Shown piece by piece: positions 1-64,000 of a DNA stretch of 64,000 bases. The DNA comes from Anaerococcus marasmi (GTDB lineage Bacteria > Bacillota > Clostridia > Tissierellales > Peptoniphilaceae): NCBI RefSeq assembly GCF_900290195.1, contig NZ_OLMF01000004.1, forward strand, positions 1,353,501-1,417,500, in the 5' to 3' direction. Below the pieces are notes generated by a model. That model saw only the letters and a list, made by a program, of their open reading frames with translations. It made no database searches and was not told where the DNA came from. The first letter of the stretch is position 1; every line of letters starts with the position of its first letter. The translations under genes and the position numbers were made by a program.

Positions 1-1
1 C

Positions 2-550
2 CACGCTGCTTTTACCGGCATATCTGTCTTTATTGCAGCAAGTCTAAAGGCTTACGCAGGATTTGGTTTTTCTGCAGGACTAGTAGACTTTATCCTTTCA
101 CTAAAAAACCCAATGCACGCCAATATCCTAATACTTGTAATTATGGGTATAGTGTATTTTGCTCTTTACTATTTTGTCTTTAGTGTTTTGATAGAAAAAT
201 GGGATATAGCTACACCAGGTAGGAAAACAGAAGATACAGGGAAAGTTAGACCAGATGATAAAAGCGCACTAGAAGAAGAAAACGAGAAAAAGATAGTTCA
301 CTCAAATTCTTACGAGAAGACAGCGGCGGTAATATTAGAAGGTCTCGGTGGCAAGGAAAATATCGACACCACAAGCTATTGTACAACAAGGCTTAGACTA
401 ACAGTCCATGACCAAGAAAAGGTAAGTGACGAAAGAATAAAGGAAGCAGGAGTAGCTGGAGTTATGAAGCCAGGCCCTAAGGCTGTCCAAGTAATCATAG
501 GACCACAAGTCCAAGCTGTTTACGATGAATTTATGAAACTAATTAAATAG
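2..550 (+). CDS. PTS EIICB component, glucose/N-acetylglucosamine family (C-terminal part)
   Basis: The frame is open from the window edge, so the start lies outside. The first ~35 codons read as the end of an EIIC domain (a GFSAGLVDF stretch typical of the glucose/GlcNAc family), followed by a membrane segment with YYFVF. An acidic, lysine-rich linker leads to an EIIB domain with the phosphocysteine motif YCTTRLRL. Such proteins take up a hexose or amino-hexose and phosphorylate it as it crosses the membrane. The sugar cannot be fixed from this fragment; GlcNAc or glucose is likely. A strong terminator follows directly, so this is the last gene of its operon. Confidence 0.85.
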   Translation, partial: HAAFTGISVFIAASLKAYAGFGFSAGLVDFILSLKNPMHANILILVIMGIVYFALYYFVFSVLIEKWDIATPGRKTEDTGKVRPDDKSALEEENEKKIVHSNSYEKTAAVILEGLGGKENIDTTSYCTTRLRLTVHDQEKVSDERIKEAGVAGVMKPGPKAVQVIIGPQVQAVYDEFMKLIK

Positions 551-568
551 CATATTCTCTCCGTTAAT

Positions 569-602
569 AAACTCCTAGATTTTAATTGATCTGGGAGTTT
601 TT
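569..602 (+). terminator. Rho-independent terminator after the PTS gene
   Basis: AAACTCC and GGAGTTT form the stem, extended by TAGAT/ATCTG, and a T-run follows about 20 bases after the stop codon. Confidence 0.8.
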
Positions 603-850
603 GGATTGGATTTAAAGCTTAATTTATTTTAATAATTCTTATAACAATTATTAGGTTCTAGAATAATTTTCTTACAGAAAAACAAATAATTAGAAAACTC
701 TTATAATTTTCTGTCTTAGACTTTGCAAAAATAATAAAAAGCTCAAGTCTCAAAAAACATAAGACATCTAGATTTAAAAATCCATAATCCAAATCATCCC
801 TTGTTAAATTTTAGTTTTTTATTTTCAGATACTAGCATATTAATTTCCAA

Positions 851-880
851 AACAAAAGCCTCCCGCATTGGGGAGGTTTT
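851..880 (-). terminator. Rho-independent terminator of the flavodiiron gene
   Basis: Read on the minus strand, CCTCCC pairs with GGGAGG around a short loop and is followed by CTTTTGTTTT. The stretch between this hairpin and the terminator at 569-602 is AT-rich and I see no gene in it. Confidence 0.8.
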
Positions 881-913
881 CTGAGTTAAACAGCATAATA
901 TATAATACTTGAT

Positions 914-2158
914 TTATTTCTTTTGTGAAGCAGCCTTTTCTTTTTCTTCTCTACGTTTCTTCATAGAGTCTTTGATTCCTTCAACTATAGCGTCCATATC
1001 GCCTTCTTTTGATGATTTAAGGCTTGATACTATATCGAGTCCTTCTGGAAGTACGTCCATTAGTCTCATTTCTTCGTCTAGGAATTTCTCCATTTTTTCT
1101 GCTGCTTGTGGAGCCCATGTACCATTTCCTATGATTGAAACAGCTCTGTTTTGTAAGTTTAGAGCAGCCATATCGTTTAGGAAGTCCTTCATCTTTGGAT
1201 AGATACCTAGGTTGTAGGTTACAGATGCTAAAACTAGGTTAGAGTATTTGAATGTTTCAGCTATTAGGGTAGAAACATCTGTGTTTGATACGTCTCTTAG
1301 TGAGATATCTGTAATTCCTGCTTCGCATAATTTACTTGCAAGGGCTTGGGCTGCAAATTCTGTATTACCATACATTGATGCATATACGATTAACACACCT
1401 TCTTTTTCAGGCTCATAGGTTGCCCAGTGAACGTATTTATCAATAATATAGCCGAAATTATCTCTCCATACTAGGCCGTGAAGTGGGCAGATATATTTAA
1501 GGTCTAGGCCACCTGCTTTTTCTAGGGCTTTTTGTACGAATGTACCGTATTTACCTACGATATTTGTGTAGTATCTACGTCCTTCGTCTAGGTAGTCTCT
1601 ATCCCAATCTACTTCGTCAGCAAATAATCTACCGTTGTTTGCTATAAATGAACCAAAGGCGTCAGCTGAGAATAATACCTTATCTGTACTATCATAGCTC
1701 ATTAGAACTTCTGGCCAGTGAACCATTGGTGCTTCTACAAATGTAAATTCGTGTTTACCAAAGCTAAATGTATCGCCTTCTTTTACTTCGATGTATCTAT
1801 CATCTACATGATAACCAAATTGTCTCATAAACATAACTCCCTTTTCAGAAGAGATTATCTTCATGTTTGGATATCTTTGTAGCATAAGTTCTATAGCTGA
1901 GCAGTGGTCTGGTTCCATGTGGTGAACTATCATGTAGTCTAGGTCACGACCATCTAGAACTCTTGCTATATTTACCATATATTCTCTTGTTACAGCCCAA
2001 TCTATTGAATCGATTAGAACTGTTTTTTCGTCCATTAGTAGGTATGAGTTGTAAGAGACTCCTTGAGGAATAGGAAATATATTCTCAAATAAGGCAAGTC
2101 TTCTATCATCCCCACCTACATAATATAAATCATCTGTTACTTTTCTAACTGTATACAT
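914..2158 (-). CDS. fprA: Flavodiiron protein (A-type flavoprotein, FprA family)
   Basis: Cytoplasmic flavodiiron proteins reduce O2 to water (or NO to N2O) and protect anaerobes. The N-terminal metallo-beta-lactamase-like domain keeps the diiron ligands: H80, E82, D84 and H85 in HMEPDH, H147 in MVHWPE, D166 in SADAF and H227 in CPLHG. A flavodoxin domain begins near residue 255 with the FMN loop YASMYGNTE. At 414 residues it has normal family length with no extra C-terminal domain, so it needs an external donor, usually rubredoxin. It lies 12 bases downstream of the acyl-CoA dehydrogenase fusion, behind a clear AGGAGG site, and is probably co-transcribed with it. That fusion ends in a rubredoxin-like domain lacking its cysteines. 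Confidence 0.93.
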   Translation of the reverse strand: MYTVRKVTDDLYYVGGDDRRLALFENIFPIPQGVSYNSYLLMDEKTVLIDSIDWAVTREYMVNIARVLDGRDLDYMIVHHMEPDHCSAIELMLQRYPNMKIISSEKGVMFMRQFGYHVDDRYIEVKEGDTFSFGKHEFTFVEAPMVHWPEVLMSYDSTDKVLFSADAFGSFIANNGRLFADEVDWDRDYLDEGRRYYTNIVGKYGTFVQKALEKAGGLDLKYICPLHGLVWRDNFGYIIDKYVHWATYEPEKEGVLIVYASMYGNTEFAAQALASKLCEAGITDISLRDVSNTDVSTLIAETFKYSNLVLASVTYNLGIYPKMKDFLNDMAALNLQNRAVSIIGNGTWAPQAAEKMEKFLDEEMRLMDVLPEGLDIVSSLKSSKEGDMDAIVEGIKDSMKKRREEKEKAASQKK

Positions 2159-2170
2159 TAAATCCTCCTA

Positions 2171-4099
2171 CTACTTTCTGTCTTCTGGGAATTCAACTTT
2201 GATGAATTCTTCTTTAGCTTCTCCAGAAACTGGACTTACCCATTCATCTGGCAATTTGTCAAATGGTGTTCCTGGTTCAACTCCTTGTGTAGGATCGCCT
2301 ACTTCTGGGTCATATTCGTAACCAGATCCCAAATCCACGTAAATATCTTCTTTGGGAGCCATTTTCCTTGGTTTAGATCTTTTCATCTTCTTCATAGGTG
2401 GTGCTGGTTTCTTTTCTTCTCCATTATCAAGTTCTTTGATAAGTAGTGGAAGGATTACCATAGCATCGCCTACGATACCGTAGTCACAGTTATTAAAGAT
2501 TGGAGCATTAGCGCTGCTGTTGATTGCAACGATTGTTGAAGCGTTTTTCATTCCCTTCAAGTGTTGACCTGCTCCTGATACTCCAACTCCGATATAGAGG
2601 TTACCCTTAAAGGTTTGACCACTCATACCGATGTATCTTTCTAGTGGAATGTATTTAAGTGTTTCTGCAACTGGTCTTGATGATGAAATAGCTGCACCTG
2701 CTTGGTAAGCTAGATCTTCGATTAGTTTCATGTTTTTCTTCTCACCAATACCACGACCTGCTACAACTACTCTTTGTGCTTCTGGGATTGGTGTGTTTGG
2801 ATCGATTCCAACTGTGAAGTCATATCCGTCTTTTTTAAGAGCTGCAACTAATTTTTCAACTGCTTCTTTTGGATCACCTGTGTAGATTTCTTTCTTACGT
2901 AAGCCTGCTATTGGGCCAGCATCTTTGCCTCTTCCCCCTGCTCTTTTCATCTTTGGAGCACGACCTACAGTATTAGCACCTACTACAACTCTCATGATCT
3001 CGTTAGTTCCTTCGTAGATTTGTGTAATCTTAGCGTCTCTGAAGAATCTTTCAACATCAACACCCTTGATAAATCCAGAACCACCATAAACTTGTACAGC
3101 TTCTGTTGCTATCTTCATAGCAAGGTCTGATGCAACTTGTTTAGCCATAGCAGCTTCTGCAGAATATCTTTCGTGATTTTCTTTAAGTTCTGCTGCATGA
3201 TAAATCATAAGTCTAGCACCATGTAGGTGGGTTGCCATGTCAGCAAGTTTAAAGGTATTTGCTTGTAAGTGAGCTATTGGAAGACCGAATTGTTCACGTT
3301 CTTTAGCATAAGCTAGGGCAGATTCATAAGCGCCTTGGCCTATACCTAAAGCTTGAGATGCTATACCAATTCTACCACCATCTAGGGTAGCCATAGCGAT
3401 CTTAAATCCTTGACCTTCCTTACCTAGTAAGTTTTCTTTTGGAACCTTAACATTTTCAAAGTGAAGTTCAGCTGTAGAAGATGATCTGATACCTAGCTTG
3501 TCGTAGTGATCAGAGAAGGTGAAGCCTTCGAAATCTTTTTCTACTATGAAAGCTGAAATTCCATGTGTTCCTATACCTGGTGTAGTAACCGCGAATACTA
3601 CATATGTATCAGCTTTTGGAGCATTTGTAATAAATATCTTTTTACCATTAAGGATGTAGTTATCACCATCAAGTTCTGCTGTTGTTTCTGTTCCACCAGC
3701 GTCTGAACCTGCGTTTTCTTCTGTAAGTCCAAATCCACCGAGTTTTTCACCCTTAGCAAGTGGAGTTAGGTATTTTTTCTTTTGTTCTTCTGTACCAAAA
3801 GCAAAAATTGGCCATGAACCTAAAGATGTGTGTGCTGAACAAATTACACCAACACCACCGTCTACTCTTGATAATTCTTCTACAACGATTGCATAAGAAA
3901 TAACGTCAAGACCTTGACCACCGTATTCTTTAGGATAAGGTATTCCTAAGAATCCTAATTCTCCCATTTCTTTAACTATGTCATCTGGGAATTCATTCTT
4001 TTGATCTAGGTCGAATGCTATTGGTTTTACTTTTTCTTCAGCAAAAGCTCTAACTTTTTTACGTAGGGCCTCATGTTGATCTGTTGTCTTAAAAAGCAT
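2171..4099 (-). CDS. Acyl-CoA dehydrogenase / ETF-alpha / degenerate rubredoxin fusion
   Basis: Residues 1-380 are a short-chain (butyryl-type) acyl-CoA dehydrogenase with the catalytic glutamate context [10 protein letters not shown]. Residues ~410-570 are the FAD-binding C-terminal half of electron-transfer flavoprotein alpha ([37 protein letters not shown]). Residues ~585-635 align with rubredoxin: [26 protein letters not shown] and a following G. The four iron-binding cysteines are replaced: D589 and S592 stand for the first CxxC, S622 and S625 for the second. No ETF-beta gene is nearby. The start has a good AGGAGG site. The next gene is the flavodiiron protein. I infer electron flow from acyl-CoA oxidation toward O2 detoxification, but the rubredoxin domain cannot bind iron in the usual way. 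Confidence 0.92.
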
Positions 4100-4393
4100 A
4101 AAATCCTCCTTTTATAATTGTCATCTACTTAAATTGTAGCCTTAATAAAAAGATTTGTCAAATATATTTACCTGTCAAAATATTTATAAAATTCTTACTA
4201 ATATCTCTAAAATTTTTATGAAATAGTTTAATTTTAGCTAAGAAATTCTACTATATTTTAAGATAAATCGAAAGCAAATCTAAAAAGCTTTTCCTAGTTT
4301 ATATATAGCCCATTTCTAATACTTTTAATCGTTTATTTTTTATAAATATACTAAAGATTCGAAATAGGGGTAAAATAGCCTAGAGGTGAAAAT

Positions 4394-5080
4394 ATGAAAA
4401 AATCAATTAAAAATATCTCCATCTTACTAGTTTTATCCCTATTTATTAGCTCATGTAGTAATAAAGAAAATAAAGAAGATAAAAATAGTAAGGCAGAAAT
4501 TACAGAAAAAGCTGATCAAAAATCTAAGAATGAAGAAAAAAATGAAGAGCAAAAATCCAAGGATAAGGAAAAAATAAAGAAAGATAAAGAGGAGAAAAAG
4601 GAAGAAAAAAAAGAAGCTCCTAAGGACGAAGATTTAGAAAATAAGAAGGAGCAAGAAGAAAGTCCTTCTGAAGATAAAAAAATCCAAGAGGACTCTCCTT
4701 CAGAAAGTGAAGATTTCCTAGCTGATGGCCAATACTTGACTATCCTTGCCTCTGAAGGCGGCGGGAAAGCCCAGGGTACTATAGGATATTGCCAAGAAGC
4801 CTTCGCAGACGCTTCTACAAGCACTTTTACTATAAAGGGTAGCCTATCCTATAGCGAAGAGGTCGGAACCTTGGATGACTACCAAATAATGGCAAATTCG
4901 ACCTATGACTTCTCCTTTGATGAGGATACAGTCTTTCAAACTACAAGCGGCATGGCCGAGCCTCAAATCATGACAGTAGATGAGTTTAATTCCTACCTAG
5001 AAGAATGTAAGGACACAGGTCTAGGCCTTGTACTCGTAATCGAAAATGGCCTTGTAAAAAGCGCTAGTATTTCTTCTTAA
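4394..5080 (+). CDS. Secreted lipoprotein with charged linker, function unknown
   Basis: A lipoprotein signal peptide is visible: KK, a hydrophobic core SILLVLSLF, and the lipobox ISSC with cysteine near residue 21. Residues 25-105 are almost only K, E, D, S and Q and look like a flexible spacer. Residues ~110-228 form a small folded domain (DGQYLTILASEG, FTIKGSLSYSEE, EFNSYLEECKD, GLGLVLVIENG) that I do not recognise. The gene stands alone between divergent and convergent neighbours, with its own ribosome site (GAGGTG). The protein is probably anchored outside the membrane. Confidence 0.75.
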   Translation: MKKSIKNISILLVLSLFISSCSNKENKEDKNSKAEITEKADQKSKNEEKNEEQKSKDKEKIKKDKEEKKEEKKEAPKDEDLENKKEQEESPSEDKKIQEDSPSESEDFLADGQYLTILASEGGGKAQGTIGYCQEAFADASTSTFTIKGSLSYSEEVGTLDDYQIMANSTYDFSFDEDTVFQTTSGMAEPQIMTVDEFNSYLEECKDTGLGLVLVIENGLVKSASISS

Positions 5081-5085
5081 AATAA

Positions 5086-5127
5086 AATGCAGAAAGCAAA
5101 ATCTCCTTGCTTCCTGCATTATTTTTT
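5086..5127. terminator. Bidirectional terminator between lipoprotein gene and lacD
   Basis: AATGCAG plus AAGCAA pairs with TTGCTT plus CTGCATT, and the stem has T-rich sequence on both strands. It serves both convergent genes. Confidence 0.8.
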
Positions 5128-6109
5128 ATTCTTCTATTTTCTCAAAAACAGAGTGAGCTGTTTCTTTTAATACTTCATTTAGGGTTTGGATGTTTTCTTT
5201 TCCTGTTGTTTCTAGCCATTTTTTGGCTTCTTCTTGATCTTTACCAAATATTTCTACTGAATCTTTCCAAGTTGCTCTACCGCAGAGAACTCCGTTGAAG
5301 TTTGAGTCTGCTTCTTTGGCAAGTTTTAATGTTTCTTGGAATAGTTCTGCAGTAATTCCACCTGATAGGAAGATGAATGGTAGGTTAGTTGAGTCTGATT
5401 GGTCTTTGAAGTGTTTGATTGCTTCCTCTCTTGTGTAAACTGCTTCTTCCTTGCCGAGTCCTTCTACGAAGTTCATATTGGTTGGTGTTTCAACCTTAAG
5501 AACGTCTACCTTGTATTTTGGATCAGAGAATTCTTTCATAGCAGTATTTACCTTGTGTGGTCTTACCTTTGCGTATTCAGCATTTTTTTCAGATTCCATA
5601 TTTCTATCATAAGTGATGATTTCCAAGAAATGTGGAAGTCCTAGGCCTTCACATTCGTAGCCTACTCTTTCTACCCAAGCTCTTTTGATGTCATTTGTTT
5701 CTTCTTCATCATCACAGTCGTAGTAGAGAAGGGTCTTTATAGCGTTAGCTCCCATTTCTTTTGCTCTAAGTACGCTCATGAAGTTAATAAGTCTTGGAAG
5801 TCTTCCTTCATCGTATTCATCATAACCTGTTTGCTCGTAGCTTAGGATAAGGCCTGCATTATCTGCCCTAGCTGCAATTCCTTTTTCTCCATAGATTGGG
5901 TCAAGTAGGATTGATGAGGCAAATGGTGTTAGTTCTTTTGAAACTAATTCCTTGTATGCTCCTATTCCTTCTACATTGTTAAGGTCAGGATTAGCTTTAC
6001 CCATCATCTTTTCCATTGAACCTCTTTGGTCAATTGCAAGGGCAGCTATGGCTCCTTCTTCATTGATTAATTGTTTAAGATTTTCTAGTTTTTCTTGTGA
6101 AATTTTCAT
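5126..6109 (-). CDS. lacD: Tagatose 1,6-bisphosphate aldolase
   Basis: At 327 residues it has LacD length and begins with the family pattern (AIAALAIDQRGSMEKM, then SILLDPIYGEKG). It splits tagatose-1,6-bisphosphate into dihydroxyacetone phosphate and glyceraldehyde-3-phosphate, the last step of the tagatose-6-phosphate pathway. Its ATG overlaps the lacC stop in TAATG, so the two are translationally coupled. It is the last gene of the aga-type operon. No other lacD is in the window, so the two lacAB pathways presumably depend on it. Confidence 0.95.
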   Translation of the reverse strand: MKISQEKLENLKQLINEEGAIAALAIDQRGSMEKMMGKANPDLNNVEGIGAYKELVSKELTPFASSILLDPIYGEKGIAARADNAGLILSYEQTGYDEYDEGRLPRLINFMSVLRAKEMGANAIKTLLYYDCDDEEETNDIKRAWVERVGYECEGLGLPHFLEIITYDRNMESEKNAEYAKVRPHKVNTAMKEFSDPKYKVDVLKVETPTNMNFVEGLGKEEAVYTREEAIKHFKDQSDSTNLPFIFLSGGITAELFQETLKLAKEADSNFNGVLCGRATWKDSVEIFGKDQEEAKKWLETTGKENIQTLNEVLKETAHSVFEKIEE

Positions 6110-7035
6110 TATACTTCCTCCACTTTTATTTCTTCAAAATATTTGTCAAACTTTTCTATTTCTATATGGGCGATTTCTTCTGTTAGAACATTTAATAGAC
6201 CACAAGTCATTGAAGTCTTTATTATTTCTTCGTCAGATTTTCCTTCATCTATTGCAAAAAGCGCCCCTGCAAGGGATGAATCACCGCTTCCTACTGGATT
6301 TACGGCTTCTACTTTTGGAACCTTGGCATTGTAGATTTTATCTTTAATCTTAACCATTGCTCCATCTTTTCCCATAGACACTATTATATATGGGATATCC
6401 TTAAATGGTTCTTGCTTTAGAATTTCCTTAAGGTCTTTCTTTTCTATTTTTCTGCCTAATACGTCAGCTATTTCTGTTTCGTTAGGCTTTATGAGGTCTG
6501 GTTTTTCTTCTGCATTGATCATGTCCTTAAGGGTATTGCCAGAAGTGTCTACTGAGACGAATTTATCATGTTTTTTGGCATATTTTATTATCTCTTTGTA
6601 GAAATCACTTGTAAGCCCCTTAGGAAGGGATCCTGATATATTTATTATATTACAGCCCTCGCTTATTTGATCAAGCTTATTTAGGAATTCTTCTTCCTCT
6701 TCTTTACTTATAGTTGGGCCTGCCTCGAGGATTTCGGTTTGCTTACCTTCGTGAAGGATGGCTATACAATTTCTCGTATCGCCCTTAATCTTAACAAATC
6801 TTGCCTCTTGGCCTCTATTTTCTAGGCCTTCTTCTATAAATTCTCCAAGTTTTCCCCCTGCAAATCCTGAGTGTACAGGCTTACTTCCCAATTCTTTTAG
6901 AACATATCCAACATGGATTCCCTTACCACCAGCATGCTTTTCTATATCACTAGTTCTTGTAACATCATCTATGTTGAACTTTTCTAATTGGTAGGAAATA
7001 TCTACAGAAGGGTTCGCTGTTATCGTTAGTATCAT
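6109..7035 (-). CDS. lacC: Tagatose-6-phosphate kinase (PfkB family)
   Basis: This PfkB-type sugar kinase starts with MILTITANPSVDISY, has the substrate-binding HAGGKGIHV motif near residue 35, and ends with the catalytic anion-hole motif NPVGSGDSSLAGAL. It phosphorylates tagatose-6-phosphate with ATP to the 1,6-bisphosphate. 1-Phosphofructokinases share this fold, but the overlap with lacD downstream and the aga operon context favour LacC. Its start overlaps the nagA stop by four bases (ATGA). Confidence 0.93.
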   Translation of the reverse strand: MILTITANPSVDISYQLEKFNIDDVTRTSDIEKHAGGKGIHVGYVLKELGSKPVHSGFAGGKLGEFIEEGLENRGQEARFVKIKGDTRNCIAILHEGKQTEILEAGPTISKEEEEEFLNKLDQISEGCNIINISGSLPKGLTSDFYKEIIKYAKKHDKFVSVDTSGNTLKDMINAEEKPDLIKPNETEIADVLGRKIEKKDLKEILKQEPFKDIPYIIVSMGKDGAMVKIKDKIYNAKVPKVEAVNPVGSGDSSLAGALFAIDEGKSDEEIIKTSMTCGLLNVLTEEIAHIEIEKFDKYFEEIKVEEV

Positions 7036-8159
7036 CCAAATACCCTTTCTCCATTTAGGAAGGTCGCAGTAAGGTCTAAGTTATCATCAAGGACTATGAA
7101 GTCTGCGTCATAGCCTTCGTGAATCTTGCCGCATACATCGTCGATTCCGACAGACTTGGCAGGAATAAGGCTTGCCATTTGGATAGCCTCAAAGACATCT
7201 GCAATCTCCCATTCTACAACATTTTTGACAGCTTCTTTAAGTTTTAAGATAGATCCTGCAAGGTTTCCGCTGTCTTTTAATCTTGCTGTTCCATCTTTTA
7301 CTATTACAGGATAGTCTCCTAACTTGTAATCTCCTTCAGCCATACCACCTGCTGACATACAATCTGTAATAAGAGCTATCCTATCTCTTCCCTTTGCGTC
7401 CATCAAGATCTCTGCTGCGGCAGGATTTACGTGATGGCCGTCACATATTAATTCTCCTATAGAATCAGTCTTCATAGCAGCTCCCACCATTCCAGGATTT
7501 CTGTGATGGAGGCCACTCATGCCATTATATACATGGACAAAGATATCAGCTCCAGCATCTACTGCCTCTACTGCCCTTTCAAAGCTCGCATCAGAATGGC
7601 CTAGGGCAACTCTTACGCCCATAGCGTTGGCTTTTTTGATAAAGTCGATTGCCCCATCTCTTTCTGGAGCAATGGCAATTTTATTTACAAGGCCCTTAGA
7701 GAGCTCTTTCCACCTTTTTAGCTTATCTATAGAAGGATCAGACATGTAGGAAGGATTTTGGGCTCCCTTATACTTTTCTGTGAAGAAAGGCCCCTCAAGG
7801 AAGACTCCACGAACCTTGGCACCTTCTACGTCTTCGTATTCTTCGCCAATTACCTCACAAGCCTTATCGAGCTTTTCTGTAGTATCTGTAAGGGTTGTTG
7901 GAAGAAAGCTTGTAACTCCACATTCCAAAATCCCCTTGGATATTTCATTTAGATAGCCCTTTTCACAATCCATGATGTCCTTACCGGCATAGCCGTGAAT
8001 GTGGGTATCTACAAGACCTGGAGCTATTATCTCTCCCAAGTATTCAAACTCTTCTGGCTTATCTTTGGAAAATGACTTCACTTTCCCATCTTCCACTTCC
8101 ATATAATAATCTTCTAAAACTTTATCTTCTAGCACTATATATTTTGCTGAATAATACAT
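7032..8159 (-). CDS. nagA: N-acetylhexosamine-6-phosphate deacetylase (NagA/AgaA)
   Basis: This amidohydrolase has the metal-binding HIHG (H53, H55), GHSDAS, HVYNGMSG, the CDGHH motif and ITDCMSAGG. It removes acetate from GlcNAc-6-P or GalNAc-6-P. Next to agaS, lacC and lacD, the substrate is more likely GalNAc-6-P, giving galactosamine-6-P for AgaS, so AgaA would be an equally good name. Sequence alone does not separate the two specificities. Confidence 0.92.
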   Translation of the reverse strand: MYYSAKYIVLEDKVLEDYYMEVEDGKVKSFSKDKPEEFEYLGEIIAPGLVDTHIHGYAGKDIMDCEKGYLNEISKGILECGVTSFLPTTLTDTTEKLDKACEVIGEEYEDVEGAKVRGVFLEGPFFTEKYKGAQNPSYMSDPSIDKLKRWKELSKGLVNKIAIAPERDGAIDFIKKANAMGVRVALGHSDASFERAVEAVDAGADIFVHVYNGMSGLHHRNPGMVGAAMKTDSIGELICDGHHVNPAAAEILMDAKGRDRIALITDCMSAGGMAEGDYKLGDYPVIVKDGTARLKDSGNLAGSILKLKEAVKNVVEWEIADVFEAIQMASLIPAKSVGIDDVCGKIHEGYDADFIVLDDNLDLTATFLNGERVFG

Positions 8160-8173
8160 TTAATCTCCTTAGC

Positions 8174-8875
8174 TTATCTCGGACTATAACTCGTTTCATA
8201 GTAGAACTTGTCTCCTCTGGCGTAGGATATAGTATATTCTAATAAATTCTCGTCAAAATCAAAACTTTTTCTTATAATCTTAAGACTTGGGGCATCAGGT
8301 CTCTGTCCCAAGAAGCCTGCAATCTTTTTAGTCAAATTCCCAACAGAAAACTTCTCATTTACTGTGAAAATCGCAGCATTTGATTCATCAAATATATCAT
8401 AGAGGGGCTTTTTACTTACAAGCTCCCTAGAAATATTAGTAAACCTCTCATAGGGAATGTAAGTTGTCTCATACATCATAGGCTCATCATCTGCAAGCCT
8501 AAGCCTAACAAGCTCAATCACCAAGTCCATATTCTCAAGCTTCATCTGCCCTGCCAAGTCCTTGTTGGCTTTCTTGATCCTAAAGTCGATTATCTCAGAC
8601 TTTGGCTTCATACCATTGGCTATGGTCCTCTGGGTAAAGGAATAGTAATTTGAAAGATTGTCCCTCAAATTATGCTTACCTGTAACAAAACTCCCCTTGC
8701 CTTGGATTTGAACTATAAGACCACTATTGACTAGCTCTCCTATAGCATTTCTAATAGTCGTCCTACTCACATCGTAGTCAATGCAAAGCTGCCTTTCAGA
8801 AGGAATCTTGTCTCCCTTTTCCATAGTGGAGATTTTCTCTGTAATATCCTTTATAATCTCAGAATAAAGACTCAT
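8174..8875 (-). CDS. GntR-family regulator, HutC/UTRA subfamily (aga/nag repressor)
   Basis: An N-terminal winged helix-turn-helix (IPSERQLCIDYDVSRTTIRNAI, residues ~24-46, then GKGSFV) is followed by a UTRA ligand domain (residues ~90-233). This architecture matches NagR, DasR and AgaR2-type regulators that sense amino-sugar phosphates. It lies in the aga operon between agaS and nagA. A near-perfect dre-like operator sits at 10026-10041 over the operon start point, so autoregulation by this protein is the simplest reading. Confidence 0.88.
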   Translation of the reverse strand: MSLYSEIIKDITEKISTMEKGDKIPSERQLCIDYDVSRTTIRNAIGELVNSGLIVQIQGKGSFVTGKHNLRDNLSNYYSFTQRTIANGMKPKSEIIDFRIKKANKDLAGQMKLENMDLVIELVRLRLADDEPMMYETTYIPYERFTNISRELVSKKPLYDIFDESNAAIFTVNEKFSVGNLTKKIAGFLGQRPDAPSLKIIRKSFDFDENLLEYTISYARGDKFYYETSYSPR

Positions 8876-8880
8876 AAGCC

Positions 8881-10014
8881 CTACTTATCGTACTCGTGGA
8901 TAGTAACTCCCTTTACAACCCTGTTTACTGTGTGAGACTTGGAAGGATTGTCTGGAGTATTTCCTACCCTTAGAGAAGTTATGAGACTTATAAGTTGAGC
9001 TACCATAGCAAATAAGACACAAAGATAAGCATCTCCTAGTCCGTCTACTTTATAAACCAACTTATCGAAGTCTCCTTCGACTTCTTCGCTTGAGACTCCT
9101 ATTATCCTTTTGGCGATACCATCTAGACATAGCTCATCTAAAATATCCTTATCATATTGTCTTGTGTAAGGGTTTGATGATAGGAAGGATACGATCAAGG
9201 TCCTATCATCCACAAAAGACTTTGGACCATGTCTAAAGCCCATGCTTGACTCATACATGCTTGCTATCTTACCAGCAGTAAGCTCAAGGACCTTAAGTCT
9301 TGCCTCATTGGTAAGCTTATATAAAGGACCACTTCCTAAATAGATTATCCTGTCAAAATCAAAATCTACTAGACTTTCAATATTTTCCTTATCATCAAGG
9401 ATCTCTCTTCCAGCCTTTGCTAGCTTTTTGACAGCTTCTTCTTTGTCTATAGATGACTTATCAAAAATCAAAAGACTTGTCAAAAGCATAGAAGTAAAAG
9501 AGCTTGTCATAGCAAAACCCTTGTCATTTGTACCAGCCGGTTCTATAAATACGTAAGATTTTTCATCATCATATAATTTCTCAGCAAGCTTGCCATCTTC
9601 AGCACAAGTGATAGCTAGATTATAAAAATCATCCACCAAGCTTTCTAAAAGCTCTACCGCAGCTAGAGACTCAGGAGAATTACCGCTTCTTGCAAAAGAA
9701 ACTAGAAGCGTCTTTCTATCTTTCTTAAAGTGAAGATAAGGAGATGAAACCAAATCCGTTGTAGCAACAGACTCAAATTCAAAATCACCATGGGCCTTTA
9801 AGTATTCCTTGGCGATATTGCCTACATACTCACTAGTACCAGCACCCGTAAAGATAACCCTAGCGCCTTTTGCCTTAGCCAAAAATTCTTCTATACCATT
9901 TTTTCTTTCACTATATTCTTTATAAACAAGCTCCCAAATAGTCGCTTGTTGAAAAATCTCACTATAAGTATTTATAGCATCATTTTTCTTAATATAATCT
10001 GAATCTAAAAACAT
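8881..10014 (-). CDS. agaS: SIS-domain galactosamine-6-phosphate deaminase/isomerase
   Basis: Two SIS sugar-phosphate domains are present. The first holds VIFTGAGTSEYVGNIA and VSFARSGNSPES; the second holds IIYLGSGPLYKL and ESSMGFRHGPKSF. AgaS deaminates and isomerises galactosamine-6-P to tagatose-6-P plus ammonia. It is the first gene of the operon and feeds LacC and LacD. An ideal sigma-A promoter and an operator precede it, and the ribosome site is AGGAGG. The C-terminal part contains DNPSKSHTVNRVV, also seen in this family. Confidence 0.92.
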   Translation of the reverse strand: MFLDSDYIKKNDAINTYSEIFQQATIWELVYKEYSERKNGIEEFLAKAKGARVIFTGAGTSEYVGNIAKEYLKAHGDFEFESVATTDLVSSPYLHFKKDRKTLLVSFARSGNSPESLAAVELLESLVDDFYNLAITCAEDGKLAEKLYDDEKSYVFIEPAGTNDKGFAMTSSFTSMLLTSLLIFDKSSIDKEEAVKKLAKAGREILDDKENIESLVDFDFDRIIYLGSGPLYKLTNEARLKVLELTAGKIASMYESSMGFRHGPKSFVDDRTLIVSFLSSNPYTRQYDKDILDELCLDGIAKRIIGVSSEEVEGDFDKLVYKVDGLGDAYLCVLFAMVAQLISLITSLRVGNTPDNPSKSHTVNRVVKGVTIHEYDK

Positions 10015-10025
10015 TTATACCTCCT

Positions 10026-10041
10026 ACTGGTAACTACCACT
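10026..10041. promoter_or_regulatory. dre-like operator for the GntR/HutC regulator
   Basis: ACTGGTAACTACCACT keeps both outer half-sites of the published NagR/DasR dre consensus (ACTGGTCTAGACCACT) and differs only in the four central bases. It lies three bases downstream of the -10 box, so it covers the transcription start. A second half site, ACCAGT, overlaps the -35 region (10074-10079). Confidence 0.75.
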
Positions 10042-10044
10042 ATA

Positions 10045-10073
10045 ATTATATAAGCTATGGCTTCTTAAGTCAA
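10045..10073 (-). promoter_or_regulatory. Sigma-A promoter of the aga operon
   Basis: On the minus strand TTGACT (10068-10073), 17 bases, then TATAAT (10045-10050). It is about 30 bases upstream of the agaS start codon. Confidence 0.85.
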
Positions 10074-10148
10074 CCAGTATAGCCAATGATTCCTAAATTC
10101 AGCTAAAAAGATTATATTATTTTCTATAAGTGAGATAAACTAATGCCT

Positions 10149-13288
<3,140 letters not shown>

Positions 13289-13291
13289 TTA

Positions 13292-13618
13292 TTACCTCTT
13301 CCTGTATATCTCACATATATCGTATACAATATCCTTCAGTAACATAGTTGTCATCAAGTGGTCTTGAGCATGAATCATAATAATTCCTATATCAAGGTCT
13401 TTACCTTGTGCATCTAGGGCCAACATTTCAGTTTGTTTTGCGTGAGCAATATTTAAGTTCTCTTGAGCATTTTCTACAAGACCATCAATTTTATCGAATT
13501 CTCCATTTCTAGCGCATTTTATAGCCTCTAGTAAACCACTCCTAGCATCTCCTGCATATGCTACGATTTCAAAACCAAGCATACCTATATCTTTCCTTGA
13601 CATTTCCTTATCTGACAT
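13292..13618 (-). CDS. lacF: PTS lactose-specific EIIA
   Basis: A small all-helical EIIA of 108 residues with the phosphohistidine motif MIHAQDHLMT (H83) near the C-terminus. It passes phosphate from HPr to LacE. This is the only intact lacF in the window; the copy once belonging to the second lacE survives only as a 28-codon fragment, so this protein may serve both EIICBs. Confidence 0.94.
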   Translation of the reverse strand: MSDKEMSRKDIGMLGFEIVAYAGDARSGLLEAIKCARNGEFDKIDGLVENAQENLNIAHAKQTEMLALDAQGKDLDIGIIMIHAQDHLMTTMLLKDIVYDICEIYRKR

Positions 13619-13660
13619 ATACTCCTCCTTATATTTTATAATATTTATAAAAGATAATAC

Positions 13661-14191
13661 CTAATCGTGGTATTCTCCCCTATCCCATTTTTCTATAAAT
13701 TCATCAAAGAATTTATCGTTAGACACTTGGTCTTTCTCATCTTCTTTATACTTTTCTTCTATTGCCATTAGTTTTTCTATTAGTTTCTCATTTTCTTCTG
13801 TTTTCTTGTATTCTGCATTGATAAATGAGTCTATTATTTCAAAGGCTAAGTCTCTTCCTACTATCATTCCACCAAAGGCTATTACATTTGCGTTTAGTTC
13901 TTCTTTGGCATAGATAGCTGTCGCACAATCTCTTACTAAAGCACAACGTGTGCCGAAGGCTTTGTTTACTGATGCTGATATGCCTACTCCTGTTCCACAA
14001 AGAACCACTCCTAGGTCACAGTCACCTTTTGCTACTAACTCTCCTGCCTTTTTTCCAAAGATTGGGTAGTGGGTTCTTGTGTTATCGTATGTTCCTACGT
14101 CTACTACTTCATGGCCCAGACTTTTGAGGTGGTCAGATACTTCCATTTTTAAACTTGTGACTATGTGGTCACATCCTAATGCTATTTTCAT
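13661..14191 (-). CDS. lacB: Galactose-6-phosphate isomerase subunit LacB (copy 1)
   Basis: An RpiB/LacB fold protein ([40 protein letters not shown]) of 176 residues. With LacA it converts galactose-6-P into tagatose-6-P. It lies in lacA-B-F-E-G order, 9 bases after lacA. The protein is identical to the second copy at 18160-18690, and all nucleotide differences are silent. Confidence 0.95.
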
Positions 14192-14574
14192 CTTTACCTC
14201 CTACATCATTTTGTTGAGCATGTCGATTCTTATTTGGTGACGGCCTCCGTCATAACCATGGCTTAGGAAGTTTCTTAGACAAGATTTCGCTAAATCTTCT
14301 CCCACTACTCCTGATCCCATCACAAGAATTCTTGCTCCGTTGTGTCTTTTGGTCATTAGGGCGCTTCTCTCATCAGATACTTCTGCAGCAACCATTCCCT
14401 TATGCTTTGAGCAAGCCATATAGCTTCCTGCACCGTATCTATCAAGTACTATCCCTACACTTGCATCATCACTTCCTGTTGTTAAGATTCCGTCCACCTC
14501 TAAAAGCTTTTCACAAACTGCATTAGAGCTGTCCACAAAATCAAAACCATCTTCTGTCAAATCTTCATAAGCGA
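13884..14574. repeat. lacAB duplication, identical tract (copy 1)
   Basis: By eye, this 691-base tract is identical to 18383-19073 (offset 4499). Flanking coding sequence of the same genes differs: about 7 changes in the 223 bases on the lacB 3' side and about 9 in the 79 bases at the lacA 5' end. Confidence 0.85.
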
Positions 14575-14653
14575 TAGATTTGTTTTCTAACTCATCAATC
14601 AAGGCATCCTTTAATTTTAAGGCATCCTTGTCGGAAGAAATATACATCTTCAT
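14201..14653 (-). CDS. lacA: Galactose-6-phosphate isomerase subunit LacA (copy 1)
   Basis: 150 residues beginning MKMYISSDKDALKLKDAL, with ILTTGSDDASVG and the C-terminal GGRHQIRIDMLNKMM typical of LacA. I chose the ATG at 14653 rather than a GTG nine bases upstream, because the ribosome site AAAGGTGG is correctly spaced from the ATG and because the second copy starts at the same point. It forms the heteromeric isomerase with LacB. First gene of the lac operon, behind an unusually long (~270 nt) leader. Confidence 0.94.
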   Translation of the reverse strand: MKMYISSDKDALKLKDALIDELENKSIAYEDLTEDGFDFVDSSNAVCEKLLEVDGILTTGSDDASVGIVLDRYGAGSYMACSKHKGMVAAEVSDERSALMTKRHNGARILVMGSGVVGEDLAKSCLRNFLSHGYDGGRHQIRIDMLNKMM

Positions 14654-14885
14654 AAATACCACCTTTCTTTGATATACTTATACCCACTAACGTTTTTATA
14701 TATTTTGGAAATTTATTATTTTTTAAAAAATACTCAACTATATTTATTTCTAGAGTTTTATTATTCAGAAAACGCTTATTTTGATCAAAAGCAAATCTTT
14801 AAAAACCCATTTCCATATAATAGAACACTATTATTATTTTAATTTAATGATAGAAAAAGTAAATTTCACATCCTTTCTCAACATT
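14654..14885 (-). other. Long untranslated leader of the lac operon
   Basis: The start of transcription inferred from the promoter at 14933-14961 leaves about 270 nt before lacA. The stretch is AT-rich, with no good open frame and no riboswitch I recognise. A weak catabolite-response-like site (AGAAAACGCTTATT, about 14771-14784, 11 of 14 to consensus) lies within it. The second lacA copy has only a ~50-nt leader. Confidence 0.5.
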
Positions 14886-14925
14886 TTTGTTTGTTTTTGT
14901 TTTCTTTTTTTTGTTTTTGTTTGTT
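14886..14925 (-). promoter_or_regulatory. Candidate LacR operator, repeated (T)TTGTTTTTGTTT motifs
   Basis: Just downstream of the -10 box lie several TTGTTT repeats (plus strand) spaced by five to six bases. The same arrangement occurs at 19160-19202 and 24881-24908 downstream of the other two lac promoters. DeoR-family LacR repressors bind TGTTT-type direct repeats, and lacR is adjacent. Confidence 0.65.
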
Positions 14926-14932
14926 CATGAGT

Positions 14933-14961
14933 ATAGTACAACACCTAAATAGATTTGTCAA
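14933..14961 (-). promoter_or_regulatory. Sigma-A promoter of the lacABFEG operon
   Basis: On the minus strand TTGACA (14956-14961), 17 bases, TACTAT (14933-14938). Confidence 0.85.
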
Positions 14962-15007
14962 GGATTTAAACTGAGATATATATTTTTTATATAGAATATT
15001 TTAAATC

Positions 15008-15046
15008 AAAAATCCCTAGGCTATTTTATCAATAACCCAAGGATTT
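15008..15046 (-). terminator. Terminator after lacR
   Basis: On the minus strand AAATCC, a further paired stretch with two G-U pairs, and GGATTT form a long stem followed by TTGATTT. Confidence 0.65.
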
Positions 15047-15097
15047 ATTTTGAAAACTAATACATCTTTATTAGAAAGATATTTATTGCATGGTAAT

Positions 15098-15847
15098 TTA
15101 GTTTATTAACTTAGTGTAGCTTTCTATATCTTTCTTCCCTTTTAAGGATATTTTATCATCACTTATGACATCAGCGTTTTCTATATTATAGAAGGCATAG
15201 AAGTCTTCCACGCCGATTTTTGATGAGTCTGCTATTAGATAAGCCTTGTTTGAATTATCCAATATCTTGGATTGTAGAACTCCTTCATCTACGCTATAAG
15301 TGTAAGCGAAAGAATCGCTGATACCATTTACTCCAATAAAGGCCTTGGTAAATCTTATTTTCTCTACAAGATCTAGGGCAAGGCTGCCAACAAAAGCACC
15401 AGTACTTTCTCTAAATTCTCCTCCAATAAGAAATATCCTAGTTCCTCTAATCTTTTTGAGCTTTTCAAAAAGATACAAGGAATTCGTGTATATATTGCAG
15501 TTCTTGTTAGTCATATAAGAACTCACATACTCAATAGTTGTTCCTGCCCCAAGGAATATATTTTCCTCATCTCCTATAAGAGATGCAATGATTTTGGCAA
15601 TGTATTCTTTCTTATCCTTGTTCTTTAACATCTTCTCCTCATTAGAAAACTCACGGGGAAGAGCCTTCTCAAGACTCTTGGCCCCACCGTGAACTCTAAC
15701 AAGTTGATTTTTATCTTCTAATTCCTTTAAGTCTCGTCTTACGGTCATGTCAGTGACCTTAAGAAACTCGCTTAATTTAGAAACTTGAACAATCCCATCG
15801 TTTGCTAGTTGAGATAGGATTAGCTCCTGTCGTTTTTCTTTTAACAT
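15098..15847 (-). CDS. lacR: DeoR-family lactose phosphotransferase repressor
   Basis: A 249-residue DeoR protein with an N-terminal helix-turn-helix (VSKLSEFLKV then TVRRDLKELE, residues ~20-45) and a sugar-phosphate binding domain (IFLGAGTTIEYVSSY, IYTNSLYLFE, KAFIGVNGIS). LacR normally responds to tagatose-6-phosphate. It sits at the end of the gat operon, beyond a hairpin at 15868-15898, and next to the lac promoter. The repeated TTTGTTT motifs at three promoters are its likely targets. Confidence 0.88.
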   Translation of the reverse strand: MLKEKRQELILSQLANDGIVQVSKLSEFLKVTDMTVRRDLKELEDKNQLVRVHGGAKSLEKALPREFSNEEKMLKNKDKKEYIAKIIASLIGDEENIFLGAGTTIEYVSSYMTNKNCNIYTNSLYLFEKLKKIRGTRIFLIGGEFRESTGAFVGSLALDLVEKIRFTKAFIGVNGISDSFAYTYSVDEGVLQSKILDNSNKAYLIADSSKIGVEDFYAFYNIENADVISDDKISLKGKKDIESYTKLIN

Positions 15848-15867
15848 ATATTTTCCCTTTTAAAATA

Positions 15868-15898
15868 AATACCGTCATCTACTATGATTGACGGTATT
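15868..15898 (-). terminator. Hairpin between gatC and lacR
   Basis: AATACCGTCA pairs perfectly with TGACGGTATT around an 11-base loop and is followed by TATTTT on the minus strand. It probably lets only part of the transcripts into lacR. Confidence 0.75.
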
Positions 15899-15908
15899 TT
15901 AATTATTA

Positions 15909-17327
15909 TTATTCTATTACATCTTCTTTTCCAGCCTTGTATTCCTCGTTTCTCTTAATCATCTCTTTTCTATACCATAGGAATAGGGCTAGATATACAG
16001 CTATTACTACTAGAGCAATAAGTATTTGTTTTCCACCTTGTGTATTTGCTAGTCCTACAAAGTAAGCTACAAACTTTTCAACTGGTCCTTCGAGAGTTGA
16101 GTGAGTGATAAGAGCTGACTCAGATAGGCCTGCTGGGAAGGCATTTACTGATTTAGCCGCTTCTGTAGCATAAGGAGCTATCAAAGTACCTGACCATAGG
16201 AATATTGGTAACATAAATATACCTATAAGTATCATTCTTATGATTCTACCACGAGTTACTACCAAAAGTGCTGGTGTAAGTCCCATCGCTATTATACCAC
16301 CTAATGGTAGGACTTTATTGCCTGGTAGTATGATTGCTATTAAAAGCATAATTGGTGCTAGGATATTTGCAGCTGCCCACATTTCTGAACGTCCTGCGAT
16401 AAATGGCCAGTCAAGTCCGATATTTAGACTACGTCCTCCAAGTTTCTTGTTGGCAAAGTCTGCAATACCTTGAGATAGTGGCTCAACTGATTCGATAAAC
16501 CATTGACCTATTACAGAAAATAGTTCCAAACAAGTTGCTGCCGTAAAGGCAAGGGTGAAGGTATCCATCAAAGGCATGCCTGCAAGTAGACCAATAAACA
16601 ATCCTAGATAGATTCCTATAGCTGACTTAGATCCCCAGAATCCGATTTTAGAGTTAAGCTTTGCAGCGTCGAAATCGTATTTATCTAAGAATGGAAATAT
16701 CTTATCGATAATCTTATTAAATAACATGACTATTGGGTTCATCATATAGTTCATGTGGGTAGTTGTCATTGGGTTTTCGTCTGGTGCATCCAAAAGATCA
16801 TTAAAGGTTGGCTTCATCAAGTCTGAGTTTATAATCTTTAATACTCCTATAAATATTACTAGAAGTGTTGTTACAAGTAGATTTGCACCCATATACATAG
16901 CAAATAGACCTGTTATAGCCAAATGCCATATATCAAAAATATCAACGTCTAATGTATTGGTTTTGTTTAGTAAAAGCATAGCTATATTTACTATTATCAT
17001 TACCAGCAAGAAATATAAGGTGTAAGGAGATCCCCAAGTTATTGTTGCAAGAGGAGCCCAACCCACATCAGTTATACTTAATTCAATACCTGTTCTTCCT
17101 ACGAAAGCTTGCAAAGCTTCTGAGAAACTTGAGGTAAGTATGTTCATTACCGCACCAATAGCAGTAATTGAAATTGCAAGCCTAATACCACCTTCTAAGG
17201 CCTTTGAGAATTTAACTCCTACAATTAAAGATATAATTGTAAGTACCAAAAGCATGAGCACAGAAGGAATTATAATATCCATGAATTTTCCCAAATAGGT
17301 ATTAGCAAATTCTATTATTCCACTCAT
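15909..17327 (-). CDS. gatC: PTS galactitol-family EIIC (likely galactose transporter)
   Basis: A polytopic membrane protein of 472 residues with GatC family pattern (DIFDIWHLAITGL, NPIVMLFNKIIDKIFPFLD, SRGRIIRM-like VVTRGRIIRMILIG). In an operon with gatA, gatB and a galactose-6-P isomerase, the likely substrate is galactose, arriving as galactose-6-P, as proposed for streptococcal gat-lac operons. True galactitol use would need a galactitol-1-P dehydrogenase, which is absent here. Confidence 0.9.
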   Translation of the reverse strand: MSGIIEFANTYLGKFMDIIIPSVLMLLVLTIISLIVGVKFSKALEGGIRLAISITAIGAVMNILTSSFSEALQAFVGRTGIELSITDVGWAPLATITWGSPYTLYFLLVMIIVNIAMLLLNKTNTLDVDIFDIWHLAITGLFAMYMGANLLVTTLLVIFIGVLKIINSDLMKPTFNDLLDAPDENPMTTTHMNYMMNPIVMLFNKIIDKIFPFLDKYDFDAAKLNSKIGFWGSKSAIGIYLGLFIGLLAGMPLMDTFTLAFTAATCLELFSVIGQWFIESVEPLSQGIADFANKKLGGRSLNIGLDWPFIAGRSEMWAAANILAPIMLLIAIILPGNKVLPLGGIIAMGLTPALLVVTRGRIIRMILIGIFMLPIFLWSGTLIAPYATEAAKSVNAFPAGLSESALITHSTLEGPVEKFVAYFVGLANTQGGKQILIALVVIAVYLALFLWYRKEMIKRNEEYKAGKEDVIE

Positions 17328-17370
17328 TTTATTTCTCCATTTTGTTAATTATTGTTTTATATCTATTAAT

Positions 17371-17676
17371 TTACTTTAGATTTCCTTCTTTTATTATTGC
17401 TTCTACCTTATCGTAAACAGGTTTAGCCATAGCTGGCATTCTGTAAAGGATTGGACCTGCATCTACTACAGGAATATTTACATCAAATCCTAAATCAGTT
17501 TTTGAAATTTGGGCAAATATATCATATTTATTAATCATTTCTTCTGTGATATCCTTTATCATAACTGCATCACATTTTACTTCATAACCCCTATTTTTCA
17601 TTTCATTTTCTAAGGCGTTCTTGATTTGGTGACTTGAATTAACTCCTGCTCCACATGCTGCTAAAATCTTAATCAT
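17371..17676 (-). CDS. gatB: PTS galactitol-family EIIB
   Basis: 101 residues; the phosphocysteine C8 lies in ILAACGAGVNSS, the standard P-loop of GatB. It carries phosphate from GatA to the sugar bound by GatC. AGGAGG-like site; second-last transporter gene of the operon. Confidence 0.92.
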   Translation of the reverse strand: MIKILAACGAGVNSSHQIKNALENEMKNRGYEVKCDAVMIKDITEEMINKYDIFAQISKTDLGFDVNIPVVDAGPILYRMPAMAKPVYDKVEAIIKEGNLK

Positions 17677-17685
17677 AATTTCCTC

Positions 17686-18153
17686 CTAAAAATTTTTCTC
17701 AATAAATTCGTAAATTTTATCTTCACTATCTAAACTGAAAAGCTCTTCTATTCCTTGTGTTTTTGTAACAAAATCCATTATCTTTGCGAGAACATCTGTC
17801 TGCATTCCACCTTCATTATTTAATATCATGAAGATAAATGAAACATCTAATTCTTTTTCTGGATCAATCATATTATTAAAGCTTATCTTTTTGTTTAACT
17901 TAACTGGTATTACCCTAGTAACCTTACAAGCTTCCGCTTCTGTGTGAGGTATAGCTATATTAGGCAAGCTATCGCTTACAAGAGACATATCCATTCCTGT
18001 TGGATAATTTTTCTCTCTTTCTTCAACCATTTGAAGAAACTTATCATTTACCAAGTCATCAGCCTTAAGTTTATCGTAAAGCTCTTTAAATAGATCTTCT
18101 TTGCTAGAAGCATCAGATATATATACATTATCTCTTACTATTAACTCTGACAT
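17686..18153 (-). CDS. gatA: PTS galactitol-family EIIA
   Basis: 155 residues of the fructose/mannitol-type EIIA fold with the phosphohistidine H70 in NIAIPHTEAE. It takes phosphate from HPr and passes it to GatB. It lies 6 bases after the second lacB and 9 bases before gatB. Confidence 0.92.
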   Translation of the reverse strand: MSELIVRDNVYISDASSKEDLFKELYDKLKADDLVNDKFLQMVEEREKNYPTGMDMSLVSDSLPNIAIPHTEAEACKVTRVIPVKLNKKISFNNMIDPEKELDVSFIFMILNNEGGMQTDVLAKIMDFVTKTQGIEELFSLDSEDKIYEFIEKNF

Positions 18154-18159
18154 AATTAC

Positions 18160-18690
18160 CTAATCGTGGTATTCTCCCCTATCCCATTTTTCTATAAATT
18201 CATCAAAGAATTTATCATTAGACACTTGGTCTTTTTCATCTTCTTTATATTTTTCTTCTATTGCCATTAGTTTTTCTATTAGTTTCTCATTTTCTTCTGT
18301 TTTCTTGTATTCTGCATTGATAAATGAGTCTATTATTTCAAAAGCTAGGTCTCTTCCTACTATCATTCCTCCAAAGGCTATCACATTTGCGTTTAGTTCT
18401 TCTTTGGCATAGATAGCTGTCGCACAATCTCTTACTAAAGCACAACGTGTGCCGAAGGCTTTGTTTACTGATGCTGATATGCCTACTCCTGTTCCACAAA
18501 GAACCACTCCTAGGTCACAGTCACCTTTTGCTACTAACTCTCCTGCCTTTTTTCCAAAGATTGGGTAGTGGGTTCTTGTGTTATCGTATGTTCCTACGTC
18601 TACTACTTCATGGCCCAGACTTTTGAGGTGGTCAGATACTTCCATTTTTAAACTTGTGACTATGTGGTCACATCCTAATGCTATTTTCAT
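18160..18690 (-). CDS. lacB: Galactose-6-phosphate isomerase subunit LacB (copy 2)
   Basis: The protein is identical to copy 1 (13661-14191). Here it belongs to the gat operon and would convert imported galactose-6-P into tagatose-6-P together with the adjacent LacA copy. Downstream lacC/lacD are not in this operon. Confidence 0.95.
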
Positions 18691-19073
18691 CTTTACCTCC
18701 TACATCATTTTGTTGAGCATGTCGATTCTTATTTGGTGACGGCCTCCGTCATAACCATGGCTTAGGAAGTTTCTTAGACAAGATTTCGCTAAATCTTCTC
18801 CCACTACTCCTGATCCCATCACAAGAATTCTTGCTCCGTTGTGTCTTTTGGTCATTAGGGCGCTTCTCTCATCAGATACTTCTGCAGCAACCATTCCCTT
18901 ATGCTTTGAGCAAGCCATATAGCTTCCTGCACCGTATCTATCAAGTACTATCCCTACACTTGCATCATCACTTCCTGTTGTTAAGATTCCGTCCACCTCT
19001 AAAAGCTTTTCACAAACTGCATTAGAGCTGTCCACAAAATCAAAACCATCTTCTGTCAAATCTTCATAAGCGA
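18383..19073. repeat. lacAB duplication, identical tract (copy 2)
   Basis: The partner of 13884-14574. Identity in the core with divergence on both sides is the pattern left by gene conversion. Confidence 0.85.
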
Positions 19074-19152
19074 CAGATAAGTTTTCTAACTCTTCGATCA
19101 AGGCATCCTTGAGTTTTAAGGCATCCTTGTCGGAAGAAATATACACATTCAT
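18700..19152 (-). CDS. lacA: Galactose-6-phosphate isomerase subunit LacA (copy 2)
   Basis: 150 residues. It differs from copy 1 only within the first ~25 codons (MNVYISS against MKMYISS and a few more). First gene of the gat operon, with AGGAGG at the right distance and a short leader. Maintaining two nearly identical lacAB pairs suggests separate induction by lactose and galactose. Confidence 0.95.
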   Translation of the reverse strand: MNVYISSDKDALKLKDALIEELENLSVAYEDLTEDGFDFVDSSNAVCEKLLEVDGILTTGSDDASVGIVLDRYGAGSYMACSKHKGMVAAEVSDERSALMTKRHNGARILVMGSGVVGEDLAKSCLRNFLSHGYDGGRHQIRIDMLNKMM

Positions 19153-19159
19153 AAAACCT

Positions 19160-19202
19160 CCTGTGTTTGTTTTTGTTTTTTATTTATTCTTTTTGTTTGC
19201 TT
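19160..19202 (-). promoter_or_regulatory. Candidate LacR operator of the gat-lac operon
   Basis: TTTGTTTTTGTTTT and a second TTTTTGTTTG lie between the -10 box and the ribosome site, as in the lacABFEG promoter. Confidence 0.65.
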
Positions 19203-19208
19203 ATTTTT

Positions 19209-19237
19209 ATATTACATCATACTCGAACATTTGTCAA
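19209..19237 (-). promoter_or_regulatory. Sigma-A promoter of the lacAB-gatABC operon
   Basis: TTGACA (19232-19237), 17 bases, TAATAT (19209-19214) on the minus strand. AAGCGTTTGCA immediately upstream resembles part of a catabolite-response element and overlaps the -35 box. Confidence 0.85.
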
Positions 19238-19269
19238 GCGTTTGCAAAAAATATTTTTCTAATATTTTC

Positions 19270-19318
19270 AAAATAAAAATACCCTTAGTTAAGTATATAT
19301 CTTAAATAAAGGTATTTT
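19270..19318 (-). terminator. Terminator downstream of the acetyltransferase remnant
   Basis: AAAATACC pairs with GGTATTTT, with an inner CTTA/TAAG pairing, and T-rich sequence follows on the minus strand. Confidence 0.6.
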
Positions 19319-19323
19319 GAGTC

Positions 19324-19512
19324 TTAATTTTTATTAGCACAAATACAAACATTCATCTCAAATCCAGCCCTTATTGCTGTATTTATAGACGCTGTATGAG
19401 AAAATTGAGTCGTATATATCGGACTTACATGCGAGTTTTCAGCTTTAATTTGAAGAGCTAAACTTCTTACCATAGAAGATGAAAGTCCTCTATATTTTTT
19501 ATCAAAATAAAA
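19324..19512 (-). pseudogene. Remnant of a GNAT acetyltransferase (C-terminal part)
   Basis: The minus strand reads without stop through KKYRGLSSSMVRSLALQ, then SPIYTTQFSHTASI and ATAIRAGFE-like sequence (TAIRAGFEM), ending in TAA. This is the acetyl-CoA binding loop region and the final strand of a GNAT protein. There is no start codon and the N-terminal two thirds are missing. Upstream it runs into the terminator of the fucosidase operon. Confidence 0.65.
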
Positions 19513-19539
19513 CTTCAGGGATAGAAAATCTATCCCTGA
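19504..19539 (-). terminator. Terminator of the fucosidase operon
   Basis: TCAGGGATAG pairs perfectly with CTATCCCTGA across a five-base loop and is followed on the minus strand by AGTTTTATTTT. Confidence 0.85.
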
Positions 19540-19596
19540 TTAAGAATTTGGTTGATTTTTATTTAAAAACACAATTTTAGAAAAACGCAATTAAAG

Positions 19597-21033
19597 TTAA
19601 TACACTCCTACAAAAGAAATTATAGGAGCTACCCTAGAATCTTCAATGTGGATTTCAATTTCATTTGTATTAATACCTTTTAAATCTATAATTTTTTTGT
19701 AACCTATAGTTGTTGCATCAGCAATTCTTTCCATTTTATTTTCTTCATTTTTATACCATATAGAAAATTTTTCCACTCTTTGACTAAAAGCTATTGCTTC
19801 TTTTAACACCATATAAGACAACTTCTTTTTTTCTTTCCATTTAAAATTAATTGAAAGTTCTCTATCACCATCTTTATTTTTAAATACTTTTTCATAATCA
19901 TCTATCCTAATACAGTCAGCATTTTTACCATCGACATCTGTTTCAGGTATAGTAGTGATTTCTGAAGTTTCAGTTAAATTTTCTCTAAATGTTTCTTTGA
20001 TAAAATCTCCAAGTAATTTTACATTTTTAACATCAGTTGGATGAAGTTTTCCATTTTTCATAGGCGGTAAATTTAATAGAAGTGTAGTATTGCCTCCGAC
20101 TGATGATAAGTATATTTTTTTTAAATTTTCAAAAGATCTAACTTGGTCGTCTTCCTCTTCATGATAAAACCAACCAGGACGGATAGAAACATCTGTTTCC
20201 GCTGGATAATAAGCTAACTTTTCCTCAGATTTTAAACATTCTCTACTTCCAAGATCTTCCTGAGTTTCATCCAAAGGTCGATTACGAAACTCTTCATTAT
20301 CTTCTTGTTGGCTTAGCTGTGCAGTAATTGCCGGGTCGGTCATATCTTCCGATACTACACTCCACTCACTTTCTCGAACTTCTCCTGCTTCATTCCCAAC
20401 CCAACGAATGTCTGGACCTGAAATTGATATTACTGCGTTTGGCTGTAATTTACGCATGACATCATAATATCTTTGCCAATCATAAACTTGCTTTTTGCCA
20501 TTACTTCCTTCTCCACATGCACCGTCAAGCCAAATAACAAATATATCCCCATAATTTGTCAATAGTTCTGTAAGTTGATTAATATAATAATCATCGTACT
20601 CTACACCTTTCCCATAAGATTCATTATTTCTGTCCCACGGAGAAAGATATACTCCGAATTTTAATCCATATTCTCTACATGCTTCCGCAGTTTCCTTAAC
20701 TATATCCCCTTTACCATTTTTATATGGAGAATTTTTTACGCTATGTTCTGTGTACTTACTTGGCCATAAACAAAAACCGTCATGATGTTTACAAGTAAGT
20801 ATAAGACCTTTCATACCACCCTCAGAAGCTGTTTTAGCCCATTGACGAGCATCTAATTCTTCTGGATTAAAAATTGATGGAGATTCATTACCTGAGCCCC
20901 ATTCACTACCCGTAAAGGTGTTTACAGTAAAGTGAATGAAACAAAAATATTCTAAATTATGATACTCAATTTGTCTCCTACTCGGTACAACTGATACCAA
21001 ACGTTGATCTTCTTTAATTCCCTCATATAACAT
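19597..21033 (-). CDS. Alpha-L-fucosidase, GH29 (intracellular)
   Basis: The GH29 signature regions are FIHFTVNTFTGSEWG, LTCKHHDGFCLWPS (residues ~79-92) and VIWLDGACGEG, where D170 is the expected nucleophile. The 478-residue length and the WG/EW features resemble the GH29-B branch that removes alpha-1,3/1,4-fucose from Lewis-type glycans; this sub-assignment is tentative. There is no signal peptide, so it works in the cytoplasm on imported fucosylated oligosaccharide. It is one base downstream of a GPH symporter. Its codons look more AT-rich than those of the surrounding lac genes, hinting at acquisition from elsewhere. Confidence 0.9.
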   Translation of the reverse strand: MLYEGIKEDQRLVSVVPSRRQIEYHNLEYFCFIHFTVNTFTGSEWGSGNESPSIFNPEELDARQWAKTASEGGMKGLILTCKHHDGFCLWPSKYTEHSVKNSPYKNGKGDIVKETAEACREYGLKFGVYLSPWDRNNESYGKGVEYDDYYINQLTELLTNYGDIFVIWLDGACGEGSNGKKQVYDWQRYYDVMRKLQPNAVISISGPDIRWVGNEAGEVRESEWSVVSEDMTDPAITAQLSQQEDNEEFRNRPLDETQEDLGSRECLKSEEKLAYYPAETDVSIRPGWFYHEEEDDQVRSFENLKKIYLSSVGGNTTLLLNLPPMKNGKLHPTDVKNVKLLGDFIKETFRENLTETSEITTIPETDVDGKNADCIRIDDYEKVFKNKDGDRELSINFKWKEKKKLSYMVLKEAIAFSQRVEKFSIWYKNEENKMERIADATTIGYKKIIDLKGINTNEIEIHIEDSRVAPIISFVGVY

Positions 21034-21034
21034 A

Positions 21035-22396
21035 TTAATTTTCCTCCATCTCTAATTTAAGCTTCCTATTTGCTTCTTCTACATTCATTTTTGACATTAT
21101 AAAAGTTATAATTAATGAAAGTACCATAGGAATCCATAAATACATAACATTAAGCATACTTAAAACTGAATCTGGTTGTATGGTTGCATCTTTTACAAAT
21201 CCACTCGCATTAAGTAACCATCCACTTATAGCAACACCTAAACCTCCACCGATCTTTGTTCCAAATGAAGTACAAGAAAACATAGCCCCATCTATATGCT
21301 TATTCGTTTTTAGATAAGTGTATTCGGAGCAGCTTGCAACAACTGCACCCATATCTCCTTGCCATGGCGCCATTCCTAATGCTGCAATTGCTGTAAACGC
21401 AATCATTAGTGGAACACTTCCCATATAGCCTGCAACAATAACTCCTACACGTGAAAGTGTTGCTAATATATATCCAGCAAGATTCATTTTATATAATCCA
21501 TTCATCTTTTCTAAAAGTGTAGGAGTAATACACATCGCAATAATTACTGGAATATTAATAGCCCAAGAAAATACAGCAAATAAATTTTCATTTTTCAATA
21601 TGTAAATCATATAATAAATTCCCATATTAAGCATAGCTGAATAAATTTGTTGACAGATATAAGTACCACAAATCATCAAATAATATTTGTTAGAAAATAA
21701 AAGTTTTGCTACTTCTCCTAAACTATATTTTTCATCAGTGTGATTCTTTCCTTTTTTTAATTCCTCTTCTGATAATTCCTTTATTGATAATACCGAAATA
21801 GTATTAACTATAAGTCCTATTATTGCATAAACTACTGCTACTAGTCTCCATGCAGCTGCATCTCCTCCTGCCGCTTTCACAAATTGAATTGTAACTGATT
21901 GTATAAGTAAACTTGTAGAAAATGCAAATATAAAACGGAATGATCCCATCTCAACACGTTCTTTGCTGTTTTTTGTACAAAATGTTACAAGTGAAGCATA
22001 CGCTATATTATTTGCTGTAAAAAATACTGCATTTAATAATGTATATGAAATGAAAAACCATATATATTGACCTTTTGAACCAAGACTTGCAGGAATTGCA
22101 AAGTTTGCAACAAGAGTTATTGCACATCCTATGTATGAATAAAGCATCCATGGTCTTGCTTTTCCAAGTTTACTTTTTGTTTTATCAATCAAAGTTCCGA
22201 AGAACATATCTGTTATTCCATCAAATATTTTTGAAACCATAATAAGAGTTCCAATGATTCCAGGATTTAATCCTACAGTATTTGTTAGATACAGCATAAC
22301 AAATGATGATAAGAAGGCGTATACAACATTACCTGCTAAATCACCCGATCCATAACCTACTTTGTTATACCATTTAAGGTATTTCTTTTCTTCCAT
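21035..22396 (-). CDS. GPH-family glycoside:cation symporter
   Basis: A twelve-helix MelB-like transporter of 453 residues with N-terminal YGSGDLAGN, DGITDMFFGTLIDKTKS, KLGKARPWML and the cytoplasmic central loop near residue 210. GPH proteins import glycosides with Na+ or H+. Coupled to the intracellular fucosidase, the cargo is likely a short fucosylated glycan. An AAGGAG site precedes the start. No obvious regulator gene accompanies the pair. Confidence 0.88.
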   Translation of the reverse strand: MEEKKYLKWYNKVGYGSGDLAGNVVYAFLSSFVMLYLTNTVGLNPGIIGTLIMVSKIFDGITDMFFGTLIDKTKSKLGKARPWMLYSYIGCAITLVANFAIPASLGSKGQYIWFFISYTLLNAVFFTANNIAYASLVTFCTKNSKERVEMGSFRFIFAFSTSLLIQSVTIQFVKAAGGDAAAWRLVAVVYAIIGLIVNTISVLSIKELSEEELKKGKNHTDEKYSLGEVAKLLFSNKYYLMICGTYICQQIYSAMLNMGIYYMIYILKNENLFAVFSWAINIPVIIAMCITPTLLEKMNGLYKMNLAGYILATLSRVGVIVAGYMGSVPLMIAFTAIAALGMAPWQGDMGAVVASCSEYTYLKTNKHIDGAMFSCTSFGTKIGGGLGVAISGWLLNASGFVKDATIQPDSVLSMLNVMYLWIPMVLSLIITFIMSKMNVEEANRKLKLEMEEN

Positions 22397-22421
22397 ATTA
22401 AAATTCTCCTTTAAATTCTCG

Positions 22422-22439
22422 CTATTTCCTAAGAAATAG
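22422..22439. promoter_or_regulatory. Perfect inverted repeat upstream of the GPH symporter
   Basis: CTATTTC CTAA GAAATAG lies about 26 bases upstream of the start codon, between the ribosome site and any promoter. It could be an operator or a small RNA hairpin. The rest of 22440-22728 is AT-rich without a recognisable gene. Confidence 0.35.
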
Positions 22440-22728
22440 ATGTTATTATTATAAATTTATATTTATAAAACCCTATTTTATAAATTGGAGTTTACACAAA
22501 AAATTTGACAATACTCCTATCTGATTTTCAAAACATTTTTAAATTTAATCGTATAACAATAATATACATTATTATTTTAAATAATTTTTCCCTTCAAATC
22601 TTAAGTCATTTTTTATGATGTAGATTTTTATGAATTGGATACTATTTCTAAAACCTCATGATTTGATCATAAAGTTCTAAGTGATTCAGAATACAACCTC
22701 TTTGAATTCTGCGAACATATGCATCAAA

Positions 22729-22911
22729 TTATCTTATGTCACCTCCTTTATTTTCATAAATACATCCATCTTTTATCGCTTGCCCTTTAAATTTATTCTT
22801 CAACAAAAAGTGTTTAATCCAATTTCTAATATAAAAGTTTATATCTGAAAAATCATCATTCTCTTTTGTTATGGGAAAGATTCTTAAATCTTCATCTATA
22901 ATATCAAGATT
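22729..22911 (-). pseudogene. Unrecognised open stretch, probably a gene remnant
   Basis: On the minus strand 61 codons without stop (NLDIIDEDLRIFP, then DINFYIRNWIKHFLLKNKF) lie between a TGA and a TAA. There is no start codon with a ribosome site, and I do not recognise the family. It sits between the lacG remnant and the GPH gene, in a zone of decay. Confidence 0.3.
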
Positions 22912-22965
22912 TCAATCATTTATTTTTAAATTATAAATTATTTCCTTTATATTTTATAAAAAATA

Positions 22966-23022
22966 TTAGTCACCGGCTAATATTATGCCTCTTAATATAA
23001 CATTTTCTGGTAGTTTTTTCAC
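22966..23022 (-). pseudogene. lacG: lacG remnant (first 10-18 codons)
   Basis: Directly overlapping the stop of the second lacE, the minus strand reads (V/M)KKLPENVILRG, matching [12 protein letters not shown] at the true lacG start, then drifts and stops after 18 codons. The coupling geometry (TAGTG in place of TAATG) is the same as in the intact operon. Confidence 0.8.
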
Positions 23023-24749
23023 TATTTCATGCTCTCTTTTACGAAATCTAGCGAGGCTTGTCCATCTCTTGAAAGTCCAATATATTGAGCTCCTTGAGTC
23101 TTAACTAACTTAATTCCTAGTGGGTCGGTTTCCTGTTTCATATCATCATAGTTTGAAGCAACTTGTGGGGCTAATACTACTAGGTCAAAGTCTGGTAGGA
23201 TATCCCTGTGAGCGCCGTAGCTATCTGCTACAGCTGTTACATTTGCTCCGTGTTCTTCTGCCGCTTCGTTTAAGGCATTGGCTAAAAGTCCGCTTGTACC
23301 TCCGCCCGCACATAAAACTAAGACATTGATTGGCTCATCACTCGCAACTTCCTTTGTTGGAGAAGATATTTCTGTGCTATTCTCTTCTTTTTTGTTTTTT
23401 TCTAATATAGAACTGGCTTCTTTTGTATCAAAACTAGCCTTAACCTTTTCTTCTAAAATCTTACTTTCTGAAGTATTTCCACTTTTTTCTTCTACTAAAA
23501 TTTTATTATCATAAGCCTTAAAGGACGGGTAATAAATTAATGAATCAATTAATATCAATACTAAAACTAATATTACTGATTTCATTTGAAAATTTAACCC
23601 TAAAATAATACCAATAGGAGCTGGTAATGCCCAAGGTAAGTTAGTTGTAAATCCATTCATGTTCAGTACATCTACAAAAAACTTAAATATCCAAACATTA
23701 GCGATAGGCGCTAAAATAAATGGTACAAAAAATGTTGGGTTCATAACAATTGGTGCTCCAAACAAGATTGGTTCATTTACTCCAAAGAAAGTAGGAACTA
23801 CTGAAGCCCTCCCAACTTCTTTATTTCTTTTAGATTTTGATAGCCACATAAACATAAAAGGAACTACTAGAGTTGCTCCTGTTCCACCAAATGTCACTAT
23901 AAACATTTGGGTTCCAGAACTTATAATTCTATTAGCATGCTCTCCAGCTTGCATTAAATTCAAATTTACTTCAGGGTTTGAATATAAAATAGCTATCAAT
24001 ATTGGCTCTAATATTGAAGGACCATGGATCCCCACAAACCACAAAAAAGCATACGATCCAAAAATAATTGTAAGACCAATATATCCATCTAACAATTTAA
24101 AAATAGGATTAAATCCTAGATTTATAAATTCTATTAAACTAGCATTTGTTAAATATCTAATTATTGTATCAGTGGCATATATTACTATAATTGATATAGC
24201 AAAAGGTATTAAATCAGTAAATACCTTAGATATATTTGGTGGTACCTCTTTAGGCATCTTGATTGTAACATTATTTCTCATACAAACTTTGTAAATATTT
24301 ACTGTTACAAAGGCTGCTATGAAGGCTGTAATAAGACCCTTAGTTCCCATAAAGGCACTTAAAAATCCACCTTCTTCTGCAGGATCTGCCGAAAGGATTA
24401 AAAATCCAACCATAGCCGCAAGCATGGTAGACATAAAGTTTATTTGTTTTTTCTTATCCATGCTCCTATTTACCATATCAGTAAAGGACTTGGCTGTAGT
24501 ACCTGCTACTAAAAAACCTAAGATACCCATTGAGTAGTTATAAGGCTTCATAAGTAGGTCTACCGTCCTATCGGACCAAACCACACCAAAGGCATTTGGT
24601 ACGAAGGCTATAAGAATAAAAATACTTGAAAATAACACTAAAGGAATTACAGAGTTAAAACCATCTTTTATTGATCTTAAGTATATATTTCTAGATACTT
24701 TATCGAAAAAGGGTTTTGATTTTTCTATCTTTTTTACTAATTCATACAT
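23022..24749 (-). CDS. lacE: PTS lactose-family EIICB (second copy)
   Basis: 575 residues, collinear with LacE at 11552-13288. The first ~170 residues and the EIIB domain ([12 protein letters not shown] to the C-terminus) are nearly identical, while the EIIC middle (about residues 175-420) and the linker have diverged. It is intact but has lost its neighbours: lacF is a 28-codon stub upstream and lacG a stub downstream. It probably relies on the LacF and LacG made by the first operon, or transports a related beta-galactoside. Confidence 0.92.
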
Positions 24750-24765
24750 AATTACTCCTTAATGC

Positions 24766-24852
24766 TTATTTGGATTGCAATAAATTAGATTTAGATTCAT
24801 CTAAATAAAATGATATTTTCACTCTCTTGCTTATTATATCTTTTCTTTCCAT
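24766..24852 (-). pseudogene. lacF: lacF remnant, 28-codon open frame
   Basis: A small frame with an excellent site (AAGGAGG) encodes MERKDIISKRVKISFYLDES and ends LLQSK. It aligns with the LacF N-terminus (MSRKDIGMLGFEIVAYAGDA then SGLLEAIK): RKDI, the I-x-x-Y step and S-x-LL are kept. The phosphohistidine part is gone. It could still be translated as a leader peptide before lacE. Confidence 0.65.
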
Positions 24853-24880
24853 AAGTCCTCCTTAACCATATACGTTTATA

Positions 24881-24908
24881 TTTGTTTGTTTTTTATCTCT
24901 TATGTTTG
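24881..24908 (-). promoter_or_regulatory. Candidate LacR operator of the second lacE
   Basis: TTTGTTTGTTTTTT and TATGTTTG follow the -10 box, the same position and motif as at the other two lac promoters. Confidence 0.6.
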
Positions 24909-24936
24909 AGTATATACTAAATTTAAAATTTGTCAA
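24909..24936 (-). promoter_or_regulatory. Sigma-A promoter of the second lacE
   Basis: TTGACA (24931-24936), 16 bases, TATACT (24909-24914) on the minus strand. Confidence 0.8.
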
Positions 24937-25007
24937 TAGTTTTCATCAATAATTTCATATCCACTATAAAATAGATGAAATACTAATTGTAATTAAATAT
25001 ACTTTAT

Positions 25008-25021
25008 TGCAAACGTTTATA
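25008..25021. promoter_or_regulatory. Candidate catabolite-response element (cre)
   Basis: TGCAAACGTTTATA matches 12 of 14 positions of the CcpA consensus TGWAANCGNTNWCA and lies about 70 bases upstream of the second lacE promoter. The rest of 25022-25189 is AT-rich and I see no gene in it. Confidence 0.45.
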
Positions 25022-25189
25022 CTTCATAGTGTACAATATTATGTATTTGCCTTCCTCTTATATTTTGTTTCAATCTTTTTCGTCTATTAAGCTCATAAAA
25101 ATAAAGATAATAGAACCCCTTAATCCTCGTTTCAGATTTTGGGATTTTATCAACTAAGATTTTTTAAATTTTTTCCCTCTTTTTACTTG

Positions 25190-25816
25190 TCATCTCTCAT
25201 CAAGCCCTATGTATTCTTTCCTCTCACCCAGATAATTATAGGCAGGCCTTATTATCTTCTTATCTACGATTTGTTCTAGCCTGTGGGCGGACCAGCCTAC
25301 TGTTATTTCTATGGCAAAGATTGGGAGGAAAACTTCTCTTGAGATTTTTAGCATATCGTCAACCAGACCTGAATATAGGTCTACGTTAGCGCAGGGTAGA
25401 TAGGGTCTGTTGAATTTTTCCATTATTAGTTCTTGGCCTATTTTTTCTATGTTTTCTACGAAGGCGAAGTCGGCTTCCCTGCCCTTGATTTTGGCAAGTT
25501 ATCTGGCCTTTTCCTTAAGGAGGACTGCTCTTGGATCTGATAGGGTGTAGACTGCGTGGCCTAGGCCGTAAATTAGTCCCTCGCCTCCAAAGGCTTTTTT
25601 ATCTAGAATTGTTTCTAGGTAGTCCCTTATCTCTTTTTTATCTCCCTTCTCTTTTACATTTTCCCTTATATTATCAAGCATCTTGGCTACTTTTATGTTA
25701 GTGCCGCCGTCCCTTGGTCCTTTGAGGGAGGCAAGGCCAGCTGCCATGGCCGAATAAGAATCATTGCCGAATAAGGATACTACGTGGTTTGTATGTAGAT
25801 ATAATTTCGAAATCAT
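25190..25816 (-). pseudogene. gltA: Citrate synthase pseudogene (C-terminal half)
   Basis: The frame reads as citrate synthase: SYSAMAAGLASLKGP, YGLGHAVYTLSDPRA, then NVDLYSGLVDDML, GWSAHRLEQI and IIRPAYNYLG. An in-frame TAA (25499-25501) interrupts it after LLKEKAR; the expected codon there is GAA, and the frame continues unchanged. The N-terminal half is absent, the catalytic LHAEHGGGNNS-type segment is collapsed to LHTNHVV, and the histidine of KGPxHGG is an aspartate. The gene cannot make an active enzyme. Confidence 0.88.
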
Positions 25817-26042
25817 AAGCCTTAGCTTCGACTAAATGAGCATTAGCGAACGCCTGTAGAATCCTCTTCTATATCCATATAACTTATATAATTTCAGATT
25901 CAAACTACTCTCTAAATACCAAATTTAAAAAACTTTCCAAACTACAAGCTTAATTTAATCAATTAATAGGTTCTCAGCGAGCATTGGGAAATACTAAATC
26001 TAAGGGCATATAAACTTTTATCTCTTCTAAAAATTTGTAAAA
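25817..26042. other. Intergenic stretch without recognised feature
   Basis: AT-rich sequence between the citrate synthase remnant and the tRNA-Gln terminator. No frame resembles the missing half of citrate synthase. Confidence 0.4.
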
Positions 26043-26070
26043 TAAAAATCCGCAGATTTTCATCCACGGA
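26043..26070 (-). terminator. Terminator of tRNA-Gln
   Basis: TCCGTGGAT and ATCTGCGGA pair around a GAAA tetraloop and are followed by TTTTTATT on the minus strand. Confidence 0.8.
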
Positions 26071-26080
26071 CCTAATAATT

Positions 26081-26156
26081 TGGCTGGAATGACAGGACTC
26101 GAACCTGTGCTCTCCAGAGTCAGAATCTGGTGCCTTACCGACTTGGCTACATTCCA
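26081..26156 (-). tRNA. tRNA-Gln (anticodon CUG)
   Basis: The cloverleaf closes fully: acceptor TGGAATG/CATTCCA, D arm GCC/GGC, anticodon stem CCAGA/TCTGG with loop TTCTGAC, T arm ACAGG/CCTGT with TTCGAGT, and encoded CCA. The U1-A72 first pair is normal for glutamine tRNAs. Confidence 0.92.
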
Positions 26157-26340
26157 AAAATATAACTTACAAGTTATAAGATACCTTTTATTATTGATTT
26201 GTCTATAGCTAATTTAAAAATTTATCATCATATGTAGTTTAGCTAATACAAATGCCTTCTAAAATTATCTAAGTGATTAAGGTGACGGATGTTTTAATAC
26301 CTATGTGTTCCGTTTCCCTATTTTTATTTTCTTATACATA
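26157..26340. other. Spacer with the worn end of a further array unit
   Basis: Contains a small palindrome (TATAACTT/AAGTTATA, 26160-26178) and, at 26310-26340, GTTTCCCTATTTTTATTTTC followed by TTATACA. That matches the end of the short 5S-derived units, so the array once reached further left. Confidence 0.5.
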
Positions 26341-26740
26341 AAAAGACTCAGTCCTTTGACCAAGTCTTGTTTGTTTGGCGATTTCCACTGAAACTAGTTT
26401 GTTACACAAACTCCTCCGCTACTTCCGTAGCTATGTTTCAGGCTTAAATCACCATTTAGGTGATTTAAGAGTCTCCCGGGAGGTTTGTCCTAAAGAAAGC
26501 GGACGGCTACTTCCGAGTACCATCGGCGTTGTTAGGCTTTCACCTTCGGTGAACCACTCCGTGGAGGATCCTCTATGAGCCGGATGGGCTCGTTTTCTGT
26601 GACAGGTCATACATAAACATGCTTTAACCAGCATTTTTATGCCGAAAACAAAGCACGATAGTGCGTAATAGTTTGCGAAGCAAACGAGTTTTCGTGACAG
26701 GTGTTAACTTTTCCATAAATTATACATTTTTAAACACAAT
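26341..26740 (-). repeat. 5S-derived array, long unit 1
   Basis: Read on the minus strand, the unit contains recognisable 5S rRNA blocks: the ACGCCGATGGTACTCGGA block, ACCTCCCGGGAGACT and GGAAATCGCC, followed by the GACTGAGTC terminator hairpin. Three insertions split them. One at 26388-26469 combines a three-way-junction module (26388-26441) with a hairpin (26443-26469); one replaces the loop near 26487-26508; one replaces the 5' half and includes a second module at 26643-26694. Confidence 0.75.
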
Positions 26741-26907
26741 AAAAGACTCAGTCTTTCAACCAAGTCTTGTTTGTTTGGCGATTTCCACTGAAACTCGTTT
26801 GTTTCGCAAACTCTTCTGCTACTTCCGTAGCTACGTTTCAGGCTTAAATTGTCATTTAGACAATTTAACAGTCTCCCGGTTCCCTGCTTTTTATTTTCTT
26901 ATACAGA
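26741..26907 (-). repeat. 5S-derived array, short unit 2
   Basis: Contains the terminator hairpin, the 5S 3' end (GGCGATTTCC on plus), the three-way-junction module and the covarying hairpin, then breaks off inside AGTCTCCCGG and continues with TTCCCTGCTTTTTATTTTC. Confidence 0.75.
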
Positions 26908-27310
26908 AAAAGACTCAGTCGACTGACTGAGTCCTAATTGTTTAGCGGCTTCCACTGAAACCCGTTTGTTTCACAAACTCCTCCGCTACTGCCGTAGCTA
27001 TGTTTCAGACTTAAATTGTCATTTAGACAATTTAACAGTCTCCCGGGAGGTTTGTCCTAAAGAAAGCGGACGGCTATTTCCAAGCACCATCGGCGTTATC
27101 AGGCTTTCACCTTCGGTGAACCACTCCCGTGGAGGATCCTCTATGAGAGCCGGATGGGCATGTTTTCTGTGACAGGTCATACATAAACATGCTTTAACTA
27201 GCATGTTTATGCCGAAAACAAAGCACGATAGTGCGTAATAGTTTGCGAAGCAAACGAGTTTTCGTGACAGGTGTTGACTTTTCCATAAATTATACATTTT
27301 TAAACACAAT
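26908..27310 (-). repeat. 5S-derived array, long unit 3
   Basis: Same layout as unit 1; second module at 27213-27264. A perfect hairpin, ATAAACATGCT/AGCATGTTTAT, stands at about 27183-27210. Confidence 0.75.
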
Positions 27311-27477
27311 AAAAGACTCAGTCTTTTAACCAAGTCTTGTTTGTTTGGCGATTTCCACTGAAACTCGTTTGTTTCACAAACTCCTCCGCTACTTCCGTAG
27401 CTACGTTTCAGGCTTAAATCACCATTTAGGTGATTTAAGAGTCTCCCGGTTCCCTGCTTTTTATTTTATTATACAGA
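27311..27477 (-). repeat. 5S-derived array, short unit 4
   Basis: Same layout and length (167 bases) as unit 2. Units 2+3 and 4+5 therefore form a composite repeat of about 570-576 bases. Confidence 0.75.
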
Positions 27478-27886
27478 AAAAGACTCAGTCTTTTGACCAA
27501 GTCTTGTTTGTTTAGCGATTTCCACTGAAACCCGTTTGCTTACGCAAACTCATTCGCTGCTTCCGCAGCTTTGTTTCAGGGTCAAAATGCCATTTAGGCA
27601 TTTTAACAGTCTCCCGGGAGGTTTGTCCTAAAGCAAGCGGACGGCTACTTCCGAGTACTATCGGCCTTGTTAGGCTTAACTTCTGTGTTCGGTATACATA
27701 AACATGCTTTAACTAGCATGTTTATGCCGAAAACAAAGCACGATAGTGCGTAATAGTTTGCGAAGCAAACGGGTTTTCGTGACAAGATGTATCTATTGCC
27801 GTTCGATTAGCTCATAATTCTTTTTAGTTAGAATATTAATATATACTTTTTTTATGCGATGTATGGTTTATAATTTTATGTAACAA
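27478..27886 (-). repeat. 5S-derived array, long unit 5
   Basis: The unit nearest the real 5S gene and the one with most 5S sequence left: CGAACACAGAAGTTAAGCCT is still present. Second module at 27728-27779. The variable hairpin here is AAAATGCC/GGCATTTT, different from units 1-4 but still paired. Confidence 0.75.
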
Positions 27887-27918
27887 AAAAGACTCAGTCA
27901 AACAACTGAGTCTTTTTT
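27885..27918 (-). terminator. Terminator of the rRNA operon
   Basis: AAAAAAGACTCAGT and ACTGAGTCTTTTTT form a perfect stem around CAAACA directly after 5S. Diverged copies of this hairpin begin every unit of the array. Confidence 0.9.
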
Positions 27919-27921
27919 GTT

Positions 27922-28033
27922 TGGCGATTTCCTAGTCTCCCGGGAGGTTGCCCTCCGAGTACCATCGGCGTTATGAGGCTTAACTTCTGTGTTCGATATG
28001 GGAACAGGTGTATCCCTCATGCCATCATCACCA
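27922..28033 (-). rRNA. 5S ribosomal RNA
   Basis: On the minus strand it starts TGGTGATGATGGC and ends ATCGCCA, which pair as helix I. The conserved CCGAACACAGAAGTTAAG-type loop (here ATCGAACACAGAAGTTAAG) and GCCGATGGTA are present. Length is about 112 nt. Confidence 0.93.
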
Positions 28034-28154
28034 TATTCATGACCCAACCCGAAAACTTGTTTTCGTTAGGTTGAACCTTCTTATTCACTAAATAGCAGCC
28101 GAGTTAAACTTCTCCGTTCTAAGCTATCATTAAGCTTAGGATTGGTCCGTAAGT

Positions 28155-28236
28155 TCCTAGCCAAGCTTTCTTCGAAACCTTGGGGAACTCTCGACTAGGA
28201 CCTACCATCGATTTGTTTCACAAATCGGGTTAGGTC
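28155..28236. repeat. Nested hairpins with TTC loops in the 5S-23S spacer
   Basis: Two hairpins stand side by side. CCAAG-c-TTTC/GAAA-c-CTTGG (28171-28193) lies inside TCCTAG/CTAGGA, and CGATTTGT/ACAAATCG (28209-28227) lies inside GACCTA/TAGGTC (28199-28236). Both have loop TTC. Confidence 0.7.
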
Positions 28237-28254
28237 TCTAAAAAAATATTTCCA

Positions 28255-31286
<3,032 letters not shown>

Positions 31287-31382
31287 GGAAATATTTTTTG
31301 CTATTTAGTTTTATCTTAGCTATTGCTAAGTGGTTCAGTTTCTAATGACTCTATCTTTTGCCAAACTCGTCGGCTTGCTGAC

Positions 31383-31458
31383 AAAGTTTCTTCGAAACTT
31401 TGAAACGCCGCGACGTCTGACCTTCCATCAATTTTGCTTCGCAAAATTGGGATAGGTC
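31383..31458. repeat. Nested hairpins with TTC loops in the 16S-23S spacer
   Basis: AAAGTTTC/GAAACTTT (31383-31401) lies inside CGTCG/CGACG. CAATTTTGC/GCAAAATTG (31429-31449) lies inside GACCT/AGGTC (31419-31458). Both loops are TTC. The second is clearly the same element as 28199-28236 with compensating stem changes. Confidence 0.7.
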
Positions 31459-31462
31459 ATTA

Positions 31463-31538
31463 TGGTGGAGATAAAGAGATTCGAACTCTTGACCCCCTGC
31501 GTGCAAGGCAGGTGCTCTCCCAGCTGAGCTATATCCCC
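31463..31538 (-). tRNA. tRNA-Ala (anticodon UGC)
   Basis: Acceptor GGGGATA/TATCTCC, anticodon stem CCTGC/GCAGG with loop CTTGCAC, T loop TTCGAAT and encoded CCA. It lies in the 16S-23S spacer. No tRNA-Ile accompanies it. Confidence 0.95.
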
Positions 31539-31646
31539 ATGTTTTATATTGTTTTTAATTTAAATTTTCTTAGATACCTTAATATTTTAATATCAACGAT
31601 CTTTATATTCTTTTCCGTGTGAGAAGTCAACGTGTCGACTTCTCAT

Positions 31647-33175
<1,529 letters not shown>

Positions 33176-33397
33176 ATAGTTTGTTATGAAAGTCTCTGAT
33201 CAAGACTCTATCATTTACATCTGACTTATATCAAATGCGTGATTTAAATTTTGTCCCTATCTCTTATATATAAGGATAAGAATCATTGTACTCAAAGTAT
33301 TAACTTTGGTTGTTGTTATTGTATTCTATATAATTTATGATCACCATCTTGCGATGTTAATCTCGGTTCAATGTCGCTTGTATCTTGCGACTCTTAT

Positions 33398-33426
33398 ATA
33401 ATACTACATAAGTTTTTGCTTGTCAA
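33398..33426 (-). promoter_or_regulatory. rRNA operon promoter, proximal
   Basis: TTGACA (33421-33426), 17 bases, TATTAT (33398-33403) on the minus strand, about 220 bases before 16S. Confidence 0.8.
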
Positions 33427-33493
33427 ATCATTTTATCAATTTTTTATGATTTTTTTAATTTTCCAAAGCTCCAAGCTCATGCGGTATAAAATA

Positions 33494-33522
33494 AGTATAC
33501 ACCCTCAAGAGTAACTTGTCAA
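33494..33522 (-). promoter_or_regulatory. rRNA operon promoter, middle
   Basis: TTGACA (33517-33522), 17 bases, TATACT (33494-33499). Confidence 0.8.
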
Positions 33523-33571
33523 ATAATTTTTATTTTAATATTTGCCGCTCGCTCTTTGAACATGCCATATT

Positions 33572-33600
33572 ATAATACTATGGATTTTTCTTCTTGTCAA
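33572..33600 (-). promoter_or_regulatory. rRNA operon promoter, distal
   Basis: TTGACA (33595-33600), 17 bases, TATTAT (33572-33577). The three promoters are spaced 96 and 78 bases apart. Confidence 0.8.
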
Positions 33601-33678
33601 ACAATTTCTTTTTTTTATTTTTCTTACTATATATGCTATATTTGTTTCTATCCTTTTTCTTTAAGTTAACACAAATGT

Positions 33679-33706
33679 TTGACTTAGATTATAAAAACAA
33701 TATTAT
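33679..33706 (+). promoter_or_regulatory. Promoter of the BCCT transporter gene
   Basis: TTGACT, 16 bases, TATTAT, with the start codon about 46 bases downstream. Confidence 0.7.
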
Positions 33707-33752
33707 AGTCTAGTAAATTTATTGAGATTATTAATATATGAAAGGAGTTTAT

Positions 33753-35312
33753 ATGAAAGAAAAATCATCTTACATAAGAAATAATAAGGTTTTTGTTTTA
33801 GCTCTAGGATTATTAGTAGTCCTTGTAGCTATGGGAATTGTCATTCCTTCTTCTTTTGGAGAAGTAACTAGGAATCTAACTACAAGTATCACTAAGGACT
33901 TTGGTTGGTTCTACCTTTTACTTGTTACAGGTATTTTATTTTATTTGTTATACCTATGCCTTAGTCCTATCGGTCAAATTAAATTGGGTAATCCTAATTC
34001 AAAACCAGAACATTCCACTGCTTCTTGGATAGCAATGATGTTTTCAGCTGGTATGGGTATAGGCCTTGTTTTTTATGGGGCAGCAGAACCCCTCAGCCAC
34101 TATGCTATAAACCCACCCCTAGCAGATCCTTCTTCTAGAAAAGCTTTGGAGGATTCTTTCCAATACACTTTCTTCCATTGGGGTATACACGCTTGGGGTG
34201 TTTATGCTATAGTGGGTCTAGCTCTCGCTTATTTTGGTTTTAGAAAGCAAGAGAGATATCTCTTGTCAGAGACCTTCAAGCCTTTGTTAGATAATACTAA
34301 TGGCTTTATAGGTAAGTCAATTGATATTATTACTATTGTTGCAACTGTTATCGGGGTTGCTACAACCCTAGGTTTTGGAGCAAGTCAAATTAACGGTGGG
34401 CTTTCTTATCTATTTGGCATACCAAATAATTTCAAGATCCAGACTATAATTATATTAATCACAACCCTCCTATTTATCCTAAGCGCCATGTCAGGTTTGG
34501 GTAAGGGAGTAAAGATTTTATCAAATTTAAATCTGATTCTAGCTATAGGTCTACTGGCCATTGCCATTGTAGTAGGCCCCTCTGTAAGGATTTTAGATAA
34601 CTTAACTGATTCTTTAGGAAATTACATGCAGAATTTCTTAGCTATGAGCTTTAGATCAGCCTCCTTCTATCCTGAAAAGCGTGGTTGGATTAATTCTTGG
34701 ACTATTTTCTATTGGGCTTGGTGGATATCCTGGTCTCCTTTTGTTGGAGTTTTTATAGCTAGGATATCAAAGGGAAGAACTATCAGGGAATTTATTGCGG
34801 TTGTATTGCTTGTTCCAACTATTTTAAGTATCCTTTGGTTTACAAGTTTCGGTACCCTATCAACTGGCGTTCAAGAAGCAGGTTTCGATTTGACTGGCTT
34901 TGCAACTGAAGAAATTCTTTTCGCAACATTTTCCCATTATAATTTAGGCAAAATCATGTCCTTGGTTGCCCTGGTTTTAATTGTTTCGTTTTTCATAACA
35001 TCTGCTGACTCTGCAACCTTTGTTTTGGCTATGTTATCTGAAAAAGGAAAGCTTAACCCATCCAATAAGAAGAAAATAGTTTGGGGAGCTCTGCTTGCCC
35101 TTATAGCCATATCGCTTCTATTTTCTGGCGGCCTTACTGCTCTGGAAAATACCCTAATCATTGTAGCCTTACCTTTTTCTCTGGTAATAATTTTTATGAT
35201 GATTTCTTTACTCATAGAGCTTAAGCACGAGAAAAATAAAATGGGGCTTTCTATAAGTCCAGATAGACTTCCAAAAACAGATCAGCCTTTCAAATCCTAT
35301 AGTGAAGATTAA
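33753..35312 (+). CDS. BCCT-family betaine/carnitine/choline transporter
   Basis: A 519-residue protein with twelve hydrophobic segments and the BCCT hallmarks SAGMGIGLVFYGAAEP (near residue 100) and FYWAWWISWSPFVGVFIARIS (tryptophan-rich helix 8). It imports a quaternary ammonium compound such as glycine betaine, typically for osmoprotection. I chose the second ATG, at 33753, because AAAGGAG lies five bases before it; an in-frame ATG at 33738 has no ribosome site. The substrate cannot be read from sequence. Confidence 0.92.
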   Translation: MKEKSSYIRNNKVFVLALGLLVVLVAMGIVIPSSFGEVTRNLTTSITKDFGWFYLLLVTGILFYLLYLCLSPIGQIKLGNPNSKPEHSTASWIAMMFSAGMGIGLVFYGAAEPLSHYAINPPLADPSSRKALEDSFQYTFFHWGIHAWGVYAIVGLALAYFGFRKQERYLLSETFKPLLDNTNGFIGKSIDIITIVATVIGVATTLGFGASQINGGLSYLFGIPNNFKIQTIIILITTLLFILSAMSGLGKGVKILSNLNLILAIGLLAIAIVVGPSVRILDNLTDSLGNYMQNFLAMSFRSASFYPEKRGWINSWTIFYWAWWISWSPFVGVFIARISKGRTIREFIAVVLLVPTILSILWFTSFGTLSTGVQEAGFDLTGFATEEILFATFSHYNLGKIMSLVALVLIVSFFITSADSATFVLAMLSEKGKLNPSNKKKIVWGALLALIAISLLFSGGLTALENTLIIVALPFSLVIIFMMISLLIELKHEKNKMGLSISPDRLPKTDQPFKSYSED

Positions 35313-35517
35313 AAAATCGCCTAAGTGGCGATTTCAGACTGTAGATAAAATCGAAATTACCCTTATTTCGACCGAACGTAGTGAGTGGAGAAATCTAATT
35401 AGATCTCTCCATGCGTTCGTTTCACTCACTTAGTCGAGATAAGGGTGACTTAAATATAAAAATTTTTAATTAAATCTACTTTTTCTATACTCTGAATCGC
35501 CTCCGGGGCGATTTTTC
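35312..35517. repeat. MITE-like palindromic element with hairpin ends
   Basis: Both ends are the same hairpin in opposite orientation: AAATCGCC/GGCGATTT then CAGACTGTAGATAAAA at the left (35314-35350), and its inverted partner at the right (35477-35513). Between them a long palindrome runs from ACCCTTAT to ATAAGGGT (35359-35446), with inner arms CGAACG/CGTTCG, GTGAGTG/CACTCAC and GGAGA/TCTCC. The left hairpin can terminate minus-strand transcripts and the right hairpin plus-strand ones, so both neighbouring genes use the element ends as terminators. Confidence 0.75.
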
Positions 35518-35518
35518 T

Positions 35519-36400
35519 TTATCTAGCTTGTCTCTCATTTGTCGAGTTCAATATCTCTGGGCTTAGGTTTTCTAGGGCGTAATTTAATTTTTCCAGTATT
35601 TTATCCTTGTTTTTAAATCTATGGCTTATATTTATAAGATTTACCATATGGCCTGATGAGAAAAGACTTTCGTCAGGATAGTCTAGATTTTCTACTAGGA
35701 CTATTTGCTCTTTTATAATTTCTCCAAGACTTGCTTCCTTAAAGTCTCCTTCTTCCCTCATTTTGTAAAGCTCAGATCCAAACTGGACTGATGTTGTCAT
35801 CGGAAAAACAGATTTGGATGGGTAGATATTTAGAAATTCTGCCGTAGCTTTTGCGTTTATTTCTGAATTACCACGTCCCGCAACCCCCATCATAAGGATA
35901 GCATGATAGCTTATTCCTGCTTCTTTTAATTTCCCTAGGGACTCTTTATATTCTTCTAAGTTACAACCCTTGTTTATCATAAGTAGGGCAGGCTCATAAG
36001 CCGTCTCCACTCCTATATACAATTCGTCAAATCCCAATTTCTTTAACTCTTTAAGTTCTGCTACTGTTTTGTTCTTCATATTATAAAATGAGGCATATGA
36101 AGTTATGGTTTTGATATTTGGTAAATATTCATGGATCAATTCTCCTAGATCCTTTAGTTTTTCAAAGGATAAGGCAAAGGGATCTCCATTTAAGAGATAT
36201 ATTCTTTCAAGATTTGGATAGTAAAAGGCTAACTCTTCCAAGTCACTTATTATATTTTCCTTGGGAGCTATAGAAAAGGGAGTTCTCTGATACATTGTGC
36301 AAAACACGCACTTGTTGTGTGAGCATCCTCTAGTTACTTCCAATAAAGGCGTCCTTGCCTCAAGGGGCGGTCTGTATATTTCATTTCCTGTGTAATGCAT
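35519..36400 (-). CDS. Radical SAM protein
   Basis: The 293-residue protein has a cluster motif GCSHNKCVFC near residue 25, with spacing CX4CX2C rather than the common CX3CX2C. It continues with barrel elements ERIYLLNGDPFAL, FDELYIGVETAYEP and ILMMGVAGRGNSE. Proteins of this type are frequent in clostridia; the reaction is unknown. It has its own promoter region and no operon partner. It is transcribed divergently from the hemerythrin-like gene. Confidence 0.85.
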   Translation of the reverse strand: MHYTGNEIYRPPLEARTPLLEVTRGCSHNKCVFCTMYQRTPFSIAPKENIISDLEELAFYYPNLERIYLLNGDPFALSFEKLKDLGELIHEYLPNIKTITSYASFYNMKNKTVAELKELKKLGFDELYIGVETAYEPALLMINKGCNLEEYKESLGKLKEAGISYHAILMMGVAGRGNSEINAKATAEFLNIYPSKSVFPMTTSVQFGSELYKMREEGDFKEASLGEIIKEQIVLVENLDYPDESLFSSGHMVNLINISHRFKNKDKILEKLNYALENLSPEILNSTNERQAR

Positions 36401-36480
36401 ATTTCCTCCTCGTACTTAGATTATACAAGAAGACTAGTGGTTTTCCCAAAAGCTCAAGTATAATATTAAAAGGTGATAAT

Positions 36481-37029
36481 ATGAAAGCAATAGAGTATTT
36501 AGTAAAAGAACACGATCAAATAACAAAGTTTTTGGATAGGTTAGAGGAAGAATGTCTTTCTATTCTCAATGGTAAAGCCATAGATGAAGAATTCTTCAGG
36601 GCTAGCATCTCCTTTATCAGGGAGTTTGCAGATGGGATCCATCACAAGAAGGAAGAAGATATCCTTTTTAAATATATGCTAGAAGAGCTCGGGGTTTTGG
36701 GAGAAAAAGTTATAAAAAACGGCATGCTTGTCGAGCATCAACTCGCAAGGGGCTATGTCTTCGAGCTTGAAAATTCCCTAAATTCTTACAAGATGAAGAA
36801 GGATGATAAAGCTGTTTTGCAGATACTTGCAAACTCCATGGCCTATGTCAATCTTTTAAGAAGCCATATAGATAAGGAAAACTCCACAGTCTATAATTTT
36901 GCAGAAGATAGGTTGACGGGCGATATCAAGGAAAAAATCGAGAAAGAAAGTAGTAAGAGAGTAAAAGAAGAAGACCTATCCTATAAGAGAAAGGAAGAGC
37001 TTCTTAATATTATTTTTAAAAAGTTGTAA
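36481..37029 (+). CDS. Hemerythrin-like (HHE) protein
   Basis: 182 residues, starting at the ATG behind AAAGGTG. Iron-ligand-type residues are spaced as in HHE four-helix bundles: EHDQI near the start, HHKKEED near residue 59, VEHQLARG near residue 83 and SHIDKENSTVY near residue 125. Such proteins bind O2 or sense O2/NO, or serve in iron-sulphur repair. In this anaerobe an oxygen-related role fits, but is an inference. Confidence 0.85.
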   Translation: MKAIEYLVKEHDQITKFLDRLEEECLSILNGKAIDEEFFRASISFIREFADGIHHKKEEDILFKYMLEELGVLGEKVIKNGMLVEHQLARGYVFELENSLNSYKMKKDDKAVLQILANSMAYVNLLRSHIDKENSTVYNFAEDRLTGDIKEKIEKESSKRVKEEDLSYKRKEELLNIIFKKL

Positions 37030-37042
37030 TCTAAAAATAAAA

Positions 37043-37080
37043 ACATACTTAGCCTAAAACGACTAGGTATGTCTTTTTTT
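37043..37080. terminator. Terminator between hemerythrin-like gene and ugpC-like gene
   Basis: ACATACTTAG pairs with CTAGGTATGT and is followed by CTTTTTTT on the plus strand; A-rich sequence on the other side could serve minus-strand transcripts. Confidence 0.75.
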
Positions 37081-38221
37081 ATTCATCTATAACTTCTTGT
37101 AATTTTATAGGATCTACATTTTTTTCAGGAAAAGAAATACAATTTTCAGTTTCTGCATCGAATATATACGTATTTTCAATATTAATGCTTATATGAATTT
37201 CTTTATTCGCCAATATAGGATCTTTAGAATCAAAACGCATCACTACCGTTTCTCCATTATCAGTTCTAGTATAACCATAGGTATCCGACCCCATATATTC
37301 AACATTTGAAAACTTCACTTTTATATCAGATTCCTTATCATAATTAAATTCTTCTGTCCTTACTCCTAAAAGGATTCTTCCCTCTTGTACTCCCTTTTCT
37401 AGAAGGTCTTTTGTTTTAAAGTCAGGTAATTTAATCTTCTTGTCAAAAAGTTCTACATAAATCGAAGATCCTTCTTTTATTAAATTGGTTTCAATTATAT
37501 TCATCTTAGGAGAGCCAATAAATTCTGCAATAAATCTATTTCTTGGTCTATAATATAGGTTTAGAGGTGTATCAAATTGGATAAGTTCTCCTTGATTTAA
37601 AACCGCAATCCTATCTCCCATTGTCATAGCTTCTATCTGATCGTGAGTTACATAGATAAATGTTGTATCTAACTCCTTATGAAGTCTGACTATTTCAGAT
37701 CTCATCTCCACCCTTAGCTTGGCATCAAGATTTGATAAAGGCTCGTCTAATAGAAAAACCTTGGGATTTCTAACCATTGCTCTTCCCAGGGCGACTCTTT
37801 GTCTTTGTCCTCCAGATAATTGGGCTGGTTTTCTATCTAGGAGAGCTTCAAGTTGCAATATTTTTGCAATTTTTTCAACCTTTTGATTTATATTATCTTT
37901 CTTTTCTTTTTGCATCTTTAAAGCAAATCCCATATTTTCCCTGATACTCATATGAGGATATAGGGCGTAGGATTGAAATACCATAGCTATATCCCTATCT
38001 TTGGGGTTTACATCATTCATCCTAGCTTCATCTATATACAAATCTCCCGCACTTATTGGTTCAAGACCTGCAATCATCCTAAGTGTCGTAGACTTACCAC
38101 AGCCAGAAGGGCCAACTAGGACTACAAACTCCTTATCTTTTATATCAAGATTTATATTCTTTGCTCCTTCGAAGCCATTATCATATATTTTCCAAATATC
38201 TTCTAATTTTACTTTTGCCAT
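37079..38221 (-). CDS. ugpC: ABC transporter ATPase, UgpC/MsmK type
   Basis: Walker [10 protein letters not shown], signature [15 protein letters not shown], Walker [13 protein letters not shown] and H-loop YVTHDQ are in the first 220 residues; a MalK-like regulatory/OB domain fills the rest. I start at the ATG at 38221, two bases after the permease stop, because a longer frame lacks a ribosome site. It powers the permeases encoded upstream. MsmK-type ATPases can serve several sugar importers. Confidence 0.9.
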
Positions 38222-38223
38222 AA

Positions 38224-39099
38224 TTACCCCTTTATTGCTCCTGTAGTTAGTCCCTTTACCATATTCTTTTGGGCGAACATAAATATTATTAGCGATGGTA
38301 TCATACAAACTACAACCCCTGCTATCATCAAAAGCATCGATTGTGAATCTGCTGAATTTAGCATAGATATACCAATTTGCACCGTCCTATATCTATCAGA
38401 TCCAGTTATAAGAAGTGGCCACATATACATATTCCATGCTCCCAAGAAAGATTGTACAGCCAAGGCTCCTATTGTCGGTTTTGAAAGAGGAATAAGGATT
38501 CTAAATATAAAACCCAAATCACTTGCTCCGTCTATCTTACTTGCCTCATAAATTTCCATAGGAAAAGACTTAAAAGCTTGTCTAAAGAGAAAGATTCCCA
38601 TGGCACTAGTTAAGTAAGGTGCAACCAATCCAAAAAACGAATCTGTAAAGCCCCATCCAGAAATCATCAAGAAGTTCGAAATTATGGTAGTTTCTCCAGG
38701 AATCATAGTTGTCGCCATTATTATCGCAAATAGAATTCCCTTTTTCTTAAAATTTAGAAAGTGAAGGGCAAAAGCAGATAAAATTGCAGTTACCATTTGG
38801 AATAAGGTTATGATTACAGAAACTATAAGAGAATTTATTATATAGCCTTCTATTGGGGCTATCTTAAATACATCCTTATAGTTATTAATAGTTGGATTTG
38901 CTGTAAAAAAAGTCTTATCGTACAATTCCTGACTAGGCTTTACACTCATAACGAATGCATAGATTATAGGAAATAGTACGAAGAAAACTACTATAATATT
39001 TAAAATCAATCTTAATAGTTCAGTCTTTTTAAGACTTCTTTTTATAGATTTTTCCTTTTGTTTAGCATTAATCTCTTTTATATTGCTACTTACTTGCAT
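38224..39099 (-). CDS. ugpE: ABC transporter permease, UgpE type
   Basis: Six membrane segments and the EAA loop [23 protein letters not shown] near residue 190, typical of carbohydrate-importer permeases of the MalG/UgpE kind. It overlaps ugpA by 14 bases. The [17 protein letters not shown] stretch is characteristic of UgpE. Confidence 0.87.
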
Positions 39100-39943
39100 T
39101 ATTATCTCCGTTTGATCTAAAGGCTATGATTGTAAGAATCATAACTATAAAAAATAAAACTACTGATTCAGCAGAAGCATAACCATACCTGTAGTTCATA
39201 AAGGCATTTTTATAAATATCATGCACTATTACATTAGTTGCCTCTCCTGGTCCACCTTGAGTAAGAAGCTTTATTTGTCCGAATGATTGGAAGGCATTGA
39301 TTATATTAGTAACTACAACAAAAAACATTATAGGTCTTACTGAAGGAAGGGTAACATGCTTAAACTGATTCCAGTTATTTGCTCCATCAATTGAAGCAGC
39401 TTCATACAAGCTGTCATCTATCCCAGCTAGTCCCGATGAAAAATATAAGAAATTCATACCTGAGTTTAGCCAAGCTGTAAGAATACCTACACTTACAAGA
39501 GCCCAGTTAGGGTCGGCCAGCCAGTTCACATTTGTTTTTAAAATCACATTTAAAATTCCTACAGATTGGTTAAGCATTACTTTAAATACTAGAGCCATAC
39601 CTGATGAAGCTATAGCTATAGGAAGAGAATAAGCAGCCGAGAATAACCTGATAGCTGGAAAATTTACTCTGCACAATAGTGCTGTAGAAAATCCTATTAG
39701 AACACCTATAATTACAACTATAACAACATAAATCATGGTTACCTTTAGACTGTTCCAAAAAGATGGGGAAGATAGAAGATCCGAATAATTTTTAAATCCA
39801 ATGAAAAGAGTATTGGCCCCCATATTATCCGTCGCGTACAGACTACGAATAATAGTCTGTACGAAAGGATAAAATACAAATAGTGCTAATAGAGCCAGTG
39901 CTGGAAGCATGTAAAGATAGGCTTTATTATTGTATTTATTCAT
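39086..39943 (-). CDS. ugpA: ABC transporter permease, UgpA type
   Basis: A 285-residue MalF/UgpA-like permease; the EAA loop reads LYEAASIDGANNWNQFKHVTLP. It overlaps the binding-protein gene by one base and ugpE by 14 bases, so the three are translated together. Confidence 0.87.
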   Translation of the reverse strand: MNKYNNKAYLYMLPALALLALFVFYPFVQTIIRSLYATDNMGANTLFIGFKNYSDLLSSPSFWNSLKVTMIYVVIVVIIGVLIGFSTALLCRVNFPAIRLFSAAYSLPIAIASSGMALVFKVMLNQSVGILNVILKTNVNWLADPNWALVSVGILTAWLNSGMNFLYFSSGLAGIDDSLYEAASIDGANNWNQFKHVTLPSVRPIMFFVVVTNIINAFQSFGQIKLLTQGGPGEATNVIVHDIYKNAFMNYRYGYASAESVVLFFIVMILTIIAFRSNGDNNASK

Positions 39944-41325
39944 TATTTGTTAACCTTATTGTATGATTCTAAGGCAGCATCTATTTCTTCTGCCATCTTT
40001 TTGCTTGCATCTTCTGGGCTTATATTTCCATTTAGGACCTCTTCGATGTACTTTTCCATAATTTGTCGAGATTCTTGATACACTGTTGCAAGTGCCCCTT
40101 GATCTTCCGGTTTTGAATCATGTAATTGATTGATTGCAGTCTCAAATTGTGGAGATTCCTTGATTAGGTCTTTGAATTCTTGTGTCTCGAGTACTCCCTT
40201 ATTTACTGGGAAATATCCCGTATTTGCATTCCAATATGTTTGAGATTCGACACTTACTAAGAACTTGATGAAATCCCATGTTCCTGCCATTTTTTCCTCA
40301 TCACCTGAATTTATAGCATATAAAGATGCTCCTCCGATTGAAACTCCATTCTTATCAGAATCTTTTACAGATGGGAAATATGCAGTTCCAACTTCGAATC
40401 TATCTCCTACTTCTGATAATATTTGTGTAAGAGAAGCAGTTGATGCAAATGTCATAGCACTTGTTCCTGAATTAAATTCTGCAGTTCCACCTTGCTTACC
40501 AACATTAGGCGCTATACCCTCATCAGCTAGATCTTTCCAAGCCTTAAGTATATTAGTAACACCACCATTTTCTTCAAAAACTGATTTTGTAGGATTAGCT
40601 TTTCTACCATTTTCATTATCAAATAGGTCGAGCCCTTGTTTATTCATAAATTGATCAATCCACCAACCATATACGCTAAATGAAATAGGCATATCTGTAA
40701 CACCAGATTCTTTAAGTTTTTGACCTACAAGCTTCATCTCTTCCAAAGACTTTGGAGCTTCAACGTTAGCTTCCTCAAACATATCCTTGTTGTAATAAAG
40801 AAGAGGTGTTGAAGAGTTAAATGGCATAGAATTTAATTTCCCATCTACTGTATAATAAGCAAGAAGATTATCTTCTAGTTGACTTGTGTCATAATTTTCT
40901 TCATCAACAAAATCTTGCATAGGCTTGATAAGACCTGAGTCAATCATATATCTTGTTCCTAATTCAAAAACCTGAACAATATCAGCTCCTACGTCCTTGC
41001 CTGAAGCAGATGATCTAAGTTTTGTAAGAGCATCGTCGTATTCTCCTTGGAATTCTGCCTTCACAAAATATTTATCTTGTGACTCGTTATATTCAGCAAC
41101 TAGATGGTCTATAGCATCGTTAAGATTACCACCCATTGAGTGCCAAAATACTATAGTTGTCTTGCCATCTGAACTATCATTGCTACTGTTTGATTCAGAG
41201 CTTTCACTATTTTTACTATCTTTTCCTGTATCAATTGATTTAGAATCCTCATTACGTCCTGCACATGCAGTTAAAGTAACGAACATCAAGACTAACATTA
41301 GTCTTCTAGCGATTTTTTTAAACAT
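39943..41325 (-). CDS. ugpB: ABC transporter substrate-binding lipoprotein, UgpB type
   Basis: Starts at the ATG behind TGGAGG (41325). The signal peptide RRLMLVLMFVTL ends in a TACA lipobox, followed by a serine-rich spacer and an extracellular solute-binding domain (TTIVFWHSMGGNLNDAID, GASLYAINS). The UgpB-like pattern and the adjacent glycerophosphodiesterase point to glycerol-3-phosphate or its diesters as cargo. A sugar remains possible. Confidence 0.87.
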   Translation of the reverse strand: MFKKIARRLMLVLMFVTLTACAGRNEDSKSIDTGKDSKNSESSESNSSNDSSDGKTTIVFWHSMGGNLNDAIDHLVAEYNESQDKYFVKAEFQGEYDDALTKLRSSASGKDVGADIVQVFELGTRYMIDSGLIKPMQDFVDEENYDTSQLEDNLLAYYTVDGKLNSMPFNSSTPLLYYNKDMFEEANVEAPKSLEEMKLVGQKLKESGVTDMPISFSVYGWWIDQFMNKQGLDLFDNENGRKANPTKSVFEENGGVTNILKAWKDLADEGIAPNVGKQGGTAEFNSGTSAMTFASTASLTQILSEVGDRFEVGTAYFPSVKDSDKNGVSIGGASLYAINSGDEEKMAGTWDFIKFLVSVESQTYWNANTGYFPVNKGVLETQEFKDLIKESPQFETAINQLHDSKPEDQGALATVYQESRQIMEKYIEEVLNGNISPEDASKKMAEEIDAALESYNKVNK

Positions 41326-41431
41326 AATTCCTCCATTTATTTCATTTCCTTTAGAATTATAAAGGAAATATATCAAATTCTTTTATTAATTTTGTAATGT
41401 CTATGTAAAATAAACCTATTTTTTATTAAAT

Positions 41432-42148
41432 TTATTTTGTAAGTAAGTCATTAACCCTATCAGGAAAATCTGTTATAAGGCCTGTCGGATTAAGGTCTAG
41501 ACATTTGCTGAAGTCGTAGTCCGCTTTGCCAAACCAAATATTTAATCCTATGTTATTTTCTAAGAATTTCTCTGCTATTTCTTTGTTAATGGTGAAATTT
41601 AATGGATGGAAATATTCCATTCCCATATTATTTACGTATTCCCATGGTTTATACAGTCTTGATGATTCTAGGACTCCACATTTTATTTCTCTATCTATTT
41701 CTTTCATCTTGATTAAAGAATTGTGGTTAAAAGACGAAATTATTATTTTATCCTTCATACCATATTCATTTATTAAGTCATAAACTTTTTTCTCTATTCC
41801 CTCGTACCTTATAATGGACGTCTTAAGTTCAATGTTTGTAATGATATCTTTGTTTTTAGCAAAGTCAAAGTATTCTCTTAGAGTAGGTATTGTCTGAACT
41901 TCACAATTTAGATATCCCTTTGAAGCATTTAACTTTTTAAGTTCTTGCAAAGTTTTATCTTTTATTAGACCCTTTCCATCTGTAGTTCTTTCTAAAGTTT
42001 CATCATGAATTATTACAAGTTCACTGTCCTTTGTAAGGTGAACATCAAATTCTATACCATCCGCTCCCGTTTCTATTGCTTTTTCATAGGCGAGCATTGT
42101 ATTTTCTGGATATGCTCCCTTAAATCCCCTATGGGCTATATTTAACAT
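41432..42148 (-). CDS. ugpQ: Glycerophosphodiester phosphodiesterase
   Basis: 238 residues of the GDPD barrel: NIAHRGFKGAYPENTM at the N-terminus with the catalytic HRG and PEN, GIEFDVHLTKD, then HDETLERTTDGKG. No signal peptide, so it acts in the cytoplasm, releasing glycerol-3-phosphate from deacylated phospholipid head groups imported by the adjacent ABC system. First gene of the ugpQ-B-A-E-C arrangement. Confidence 0.92.
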   Translation of the reverse strand: MLNIAHRGFKGAYPENTMLAYEKAIETGADGIEFDVHLTKDSELVIIHDETLERTTDGKGLIKDKTLQELKKLNASKGYLNCEVQTIPTLREYFDFAKNKDIITNIELKTSIIRYEGIEKKVYDLINEYGMKDKIIISSFNHNSLIKMKEIDREIKCGVLESSRLYKPWEYVNNMGMEYFHPLNFTINKEIAEKFLENNIGLNIWFGKADYDFSKCLDLNPTGLITDFPDRVNDLLTK

Positions 42149-42226
42149 TTTTCCTCCTTAGCTTTATACTATAGAATATAGTAAAGGATTTTTGTAAAGA
42201 ATAAATTAAGCCCTAGTAAAATTCAT

Positions 42227-42413
42227 AAAAAATAGACCTCTGAAGTGGTCTCAGACTATAGACAAAAGCTTAAACAACAAAGGCAAAAATGACTTTGTTT
42301 ACCCTAAAGGCGAAGTACTAGAAGAAAAAGAAATCGGATTTGCATCACTATTTGAAAAATTAATATATTTGAGGATAAATATAGAAAAAGCGTCGATAAA
42401 CCCAATTTACTAG
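42227..42413 (+). pseudogene. Gene remnant sharing the element-end motif
   Basis: A hairpin AGACC/GGTCT followed by CAGACTATAGACAAAA repeats the end of the element at 35312-35517. An open frame runs on from it (SQTIDKSLNNKGK, DFVYPKGEVLEEKEIG, FASLFEKLIYLRI) to a TAG at 42411. There is no start and I do not recognise the protein. Confidence 0.35.
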
Positions 42414-42427
42414 TGGGTTTATCGACG
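42391..42427 (-). terminator. Terminator of the UbiB/AarF-like gene
   Basis: CGTCGATAAACCC pairs perfectly with GGGTTTATCGACG, followed on the minus strand by CTTTTTC. Confidence 0.75.
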
Positions 42428-42453
42428 GTCCGAGACCCCCGAAGGAGCCTGGA

Positions 42454-44091
42454 TTATTTTCTTTTTTTCAGTAAGCTTTTCAGTAGGTAAAGAGAAAAAA
42501 TCAAGCTTATTGTTAAAATTAATATTATTAGAAGTCTTATATCCTTATTGTTTAACCCGATTAGAGCAAGGCTTAATATAGAAGATGATATGATTAGGCA
42601 AATACCTATAAAAACTATGGCATTAACCTTTCTTTTTTCAATTTTCTCAAAAAGTTGGAGATCCTCATCACTTCTTTTTTGCTCTATAGCGAAATCTCCT
42701 CTTTCTAGTTGCCTTAATATATTCAAAGAAGCTTTGGGCAGCTCATTTATAAAGCTTGCTAAATTGTAAGTATTTTTAAGTATTTTGTTTGAGACTATGT
42801 CTGGGCTTAAGAGTTTAAGCGCCATCGGTCTTGCTAGAGGTATAGCTAGGGCTATGAAGGATTCTTCTGGGACTAGCTTTTCTATAAGACCTTCTACAGT
42901 TAATACAGTTTTGCCAAAATTAGTAAGCTCTGATGGGATTTTGATTGAAAAATCTACCAGTAGCCTATAAAAGTCCTCTATAAGTTCTACTAATTTTAGC
43001 TGGCTAATATTCATAGCCATGTACTTATCCAAAAGTTTCTGGATTCTTCTTTCAAAAATCGGTATCTTCTTGCTATCAAAGGCCAAAAGTCCCATACCTA
43101 TGATGGCATCTGTCACAAAACTTACTTCGTTAAAACTTGCTCCTAGGAATATTTTGATTATCTGATACCTATAGTTTTCCGAAAGAGTGGATACTATACC
43201 AAAATCAATGAGATATAGATTATTATCTGAATCTACAAAGATATTTCCAGGATGGGGATCCGCGTGGAAAAAGCCATAGGAAAACATCTGGTTGGTGTAG
43301 GCCTTGATGATCTTTTTAGCAAGTGTCTTTCTTATCTCTGGATCTTTATTGTAAATTGATCTGATGGTTTTGCCATTTATGTATTCAATAGTTAGGACCG
43401 ACTTCCCACAATAATCTTCGTAGACAGCTGGAGATGATAGGTCGGTCGTTCTCTTGTTATCTTCCCTATATTTTAAGATATTTTCCTTTTCATTTTTGAA
43501 ATCAATCTCTTTTCTTAAAGTTTTATCAAATTCTTCTAGGACTTCTCCTAAGTCGAAGGATTCGATAAAGTTAAGTTTATTCTGATATTTCCTGTATAAG
43601 TCCCTGATAATAGCGAGATCTTCACTTACCCTTTTTTCTATATTTTTTCTTCTAACCTTTACTACGACCTTTTTGACTGAATCATCATTCCTAATATAAG
43701 CAAGGTGGGTTTGGGCAATAGAGCCTGTCGCAAGAACCTTCCTATCAAATTCTACAAATATATCTTCAATATCCCTAGCAAATTCTTCTTCTATAGTTTC
43801 TTTTATATAGGAGAAATCCTCTTCCTTTACATCATCCTGGAGCTTTTCTAATTCATTTATTATATTGTCTGAGAATATATCTCTCCTGGTAGATAAAATT
43901 TGGCCGAATTTAATAAAGACTGGACCCAGGTCCTCGAAGAGGACGACAAGATTTTGGCCAAGACGAATCTCTCTTTCTTTATCTTCCTTCCTATTATTTC
44001 TATCCTTAGCAAAGACAAGCCTCATATCTCTAATAAGCTCCGGATTCATAAATTTCTTTACTATTTCAAATTTTCTCTTCCTATAAGTCAT
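42454..44091 (-). CDS. UbiB/AarF/ABC1-family atypical kinase, membrane-anchored
   Basis: Residues ~50-350 contain the family motifs: KFGQILSTR (KxGQ), ATGSIAQTHLA (A-rich loop), GFFHADPHPGNIFV (catalytic loop) and LIDFG. Two hydrophobic helices at the C-terminus (residues ~495-540) anchor it in the membrane. In quinone makers the family supports ubiquinone synthesis, but this anaerobe shows no such genes here, so a role in lipid or isoprenoid handling is more likely. The true target is unknown. Confidence 0.87.
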   Translation of the reverse strand: MTYRKRKFEIVKKFMNPELIRDMRLVFAKDRNNRKEDKEREIRLGQNLVVLFEDLGPVFIKFGQILSTRRDIFSDNIINELEKLQDDVKEEDFSYIKETIEEEFARDIEDIFVEFDRKVLATGSIAQTHLAYIRNDDSVKKVVVKVRRKNIEKRVSEDLAIIRDLYRKYQNKLNFIESFDLGEVLEEFDKTLRKEIDFKNEKENILKYREDNKRTTDLSSPAVYEDYCGKSVLTIEYINGKTIRSIYNKDPEIRKTLAKKIIKAYTNQMFSYGFFHADPHPGNIFVDSDNNLYLIDFGIVSTLSENYRYQIIKIFLGASFNEVSFVTDAIIGMGLLAFDSKKIPIFERRIQKLLDKYMAMNISQLKLVELIEDFYRLLVDFSIKIPSELTNFGKTVLTVEGLIEKLVPEESFIALAIPLARPMALKLLSPDIVSNKILKNTYNLASFINELPKASLNILRQLERGDFAIEQKRSDEDLQLFEKIEKRKVNAIVFIGICLIISSSILSLALIGLNNKDIRLLIILILTISLIFSLYLLKSLLKKRK

Positions 44092-44157
44092 AAGCTACTC
44101 ATTTCTATTTTTAAAAGCTACTCTTATATTCATATTTACCCAAATTAAAGCTTAAAT

Positions 44158-44187
44158 AAAAAAGGCTACAGCATAGCCATAGCCTCA
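44158..44187 (-). terminator. Terminator of pepF
   Basis: On the minus strand AGGCTA pairs with TAGCCT, followed by TTTTT. Confidence 0.65.
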
Positions 44188-44199
44188 TAACTTATATTT

Positions 44200-45978
44200 T
44201 TATAATATTGCTTCTCTTAAATCTTTTAGAGCATCTCTTGCTACATCCATAGCCTTTTGCATGGCATCCTTGCCTGTCATATCAACTCCTGCTTTCTTTA
44301 GGACTTCTAGTGGATATTCGCTCTCTCCTGCTTTTAGGTAGTTTAGATAAGCTGCTCTATCCTCATCTGTTCCGTGAAGGATCTTTTGGCTTAGGGCAAC
44401 AGCACTCATAAATCCTGTCGCATATTGGAAGACATAGTAGAACATGTAGAAGTGTGGGATTCTCGCCCATTCTGCAGATATAAATTCATCTACTTCTATG
44501 TCTTCTCCAAAAAGATCTTCGTTTAATTCTTTGTATATTCCGTGAAGTCTCTCAGATGGAATTGGCTCACCAGCTTCTACTAATTTATTTACCTTATGCT
44601 CGAATTCTGCAAACATAGTTTGTCTAAAGACTGTTGATTTGAATTGGTTTACAAAGTAGTTTAGTAGATAAGCTGTTTCTTCTTTAGACTTGGAGTTTTT
44701 GAGCATGTAGTCTAGGAGAAGAAGCTCGTTGGTAGTTGATGCAATCTCTGCCAAGAATATTGAATAAGAACCATATTGGTATTCTTGATTGCTCCTTGTG
44801 TAGTAGGAGTGCATAGAGTGACCTAACTCGTGAATTACTGTAAATACATCATCTATTGTATTTGTGTAATTGAGTAAGATGAATGGTTGGGTATCGTAGG
44901 AGCCTGATGAGTAAGCTCCGCCCCTTTTGCCCTTGTTTGGACAAACGTCGAACCATCCTGTTTCAAATCCCTTCCTTGCTACCTCTACGTATTCCTCGCC
45001 GAGTGGTTTGATAGCTTCGAGGACGATTTCTTTAGCTTCATCAAATTCGATTTTTCTATCATAATCTTTTACGAGCGGCATGTAAATATCATGGAATCCT
45101 AAGTCATCTACTCCGAGGAATTCTTTCCTAAGTGTGGTGTAATCCCTGTGTATATCGACATTGTCGTGGACTACTTCTAGTAGGTTGTCGTAGATTTCTT
45201 CTGGTAAGTTATTAGCAAACAAGCTCATTTCTCTAGCTGATGAGAATCCTCTAAGCTTAGCTTCTGTGTTGTGAGCTGAGAAGTCTCCATCTAGGGTGCT
45301 TGCTAAGGTGTTTGAGAATTGTCTATAGGTCTTGTAATACTCCTCATAAACCTTTCGTCTAAAGTCTCTGTCCTTATCTTGTTGTAAGTTTACGAAGTTC
45401 GCATCGGTGATTTCTATCTCTTCCCCATCTTTTTCTACACTTGGAAAAGACATATCAGCATTTGAGAAAATCATGTAGGTCGCACTTGGATTTTGAGAAG
45501 TCTTACCAAAGCTTGCTATTATTTGCTCACTTTTCTCATCCAAGGTGTGGTCTTTGTATCTAGCAATATCTTCAAAGTAGTGAGAAAGATGAGATATTTC
45601 AGGATCTTTTAGGTATTCCTTAATCTTTTCCCCATCTGTTGCCAAAAGTTCTGGTCTTATGAAAGATAGGGCTTCGGTTAGGGCAACATATGTGTTAGTA
45701 GCTACCTGGTCCATCTCTTGGTATTTGGTAACTCTAGTATCTTCATCGCTTTTTAATGATGCGTAGACATAGGCTTTCTCTAATTTTCTAGAAAACTCTT
45801 CATCTAATTTGATAAATTCTTTGAAATTATCTAGGCTAGATGTGATTTTCCCCTTAAAGCCTACTAGCTTATCAGCTAATTTCTTGACATTTTCTATATC
45901 TTCGTAGAAGTCTTCGTCTTTTTCATAAATCGAAGTCGTATCCCATTTTAATCTTTGGTCTATATCTTTTCTTTCCAT
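44200..45978 (-). CDS. pepF: Oligoendopeptidase F (M3B metallopeptidase)
   Basis: 592 residues. The zinc motif HELGHSMHSYY lies near residue 385, with the third ligand in the following FLAEIASTTNE helix. N-terminal helical domain (SFGKTSQNPSATYM) as in PepF. It degrades short peptides in the cytoplasm, fitting an amino-acid fermenting anaerobe. Normal family length; single gene behind an AGGAG site. Confidence 0.95.
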   Translation of the reverse strand: MERKDIDQRLKWDTTSIYEKDEDFYEDIENVKKLADKLVGFKGKITSSLDNFKEFIKLDEEFSRKLEKAYVYASLKSDEDTRVTKYQEMDQVATNTYVALTEALSFIRPELLATDGEKIKEYLKDPEISHLSHYFEDIARYKDHTLDEKSEQIIASFGKTSQNPSATYMIFSNADMSFPSVEKDGEEIEITDANFVNLQQDKDRDFRRKVYEEYYKTYRQFSNTLASTLDGDFSAHNTEAKLRGFSSAREMSLFANNLPEEIYDNLLEVVHDNVDIHRDYTTLRKEFLGVDDLGFHDIYMPLVKDYDRKIEFDEAKEIVLEAIKPLGEEYVEVARKGFETGWFDVCPNKGKRGGAYSSGSYDTQPFILLNYTNTIDDVFTVIHELGHSMHSYYTRSNQEYQYGSYSIFLAEIASTTNELLLLDYMLKNSKSKEETAYLLNYFVNQFKSTVFRQTMFAEFEHKVNKLVEAGEPIPSERLHGIYKELNEDLFGEDIEVDEFISAEWARIPHFYMFYYVFQYATGFMSAVALSQKILHGTDEDRAAYLNYLKAGESEYPLEVLKKAGVDMTGKDAMQKAMDVARDALKDLREAIL

Positions 45979-46001
45979 TTTTTCTCCTATTTTATTTTCT
46001 C

Positions 46002-46826
46002 CTATTTTATAGTGATGGTATCTTTCCCATCATCAGTCTTTCTCTTTTCGATATTTAAAATTTCCTTATCCTTCTTATCGTAAAGAAGATTTCCTATTTC
46101 AAGCTCTTCTCCTAAAATAGTGTCCTTAGCCAAGTCCATATCTAAGTCATAGGCCCTAGAGATATCTTGTAAATATTTATCTTCAGCTTCTATCCTAGTC
46201 CTTATAGCTTCCTTAAGGTCCTTCTTAGTAGAAGTTTCACTAGATTCTACCAAATCATCCAGCCTTCTGACTTCAGGCTCAATCTTTTCAGTCGTATTGT
46301 AGAAGGAAAAATAATCGAGTAGGCTTAGATATTTATTGTACAAATAATAATTACTTACACTTTCATTTTCAAAGACTGAAATCTCGCTTACTAAAAGCAT
46401 AGGCCCGCTTTCAGAATCAAAGCTTATGACCTTGATTCTGCTTACGAGCTCATCTTCTCTTGAAAGAGGTCCATAAGTAAATTCAGCCCTTCCTTCATCG
46501 TCATAGACTAGTTTAAGATTTAAGATATTTGCTTGATCTTTTTCTAATACAAAGCCAACTTGATTTCCAGCAAAATTTATCTCCTTAATAAATCCTGTAG
46601 CCTCATCAAGACTTATATTATCACCGATAACAGCCTTCTTATAATCTTTTTCGAAGTCGATTTTTCTAACAGTCTCCTTGGTAGATGCGTCCTTGTAGGT
46701 TACCTCCGGCATCTCTATAGTTTCTTTGGGCTTATCCACTTCGTCAATCTCTTTCTCAAATTCCTCCTTAGACTGGAAGGAACAAGCACTTAACAAAAAC
46801 ACTAGACCTAATATCCATAACTTCAT
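46002..46826 (-). CDS. Lipoprotein of unknown function
   Basis: I start at MKLWILGLVFLLSAC because the longer frame adds a polar stretch overlapping the rhomboid gene; this ATG comes one base after the rhomboid stop. The lipobox LSAC gives a lipid-anchored cysteine at residue 15. The remainder is rich in acidic residues and predicted strands, then helices (VRRLDDLVESS, KEAIRTRIEAED). No family recognised. It is translationally coupled to the rhomboid gene. Confidence 0.7.
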   Translation of the reverse strand: MKLWILGLVFLLSACSFQSKEEFEKEIDEVDKPKETIEMPEVTYKDASTKETVRKIDFEKDYKKAVIGDNISLDEATGFIKEINFAGNQVGFVLEKDQANILNLKLVYDDEGRAEFTYGPLSREDELVSRIKVISFDSESGPMLLVSEISVFENESVSNYYLYNKYLSLLDYFSFYNTTEKIEPEVRRLDDLVESSETSTKKDLKEAIRTRIEAEDKYLQDISRAYDLDMDLAKDTILGEELEIGNLLYDKKDKEILNIEKRKTDDGKDTITIK

Positions 46827-46827
46827 C

Positions 46828-47505
46828 TTAGCCAACACCCAGACTCTTATTACCAATTCTTATAAACAAGAAAGCCAAGACTATGAAGGCTATTAGAGAA
46901 ATTATGATAGTAGTCTTTGGAAGCTGTCTATTTACAACAGGGAAAATTCCAGCAAGAAGAACACCTGCCAAAAATCCTCCTATATGTCCTTGGACTCCAA
47001 TTCCAGGAGCAAGCAAGGAATAGATTATATTTATAACTATTATAGAAATAAAGCTCGCCCCAAGTCCTCTTAATATCTCATCATCCTTGTAGTTAATCAT
47101 AAGACCAATAGCAAGCCCAAACATCCCATAAAGGGAAGTAGACGCTCCGGCAGAGACAGTATTGGCCCCACCAAAAGCATAGGTAAAGAGATTTCCCATA
47201 ATTCCAGCCAAAATATAGATTATTAGAAAGTTAATAGATCCATAAAGTCTCTCGAAAAGAGGGCCTATATTATAAAGGAAATACATATTAAATAAAATAT
47301 GAAAAAATCCTATATGAATAAAGGCTGCTGTAAAGACTCTCCACCATTCGCCTTGATAAAACAAGGGCTTGACCATCGCTCCAAATCTTACGAGATTTCC
47401 AATATTCTCGCTTCCTCCTGTCAAAGTCATTATAGCGAAAACTGCTATATTGATTATCATAAGGACAGTTGTCACTTTTGTTTCTCCTAATTTTTTAATA
47501 TTCAT
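46828..47505 (-). CDS. Rhomboid-family intramembrane serine protease
   Basis: Starts at MNIKKLGETKV; the longer frame overlaps the upstream gene. Six or seven membrane segments carry FFHILFNMYFLYNIG, the catalytic serine in AGASTSLYG and the catalytic histidine in GVQGHIGGFLAG. It cleaves within or next to transmembrane helices. Substrates are unknown; the coupled lipoprotein is a possible partner. Confidence 0.9.
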   Translation of the reverse strand: MNIKKLGETKVTTVLMIINIAVFAIMTLTGGSENIGNLVRFGAMVKPLFYQGEWWRVFTAAFIHIGFFHILFNMYFLYNIGPLFERLYGSINFLIIYILAGIMGNLFTYAFGGANTVSAGASTSLYGMFGLAIGLMINYKDDEILRGLGASFISIIVINIIYSLLAPGIGVQGHIGGFLAGVLLAGIFPVVNRQLPKTTIIISLIAFIVLAFLFIRIGNKSLGVG

Positions 47506-47527
47506 AATAGATAATTGTACCGCTTTC

Positions 47528-48631
47528 CTAGCTAATTTCAGGACTTGTGAGGTACTTGTTATTGACCTCGCCTGCAAGCTCTCTAATCTTTTCTAAAAGA
47601 GTCTTCCTATCCAGATTATTATCTATATGGTATTTATAAATATAATCAAAGTAGGTCTTGTCGTAATTATCTTCATTGTTATCATCATGAAGGAAGATAA
47701 TCTTTATCTTATCATTGTATCTTTTGGCAAGTTTTGCCATATTTATAGAAGAATAGGCATTAAACTGACTTAAGTCCTCACCTAAAATCAGATAATCCAT
47801 ATCCTTGATCAAATCTTTAAAATCAATCTTTTCCAAGATATAGTCCATTGGCTCGGTGATTTTGGCCTTAAAGTAAGTAAATAAGGCCCAAGCACAGCCT
47901 CCACCAGAACCTAAAGATGGAAAGTCAACATGGCCGATTCCTAAAAGCTCGGCGGTCTTTTCTATGAAGTTCTCACACCCCCTAAAAAGTCTCGCCACAT
48001 CAAGATCACTTGCACCCTTCCTATAGGCTCTGTTTTCTAAGAAAGAATTTTCTCCAAAAAGAGTCATCTCGCTGCTTGTAGCAATCTTAATATCAGCCTG
48101 CTTAAATCTCTGATCTACCCCATCTATATCAATCCTACTAACCTTGGCCAAATTTTTGGCTACAGGAGAAAGACTATTATCATCCTCATCATAGAACCTC
48201 GCTCCCAAGGCATAGAGCATGCCCATGCCCATATCGTTAGAAGCACTGTCACCTACACCTATATAAAAGCTTTCCGCTCCATTGTCCAAGGCATCAAGAA
48301 AGACTTCTCCAAGCCCCAAGCTTGATGCGTTCATAACATCGAGATCTTCCTTATACAAAAGCGAAAGTCCAGACGATTCGGCCATCTCTATAGTAGCAAA
48401 ACCATCATTTAACAAATACCTCGCGGTAATCGCTTCGTTTAAGGGATTATGTACATTGACATAGTGGTAATCTCCCTTAGAAATAAACTTCATCGACTCT
48501 ATTGTGCCTTCTCCTCCGTCGAGGAAGGGTATAGGATAAGCCTTAGAGGACAACTCCTCCTTAAAAATCCTTCCCATAGTAACAGAATCTTCAAAATTTT
48601 TGATTGTATCTATAGCTATTAATGTTTTCAT
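47528..48631 (-). CDS. glxK: Glycerate kinase (GlxK/GarK family)
   Basis: 367 residues with LDGGEGTIESM, ATIEMAESSGLSL and the nucleotide/substrate loop GVGDSASNDMGMGMLYALGARF, then SGGGCAWAL (usually GAAGG) near residue 240. It phosphorylates D-glycerate to 2-phosphoglycerate. In canonical members the GAAGGLG motif is kept; here GSGGGCAWAL is somewhat divergent, so activity is likely but not certain. Confidence 0.85.
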   Translation of the reverse strand: MKTLIAIDTIKNFEDSVTMGRIFKEELSSKAYPIPFLDGGEGTIESMKFISKGDYHYVNVHNPLNEAITARYLLNDGFATIEMAESSGLSLLYKEDLDVMNASSLGLGEVFLDALDNGAESFYIGVGDSASNDMGMGMLYALGARFYDEDDNSLSPVAKNLAKVSRIDIDGVDQRFKQADIKIATSSEMTLFGENSFLENRAYRKGASDLDVARLFRGCENFIEKTAELLGIGHVDFPSLGSGGGCAWALFTYFKAKITEPMDYILEKIDFKDLIKDMDYLILGEDLSQFNAYSSINMAKLAKRYNDKIKIIFLHDDNNEDNYDKTYFDYIYKYHIDNNLDRKTLLEKIRELAGEVNNKYLTSPEIS

Positions 48632-48749
48632 TTTATCTCCTCATCCTTAAATATATACCCGAATACTTTTAATTATTTTTATAATATAACGAAAATATTC
48701 CTGTAAATTCATAAGAGTCTCCAATCGGGCTAAATTTAGGGCAAAAGAC

Positions 48750-48778
48750 TTTACATATCAGTTTTTACTTGTTATACT
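48750..48778 (+). promoter_or_regulatory. Promoter of the 221-bp repeat array
   Basis: TTTACA, 17 bases, TATACT; the inferred transcript starts about 48785 and enters the first repeat. Confidence 0.65.
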
Positions 48779-48800
48779 AGATTAGAAAGATAAACTTTCG

Positions 48801-49021
48801 CTGTTTAACTCAGAAATCGAGAAAGATTTCATAAAGACCATTGGCTTTTTTGCTGGTGGTTTTTTCATTACCTAAATGCAACAGCGAAAGGAGCAAAATT
48901 TATTAAATAAATTTTGTCAGAGTAGGAAACTTGCCTAGGGCAAATTTCACTAGGTTCTTCTCCTATTTTTTGACAAAAATAGGGAAGACCGCAAATATTT
49001 GTTAATATTTGCTACCATGAC
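48801..49021 (+). repeat. 221-bp structured repeat, unit 1
   Basis: The unit runs from CTGTTTAACTCA to the next such motif. Read on the plus strand it forms GAAATC/GATTTC, a terminator-like hairpin ACCATTGGC/GCTGGTGGT followed by TTTTTT, then AAAATTTA/TAAATTTT, TTGCC/GGCAA, CCTATTTTT/AAAAATAGG and GCAAATAT/ATATTTGC. Unique to unit 1, CTTTCGCTGTT (from 48796) pairs with AACAGCGAAAG near 48883-48893. Confidence 0.8.
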
Positions 49022-49242
49022 CTGTTTAACTCATGAGATTTACAGAAATCTCAACATAGACCATTGGCTTTTTGCTAGTGGTTTTTTCATTATCTTAATA
49101 CAACAGCGAAAGGAGCAAAATTTCCTAAAGAAATTTTGTTAGGGTAGGAAACTTGCCTAGGGCAAATTTCACTAGGTTCTTCTCCTATTTTTTGACAAAA
49201 ATAGGGAAGAGCGCAAATATTATCAATATTTGTTACCATGAC
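49022..49242 (+). repeat. 221-bp structured repeat, unit 2
   Basis: Same order of hairpins. Stem 1 is GAGATTT/AAATCTC; stem 3 is AAAATTTC/GAAATTTT, a paired change from unit 1. Confidence 0.8.
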
Positions 49243-49463
49243 CTGTTTAACTCATGAGATTTACAGAAATCTCAACATAGACCATTAGCTCTTGCTAGTG
49301 GTTTTTTCATTATCTTAATACAACAGCGAAAGGAACAAAATTCCCTAAAGAAATTTTGTCAGAGTAGGAAACTTGCCTGGGGCAAATTTCACTAGCTTTC
49401 TTCTCCTATTTTTTACAAAAATAGGGAAGACCGCAAATATTAAAAAATATTTGCTACCTTGAC
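49243..49463 (+). repeat. 221-bp structured repeat, unit 3
   Basis: Same hairpins; the terminator stem is ACCATTAGC/GCTAGTGGT, restoring an A-U pair where unit 2 has G-U. Confidence 0.8.
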
Positions 49464-49560
49464 CTGTTTAACTCATGAGATTTACAGAAATCTCAACATA
49501 GACCATTGGCTTTTGCTAGTGGTTTTTTTGTTATCTAAAAGTAAAAGCGAAAAGATCATG
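49464..49560 (+). repeat. 221-bp structured repeat, partial unit 4
   Basis: Only stem 1 and the terminator hairpin (ACCATTGGC/GCTAGTGGT, TTTTTTT) remain, then a worn AAAAGCGAAAAG. The next ~200 bases up to the EamA gene are AT-rich with no further structure I recognise. Confidence 0.75.
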
Positions 49561-49766
49561 ATAATTTCCAATAATAATCTTGTAATTTTCTCTCTTATAG
49601 CTGTGATATATTACTATAAAGCATCTACCATCCTTTTACAAAATTACCCTTTTATAAATTCGATTCGCAAGATAAAAGCCTTTGCTAATTTTTAATTAAT
49701 TAGTAAAGTGATTAAGTCATTATAAGTAAAGTTATTTAGATATTTAAGACAATAGGAGGAGTTAAT

Positions 49767-50675
49767 TTGTTAAAGAATAAGAAATTTGCGATTATCTTTT
49801 CGATTTTCGCTATGTTTTTGTGGGGCTCAGCCATCCCTACCATAAAGACAACCTACCTAGAGCTTGGAATCGGGGCAAGTGACACTGGCCAAAAGATTCT
49901 CGTAGCTGGGATTAGGTTTTTTATGGCTGGTATCATAACCCTAATTTATTTTCTTATTTTCGATAAGAATTATAAGGATTTTAAGAAACTCGATTGGAAA
50001 TTTGTCATAATTTTAGGTTTAATTCAGACTAGCATCCAATATCTTTTCTACTATATAGGTCTGTCAAACACTTTTGGAGTCAAATCTTCCATCATCCAAG
50101 CAGCAAATTCATTTATAGTAGTGATATTTTCTGCCCTACTTTTACCAGAAGATAAGATAAATTCAAAGATGATCCTGGCTCTCGTGATAGGAACTATTGG
50201 AATTATCATCACAAATACTGGAAAACCAATCGGCGGAGAAGCTATGAAGCTTACCGGCGAAGGATTTATCATAGTTTCTACATCAATAAATGCCTTGTGT
50301 ACAGTCCTTGTAAGGAAGTACGGCAAGGGGATGAATGGCTATCTTCTTACAGGCCTTCAGTTTTTTGTAGGATCTATTATCTTAATTATTGTAGGAAGAA
50401 GCCTTAGTGGAGGATGGATTTCCTTTACAGACAAAGCGGCTATCCTCTTAGTTTATGCAGCCTTTATTTCAGCAACTGCCTTTACTATTTGGACCCTAGT
50501 TCTTCAAGAACATTCCGCAAACGAATTTGGAATCTATAAGCTCTTTATTCCTCTTTTCGGATCTATCCTATCCGTTATAGTTCTAGGAGAAGTCTTTACC
50601 CTAAGACTTGCCTTGGGTATGATCCTAGTTTTATCTGCTTCTTTGATTTTAAATATGAATAAGAAGAGAAATTAA
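49767..50675 (+). CDS. EamA/DMT-superfamily transporter
   Basis: Ten membrane segments in two EamA halves (FAMFLWGSAIPTIKT at the start; TALISATAFTIWTLVLQEH-like segment in the second half). The start codon is TTG, seven bases after AGGAGG. Proteins of this family export metabolites or amino acids. It is the only gene downstream of the 221-bp array, so the array may control it or may simply lie beside it. Confidence 0.88.
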   Translation: MLKNKKFAIIFSIFAMFLWGSAIPTIKTTYLELGIGASDTGQKILVAGIRFFMAGIITLIYFLIFDKNYKDFKKLDWKFVIILGLIQTSIQYLFYYIGLSNTFGVKSSIIQAANSFIVVIFSALLLPEDKINSKMILALVIGTIGIIITNTGKPIGGEAMKLTGEGFIIVSTSINALCTVLVRKYGKGMNGYLLTGLQFFVGSIILIIVGRSLSGGWISFTDKAAILLVYAAFISATAFTIWTLVLQEHSANEFGIYKLFIPLFGSILSVIVLGEVFTLRLALGMILVLSASLILNMNKKRN

Positions 50676-50703
50676 AAACTCTTACTAAGTCACAAAAGAA
50701 AAA

Positions 50704-50745
50704 GGTGATGAGCAGGATAATTTTCTGCTGCATCACCAATTTTTT
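50704..50745. terminator. Terminator between EamA gene and pdxS
   Basis: GGTGATG-a-GCAG pairs with CTGC-t-GCATCACC-type sequence and TTTTTT follows on the plus strand; it also lies at the end of pdxS. Confidence 0.75.
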
Positions 50746-51601
50746 ATCTCAATTCCATTATCTCTTCTATCTCAGAAGGATTTATTCCAACCATAGCTTC
50801 TCCTAGGTTTTTGCTTACTTCAAGGAGAACTTTTGGATCGTTGTATCCTGCCACGGCCTTTACTATAGCCTTGGCTCTCTTTTCTGGATCTCCTGATTTA
50901 AATATACCAGATCCAACAAATACTCCCTCAGCTCCCAATTGTCTCATAAGAGCTGCATCTGCTGGAGTTGCTACTCCACCCGCAGAGAAGTTTAGGACAG
51001 GAAGTCTCTTGTTATCTCTTACATATTTTAATAGGTCATAGTCAACTTGGAGGTCTTTTGCCTTTGTATAAAGAGCATCATCAGTAAGACCCGCTACTTC
51101 TGCTATTTGTGAATTGATCTTTCTTAAGTGTCTTACAGCTTGGACTACATCACCAGTTCCTGCTTCTCCCTTAGTTCTAATCATTGATGCGCCCTCTTTG
51201 ATTCTTCTAAGAGCTTCTGACAAGTCTCTTGCTCCACAAACAAAAGGTGTTTCAAATTTCGCCTTGTCGACATGGTTTTCATCATCGGCAGGAGATAGAA
51301 CTTCTGATTCGTCTATGTAATCAATACCTAAAGCTTCAAGGATTTGTGCTTCTACAAAATGACCAATCCTAACCTTTGCCATAACTGGAATAGAAACTGC
51401 ATCCATGATTTTTCTTATCATTTCAGGATCACTCATTCTTGAAACTCCGCCGGCAGCCCTGATATCTGCAGGAACTCTTTCAAGAGCCATTACTGCAACA
51501 GCGCCAGCATCTTCTGCTATCTTTGCTTGCTCGACGTTAATAACGTCCATTATAACTCCGCCTTTTAGCTTTTCATTTATCTCAATATTTTTTTTATCCA
51601 T
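50744..51601 (-). CDS. pdxS: Pyridoxal 5'-phosphate synthase subunit PdxS
   Basis: [22 protein letters not shown]-type start (here KGGVIMDV), [21 protein letters not shown], the Schiff-base lysine in MAKVRIGH, and the phosphate-binding [28 protein letters not shown] start at MDKKNIEIN behind AAAGGAAG. It builds PLP from ribose-5-P, glyceraldehyde-3-P and ammonia. The glutaminase partner gene pdxT is not next to it: a terminator follows and an intergenic region precedes. Confidence 0.95.
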
Positions 51602-51785
51602 TGATCTTCCTTTCATAAAACATTTCACTTACATTATACAATAAATGTAAGATTATGTTAATCTCCTATCTATTTTCTTGTATTAGGTAGAAAAACCACT
51701 AGCTTGTAAGGCATAGTAGCTGTATATTTCCTTTCACAAAACTTATTGACTTTATACAATAAAGCTTATAGATTACTACTTTAAC

Positions 51786-51814
51786 TTGTAATATACCATT
51801 AATATTAGTATAAT
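51786..51814 (+). promoter_or_regulatory. Promoter of the candidate antitoxin RNA
   Basis: TTGTAA, 17 bases, TATAAT on the plus strand, opposed to the toxin gene. Confidence 0.65.
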
Positions 51815-51820
51815 ATGAGC

Positions 51821-51888
51821 GACTAAAAGAATAGAGTTCATCATTTTGGACACATTAAAAGACTGGAGTTGCCGCTCCAGTCTTTTTT
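51821..51888 (+). ncRNA. Candidate RNAII-type antitoxin RNA
   Basis: The inferred ~68-nt transcript holds AAAGAATAGAGT (51826-51837) and ATCATTTTGGACAC (51840-51853), which repeat sequences inside the toxin mRNA region (51974-51985 and 52004-52017) and so are antisense to it. It ends in the shared terminator. This is the layout of the enterococcal par locus. Confidence 0.65.
51857..51888. terminator. Bidirectional terminator shared by toxin and antitoxin transcripts
   Basis: AAAAGACTGGAG pairs perfectly with CTCCAGTCTTTT around a six-base loop, with T-runs on both strands. Confidence 0.85.
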
Positions 51889-51900
51889 CTTGGCTAGTTA

Positions 51901-52008
51901 CTATTCATCTTCATTACTATCTAACCATTTACAAATATAGTGACTAATTACATTTGCCATGATAGCAACAATTAAAGAATAGAGTAGACCCTGACATGGA
52001 TCTATCAT
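51901..52008 (-). CDS. Small hydrophobic peptide, candidate Fst-like type I toxin
   Basis: A 35-codon frame with a strong site (AGGAAGGGGG, eight bases before ATG). The peptide MIDPCQGLLYSLIVAIM, then ANVISHYICKWLDSNEDE, has one membrane helix and a charged C-terminal tail, as in Fst/Ldr-type toxins. A -10 box TATAAT lies at 52056-52061 with a poor -35. The antisense direct repeats cover its start codon. Toxicity is inferred from layout and peptide type. Confidence 0.7.
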   Translation of the reverse strand: MIDPCQGLLYSLIVAIMANVISHYICKWLDSNEDE

Positions 52009-52333
52009 TTCGGACACCCCCTTCCTGTTACCAGTCTAGGGATAGTAACTCATATATTATACTATAAATTAGGTATTTATAGTGGTTTTTTATATGTTAC
52101 ATGTCTTGATCAATATTAAATGTACAAAATACATATTTAAAATATCAAAAGCTCAATAACAACCTTAATTCATCAATTAAAATCTATTTGATCAAGTGAT
52201 TTTTCTAAAAATTTAAAGATTTAGTTTGACTTTTGATTTAAAATTATTCTAATTATATTAATAAGAGTGATAACAATTATTATAATTATTTTAATATTCT
52301 GAACTCTAAAATATAACTTAAGGAGAATTGCAT

Positions 52334-53049
52334 ATGGCTTTTATAGGAAGAAAATTACCAGAGTTTAGTTTAGATGCTTATGATCCATCTAAGGAAGAAT
52401 TTGTTACTGATAAGGACCTCCTAGATAAGTGTACTGTCCTAATATTTTAACCAGCAGATTTTACTTTTGTATGTCCGACAGAGCTTGAAGATATGCAAGA
52501 ATCATATTTAGAAACAAGAAAGTTGCCTACTGCACCCACTGTGATGGTCCTCTCTTTAAGGATAAGCCAGTAGCAGTAATTGGAGGTGGCAATTCCGGTG
52601 CGGAAGCTGCAATTGATCTTGCTAATCTCGCTAAGAAGGTTACAGTTATAGAGTTTCTACCAGAGCTTAAGGCAGACAAAATCCTCCAAGATAAGCTAAA
52701 GAACCTATAAAATGTAGAGATAATAACCAAAGCCCAAACGACCGGCCTTTATGGAAATGGCAAGGTCCAGAGCCTAAAATTTACTGACAGGTTCTCTGGC
52801 GAAGAAAAGGAAATAGCCATCGACGGCTGCTTCATCCAAGTAGGCCTTGTTCCTAATACAGAATGGCTAGCTGAAAGTGAAGTCCAGTTAAATAAACACG
52901 GTGAAATAATAACGGACAAGAATGGCCCAAGCAATGTAGAATTTGCAGCAGGAGATTCTACAGAGACTGCCTTCAAACAAATTGTAATAGCTGCAGGCTC
53001 TGGTGCAACAGCAGCCCTCGGAGCCTTCAACTACTTGATGGTAAACTAA
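52334..53049 (+). pseudogene. ahpC/ahpF deletion fusion, inactive
   Basis: The first ~58 codons read as AhpC (AFIGRKLPEFSLDAYDP, then [15 protein letters not shown]) with TAA in place of the tyrosine codon before PADF. After MQESYLE the sequence jumps, in another frame, into Ahp[29 protein letters not shown] and, after a second TAA near 52709, IDGCFIQVGLVPNTEWL to the normal C-terminus. A deletion thus joined the two genes, and two stops and a frame change followed. Confidence 0.88.
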
Positions 53050-53061
53050 ATCACTCTCCAA

Positions 53062-53101
53062 ATAGACCCACTGACTTCTTATAAGCTAGTGGGTTTATTT
53101 T
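53062..53101. terminator. Bidirectional terminator
   Basis: ACCCACT pairs with AGTGGGT, with TTTATTTTATTTT on the plus strand; it lies between the ahp remnant and the convergent MFS gene. Confidence 0.7.
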
Positions 53102-54326
53102 ATTTTACAAAATAATTTACAGCCGGAAGCTTCCTAATATTTTTATTCAAGGCCCAGTAGATAGCAACCAAAAGAATTATGGCACTTCCTATAAAAATCG
53201 CTTTTGAACTTGATAAATACTCTCCAAGAAAACCACCGACCAAGGCTCCGACTGGTGCCATAAAGGTAGATATACCAACCATAGCACCCATGGCAGAACC
53301 TATTTTCTCACTTGGGACAAGCATCTGGACCATAGTTTGGGCATATACATTAACTATTCCTACTACAAACCATCCAAGAGCGTATAAGGCGACTGCTACT
53401 TTAATATTTGTAGCAAAGTAAGAAAGAGATATCCAAGATAAGGATACGACAAGCATTCCATAAACATAAAGTTTACCTAAAGATACTTCCTTTAGCTTTG
53501 GAAGACCTGCAAACAAAGAACCAAGGAGAACTCCTACTCCCATGCCTGCAAGCATCAGACTATAGAAAATCTCATCTTTGGCAAAGGCAGGTAAGACTGC
53601 ACTTATAGATGTGGCAGAGAAATTTATAAAGACTACTCCAAGGACTAGGGCAAAAATTCTAGAATCCTTGAGTAAATCTAGACCTTCTTTAAGTCCCTTA
53701 AAGTGATTTTTAATAACTGAACCTTCTTTCTTATTTTCTCTTTCATTGTAGTGACTAAGCTTTTTGGATAAGAGACAGAACAAAAGGCCAGTCAAGACAA
53801 AACTTGCACTATCTGCATAAAAAGCAGTCATAAAGCCAAAAATCGCTATAATGAAACCTGCTAGGGTATCAAAGATGGCATTAGACCCTTGATAAGCCAT
53901 AGTCATCAAGGAATTTCCTGTAACAAGTTCATCTTCAGAAAGAATCTTAGGCAGAAGAGAAATCTGTCCAGGATAAACCAGCTGGTTAAGCAAGGAAATT
54001 ATTGGCATAAGAACCATAATGTGGTAGACATTCAGTCTTTCCCAATAATACAAAGCGGGAATTATTAATATTAAGATGGCCTGCAGAAATTGGGTAAGAA
54101 TCAAAAACTTCTTCATATTAATCTTATCCAAGATTGGACTTAGAAGTAATTGAACAATGGCTGTTGATGATGTCAGAAATAGGCTTATACCTGAATAGAC
54201 AGTAGACCCACTCATCTGGTAGACCAAGAGGGTTGAAGCTATAGCATAAAGGCTATCGCCAAAGTTTGTAATAAGTCGTCCTAGAAGCAGGACATAGAAA
54301 TCTTTGTTTTTAATCATTTTTAACAT
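53100..54326 (-). CDS. MFS transporter, drug-efflux-like
   Basis: 408 residues with twelve membrane segments; starts KNKDFYVLLLGRLITNFGDSLYAIAS, with the motif-A-like SPILDKINMKK and a second-half VGIVNVYAQTMVQMLVP. It resembles the macrolide/multidrug efflux branch (MefA/Cmr-like), though the substrate is unknown. It lies downstream of an ArsR regulator on the same strand, which probably controls it. Confidence 0.82.
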   Translation of the reverse strand: MLKMIKNKDFYVLLLGRLITNFGDSLYAIASTLLVYQMSGSTVYSGISLFLTSSTAIVQLLLSPILDKINMKKFLILTQFLQAILILIIPALYYWERLNVYHIMVLMPIISLLNQLVYPGQISLLPKILSEDELVTGNSLMTMAYQGSNAIFDTLAGFIIAIFGFMTAFYADSASFVLTGLLFCLLSKKLSHYNERENKKEGSVIKNHFKGLKEGLDLLKDSRIFALVLGVVFINFSATSISAVLPAFAKDEIFYSLMLAGMGVGVLLGSLFAGLPKLKEVSLGKLYVYGMLVVSLSWISLSYFATNIKVAVALYALGWFVVGIVNVYAQTMVQMLVPSEKIGSAMGAMVGISTFMAPVGALVGGFLGEYLSSSKAIFIGSAIILLVAIYWALNKNIRKLPAVNYFVK

Positions 54327-54339
54327 TCTCCTTATATTT

Positions 54340-54428
54340 AACGTTTATTTTTTATTGACAGTCTCGTATTTTTTACCAGTAAGCTTCTACTTACTGGCTT
54401 AAGATATTTATAGAATTGTACTTACTTG
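54340..54428. repeat. Duplicate of the ArsR gene end (worn copy)
   Basis: This stretch matches 54525-54612 closely: AACGTTTA, TTTTTATTGACAGT, GTATTTTTT, ACCAGTAAG/CTTACTGG, then the last codons of the regulator (TATAGA-TTGTACTT). It is a tandem duplication of the end of the ArsR gene plus the sequence after it. Confidence 0.75.
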
Positions 54429-54524
54429 ACTGATATATCTTCCTTTTTTTAATAATTCAGTAAATAAATCTCATTATTAAATTTACATCATTCTGAATTA
54501 TTCATCACAAGCGTTATAATCTTT

Positions 54525-54612
54525 AACGTTTAGTTTTTATTGACAGTTGCGTATTTTTTTACCAGTAAGCCTCTACTTACTGGTTTTAAGATAATTTATA
54601 GATTTGTACTTG
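54525..54612. repeat. ArsR gene end and following hairpin (original copy)
   Basis: Includes the true 3' end of the regulator gene (stop at 54586) and the perfect hairpin ACCAGTAAG/CTTACTGGT. On the minus strand the hairpin is followed by an A-run, so it is not a normal terminator for the regulator; an operator is possible. Confidence 0.7.
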
Positions 54613-55014
54613 GAAGCTTTCACTATTTCCATCATCTTCCCTGTATTTTTCTATTAATTCATTTAAGTCTTTTTCGAAAGACTCGTAAGATTTCTTAGGG
54701 ATTTTGAAGGTGAATTGCTTTTCTTCCAAATTATTATTAAATATTTCGCTATTCGGTATAAAGGCCTTGGCTACAGGTAAGAAATATTTTTGAGTAATCC
54801 CATTTATTAGCTCTGTATCTACTACCTCGACAATTCCATTTTGTTCCAATATTTTAAGGTGGTAGTGGATTTTGGACCTGCTAACTCCTAGGGCATCTGA
54901 TAAGTCCTGAGCTGTCTTAGGTGTAGCTCCTAAAGTCATAATAATTTTAAGCCTTATGGGATCACTTACTATATTTACTTCTTCTAAAGTATCTAATATG
55001 TGAACTTCTTTCAT
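54586..55014 (-). CDS. ArsR-family transcription regulator
   Basis: 142 residues. A winged helix-turn-helix fills residues ~10-75 (DPIRLKIIMTLG, TAQDLSDALGVSRSKIHYHLKILEQNGIVE), followed by a helical C-terminal domain (KKSYESFEKDLNELIEKY). No metal-binding cysteine pair is seen, so it probably senses something other than metal. It precedes the MFS transporter on the same strand. Confidence 0.85.
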   Translation of the reverse strand: MKEVHILDTLEEVNIVSDPIRLKIIMTLGATPKTAQDLSDALGVSRSKIHYHLKILEQNGIVEVVDTELINGITQKYFLPVAKAFIPNSEIFNNNLEEKQFTFKIPKKSYESFEKDLNELIEKYREDDGNSESFQVQIYKLS

Positions 55015-55046
55015 AAGTACCCTCCCCTCTTCTCTTTGTTATTTAT

Positions 55047-55075
55047 AATATAGCACTGATTTACCTATCTGTCAA
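55047..55075 (-). promoter_or_regulatory. Promoter of the ArsR gene
   Basis: TTGACA (55070-55075), 17 bases, TATATT (55047-55052). The palindrome TTAACGTTAA lies just upstream (55083-55092), and AACGTT recurs at 54340 and 54525, so it may be the regulator's site. Confidence 0.7.
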
Positions 55076-55099
55076 ATTTTCCTTAACGTTAAATTGTTT

Positions 55100-55133
55100 T
55101 ATTTGAAAACCACTAGCTTGTATTACTAGTGGT
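55100..55133 (-). terminator. Terminator of the trpXYZ-like operon
   Basis: ACCACTAG pairs with CTAGTGGT and is followed by TTTTC on the minus strand. Confidence 0.7.
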
Positions 55134-55139
55134 CTTATA

Positions 55140-55895
55140 TTATTCTCCTAATTTTTCCTTATAGGCTTTTACTAGGTCGTCTTCTGTGATGTCCTTTGCC
55201 CTTAAGTCAAGGACAATTTCTCCCTTGTTTAGCATGATTATCCTGTCAGAGTATTTGACAACGTCTCTTAGGTTGTGGGAGATTAGAAGAGTTGTCATGT
55301 TTTCCTTATCGATAAGGCTTCTTGTCATGTCCATTATGTTTCGACTGGTCTTTGGGTCAAGGGCTGCTGTGTGCTCGTCTAATAATAAGAGGTCCGGCTT
55401 TTTGGCTGTCGCCATAAGAAGGGCTAGGGATTGTCTTTGTCCTCCAGATAGTAGGCCCGTCTTGGTCTGGAGTTTGTTTTCAAGGCCTAGCTTTAATTTC
55501 TTAAGTCTTCTTACTATTTCTTCTGTATCCGAGCTCTTCTTAAGAGATCTTAAGCCGAATTTCTCTCCCTTTTTTAGGGCTAAGGCCATGTTTTCGTAGA
55601 TATCTAGGTTGGTCGCCACCCCGTCTTTGGGATCTTGGTTGACCTTTCCCATATATTTAGCTCTTTTTTCCTCGCTAAGTTTGCTGATCTCTACTCCATT
55701 TACTAAAATCTGTCCTGAATCTAGGGGAAGGCTTCCGCTTATTAGATTCATCAAGGTAGACTTTCCGCAGCCATTAGGTCCTATGATGGTTGTAGCAAGG
55801 CCTTCTTCTATCTTTAGGGAGAAATCCTTAAATATTGTATTTTCTTCGCTTGTGCCTATATTGAAAGTTTTGGAAATATTTTTAATTTCAAGCAT
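55140..55895 (-). CDS. ABC transporter ATPase, TrpZ type
   Basis: 251 residues: Walker A GPNGCGKST, signature LLSGGQRQSLALLMA, Walker B LLLLDEHTAALDP, and H-loop LISHNLRD. EHTAALDP is the pattern of the TrpZ/YcfN-like ATPases that pair with ABC.X4 permeases. It overlaps the permease gene by 8 bases. Confidence 0.88.
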   Translation of the reverse strand: MLEIKNISKTFNIGTSEENTIFKDFSLKIEEGLATTIIGPNGCGKSTLMNLISGSLPLDSGQILVNGVEISKLSEEKRAKYMGKVNQDPKDGVATNLDIYENMALALKKGEKFGLRSLKKSSDTEEIVRRLKKLKLGLENKLQTKTGLLSGGQRQSLALLMATAKKPDLLLLDEHTAALDPKTSRNIMDMTRSLIDKENMTTLLISHNLRDVVKYSDRIIMLNKGEIVLDLRAKDITEDDLVKAYKEKLGE

Positions 55896-56757
55896 TTTTA
55901 ACCATCCTTTTGTATTTTCTATCAGCTAGGTAATTGTTGTAGGAAATAAAGGCTATTACAATTAAAGCTGTGATAAGCTTTAGGTCGTTTGGATTTAATC
56001 CTAGATAAATTGCAAGGCCTGATATAATCCTATAGACAATTGCTCCAAGTATTGCCCTTGATGTATCTCTAAGCTTATCTCTAGATTTCATCAAGGTATC
56101 TCCTATGATAATTGACGCAAGACCTGTCACTATCATGGCTGTTCCCATTTGTATATCGGCAAAGCCCTGGTAGTTGGCCATAAGGCCTCCACTTAGACCT
56201 ATGAGAGCATTTGATAGGATGAGCCCCACCATGATGAAGCTATCTGGATTTTTACCTAATTGTTTGACAAGTTTTCTGTTATTGCCAGTAATTTTAAGTA
56301 GGTAGCCTGTCTCGCTTCTTAGGTAATAGTCGATAGCAAGTTTGATTATTAGGGTTAGGCCAAGTAGGATTGGCCATTTGGGAAGGGCCCCAAAGATATT
56401 TGGATTTCCTGCTATAGGGATATTACTTGCTCCTCCTATCCTTAAATTTATGGAATAAAGGATGGTTAGGGTTAGGATTCCTGAAAGAAGTGGGTCTACC
56501 TTAATCTTTTTGTAGAAAAAGTAAGTAAGACATCCTCCAAGCCCCCCGCATATTATAGCTCCTATGATTCCAAGATAAGGACCCAGCCCCTTTTGAATTA
56601 GAACCGCTGCTATAAAAGCTCCCAAAGGATAGGTTCCTTCGAGGGATAGGTCATAATATTTTAAAAACTTGTAGCTAAGCATGTAGCCCATGGCAAGGAT
56701 TGCAAATATTAAACCTATTTCTATACTTGCTCCTAGTGATGATAATAAGCCAGTCAT
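55888..56757 (-). CDS. ABC transporter permease, TrpY type
   Basis: 289 residues with eight to nine membrane segments and the branched-chain-type pattern YYDLSLEGTYPLGAF and GLSGGLMANYQGFADIQMG. This permease class partners with single-domain TrpX-like binding proteins. Confidence 0.87.
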   Translation of the reverse strand: MTGLLSSLGASIEIGLIFAILAMGYMLSYKFLKYYDLSLEGTYPLGAFIAAVLIQKGLGPYLGIIGAIICGGLGGCLTYFFYKKIKVDPLLSGILTLTILYSINLRIGGASNIPIAGNPNIFGALPKWPILLGLTLIIKLAIDYYLRSETGYLLKITGNNRKLVKQLGKNPDSFIMVGLILSNALIGLSGGLMANYQGFADIQMGTAMIVTGLASIIIGDTLMKSRDKLRDTSRAILGAIVYRIISGLAIYLGLNPNDLKLITALIVIAFISYNNYLADRKYKRMVKNA

Positions 56758-56766
56758 TTCTTCTCC

Positions 56767-57735
56767 TTAGTCTATTTTTTCTGCATTCTTTAGTAAATCT
56801 TGATTTAAATCTACTCCCAAAGTCTCGGCAGTCTTGGTGTTTACAAGAACTTTTAGATTTTCTGCCTTCTCGTAAGGAATATCTTTGGCATTTTTCTCAT
56901 TTTTAAGAATCTCTGCTGCCATAGCTCCAGCCTGACTTCCAAGCTGTCCGTAGTTTACTCCTTCACTCATCAAGGCCCCATTTTCTACGCTTCCTTCATC
57001 ATAGGCGATTGATGGAATTTTTTCCTTGGCTAGGGCCTCACTTATAACTGGCATAGCATTTACAACGACATTGTCTGTTACTGTAACCATAGCATCGATT
57101 TTGCCCTTAAGGCTTGCTATAGCTTGAGGTATGTCGTTTATCGAAGATACTCCTCGCTTTTCTAGCTTTAAGCCCCTTTCTTCTAGAGCCTTTTCCAAGG
57201 CTTCGATTTGAACTTGGGAGTTTTGCTCGTTGGTATTATACATTGTTCCGAATACCTTAGTGTCTGGATATAGGCTTAAGAAGTCATCTATAAGCTTTCC
57301 TGCTTCTACATAATCAGATACTCCTGTAATATTTTCTCCGCTAAGTCCTGCTCCTTCTGGGTCTGTTACTGCAGCGAATAAAACAGGCTTATCCTTTATG
57401 GTATTGGCCACTCCTTGGGCTGCTGGTGTTCCTATGGTATAGATTAGGTCAACATTTTTGTTCTTAAGGTCTGTCGCAAATTGTGGGATTAGGGCAAGGT
57501 CTCCGTTTGCCCTGTGGTCTATTAACTCATAGGAAATATTTTCGCTATCGAGCTTTTCAATAAAGCCTTCTCTTGCCGCATCCAAGGAAGGGTGATCTGC
57601 AATTTGTACAATTCCTATCTTCGCCTTATAACTGGATCCTTCTTCAGTGTTTTTTTCTGTTTCGTTCGCCTTGTTTCCACAAGATCCTAGTAGGGTCATA
57701 GCCAACATTAGTCCTAAAATTTTCTTAATTTTCAT
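56767..57735 (-). CDS. ABC transporter substrate-binding lipoprotein, TrpX type
   Basis: Start set at the ATG at 57735 behind GGAGG; a longer frame would enter the T-box leader. The signal peptide ends in a lipobox LLGSC. The binding domain has KIGIVQIADHPSLDAAREGF, the GTPAAQGVAN loop and TDPEGAGLSG, as in the TrpX/ABC.X4.S family. T-box control marks it as an amino-acid uptake system; tryptophan is the usual cargo, but see the specifier remark for the leader. Confidence 0.87.
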   Translation of the reverse strand: MKIKKILGLMLAMTLLGSCGNKANETEKNTEEGSSYKAKIGIVQIADHPSLDAAREGFIEKLDSENISYELIDHRANGDLALIPQFATDLKNKNVDLIYTIGTPAAQGVANTIKDKPVLFAAVTDPEGAGLSGENITGVSDYVEAGKLIDDFLSLYPDTKVFGTMYNTNEQNSQVQIEALEKALEERGLKLEKRGVSSINDIPQAIASLKGKIDAMVTVTDNVVVNAMPVISEALAKEKIPSIAYDEGSVENGALMSEGVNYGQLGSQAGAMAAEILKNEKNAKDIPYEKAENLKVLVNTKTAETLGVDLNQDLLKNAEKID

Positions 57736-57771
57736 ATTATCCTCCATAATTTCCGATAGACTTTTATCTAA

Positions 57772-58010
57772 CAAAAAAACCCGCCCTGTATAGGACGAGT
57801 GTATTCGTGGTACCACCTAATTTCATAATCTAAAGATTACCTTGACAAGAGTCTATCAACTCCTTGCTTCTGATAACGGTAGCTTCCGTAATAGCTTACT
57901 AGATTCGGCTATTCTGCATACAGAGGGAATAAGTATATACTCCTTACAAGACTTGCACCAACCGTCTTTTCTCTTAAGTAATTCATATAAACTATCTTTC
58001 TGTAATCACA
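57772..58010 (-). promoter_or_regulatory. T-box riboswitch upstream of trpXYZ-like genes
   Basis: On the minus strand: Stem I base ACAGA/TCTGT, terminal loop region GACGGTTGGTGCAAGTC, the T-box AGGTGGTACCACG, and a terminator ACTCGTCCT/AGGGCGGGT followed by TTTTTTT (57772-57800). Uncharged tRNA would stabilise the antiterminator. On the 3' side of Stem I, UAC and UUC triplets are seen but no UGG, so tyrosine or phenylalanine is more likely than tryptophan as the signal. Confidence 0.85.
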
Positions 58011-58026
58011 TTTATTCTTTAACTAG

Positions 58027-58055
58027 ATAATACACGGAAAAATAAACTTTGTCAA
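58027..58055 (-). promoter_or_regulatory. Promoter of the T-box leader
   Basis: TTGACA (58050-58055), 17 bases, TATTAT (58027-58032) on the minus strand, about 20 bases before Stem I. Confidence 0.8.
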
Positions 58056-58089
58056 ATGTTTTTGATAAATTATTTGTTAAAGTATATAA

Positions 58090-59100
58090 TTACTCATATT
58101 TCAAAGTTGAATACAAGATTGCCTTAACTGCTGGTATCCTATTTTCTGTCTGATCGAAAACAGTAGACTTCGCTGATCTAAAGACTTCATCGGTAACTTC
58201 CATCCCATCGAAGTCCATATCCTTAGGAAGTTTGGCAAGGACCTTTTGGGCAAGCTTGGATTTTTTATCATGAAAAGCTGGCAAGCAATGCATAAATATA
58301 GTAGTATCCTTTGTCTTATCCATTACCTTCCTATCGACCCTATAAGGGTACAGCTCCATAATCCTATCTAAAGGCACATCCTCTGACTCTGTTAGGGCAA
58401 TCCACATATCAGTATAGATTATATCAGCTTTTCCCAAAGCTAAATTCAAATCTTCTGTATAAGTAATCTGGGACCCACTCTCTTTCGCAAAATCCTTAGA
58501 AAGCCTTATAAAATCTTCCTTAGGGAAATATTTCCTAGGACCTGCTGCAGTGAAGTTTATTCCAAGCTTGGCACAGGTTATAGATAGGGAGTTAGGCATA
58601 ATATCTCCAGGATAGCCTAGATATAATAAATTAAGTCCCTTAAGATAGCCGAACTTTTCCCTTATTGTAAGCATATCTGAAATCATCTGGCTTGGATGGG
58701 TCTTTTCTGTCATGGCATTATAGATTGGAACTTCTGTCATCTTTACGAGTTTTTCTAGCATGTCCTGCTTGTTTCCTCTGTAGACTATGCCGTCGTAATA
58801 GCGGTCGAAGACATTGATACTATCTTCGATAGATTCCTTCTCGCCGAGCTTACTTGAATAAGAATTTATAAGACTTACTCCCATTCCCAAATCAAAGGCT
58901 GCAACCTCAAAGGAAGTCCTGGTCCTTGTGGAAGCTTCCTCAAAAAGAAGGATTAGGTTTTGTCCGTCAAGATACTTGTGGGGCCTTTTTTCCTTCTTAA
59001 GCTTCTTAAAATCAGCCGCCAAATCTATAAGATATAAAATCTCCTCCTCAGAAAAATCTTGCATAGCAAGAAAGTTCCTACTTCGTAAATCAATCTCCAT
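58090..59100 (-). CDS. Carbamoyltransferase paralogue with altered substrate loop
   Basis: 336 residues collinear with ornithine carbamoyltransferase. The carbamoyl-phosphate site is kept: EASTRTRTSFE, HPSQM and FMHCLPAFHD. Two parts that bind ornithine are not: the usual DxRNNMGNS reads YPGDIMPNS, and the SMG loop (DxWVSMGE in the second copy) reads DMWIALTES. The amine acceptor is therefore probably not ornithine. Putrescine- or other diamine/amino-acid-type acceptors are possible. It is monocistronic, with its own site. Confidence 0.8.
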   Translation of the reverse strand: MEIDLRSRNFLAMQDFSEEEILYLIDLAADFKKLKKEKRPHKYLDGQNLILLFEEASTRTRTSFEVAAFDLGMGVSLINSYSSKLGEKESIEDSINVFDRYYDGIVYRGNKQDMLEKLVKMTEVPIYNAMTEKTHPSQMISDMLTIREKFGYLKGLNLLYLGYPGDIMPNSLSITCAKLGINFTAAGPRKYFPKEDFIRLSKDFAKESGSQITYTEDLNLALGKADIIYTDMWIALTESEDVPLDRIMELYPYRVDRKVMDKTKDTTIFMHCLPAFHDKKSKLAQKVLAKLPKDMDFDGMEVTDEVFRSAKSTVFDQTENRIPAVKAILYSTLKYE

Positions 59101-59151
59101 ATATTTCTCCTTTGTATCAATATACCTTATTTTTGATTTGTTATTAGGATG

Positions 59152-59175
59152 AAAAAACCTCGCCGAGGCGAGGTC
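59152..59175 (-). terminator. Terminator of the nucleoside phosphorylase gene
   Basis: ACCTCGCC pairs perfectly with GGCGAGGT and is followed by TTTTTT on the minus strand. Confidence 0.85.
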
Positions 59176-59185
59176 TCTTGTAAGT

Positions 59186-60487
59186 TTATTTTAAAATTTC
59201 TTCTACTATTGGAATTGGCGCTACTTCTTTGTCAGTAAAGGTAAAGGTTTCATAGAAATCTTTCCTCCATTCATCTGTTAGCTCTTCGTCGTGGTAGACT
59301 GTACAAAGGAGGTCGCCCTTTTTGACATAGTCGCCCTTTTTGGCATTCATCGCAAGGCCTACAGCATAGTTTATAGGGTCAGTTTTCTTAGCTCTTCCTG
59401 CTCCAAGCTTCATTGCCTGGATACCAAGTCCCATTGAGTGGATATTTTCAATGTAGCCTTCTTCTTCAGATAACATTTCTGTTTTGAATTTCGCTTGAGG
59501 AAGGAGGTCTGTGTTTCTGATTTGTTCTACATTTCCGCCTTGATATTCTACCATTTTTTCTAGCTTTTCGTAGGCTTTTCCAGATGAGATTGCTTCTTCT
59601 AGCATCTTTCTAGCTTCTTCTTTAGTCTCTGCCTTACCAGCTTGCATGAGCATAATCTCACCAGCACACATACAAAGTTCTGTGAAGTCTTTTGGACCCT
59701 TCCCCTTTACTGTCTCGATAGCTTCTCTTACTTCAAGGGCGTTACCTATAGTATTTCCTAAAGGTTGATTCATATCTGTAATCATAGCCATGGTGTTTTT
59801 GCCTAGTTTCTTACCAATTGAAATCATAGCGTTGGCAAGTTTTTTGGCATCTTCTACTGTGTGCATGAAGGCACCTTCACCATATTTTACATCTAGTAGT
59901 ATAGTGTCAGATCCAGAAGCAAGTTTCTTAGACATAATTGATGAAGCGATTAGAGGAATTGAATCTACTGTTGCTGTTACATCTCTTAGGGCGTAGAGCT
60001 TCTTATCAGCTGGGACCAAGTCTCCAGTCTGACCGATTATGGCAAGGCCGATCTCATTTACTTGCTTTTTAAATTCTTCTTCGGTAAGGGCAATATTAAA
60101 TCCTTCGATAGATTCTAATTTATCAAGGGTTCCTCCAGTGTGTCCCAGGCCCCTACCACTCATCTTGGCAAGCTTAAGGCCACAAGCAGCAACCATTGCA
60201 CCTAGTGCCATTGAGGTCTTATCTCCAACTCCTCCTGTTGAGTGTTTGTCAGCTTTGATTCCTTCTATCTCTGATAGGTCGATTACATCTCCAGAATGCA
60301 TCATAGCTTCAGAAAGCTTAGCTGTCTCATGCTCTGTCATTCCGTTAAGTCTTATCGCCATGAGGAGGGCCGCTATTTGATAGTCTTCAATCGAATCGTC
60401 AGTTACTCCATCCACGAAAAATTGGATCTCTTCATCTGTTAATTCTTCCTTAAGTTTTTTCTTTTCAATTATATCAATAAATCTCAT
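59186..60487 (-). CDS. pdp: Pyrimidine-nucleoside phosphorylase
   Basis: 433 residues from MRFIDIIEKKK (AAAGGAG site). Phosphate-binding KHSTGGVGDKTS near residue 80, GRGLGHTGGTLDKLES and ALRDVTATVDS are family hallmarks; the C-terminal domain has GDYVKKGDLLCTVYHD. It splits uridine or thymidine with phosphate. Single gene; no other deo genes are adjacent. The 255 bases upstream hold no gene that I can see. Confidence 0.93.
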   Translation of the reverse strand: MRFIDIIEKKKLKEELTDEEIQFFVDGVTDDSIEDYQIAALLMAIRLNGMTEHETAKLSEAMMHSGDVIDLSEIEGIKADKHSTGGVGDKTSMALGAMVAACGLKLAKMSGRGLGHTGGTLDKLESIEGFNIALTEEEFKKQVNEIGLAIIGQTGDLVPADKKLYALRDVTATVDSIPLIASSIMSKKLASGSDTILLDVKYGEGAFMHTVEDAKKLANAMISIGKKLGKNTMAMITDMNQPLGNTIGNALEVREAIETVKGKGPKDFTELCMCAGEIMLMQAGKAETKEEARKMLEEAISSGKAYEKLEKMVEYQGGNVEQIRNTDLLPQAKFKTEMLSEEEGYIENIHSMGLGIQAMKLGAGRAKKTDPINYAVGLAMNAKKGDYVKKGDLLCTVYHDEELTDEWRKDFYETFTFTDKEVAPIPIVEEILK

Positions 60488-60742
60488 TTTTTCTCCTTTA
60501 GAATAATAAGAAAATACCAACTATTAGAACTGATAGAGCGTTGACACAAAAGAATTAAATCATCGTTTTTAGAGTGAGCTTTCAAGGACTAATCTCTTAT
60601 GGACATTGGATGATTTACTTTCCTAAAACATAGCTACATTCTATCTAATAATAAAGGCAGAAGATATACTTCATAAAATTTAACTAATGTATTTTTCATC
60701 TTATTTTAAATATCGCTTGTAAAATACAGGAATCTAATAACT

Positions 60743-61708
60743 TTACTCACCATCAATTACTGTATCAGAAAAGCCAATCATTAAATTCAAATCAGAATTC
60801 TCTATTTGCAAGATTCCGTATTCTACTAGACTTACTTCTGGATTATCCTTATATCTTTTGTCTGGACTTCCGTCTTTGTTTGTGTGCTTGTAGGTTTTTT
60901 CTAGGATTCTTGCATCTTTTGCGACTTTCCCTTCTTCCTTGAAGTCTTCTGCCCTAAGATCGACCCTTAGGTCCTTGTAGTCAATTGCCTTAAGGTCCTT
61001 GTTTTTCTCAAGTAAAAGAGCATCTGGCAAGAAGCTTATACTTATATCGTCTGCTTCAAGGCTTATTATCTCTACATTTGTATCTATTCCCTTAGGAAGG
61101 CCCTTTACTAGTCTTAGAGGGCTTCTATCTAGGATTAGATCATTTTCTAGATCATTTATTAGAAAGACCTCATCACTTTCTAATATCCCTGCCAAAAGCT
61201 TATTGCTAAGGTCGTATTCTTCCTTGGATCTGTCTTCGAAGTCATATTCTAAGCTTACTTGCTCTGGATTTTTTTTATAAAAATAAAGAATAGCACCTAT
61301 TATTGTAAGTCCTATGAATAGGGGATTTATAAAAAATAAAAATATTCCTGCAACAGAAAGAATAAGGCCAACAAGCTTGTAGGGTCTTTCTTCCTTTCTA
61401 CTTTCTAGGACATCTTCTAGGGCAGTTGACTTGATGTTTTTAAAGTCAATAGCTGATGTTTTATTTATTGTTTTTCCTTCTTTATTTTCTTCTGTATGAT
61501 TTTTCCCTAAGTCATTTAGGGGATTTTTGAATTCTTTCTGATAGGATAAGCCCGTTCCAGGGATATAGGCTGTTCCTCTGATATTTCCCTTGGCAGTTTT
61601 GGTTAGTCTAAACCCCTTGCCTCCCCAGGAAAATCCTGGACCAGTCTTTGACATGTTTATCCTAAAGCCCTTGCCTAAATTTATACTTTTTCTAAATCTT
61701 ATTCCCAT
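60743..61708 (-). CDS. DUF4236 protein with one membrane hairpin
   Basis: Residues 1-60 are a DUF4236 domain (MGIRFRKSINLGKGFRIN, SKTGPGFSWGGKGFR, IPGTGLSYQKEF). Residues ~108-145 form two hydrophobic segments, followed by a ~175-residue acidic cytoplasmic part. The role of DUF4236 is unknown; the domain occurs in many bacterial and phage proteins. Monocistronic, good AGGAGG site. Confidence 0.8.
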   Translation of the reverse strand: MGIRFRKSINLGKGFRINMSKTGPGFSWGGKGFRLTKTAKGNIRGTAYIPGTGLSYQKEFKNPLNDLGKNHTEENKEGKTINKTSAIDFKNIKSTALEDVLESRKEERPYKLVGLILSVAGIFLFFINPLFIGLTIIGAILYFYKKNPEQVSLEYDFEDRSKEEYDLSNKLLAGILESDEVFLINDLENDLILDRSPLRLVKGLPKGIDTNVEIISLEADDISISFLPDALLLEKNKDLKAIDYKDLRVDLRAEDFKEEGKVAKDARILEKTYKHTNKDGSPDKRYKDNPEVSLVEYGILQIENSDLNLMIGFSDTVIDGE

Positions 61709-61751
61709 AACTTCCTCCTTTGATAATTATATCAAATTAGGGAGAATTTTC

Positions 61752-61782
61752 CCATAATAAAACTGCCAGCAGAGCCGGCAGT
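61752..61782 (-). terminator. Terminator of the ornithine carbamoyltransferase gene
   Basis: ACTGCC pairs with GGCAGT and is followed by TTTTATTATG on the minus strand. Confidence 0.75.
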
Positions 61783-61797
61783 CTTAGTTAATCTTTT

Positions 61798-62802
61798 TTA
61801 CTTAAGTGTAGCATACATTATAGCTTTAATTGTATGCATTCTGTTTTCAGCTTCATCAAATACTTTAGATTTGTGTGATAGGAAGACTTCTTCTGTAACT
61901 TCCATACCGTTTAGTTCGTATTTGTCGCCGAATTTGTCATAGATATCTTTACCAACTGTTGTATTTAAATCGTGGAAAGATGGGAGGCAGTGCATGAAGA
62001 TTGTTTCTTCTTTAGCATTGTCCATTACCTTTTGGTTAACTTGGAATGGGTGAAGTTGTTCGATTCTATCAGCCCAAACATCTTCTGGTTCTCCCATTGA
62101 TACCCAAATATCTGTGTATATTACATCAGCATCCTTTGTGCTTGCCATTACATCTTCGCTAAATTCAACTTTTGTTCCGTGTTTTTTAGCAAATTCTCTA
62201 GCTAGTTCTTGAACATCTTCTTCTGGCCATAGGTCTTTTGGTCCACAACCGATGAAGTTGATACCAAGTTTTGCACAAGTTACTGCTAGGGAGTTACCCA
62301 TGTTGTTTCTGCAATCGCCCATATATACAAAGTTTAGACCACGAAGGCGTCCAAAGTTTTCTTTGATTGTAAGCATATCTGCTATCATTTGAGTTGGGTG
62401 CCATTTATCTGTTAGACCGTTCCATACTGGAACTCCTGCATTATCAGCTAACTCTTCTACTAAATCTTGTCTAAATCCTCTATATTCAATACCATCGTAG
62501 AATCTACCTAAAACTTTTGCAGTATCAGCTATTGATTCTTTCTTACCCATTTGGCTTGAACCTGGATCTAGATATGTTACTCCCATACCAAGGTCCATGC
62601 CTGCAACTTCGAATGAACATCTTGTTCTTGTTGATGTTTTCTCAAATAGTAGGACTATGTTTTTACCTTGGAGGTAATTATGTGGTGTCCCTGTTAGTTT
62701 CAAGTTTTTGAATTGTTCTGATAGTTTTATTAAGTATAAAACTTCATCTTCTGTAAAATCTTTAATAGCTAATAAATTGCGTCCTCTTAAGTTAACTCCC
62801 AT
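61798..62802 (-). CDS. argF: Ornithine carbamoyltransferase
   Basis: 334 residues with every key motif: EKTSTRTRCSFE, WHPTQM, the ornithine-binding DCRNNMGNS and DIWVSMGEPED, and FMHCLPSFHD. It joins ornithine and carbamoyl phosphate, or runs backward in arginine fermentation. No arginine deiminase or carbamate kinase gene is adjacent, so direction is open; arcB would be an equally valid name. Confidence 0.93.
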   Translation of the reverse strand: MGVNLRGRNLLAIKDFTEDEVLYLIKLSEQFKNLKLTGTPHNYLQGKNIVLLFEKTSTRTRCSFEVAGMDLGMGVTYLDPGSSQMGKKESIADTAKVLGRFYDGIEYRGFRQDLVEELADNAGVPVWNGLTDKWHPTQMIADMLTIKENFGRLRGLNFVYMGDCRNNMGNSLAVTCAKLGINFIGCGPKDLWPEEDVQELAREFAKKHGTKVEFSEDVMASTKDADVIYTDIWVSMGEPEDVWADRIEQLHPFQVNQKVMDNAKEETIFMHCLPSFHDLNTTVGKDIYDKFGDKYELNGMEVTEEVFLSHKSKVFDEAENRMHTIKAIMYATLK

Positions 62803-62825
62803 TTTAATCTCCTTATTTTTTTATT

Positions 62826-64000
62826 TTACATAATGCTAAAGGAAAACTTATCATCCTCTAACATAATTGTAAGCACGTTTGTACTATCCAAGTCATCTTG
62901 TAAGATTTTTCTAGAAACCATGGTTACAATCTTATCATCAACCACTCTTCTAATCTCTCTAGCCCCAAATTCTTCATAATCTGAGAGGTCTACTATTTTC
63001 TCGATGACTTCATTTGTGTAGGCAAAGTTTACTCCGATTTCCCCAAAATCATTTTTAACTTCTTCTAAGTAAATCTTTGTGATTTCCATAAGATCTTTAT
63101 AAGATAAGGTATTAAACTTAACTATTGCATCAAGCCTATTTATAAATTCAGGCTTAAAGTATTGGTAAAGTTCATGCTTATATAGATCGCTATCATCTTC
63201 CTTGGCCAATATATTAGATGTCAAAATTATAATAGTATTGGTAAAGTCTATGGTTATGCCTCTATTATCAGTCAGCCTTCCCTCATCGAGTATTTGAAGA
63301 AGAATATCAAAAATCTGCTTGTTAGCCTTTTCTATCTCATCAAATAGAATTACCGAATAAGGATTGATCCTCACTTTTTCAGTAAGCTGGCCGCCTTCTT
63401 CATAACCGACAAAGCCTGGAGGAGCTCCAATAAACTTAGTTGTGGAATTTGAATCCATATACTCACTCATGTCAAATCTTATCAGGCTTTCTTCCCCTTC
63501 GTAGAGGGTATCTGCCAGAACCTTTGCCAAATAGGTCTTACCAAGTCCTGTATTTCCTGTAAAAAGAAATGTCCCTATTGGCTTGTGCCTATTTTTCATG
63601 CCAACAGCCGTTCTTATTATAGCATTTGATATCTTTTCTACAGCTTCTTGTTGGCCTATTACTTTTTCACCCAGAGCCTTGTCTATATTTAGGATTTTCT
63701 CCTTCCTATCTTGATTCAAATCCTCGACAGGAATTTTAGTTATCCTAGATATCAAAGTTTTGATATGACTTTCTTCAAGTTTTTCTATTTTGACAAATTC
63801 ATATTTCTTATCTAGGTAGGATTTCTCTTCCTTTTTAAGCTCCGGTAGTTTTACTTTGGTGATTTTAGTATATTCTTCGAATTTATCTTCGTTTAATAAT
63901 CTTTTTTTGATAAACTCAAGCTCTCTTATATCGCTTCTTATCCTTCTTAGATCTTTTATATCTTCTGTTTCTTCTTGTTTTATTTCTAGATCTTTGTCGT
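62826..64000 (-). CDS. Clp-family AAA+ ATPase (C-terminal part)
   Basis: The frame stays open to the window edge, so the N-terminus lies outside. The visible part starts with a charged helical middle segment, then the linker ISRITKIPVEDLNQDRKEKIL and a D2 AAA+ module: Walker A TGNTGLGKTYLAKVL, GAPPGFVGYEEGGQLTE, Walker B VILFDEIEKAN, sensor TSNI, and the C-terminal FGAREIRRVVDD box. ClpC, ClpE and ClpB share this module. The Walker A has N-T-G-L where P-T-G-V is usual. No ClpP-binding loop could be identified with certainty. Confidence 0.87.
   Translation of the reverse strand, partial: DKDLEIKQEETEDIKDLRRIRSDIRELEFIKKRLLNEDKFEEYTKITKVKLPELKKEEKSYLDKKYEFVKIEKLEESHIKTLISRITKIPVEDLNQDRKEKILNIDKALGEKVIGQQEAVEKISNAIIRTAVGMKNRHKPIGTFLFTGNTGLGKTYLAKVLADTLYEGEESLIRFDMSEYMDSNSTTKFIGAPPGFVGYEEGGQLTEKVRINPYSVILFDEIEKANKQIFDILLQILDEGRLTDNRGITIDFTNTIIILTSNILAKEDDSDLYKHELYQYFKPEFINRLDAIVKFNTLSYKDLMEITKIYLEEVKNDFGEIGVNFAYTNEVIEKIVDLSDYEEFGAREIRRVVDDKIVTMVSRKILQDDLDSTNVLTIMLEDDKFSFSIM

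Follow-up and report, generated by a model that had tools for sequence, protein, structure and literature searches.

The closest described counterpart of the locus examined here is par of the Enterococcus plasmid pAD1, whose toxin is Fst and whose two RNAs are RNA I and RNA II. In the excerpts of a 2020 review on which we draw (PMC7472228), a PXXXG motif is reported to be essential in Fst of pAD1; the broader form, P/D/S/TXXXG, is present in the "majority" of toxins and so is not universal, and neither is the YUNR U-turn in the terminator loop among par-type loci. Two helices of par given in the same excerpts, 5'-UH and 5'-SL, are the counterparts of two helices that we predict below. The review lists commensal Clostridia among the hosts of Fst, in those excerpts without detail, and excerpts of a second review (PMC6563280) touch on Clostridia, naming asparagiforme; some Fst-like genes in Clostridia are therefore already known, and these may include members of the clade described here. 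No paper describing that clade was found in the open-access literature searched, and many subscription papers lie outside the reach of such a search.

The window, by which we mean the whole stretch of DNA analysed, comprises 64,000 nucleotides of an Anaerococcus marasmi contig (NZ_OLMF01000004.1). We consider it very probable that the window carries, on the chromosome, a toxin-antitoxin locus of type I with the mode of action of par of pAD1, and that its peptide is a member of a divergent clade within the Fst/Ldr superfamily.

Layout of the locus

A first-pass annotation, made from the letters alone, had described a gene for a 35-residue membrane peptide on the minus strand, a short plus-strand RNA with its own promoter facing it, two direct repeats found both in the short RNA and across the toxin start and early codons, and a perfect bidirectional terminator common to the two. 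All of these parts were recovered by computation, the short RNA and its promoter as predictions:

51786..51814, plus strand: predicted antitoxin promoter, TTGTAA-17-TATAAT, a consensus match of 10/12
51821..51892, plus strand: predicted antitoxin RNA (RNA II), about 72 nt, its start placed from the -10 box and its end from the terminator
51826-51837, plus strand: antitoxin RNA copy of the direct repeat AAAGAATAGAGT, complementary to toxin codons 8-12
51840-51853, plus strand: antitoxin RNA copy of the direct repeat ATCATTTTGGACAC, complementary to the toxin start codon region
51855..52049, minus strand: predicted toxin mRNA (RNA I), about 195 nt, placed from the -10 box and the terminator
51857-51868 and 51875-51886, both strands: common bidirectional terminator, 12-bp stem, 100% complementary, with a 6-nt loop
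51897..51904, minus strand: 3' arm of the 5'-UH in the predicted fold, touching the stop codon
52008-51901 (51901..52008), minus strand: putative toxin gene, 35 codons for 35 amino acids, a hydrophobic stretch followed by CKWLD and an acidic tail
51974-51985, minus strand: toxin copy of AAAGAATAGAGT, in the early toxin codons, 12/12 identity
52004-52017, minus strand: toxin copy of ATCATTTTGGACAC, over the toxin start codon, 13/14 identity
52017..52026, minus strand: strong Shine-Dalgarno stretch AGGAAGGGGG, its G-run paired in the predicted fold (probability 0.61-1.0)
52042..52049, minus strand: 5' arm of the 5'-UH in the predicted fold, pairing with mRNA nt 146-153
52061-52056, minus strand: toxin promoter -10 box TATAAT, perfect, with no recognisable -35

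An alternative in-frame GTG at 52017 would give a toxin of 38 amino acids. The site lies on a contig of 1.95 Mb and is chromosomal, as the first-pass annotation had it; pdxS (SOR/SNZ family) flanks the locus on one side, and on the other begins what, from a reading of its translation, we take to be a peroxiredoxin-like gene. The stretch upstream of pdxS is in part duplicated beside the locus (51607-51645 and 51728-51763), perhaps a trace of the locus' arrival, and further repeat families are present in the same stretch of the window. Elsewhere in the window, a T-box leader (Rfam RF00230) at 57788-58015 stands upstream of a gene for an ABC-type substrate-binding protein. At the locus itself Rfam gave no match at the gathering threshold; matches to MicC, Anti-Q and the like fell far under their cut-offs and were rejected.

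The enterococcal par architecture that had been proposed for the locus draws support from the repeats and the terminator, and also from the predicted fold of the toxin mRNA, which carries both par helices: the 5'-UH, found from energy prediction alone, in which the first 8 bases pair with bases 146-153 beside the stop codon (probability 0.54-0.97 per pair), and the 5'-SL, which pairs the Shine-Dalgarno G-run. The terminator is absent from the list of the terminator scanner because, by our reading, its stem consumes most of the T-run; its loop (CGGCAA/TTGCCG) shows on inspection no YUNR U-turn. The first base of the toxin TATAAT lies at -53 from the start codon, which is the median position of the toxin -10 in the clade. 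No -35 hexamer with at least three matches was found at a spacing of 16-18 nt in front of it, and with a perfect -10 and no -35 the toxin may therefore be transcribed only weakly.

Repeats, helices and promoters across related loci

The first-pass annotation had proposed looking for homologous repeats in related genomes; when searched for, these proved largely cognate-specific across 170 distinct loci. The locus set comprised 201 extracted records (84 extracted places, 37 viral-contig loci and, of the 430 loci confirmed in the genome collection, the best 80), of which 10 were dropped for peptide length or a missing hairpin and the remainder reduced to 170 with distinct peptides. The 170-locus repeat test requires a hairpin; otherwise the repeat, helix and promoter tests are free of pattern selection. 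With the repeat score defined as that of the top gap-free alignment of the toxin start region to the sequence past the terminator, we obtained a mean of 12.3 for cognate pairs versus 6.8 for mismatched pairs and 6.6 for shuffled sequences, with scores of at least 9 in 96.5%, 6.9% and 5.3%, respectively. When two repeat blocks were chained, the score was 18.7 for cognate and 5.5 for mismatched pairs; two collinear blocks occurred in 126/170 loci versus 89/850 mismatched pairs, and at 101 of the 170 loci a block overlaps the toxin start codon. Canonical Fst loci behaved similarly under the chain score (18.4 versus 5.1 mismatched; two blocks in 10/18), the sample being the 18 loci with a terminator by rule and full flanks among 30 taken, via NF033608, from the order around an Aerococcaceae MAG.

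Predicted RNA pairing gives the same picture. For each of the seven toxin mRNAs of the own genome, the body of its own sRNA is the strongest binder of the seven (mean -35.3 versus -16.1 kcal/mol for the others), and over 65 genus loci the cognate mean is -31.7 kcal/mol versus -14.9 for 190 mismatched pairs from the same genomes. Since cognate repeat scores and pairing far exceed the mismatched values, the repeats change together, as is required of an antisense pair. Co-resident copies look largely orthogonal, and within the own genome that orthogonality is incomplete: two paralogues (1010534 and 1784301) come near to cross-binding, at -29.9 and -27.3 kcal/mol, versus -36.3 and -32.1 kcal/mol with their own sRNAs.

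The 5'-UH, too, is conserved despite sequence change across the clade loci. In the helix test set of 147 loci, from which the 23 of 170 lacking a perfect 7-bp stem were left out, an anchored 5'-UH of at least 6 bp is present in 81%, and in 22% when loci are mismatched. Many of the 74 helix strings are nested variants, others are clearly different, and the mean helix length is 7.8 in the genus versus 6.2 in the genome-collection loci. Since this helix in many cases covers the final codons, the ...DN-stop ending common in the genus may reflect RNA pairing besides protein function. A perfect stem of at least 7 bp follows the gene in 147/170 loci (15/146 windows drawn at random from these loci), an antitoxin promoter, directed towards the toxin gene, was found at 165 of 169 loci (85.4 expected from shuffles), and a toxin promoter at 140 of 169 (73.6 expected).

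The peptide, its family and its spread

By inspection, the window peptide has a hydrophobic core followed by KWLDSNEDE, that is, one helix-length stretch and a charged C-terminus, with W28, between the two, as the signature Trp of the superfamily. In the clade, Trp occupies this position in 145 of 155 scored peptides (the other 15 of the 170 fall outside the scoring pattern), and KWLD is near-invariant; many of the 170 loci were found through [HY][YL]ICKWLD or a similar pattern, which itself contains the W, so that residue counts for the clade are biased. The P/D/S/TXXXG motif is absent from the window peptide, which reads AIMAN, with Ala and Asn at the Pro and Gly sites. Among the 155 scored peptides the Pro site holds A, S or T in 148 and Pro in 2 (S, T, D or P in 113), and the Gly site holds G, N, S, D or E in 146, Gly itself in 64.

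Neither curated Fst model, PF13955 or NF033608, matches the window peptide, and PF13955 scores above its cut-off in 0/31 genus genomes; the same search gave matches in 7/14 control genomes. Weak matches to NF033608 occur in 10 of 85 clade members, the best score seen being that of L257 (E 4e-5, 23.3 bits versus a cut-off of 26), an intermediate with PIMVG ahead of THYICKWLD. The Clostridioides difficile type I toxin model, NF047374, is weakly matched by 14/85 (best 9.2e-5) and not by the window peptide; the clade score seen was 14.5 bits versus a cut-off of 60, and the one range seen, residues 6-21, lies within the hydrophobic part. A Pfam holin model is weakly matched by 16/85, matches to it and to NF047374 being no rarer than those to NF033608, and Ldr_toxin by 5/85 (best 0.03). 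Across Pfam, NCBIfam and PHROGs the weak matches were to holin, DUF2158, transporter and unannotated models, with PHROG 33013 (no annotation) the best of the PHROGs (2.2e-4, in 2/26), and sequence search matched no solved structure.

The profile comparison is stronger. Aligned by hhalign with 22 canonical Fst toxins, the clade profile gave a probability of 95.5% and an E of 1.6e-8, with Trp on Trp, nine residues past the Gly column in both; of 100 controls with permuted columns, none equalled this match, the best reaching 88.2%. Single-sequence homology is weak, since only 11/85 clade members outscore all of 1276 background hydrophobic peptides on a canonical Fst HMM, the count in the reverse comparison being 11/22. 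Assignment to the Fst/Ldr superfamily thus rests on the profiles, the intermediate L257 and the common RNA architecture, and on these grounds we classify the window locus from its sequence as a par-type type I locus of that superfamily, outside the curated Fst subfamily. The first-pass annotation had credited the locus with a toxin sequence of its own, which is partly right: the peptide lies outside the curated Fst models, yet it is one of a large clade with a profile that can be aligned to canonical Fst.

A peptide search of the own genome gave 7 matches at E up to 10, the weakest at 0.85, and the profile at E 0.05 found 8 related places, 7 of them intact-looking. At the same threshold 23/31 genus genomes match; one match (G010, E 0.028, inside a 430-codon frame) looks spurious, so 22/31 carry copies. 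The genus holds 73 places at E 1e-5 or better; six rows from among its weakest matches (E 0.007-0.037) were not extracted. In the order, 39/249 genomes match at E 0.01, 22 from the genus and 17 others. Six places were extracted from four of these 17 (three from G100 and one each from G142, G150 and G137), some of them containing internal stops, and the 13 genomes with single weaker matches were left out. In an even draw of 398 genomes from the phylum, 14 (the own included) match at E 1e-6, with up to nine places per genome. One 8-residue pattern occurs in at least 590 stretches of the genome collection, with at least 430 confirmed relatives; titles among the best 80 of 430 include Lachnospiraceae, Blautia, Hungatella, Veillonella, Selenomonas, Peptoniphilus, Anaerococcus and an Aerococcaceae MAG.

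Mobile elements carry the family as well. At E 1e-3, 370/72,556 plasmid records match (328 Enterococcus, 28 Streptococcus, 5 Aerococcus, 4 Carnobacterium, 3 Vagococcus, 1 Lactococcus and 1 uncultured); at the 30 plasmid places listed there is no annotated gene under the match, in a plasmid gene table that is incomplete. Two inovirus records with the peptide were found among 50,697 phage records. At each of the eight loci fetched from plasmids or phages, a repeat in the start region recurs past the gene, with scores of 12-19 (for mismatched pairs the mean is 6.7 and the maximum 12); a perfect stem of at least 8 bp is present at seven of the eight, the inovirus hairpin being imperfect by rule. 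Three loci (L316, L317 and L320) lie on conjugative Enterococcus faecium plasmids with no gene annotated under the match, L317 near ssb. In the inovirus bajarodino virus 29 (L321) there is a KWLD toxin ORF with a shared repeat, and the record annotates an ORF on the opposite strand. Tandem copies, two or three genes some 270-750 bases apart, were seen at L077, L100, L119, L121, L122, L130 and L132. From these sequences we read the window peptide as a member of a divergent, largely unannotated "KWLD" clade of Clostridia, Negativicutes, Enterococcus plasmids and two filamentous phages (inoviruses).

Function, history and comparison with known systems

The same site is occupied in the own genome and in two close relatives, G006 and G004; in G021, pdxS and the peroxiredoxin-like gene are separated by a short spacer without the locus. 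In G006 the locus is 99% identical and the antitoxin RNA nearly unchanged, with the toxin -10 region replaced; G004 has a disrupted toxin frame and a changed antitoxin -10. When the DNA of the window locus was used to search the genus, RNA II-like sequences without an adjacent toxin also came up in G029 and G027, the latter having no toxin match anywhere in its genome yet an antitoxin-like RNA. These toxin-less RNAs (L330 and L331) have a terminator and sit at the same site in the two genomes, between what are presumably a TetR-like gene and an ORF ending like the ribonucleotide reductase small subunit. Their predicted pairing with the window toxin start is -31.3 (G027) and -28.0 kcal/mol (G029), the medians over genus loci being -15.1 and -12.3 kcal/mol. 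The two RNAs are relics or else anti-addiction antitoxins; on visual inspection their conservation does not exceed that of their flanks, and the other partial matches (L332-L334) are fragments. Both the toxin-side decay in G006 and G004 and these toxin-less RNAs fit the logic of a toxin-antitoxin system.

Next to the locus, at 52334-52730, a peroxiredoxin-like fragment runs directly into a reductase-like one, with the junction at 52506/52507. The sequence here is some 1.4 kb longer in G006, G004 and G021, which suggests loss, in the window strain, of the central part of what, from reading the translation, we take to be an ahpC-ahpF-like pair.

Transcription, pairing in the cell, the block of translation and toxicity are steps that we infer, and they would run as follows. 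The minus-strand mRNA of about 195 nt would encode the 35-residue membrane peptide, and the plus-strand RNA of about 72 nt would act as its cis antisense antitoxin, the two being complementary over the terminator hairpin and over the two repeats at the start codon and early codons, where pairing would keep the ribosome from binding. As long as the mRNA is free, the 5'-UH would lock its 5' end to the stop-codon region and the 5'-SL would hold the Shine-Dalgarno G-run paired, so that translation of the toxin would be delayed until the antitoxin has bound or is lost. With too little antitoxin, the peptide would enter the membrane and growth would stop.

Three other readings deserve weight in unequal measure. 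The arrangement could be due to chance, since short ORFs and short repeats are common singly; with repeats and helices that covary and are conserved over 170 loci, this is barely worth entertaining. We think it improbable, though a good deal less so, that the peptide is a small membrane protein that is no toxin, placed under the same antisense RNA logic and serving a regulatory or structural role. In favour of this, neither the Pro nor the Gly that is reported to be essential in Fst of pAD1, in the excerpts cited (PMC7472228), is present in the peptide. Against this, its profile matches Fst, and the family is multi-copy, patchy in the genus, borne by plasmids and phages, found in tandem and subject to loss on the toxin side, which is the pattern of toxin-antitoxin systems.

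There is a minor but appreciable chance that the family is real and the window copy is partly a dead remnant, its toxin gene hardly or no longer transcribed because the toxin promoter lacks a -35. The want of a -35 match of three or more at 16-18 nt points this way, as do the replaced -10 in G006 and the broken frame in G004, whereas the ORF, the Shine-Dalgarno sequence, both predicted helices, the repeats, the terminator and a perfect -10 at the median -53 are all intact in the window. This reading concerns the window copy alone and overlaps with the explanation that we prefer, a working par-like type I locus; the locus is probably a sound type I toxin-antitoxin unit, functional or recently functional.

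In a larger context, the surprise lies less in a single locus than in the size and spread of an unnamed clade and in its departure from a motif held to be essential for Fst. If the peptides are toxic, the loci are candidate addiction modules, and the clade is a natural test of the need for the Pro and Gly of Fst. We would venture, as a conjecture that we ourselves doubt, that the KWLD clade is a large and almost unannotated type I lineage of Clostridia, Negativicutes, inoviruses and Enterococcus plasmids, with toxins that work without the Pro-Gly motif, with private repeat codes that keep copies in one genome largely orthogonal, and with toxin-less RNAs that guard genomes against incoming copies of the window type.

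Among the systems described, Ldr/Rdl of enterobacteria share with the clade the signature Trp of the superfamily and differ in a regulation closer to that of hok/sok, according to the excerpts of PMC7472228. The type I toxins of C. difficile are, as the peptides of the clade are predicted to be, small membrane toxins of Clostridia with a convergent antisense RNA; in the portions of PMC6563280 used here, they differ in a lysine-rich C-terminus and are reported to be without sequence homology to known type I toxins. The nearest system remains par of pAD1. The clade departs from canonical Fst in lacking PXXXG and having a near-invariant KWLD, and in the distance from the stop codon to the terminator stem (median 9 nt versus 45.5 nt in the 18 canonical Fst loci); relative to par, the 5'-UH of many genus copies meets the stop codon or extends over it, and the U-turn (YUNR) is found in the terminator loop of only 38/147 clade loci. 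The likenesses, as far as par is set out in the excerpts of PMC7472228, extend from the convergent RNAs, predicted in our case, the repeats in the start region and the bidirectional terminator to the 5'-SL and 5'-UH, here predicted as well, and to a membrane peptide of about 33 amino acids with a charged tail and Trp at the position typical of the family.
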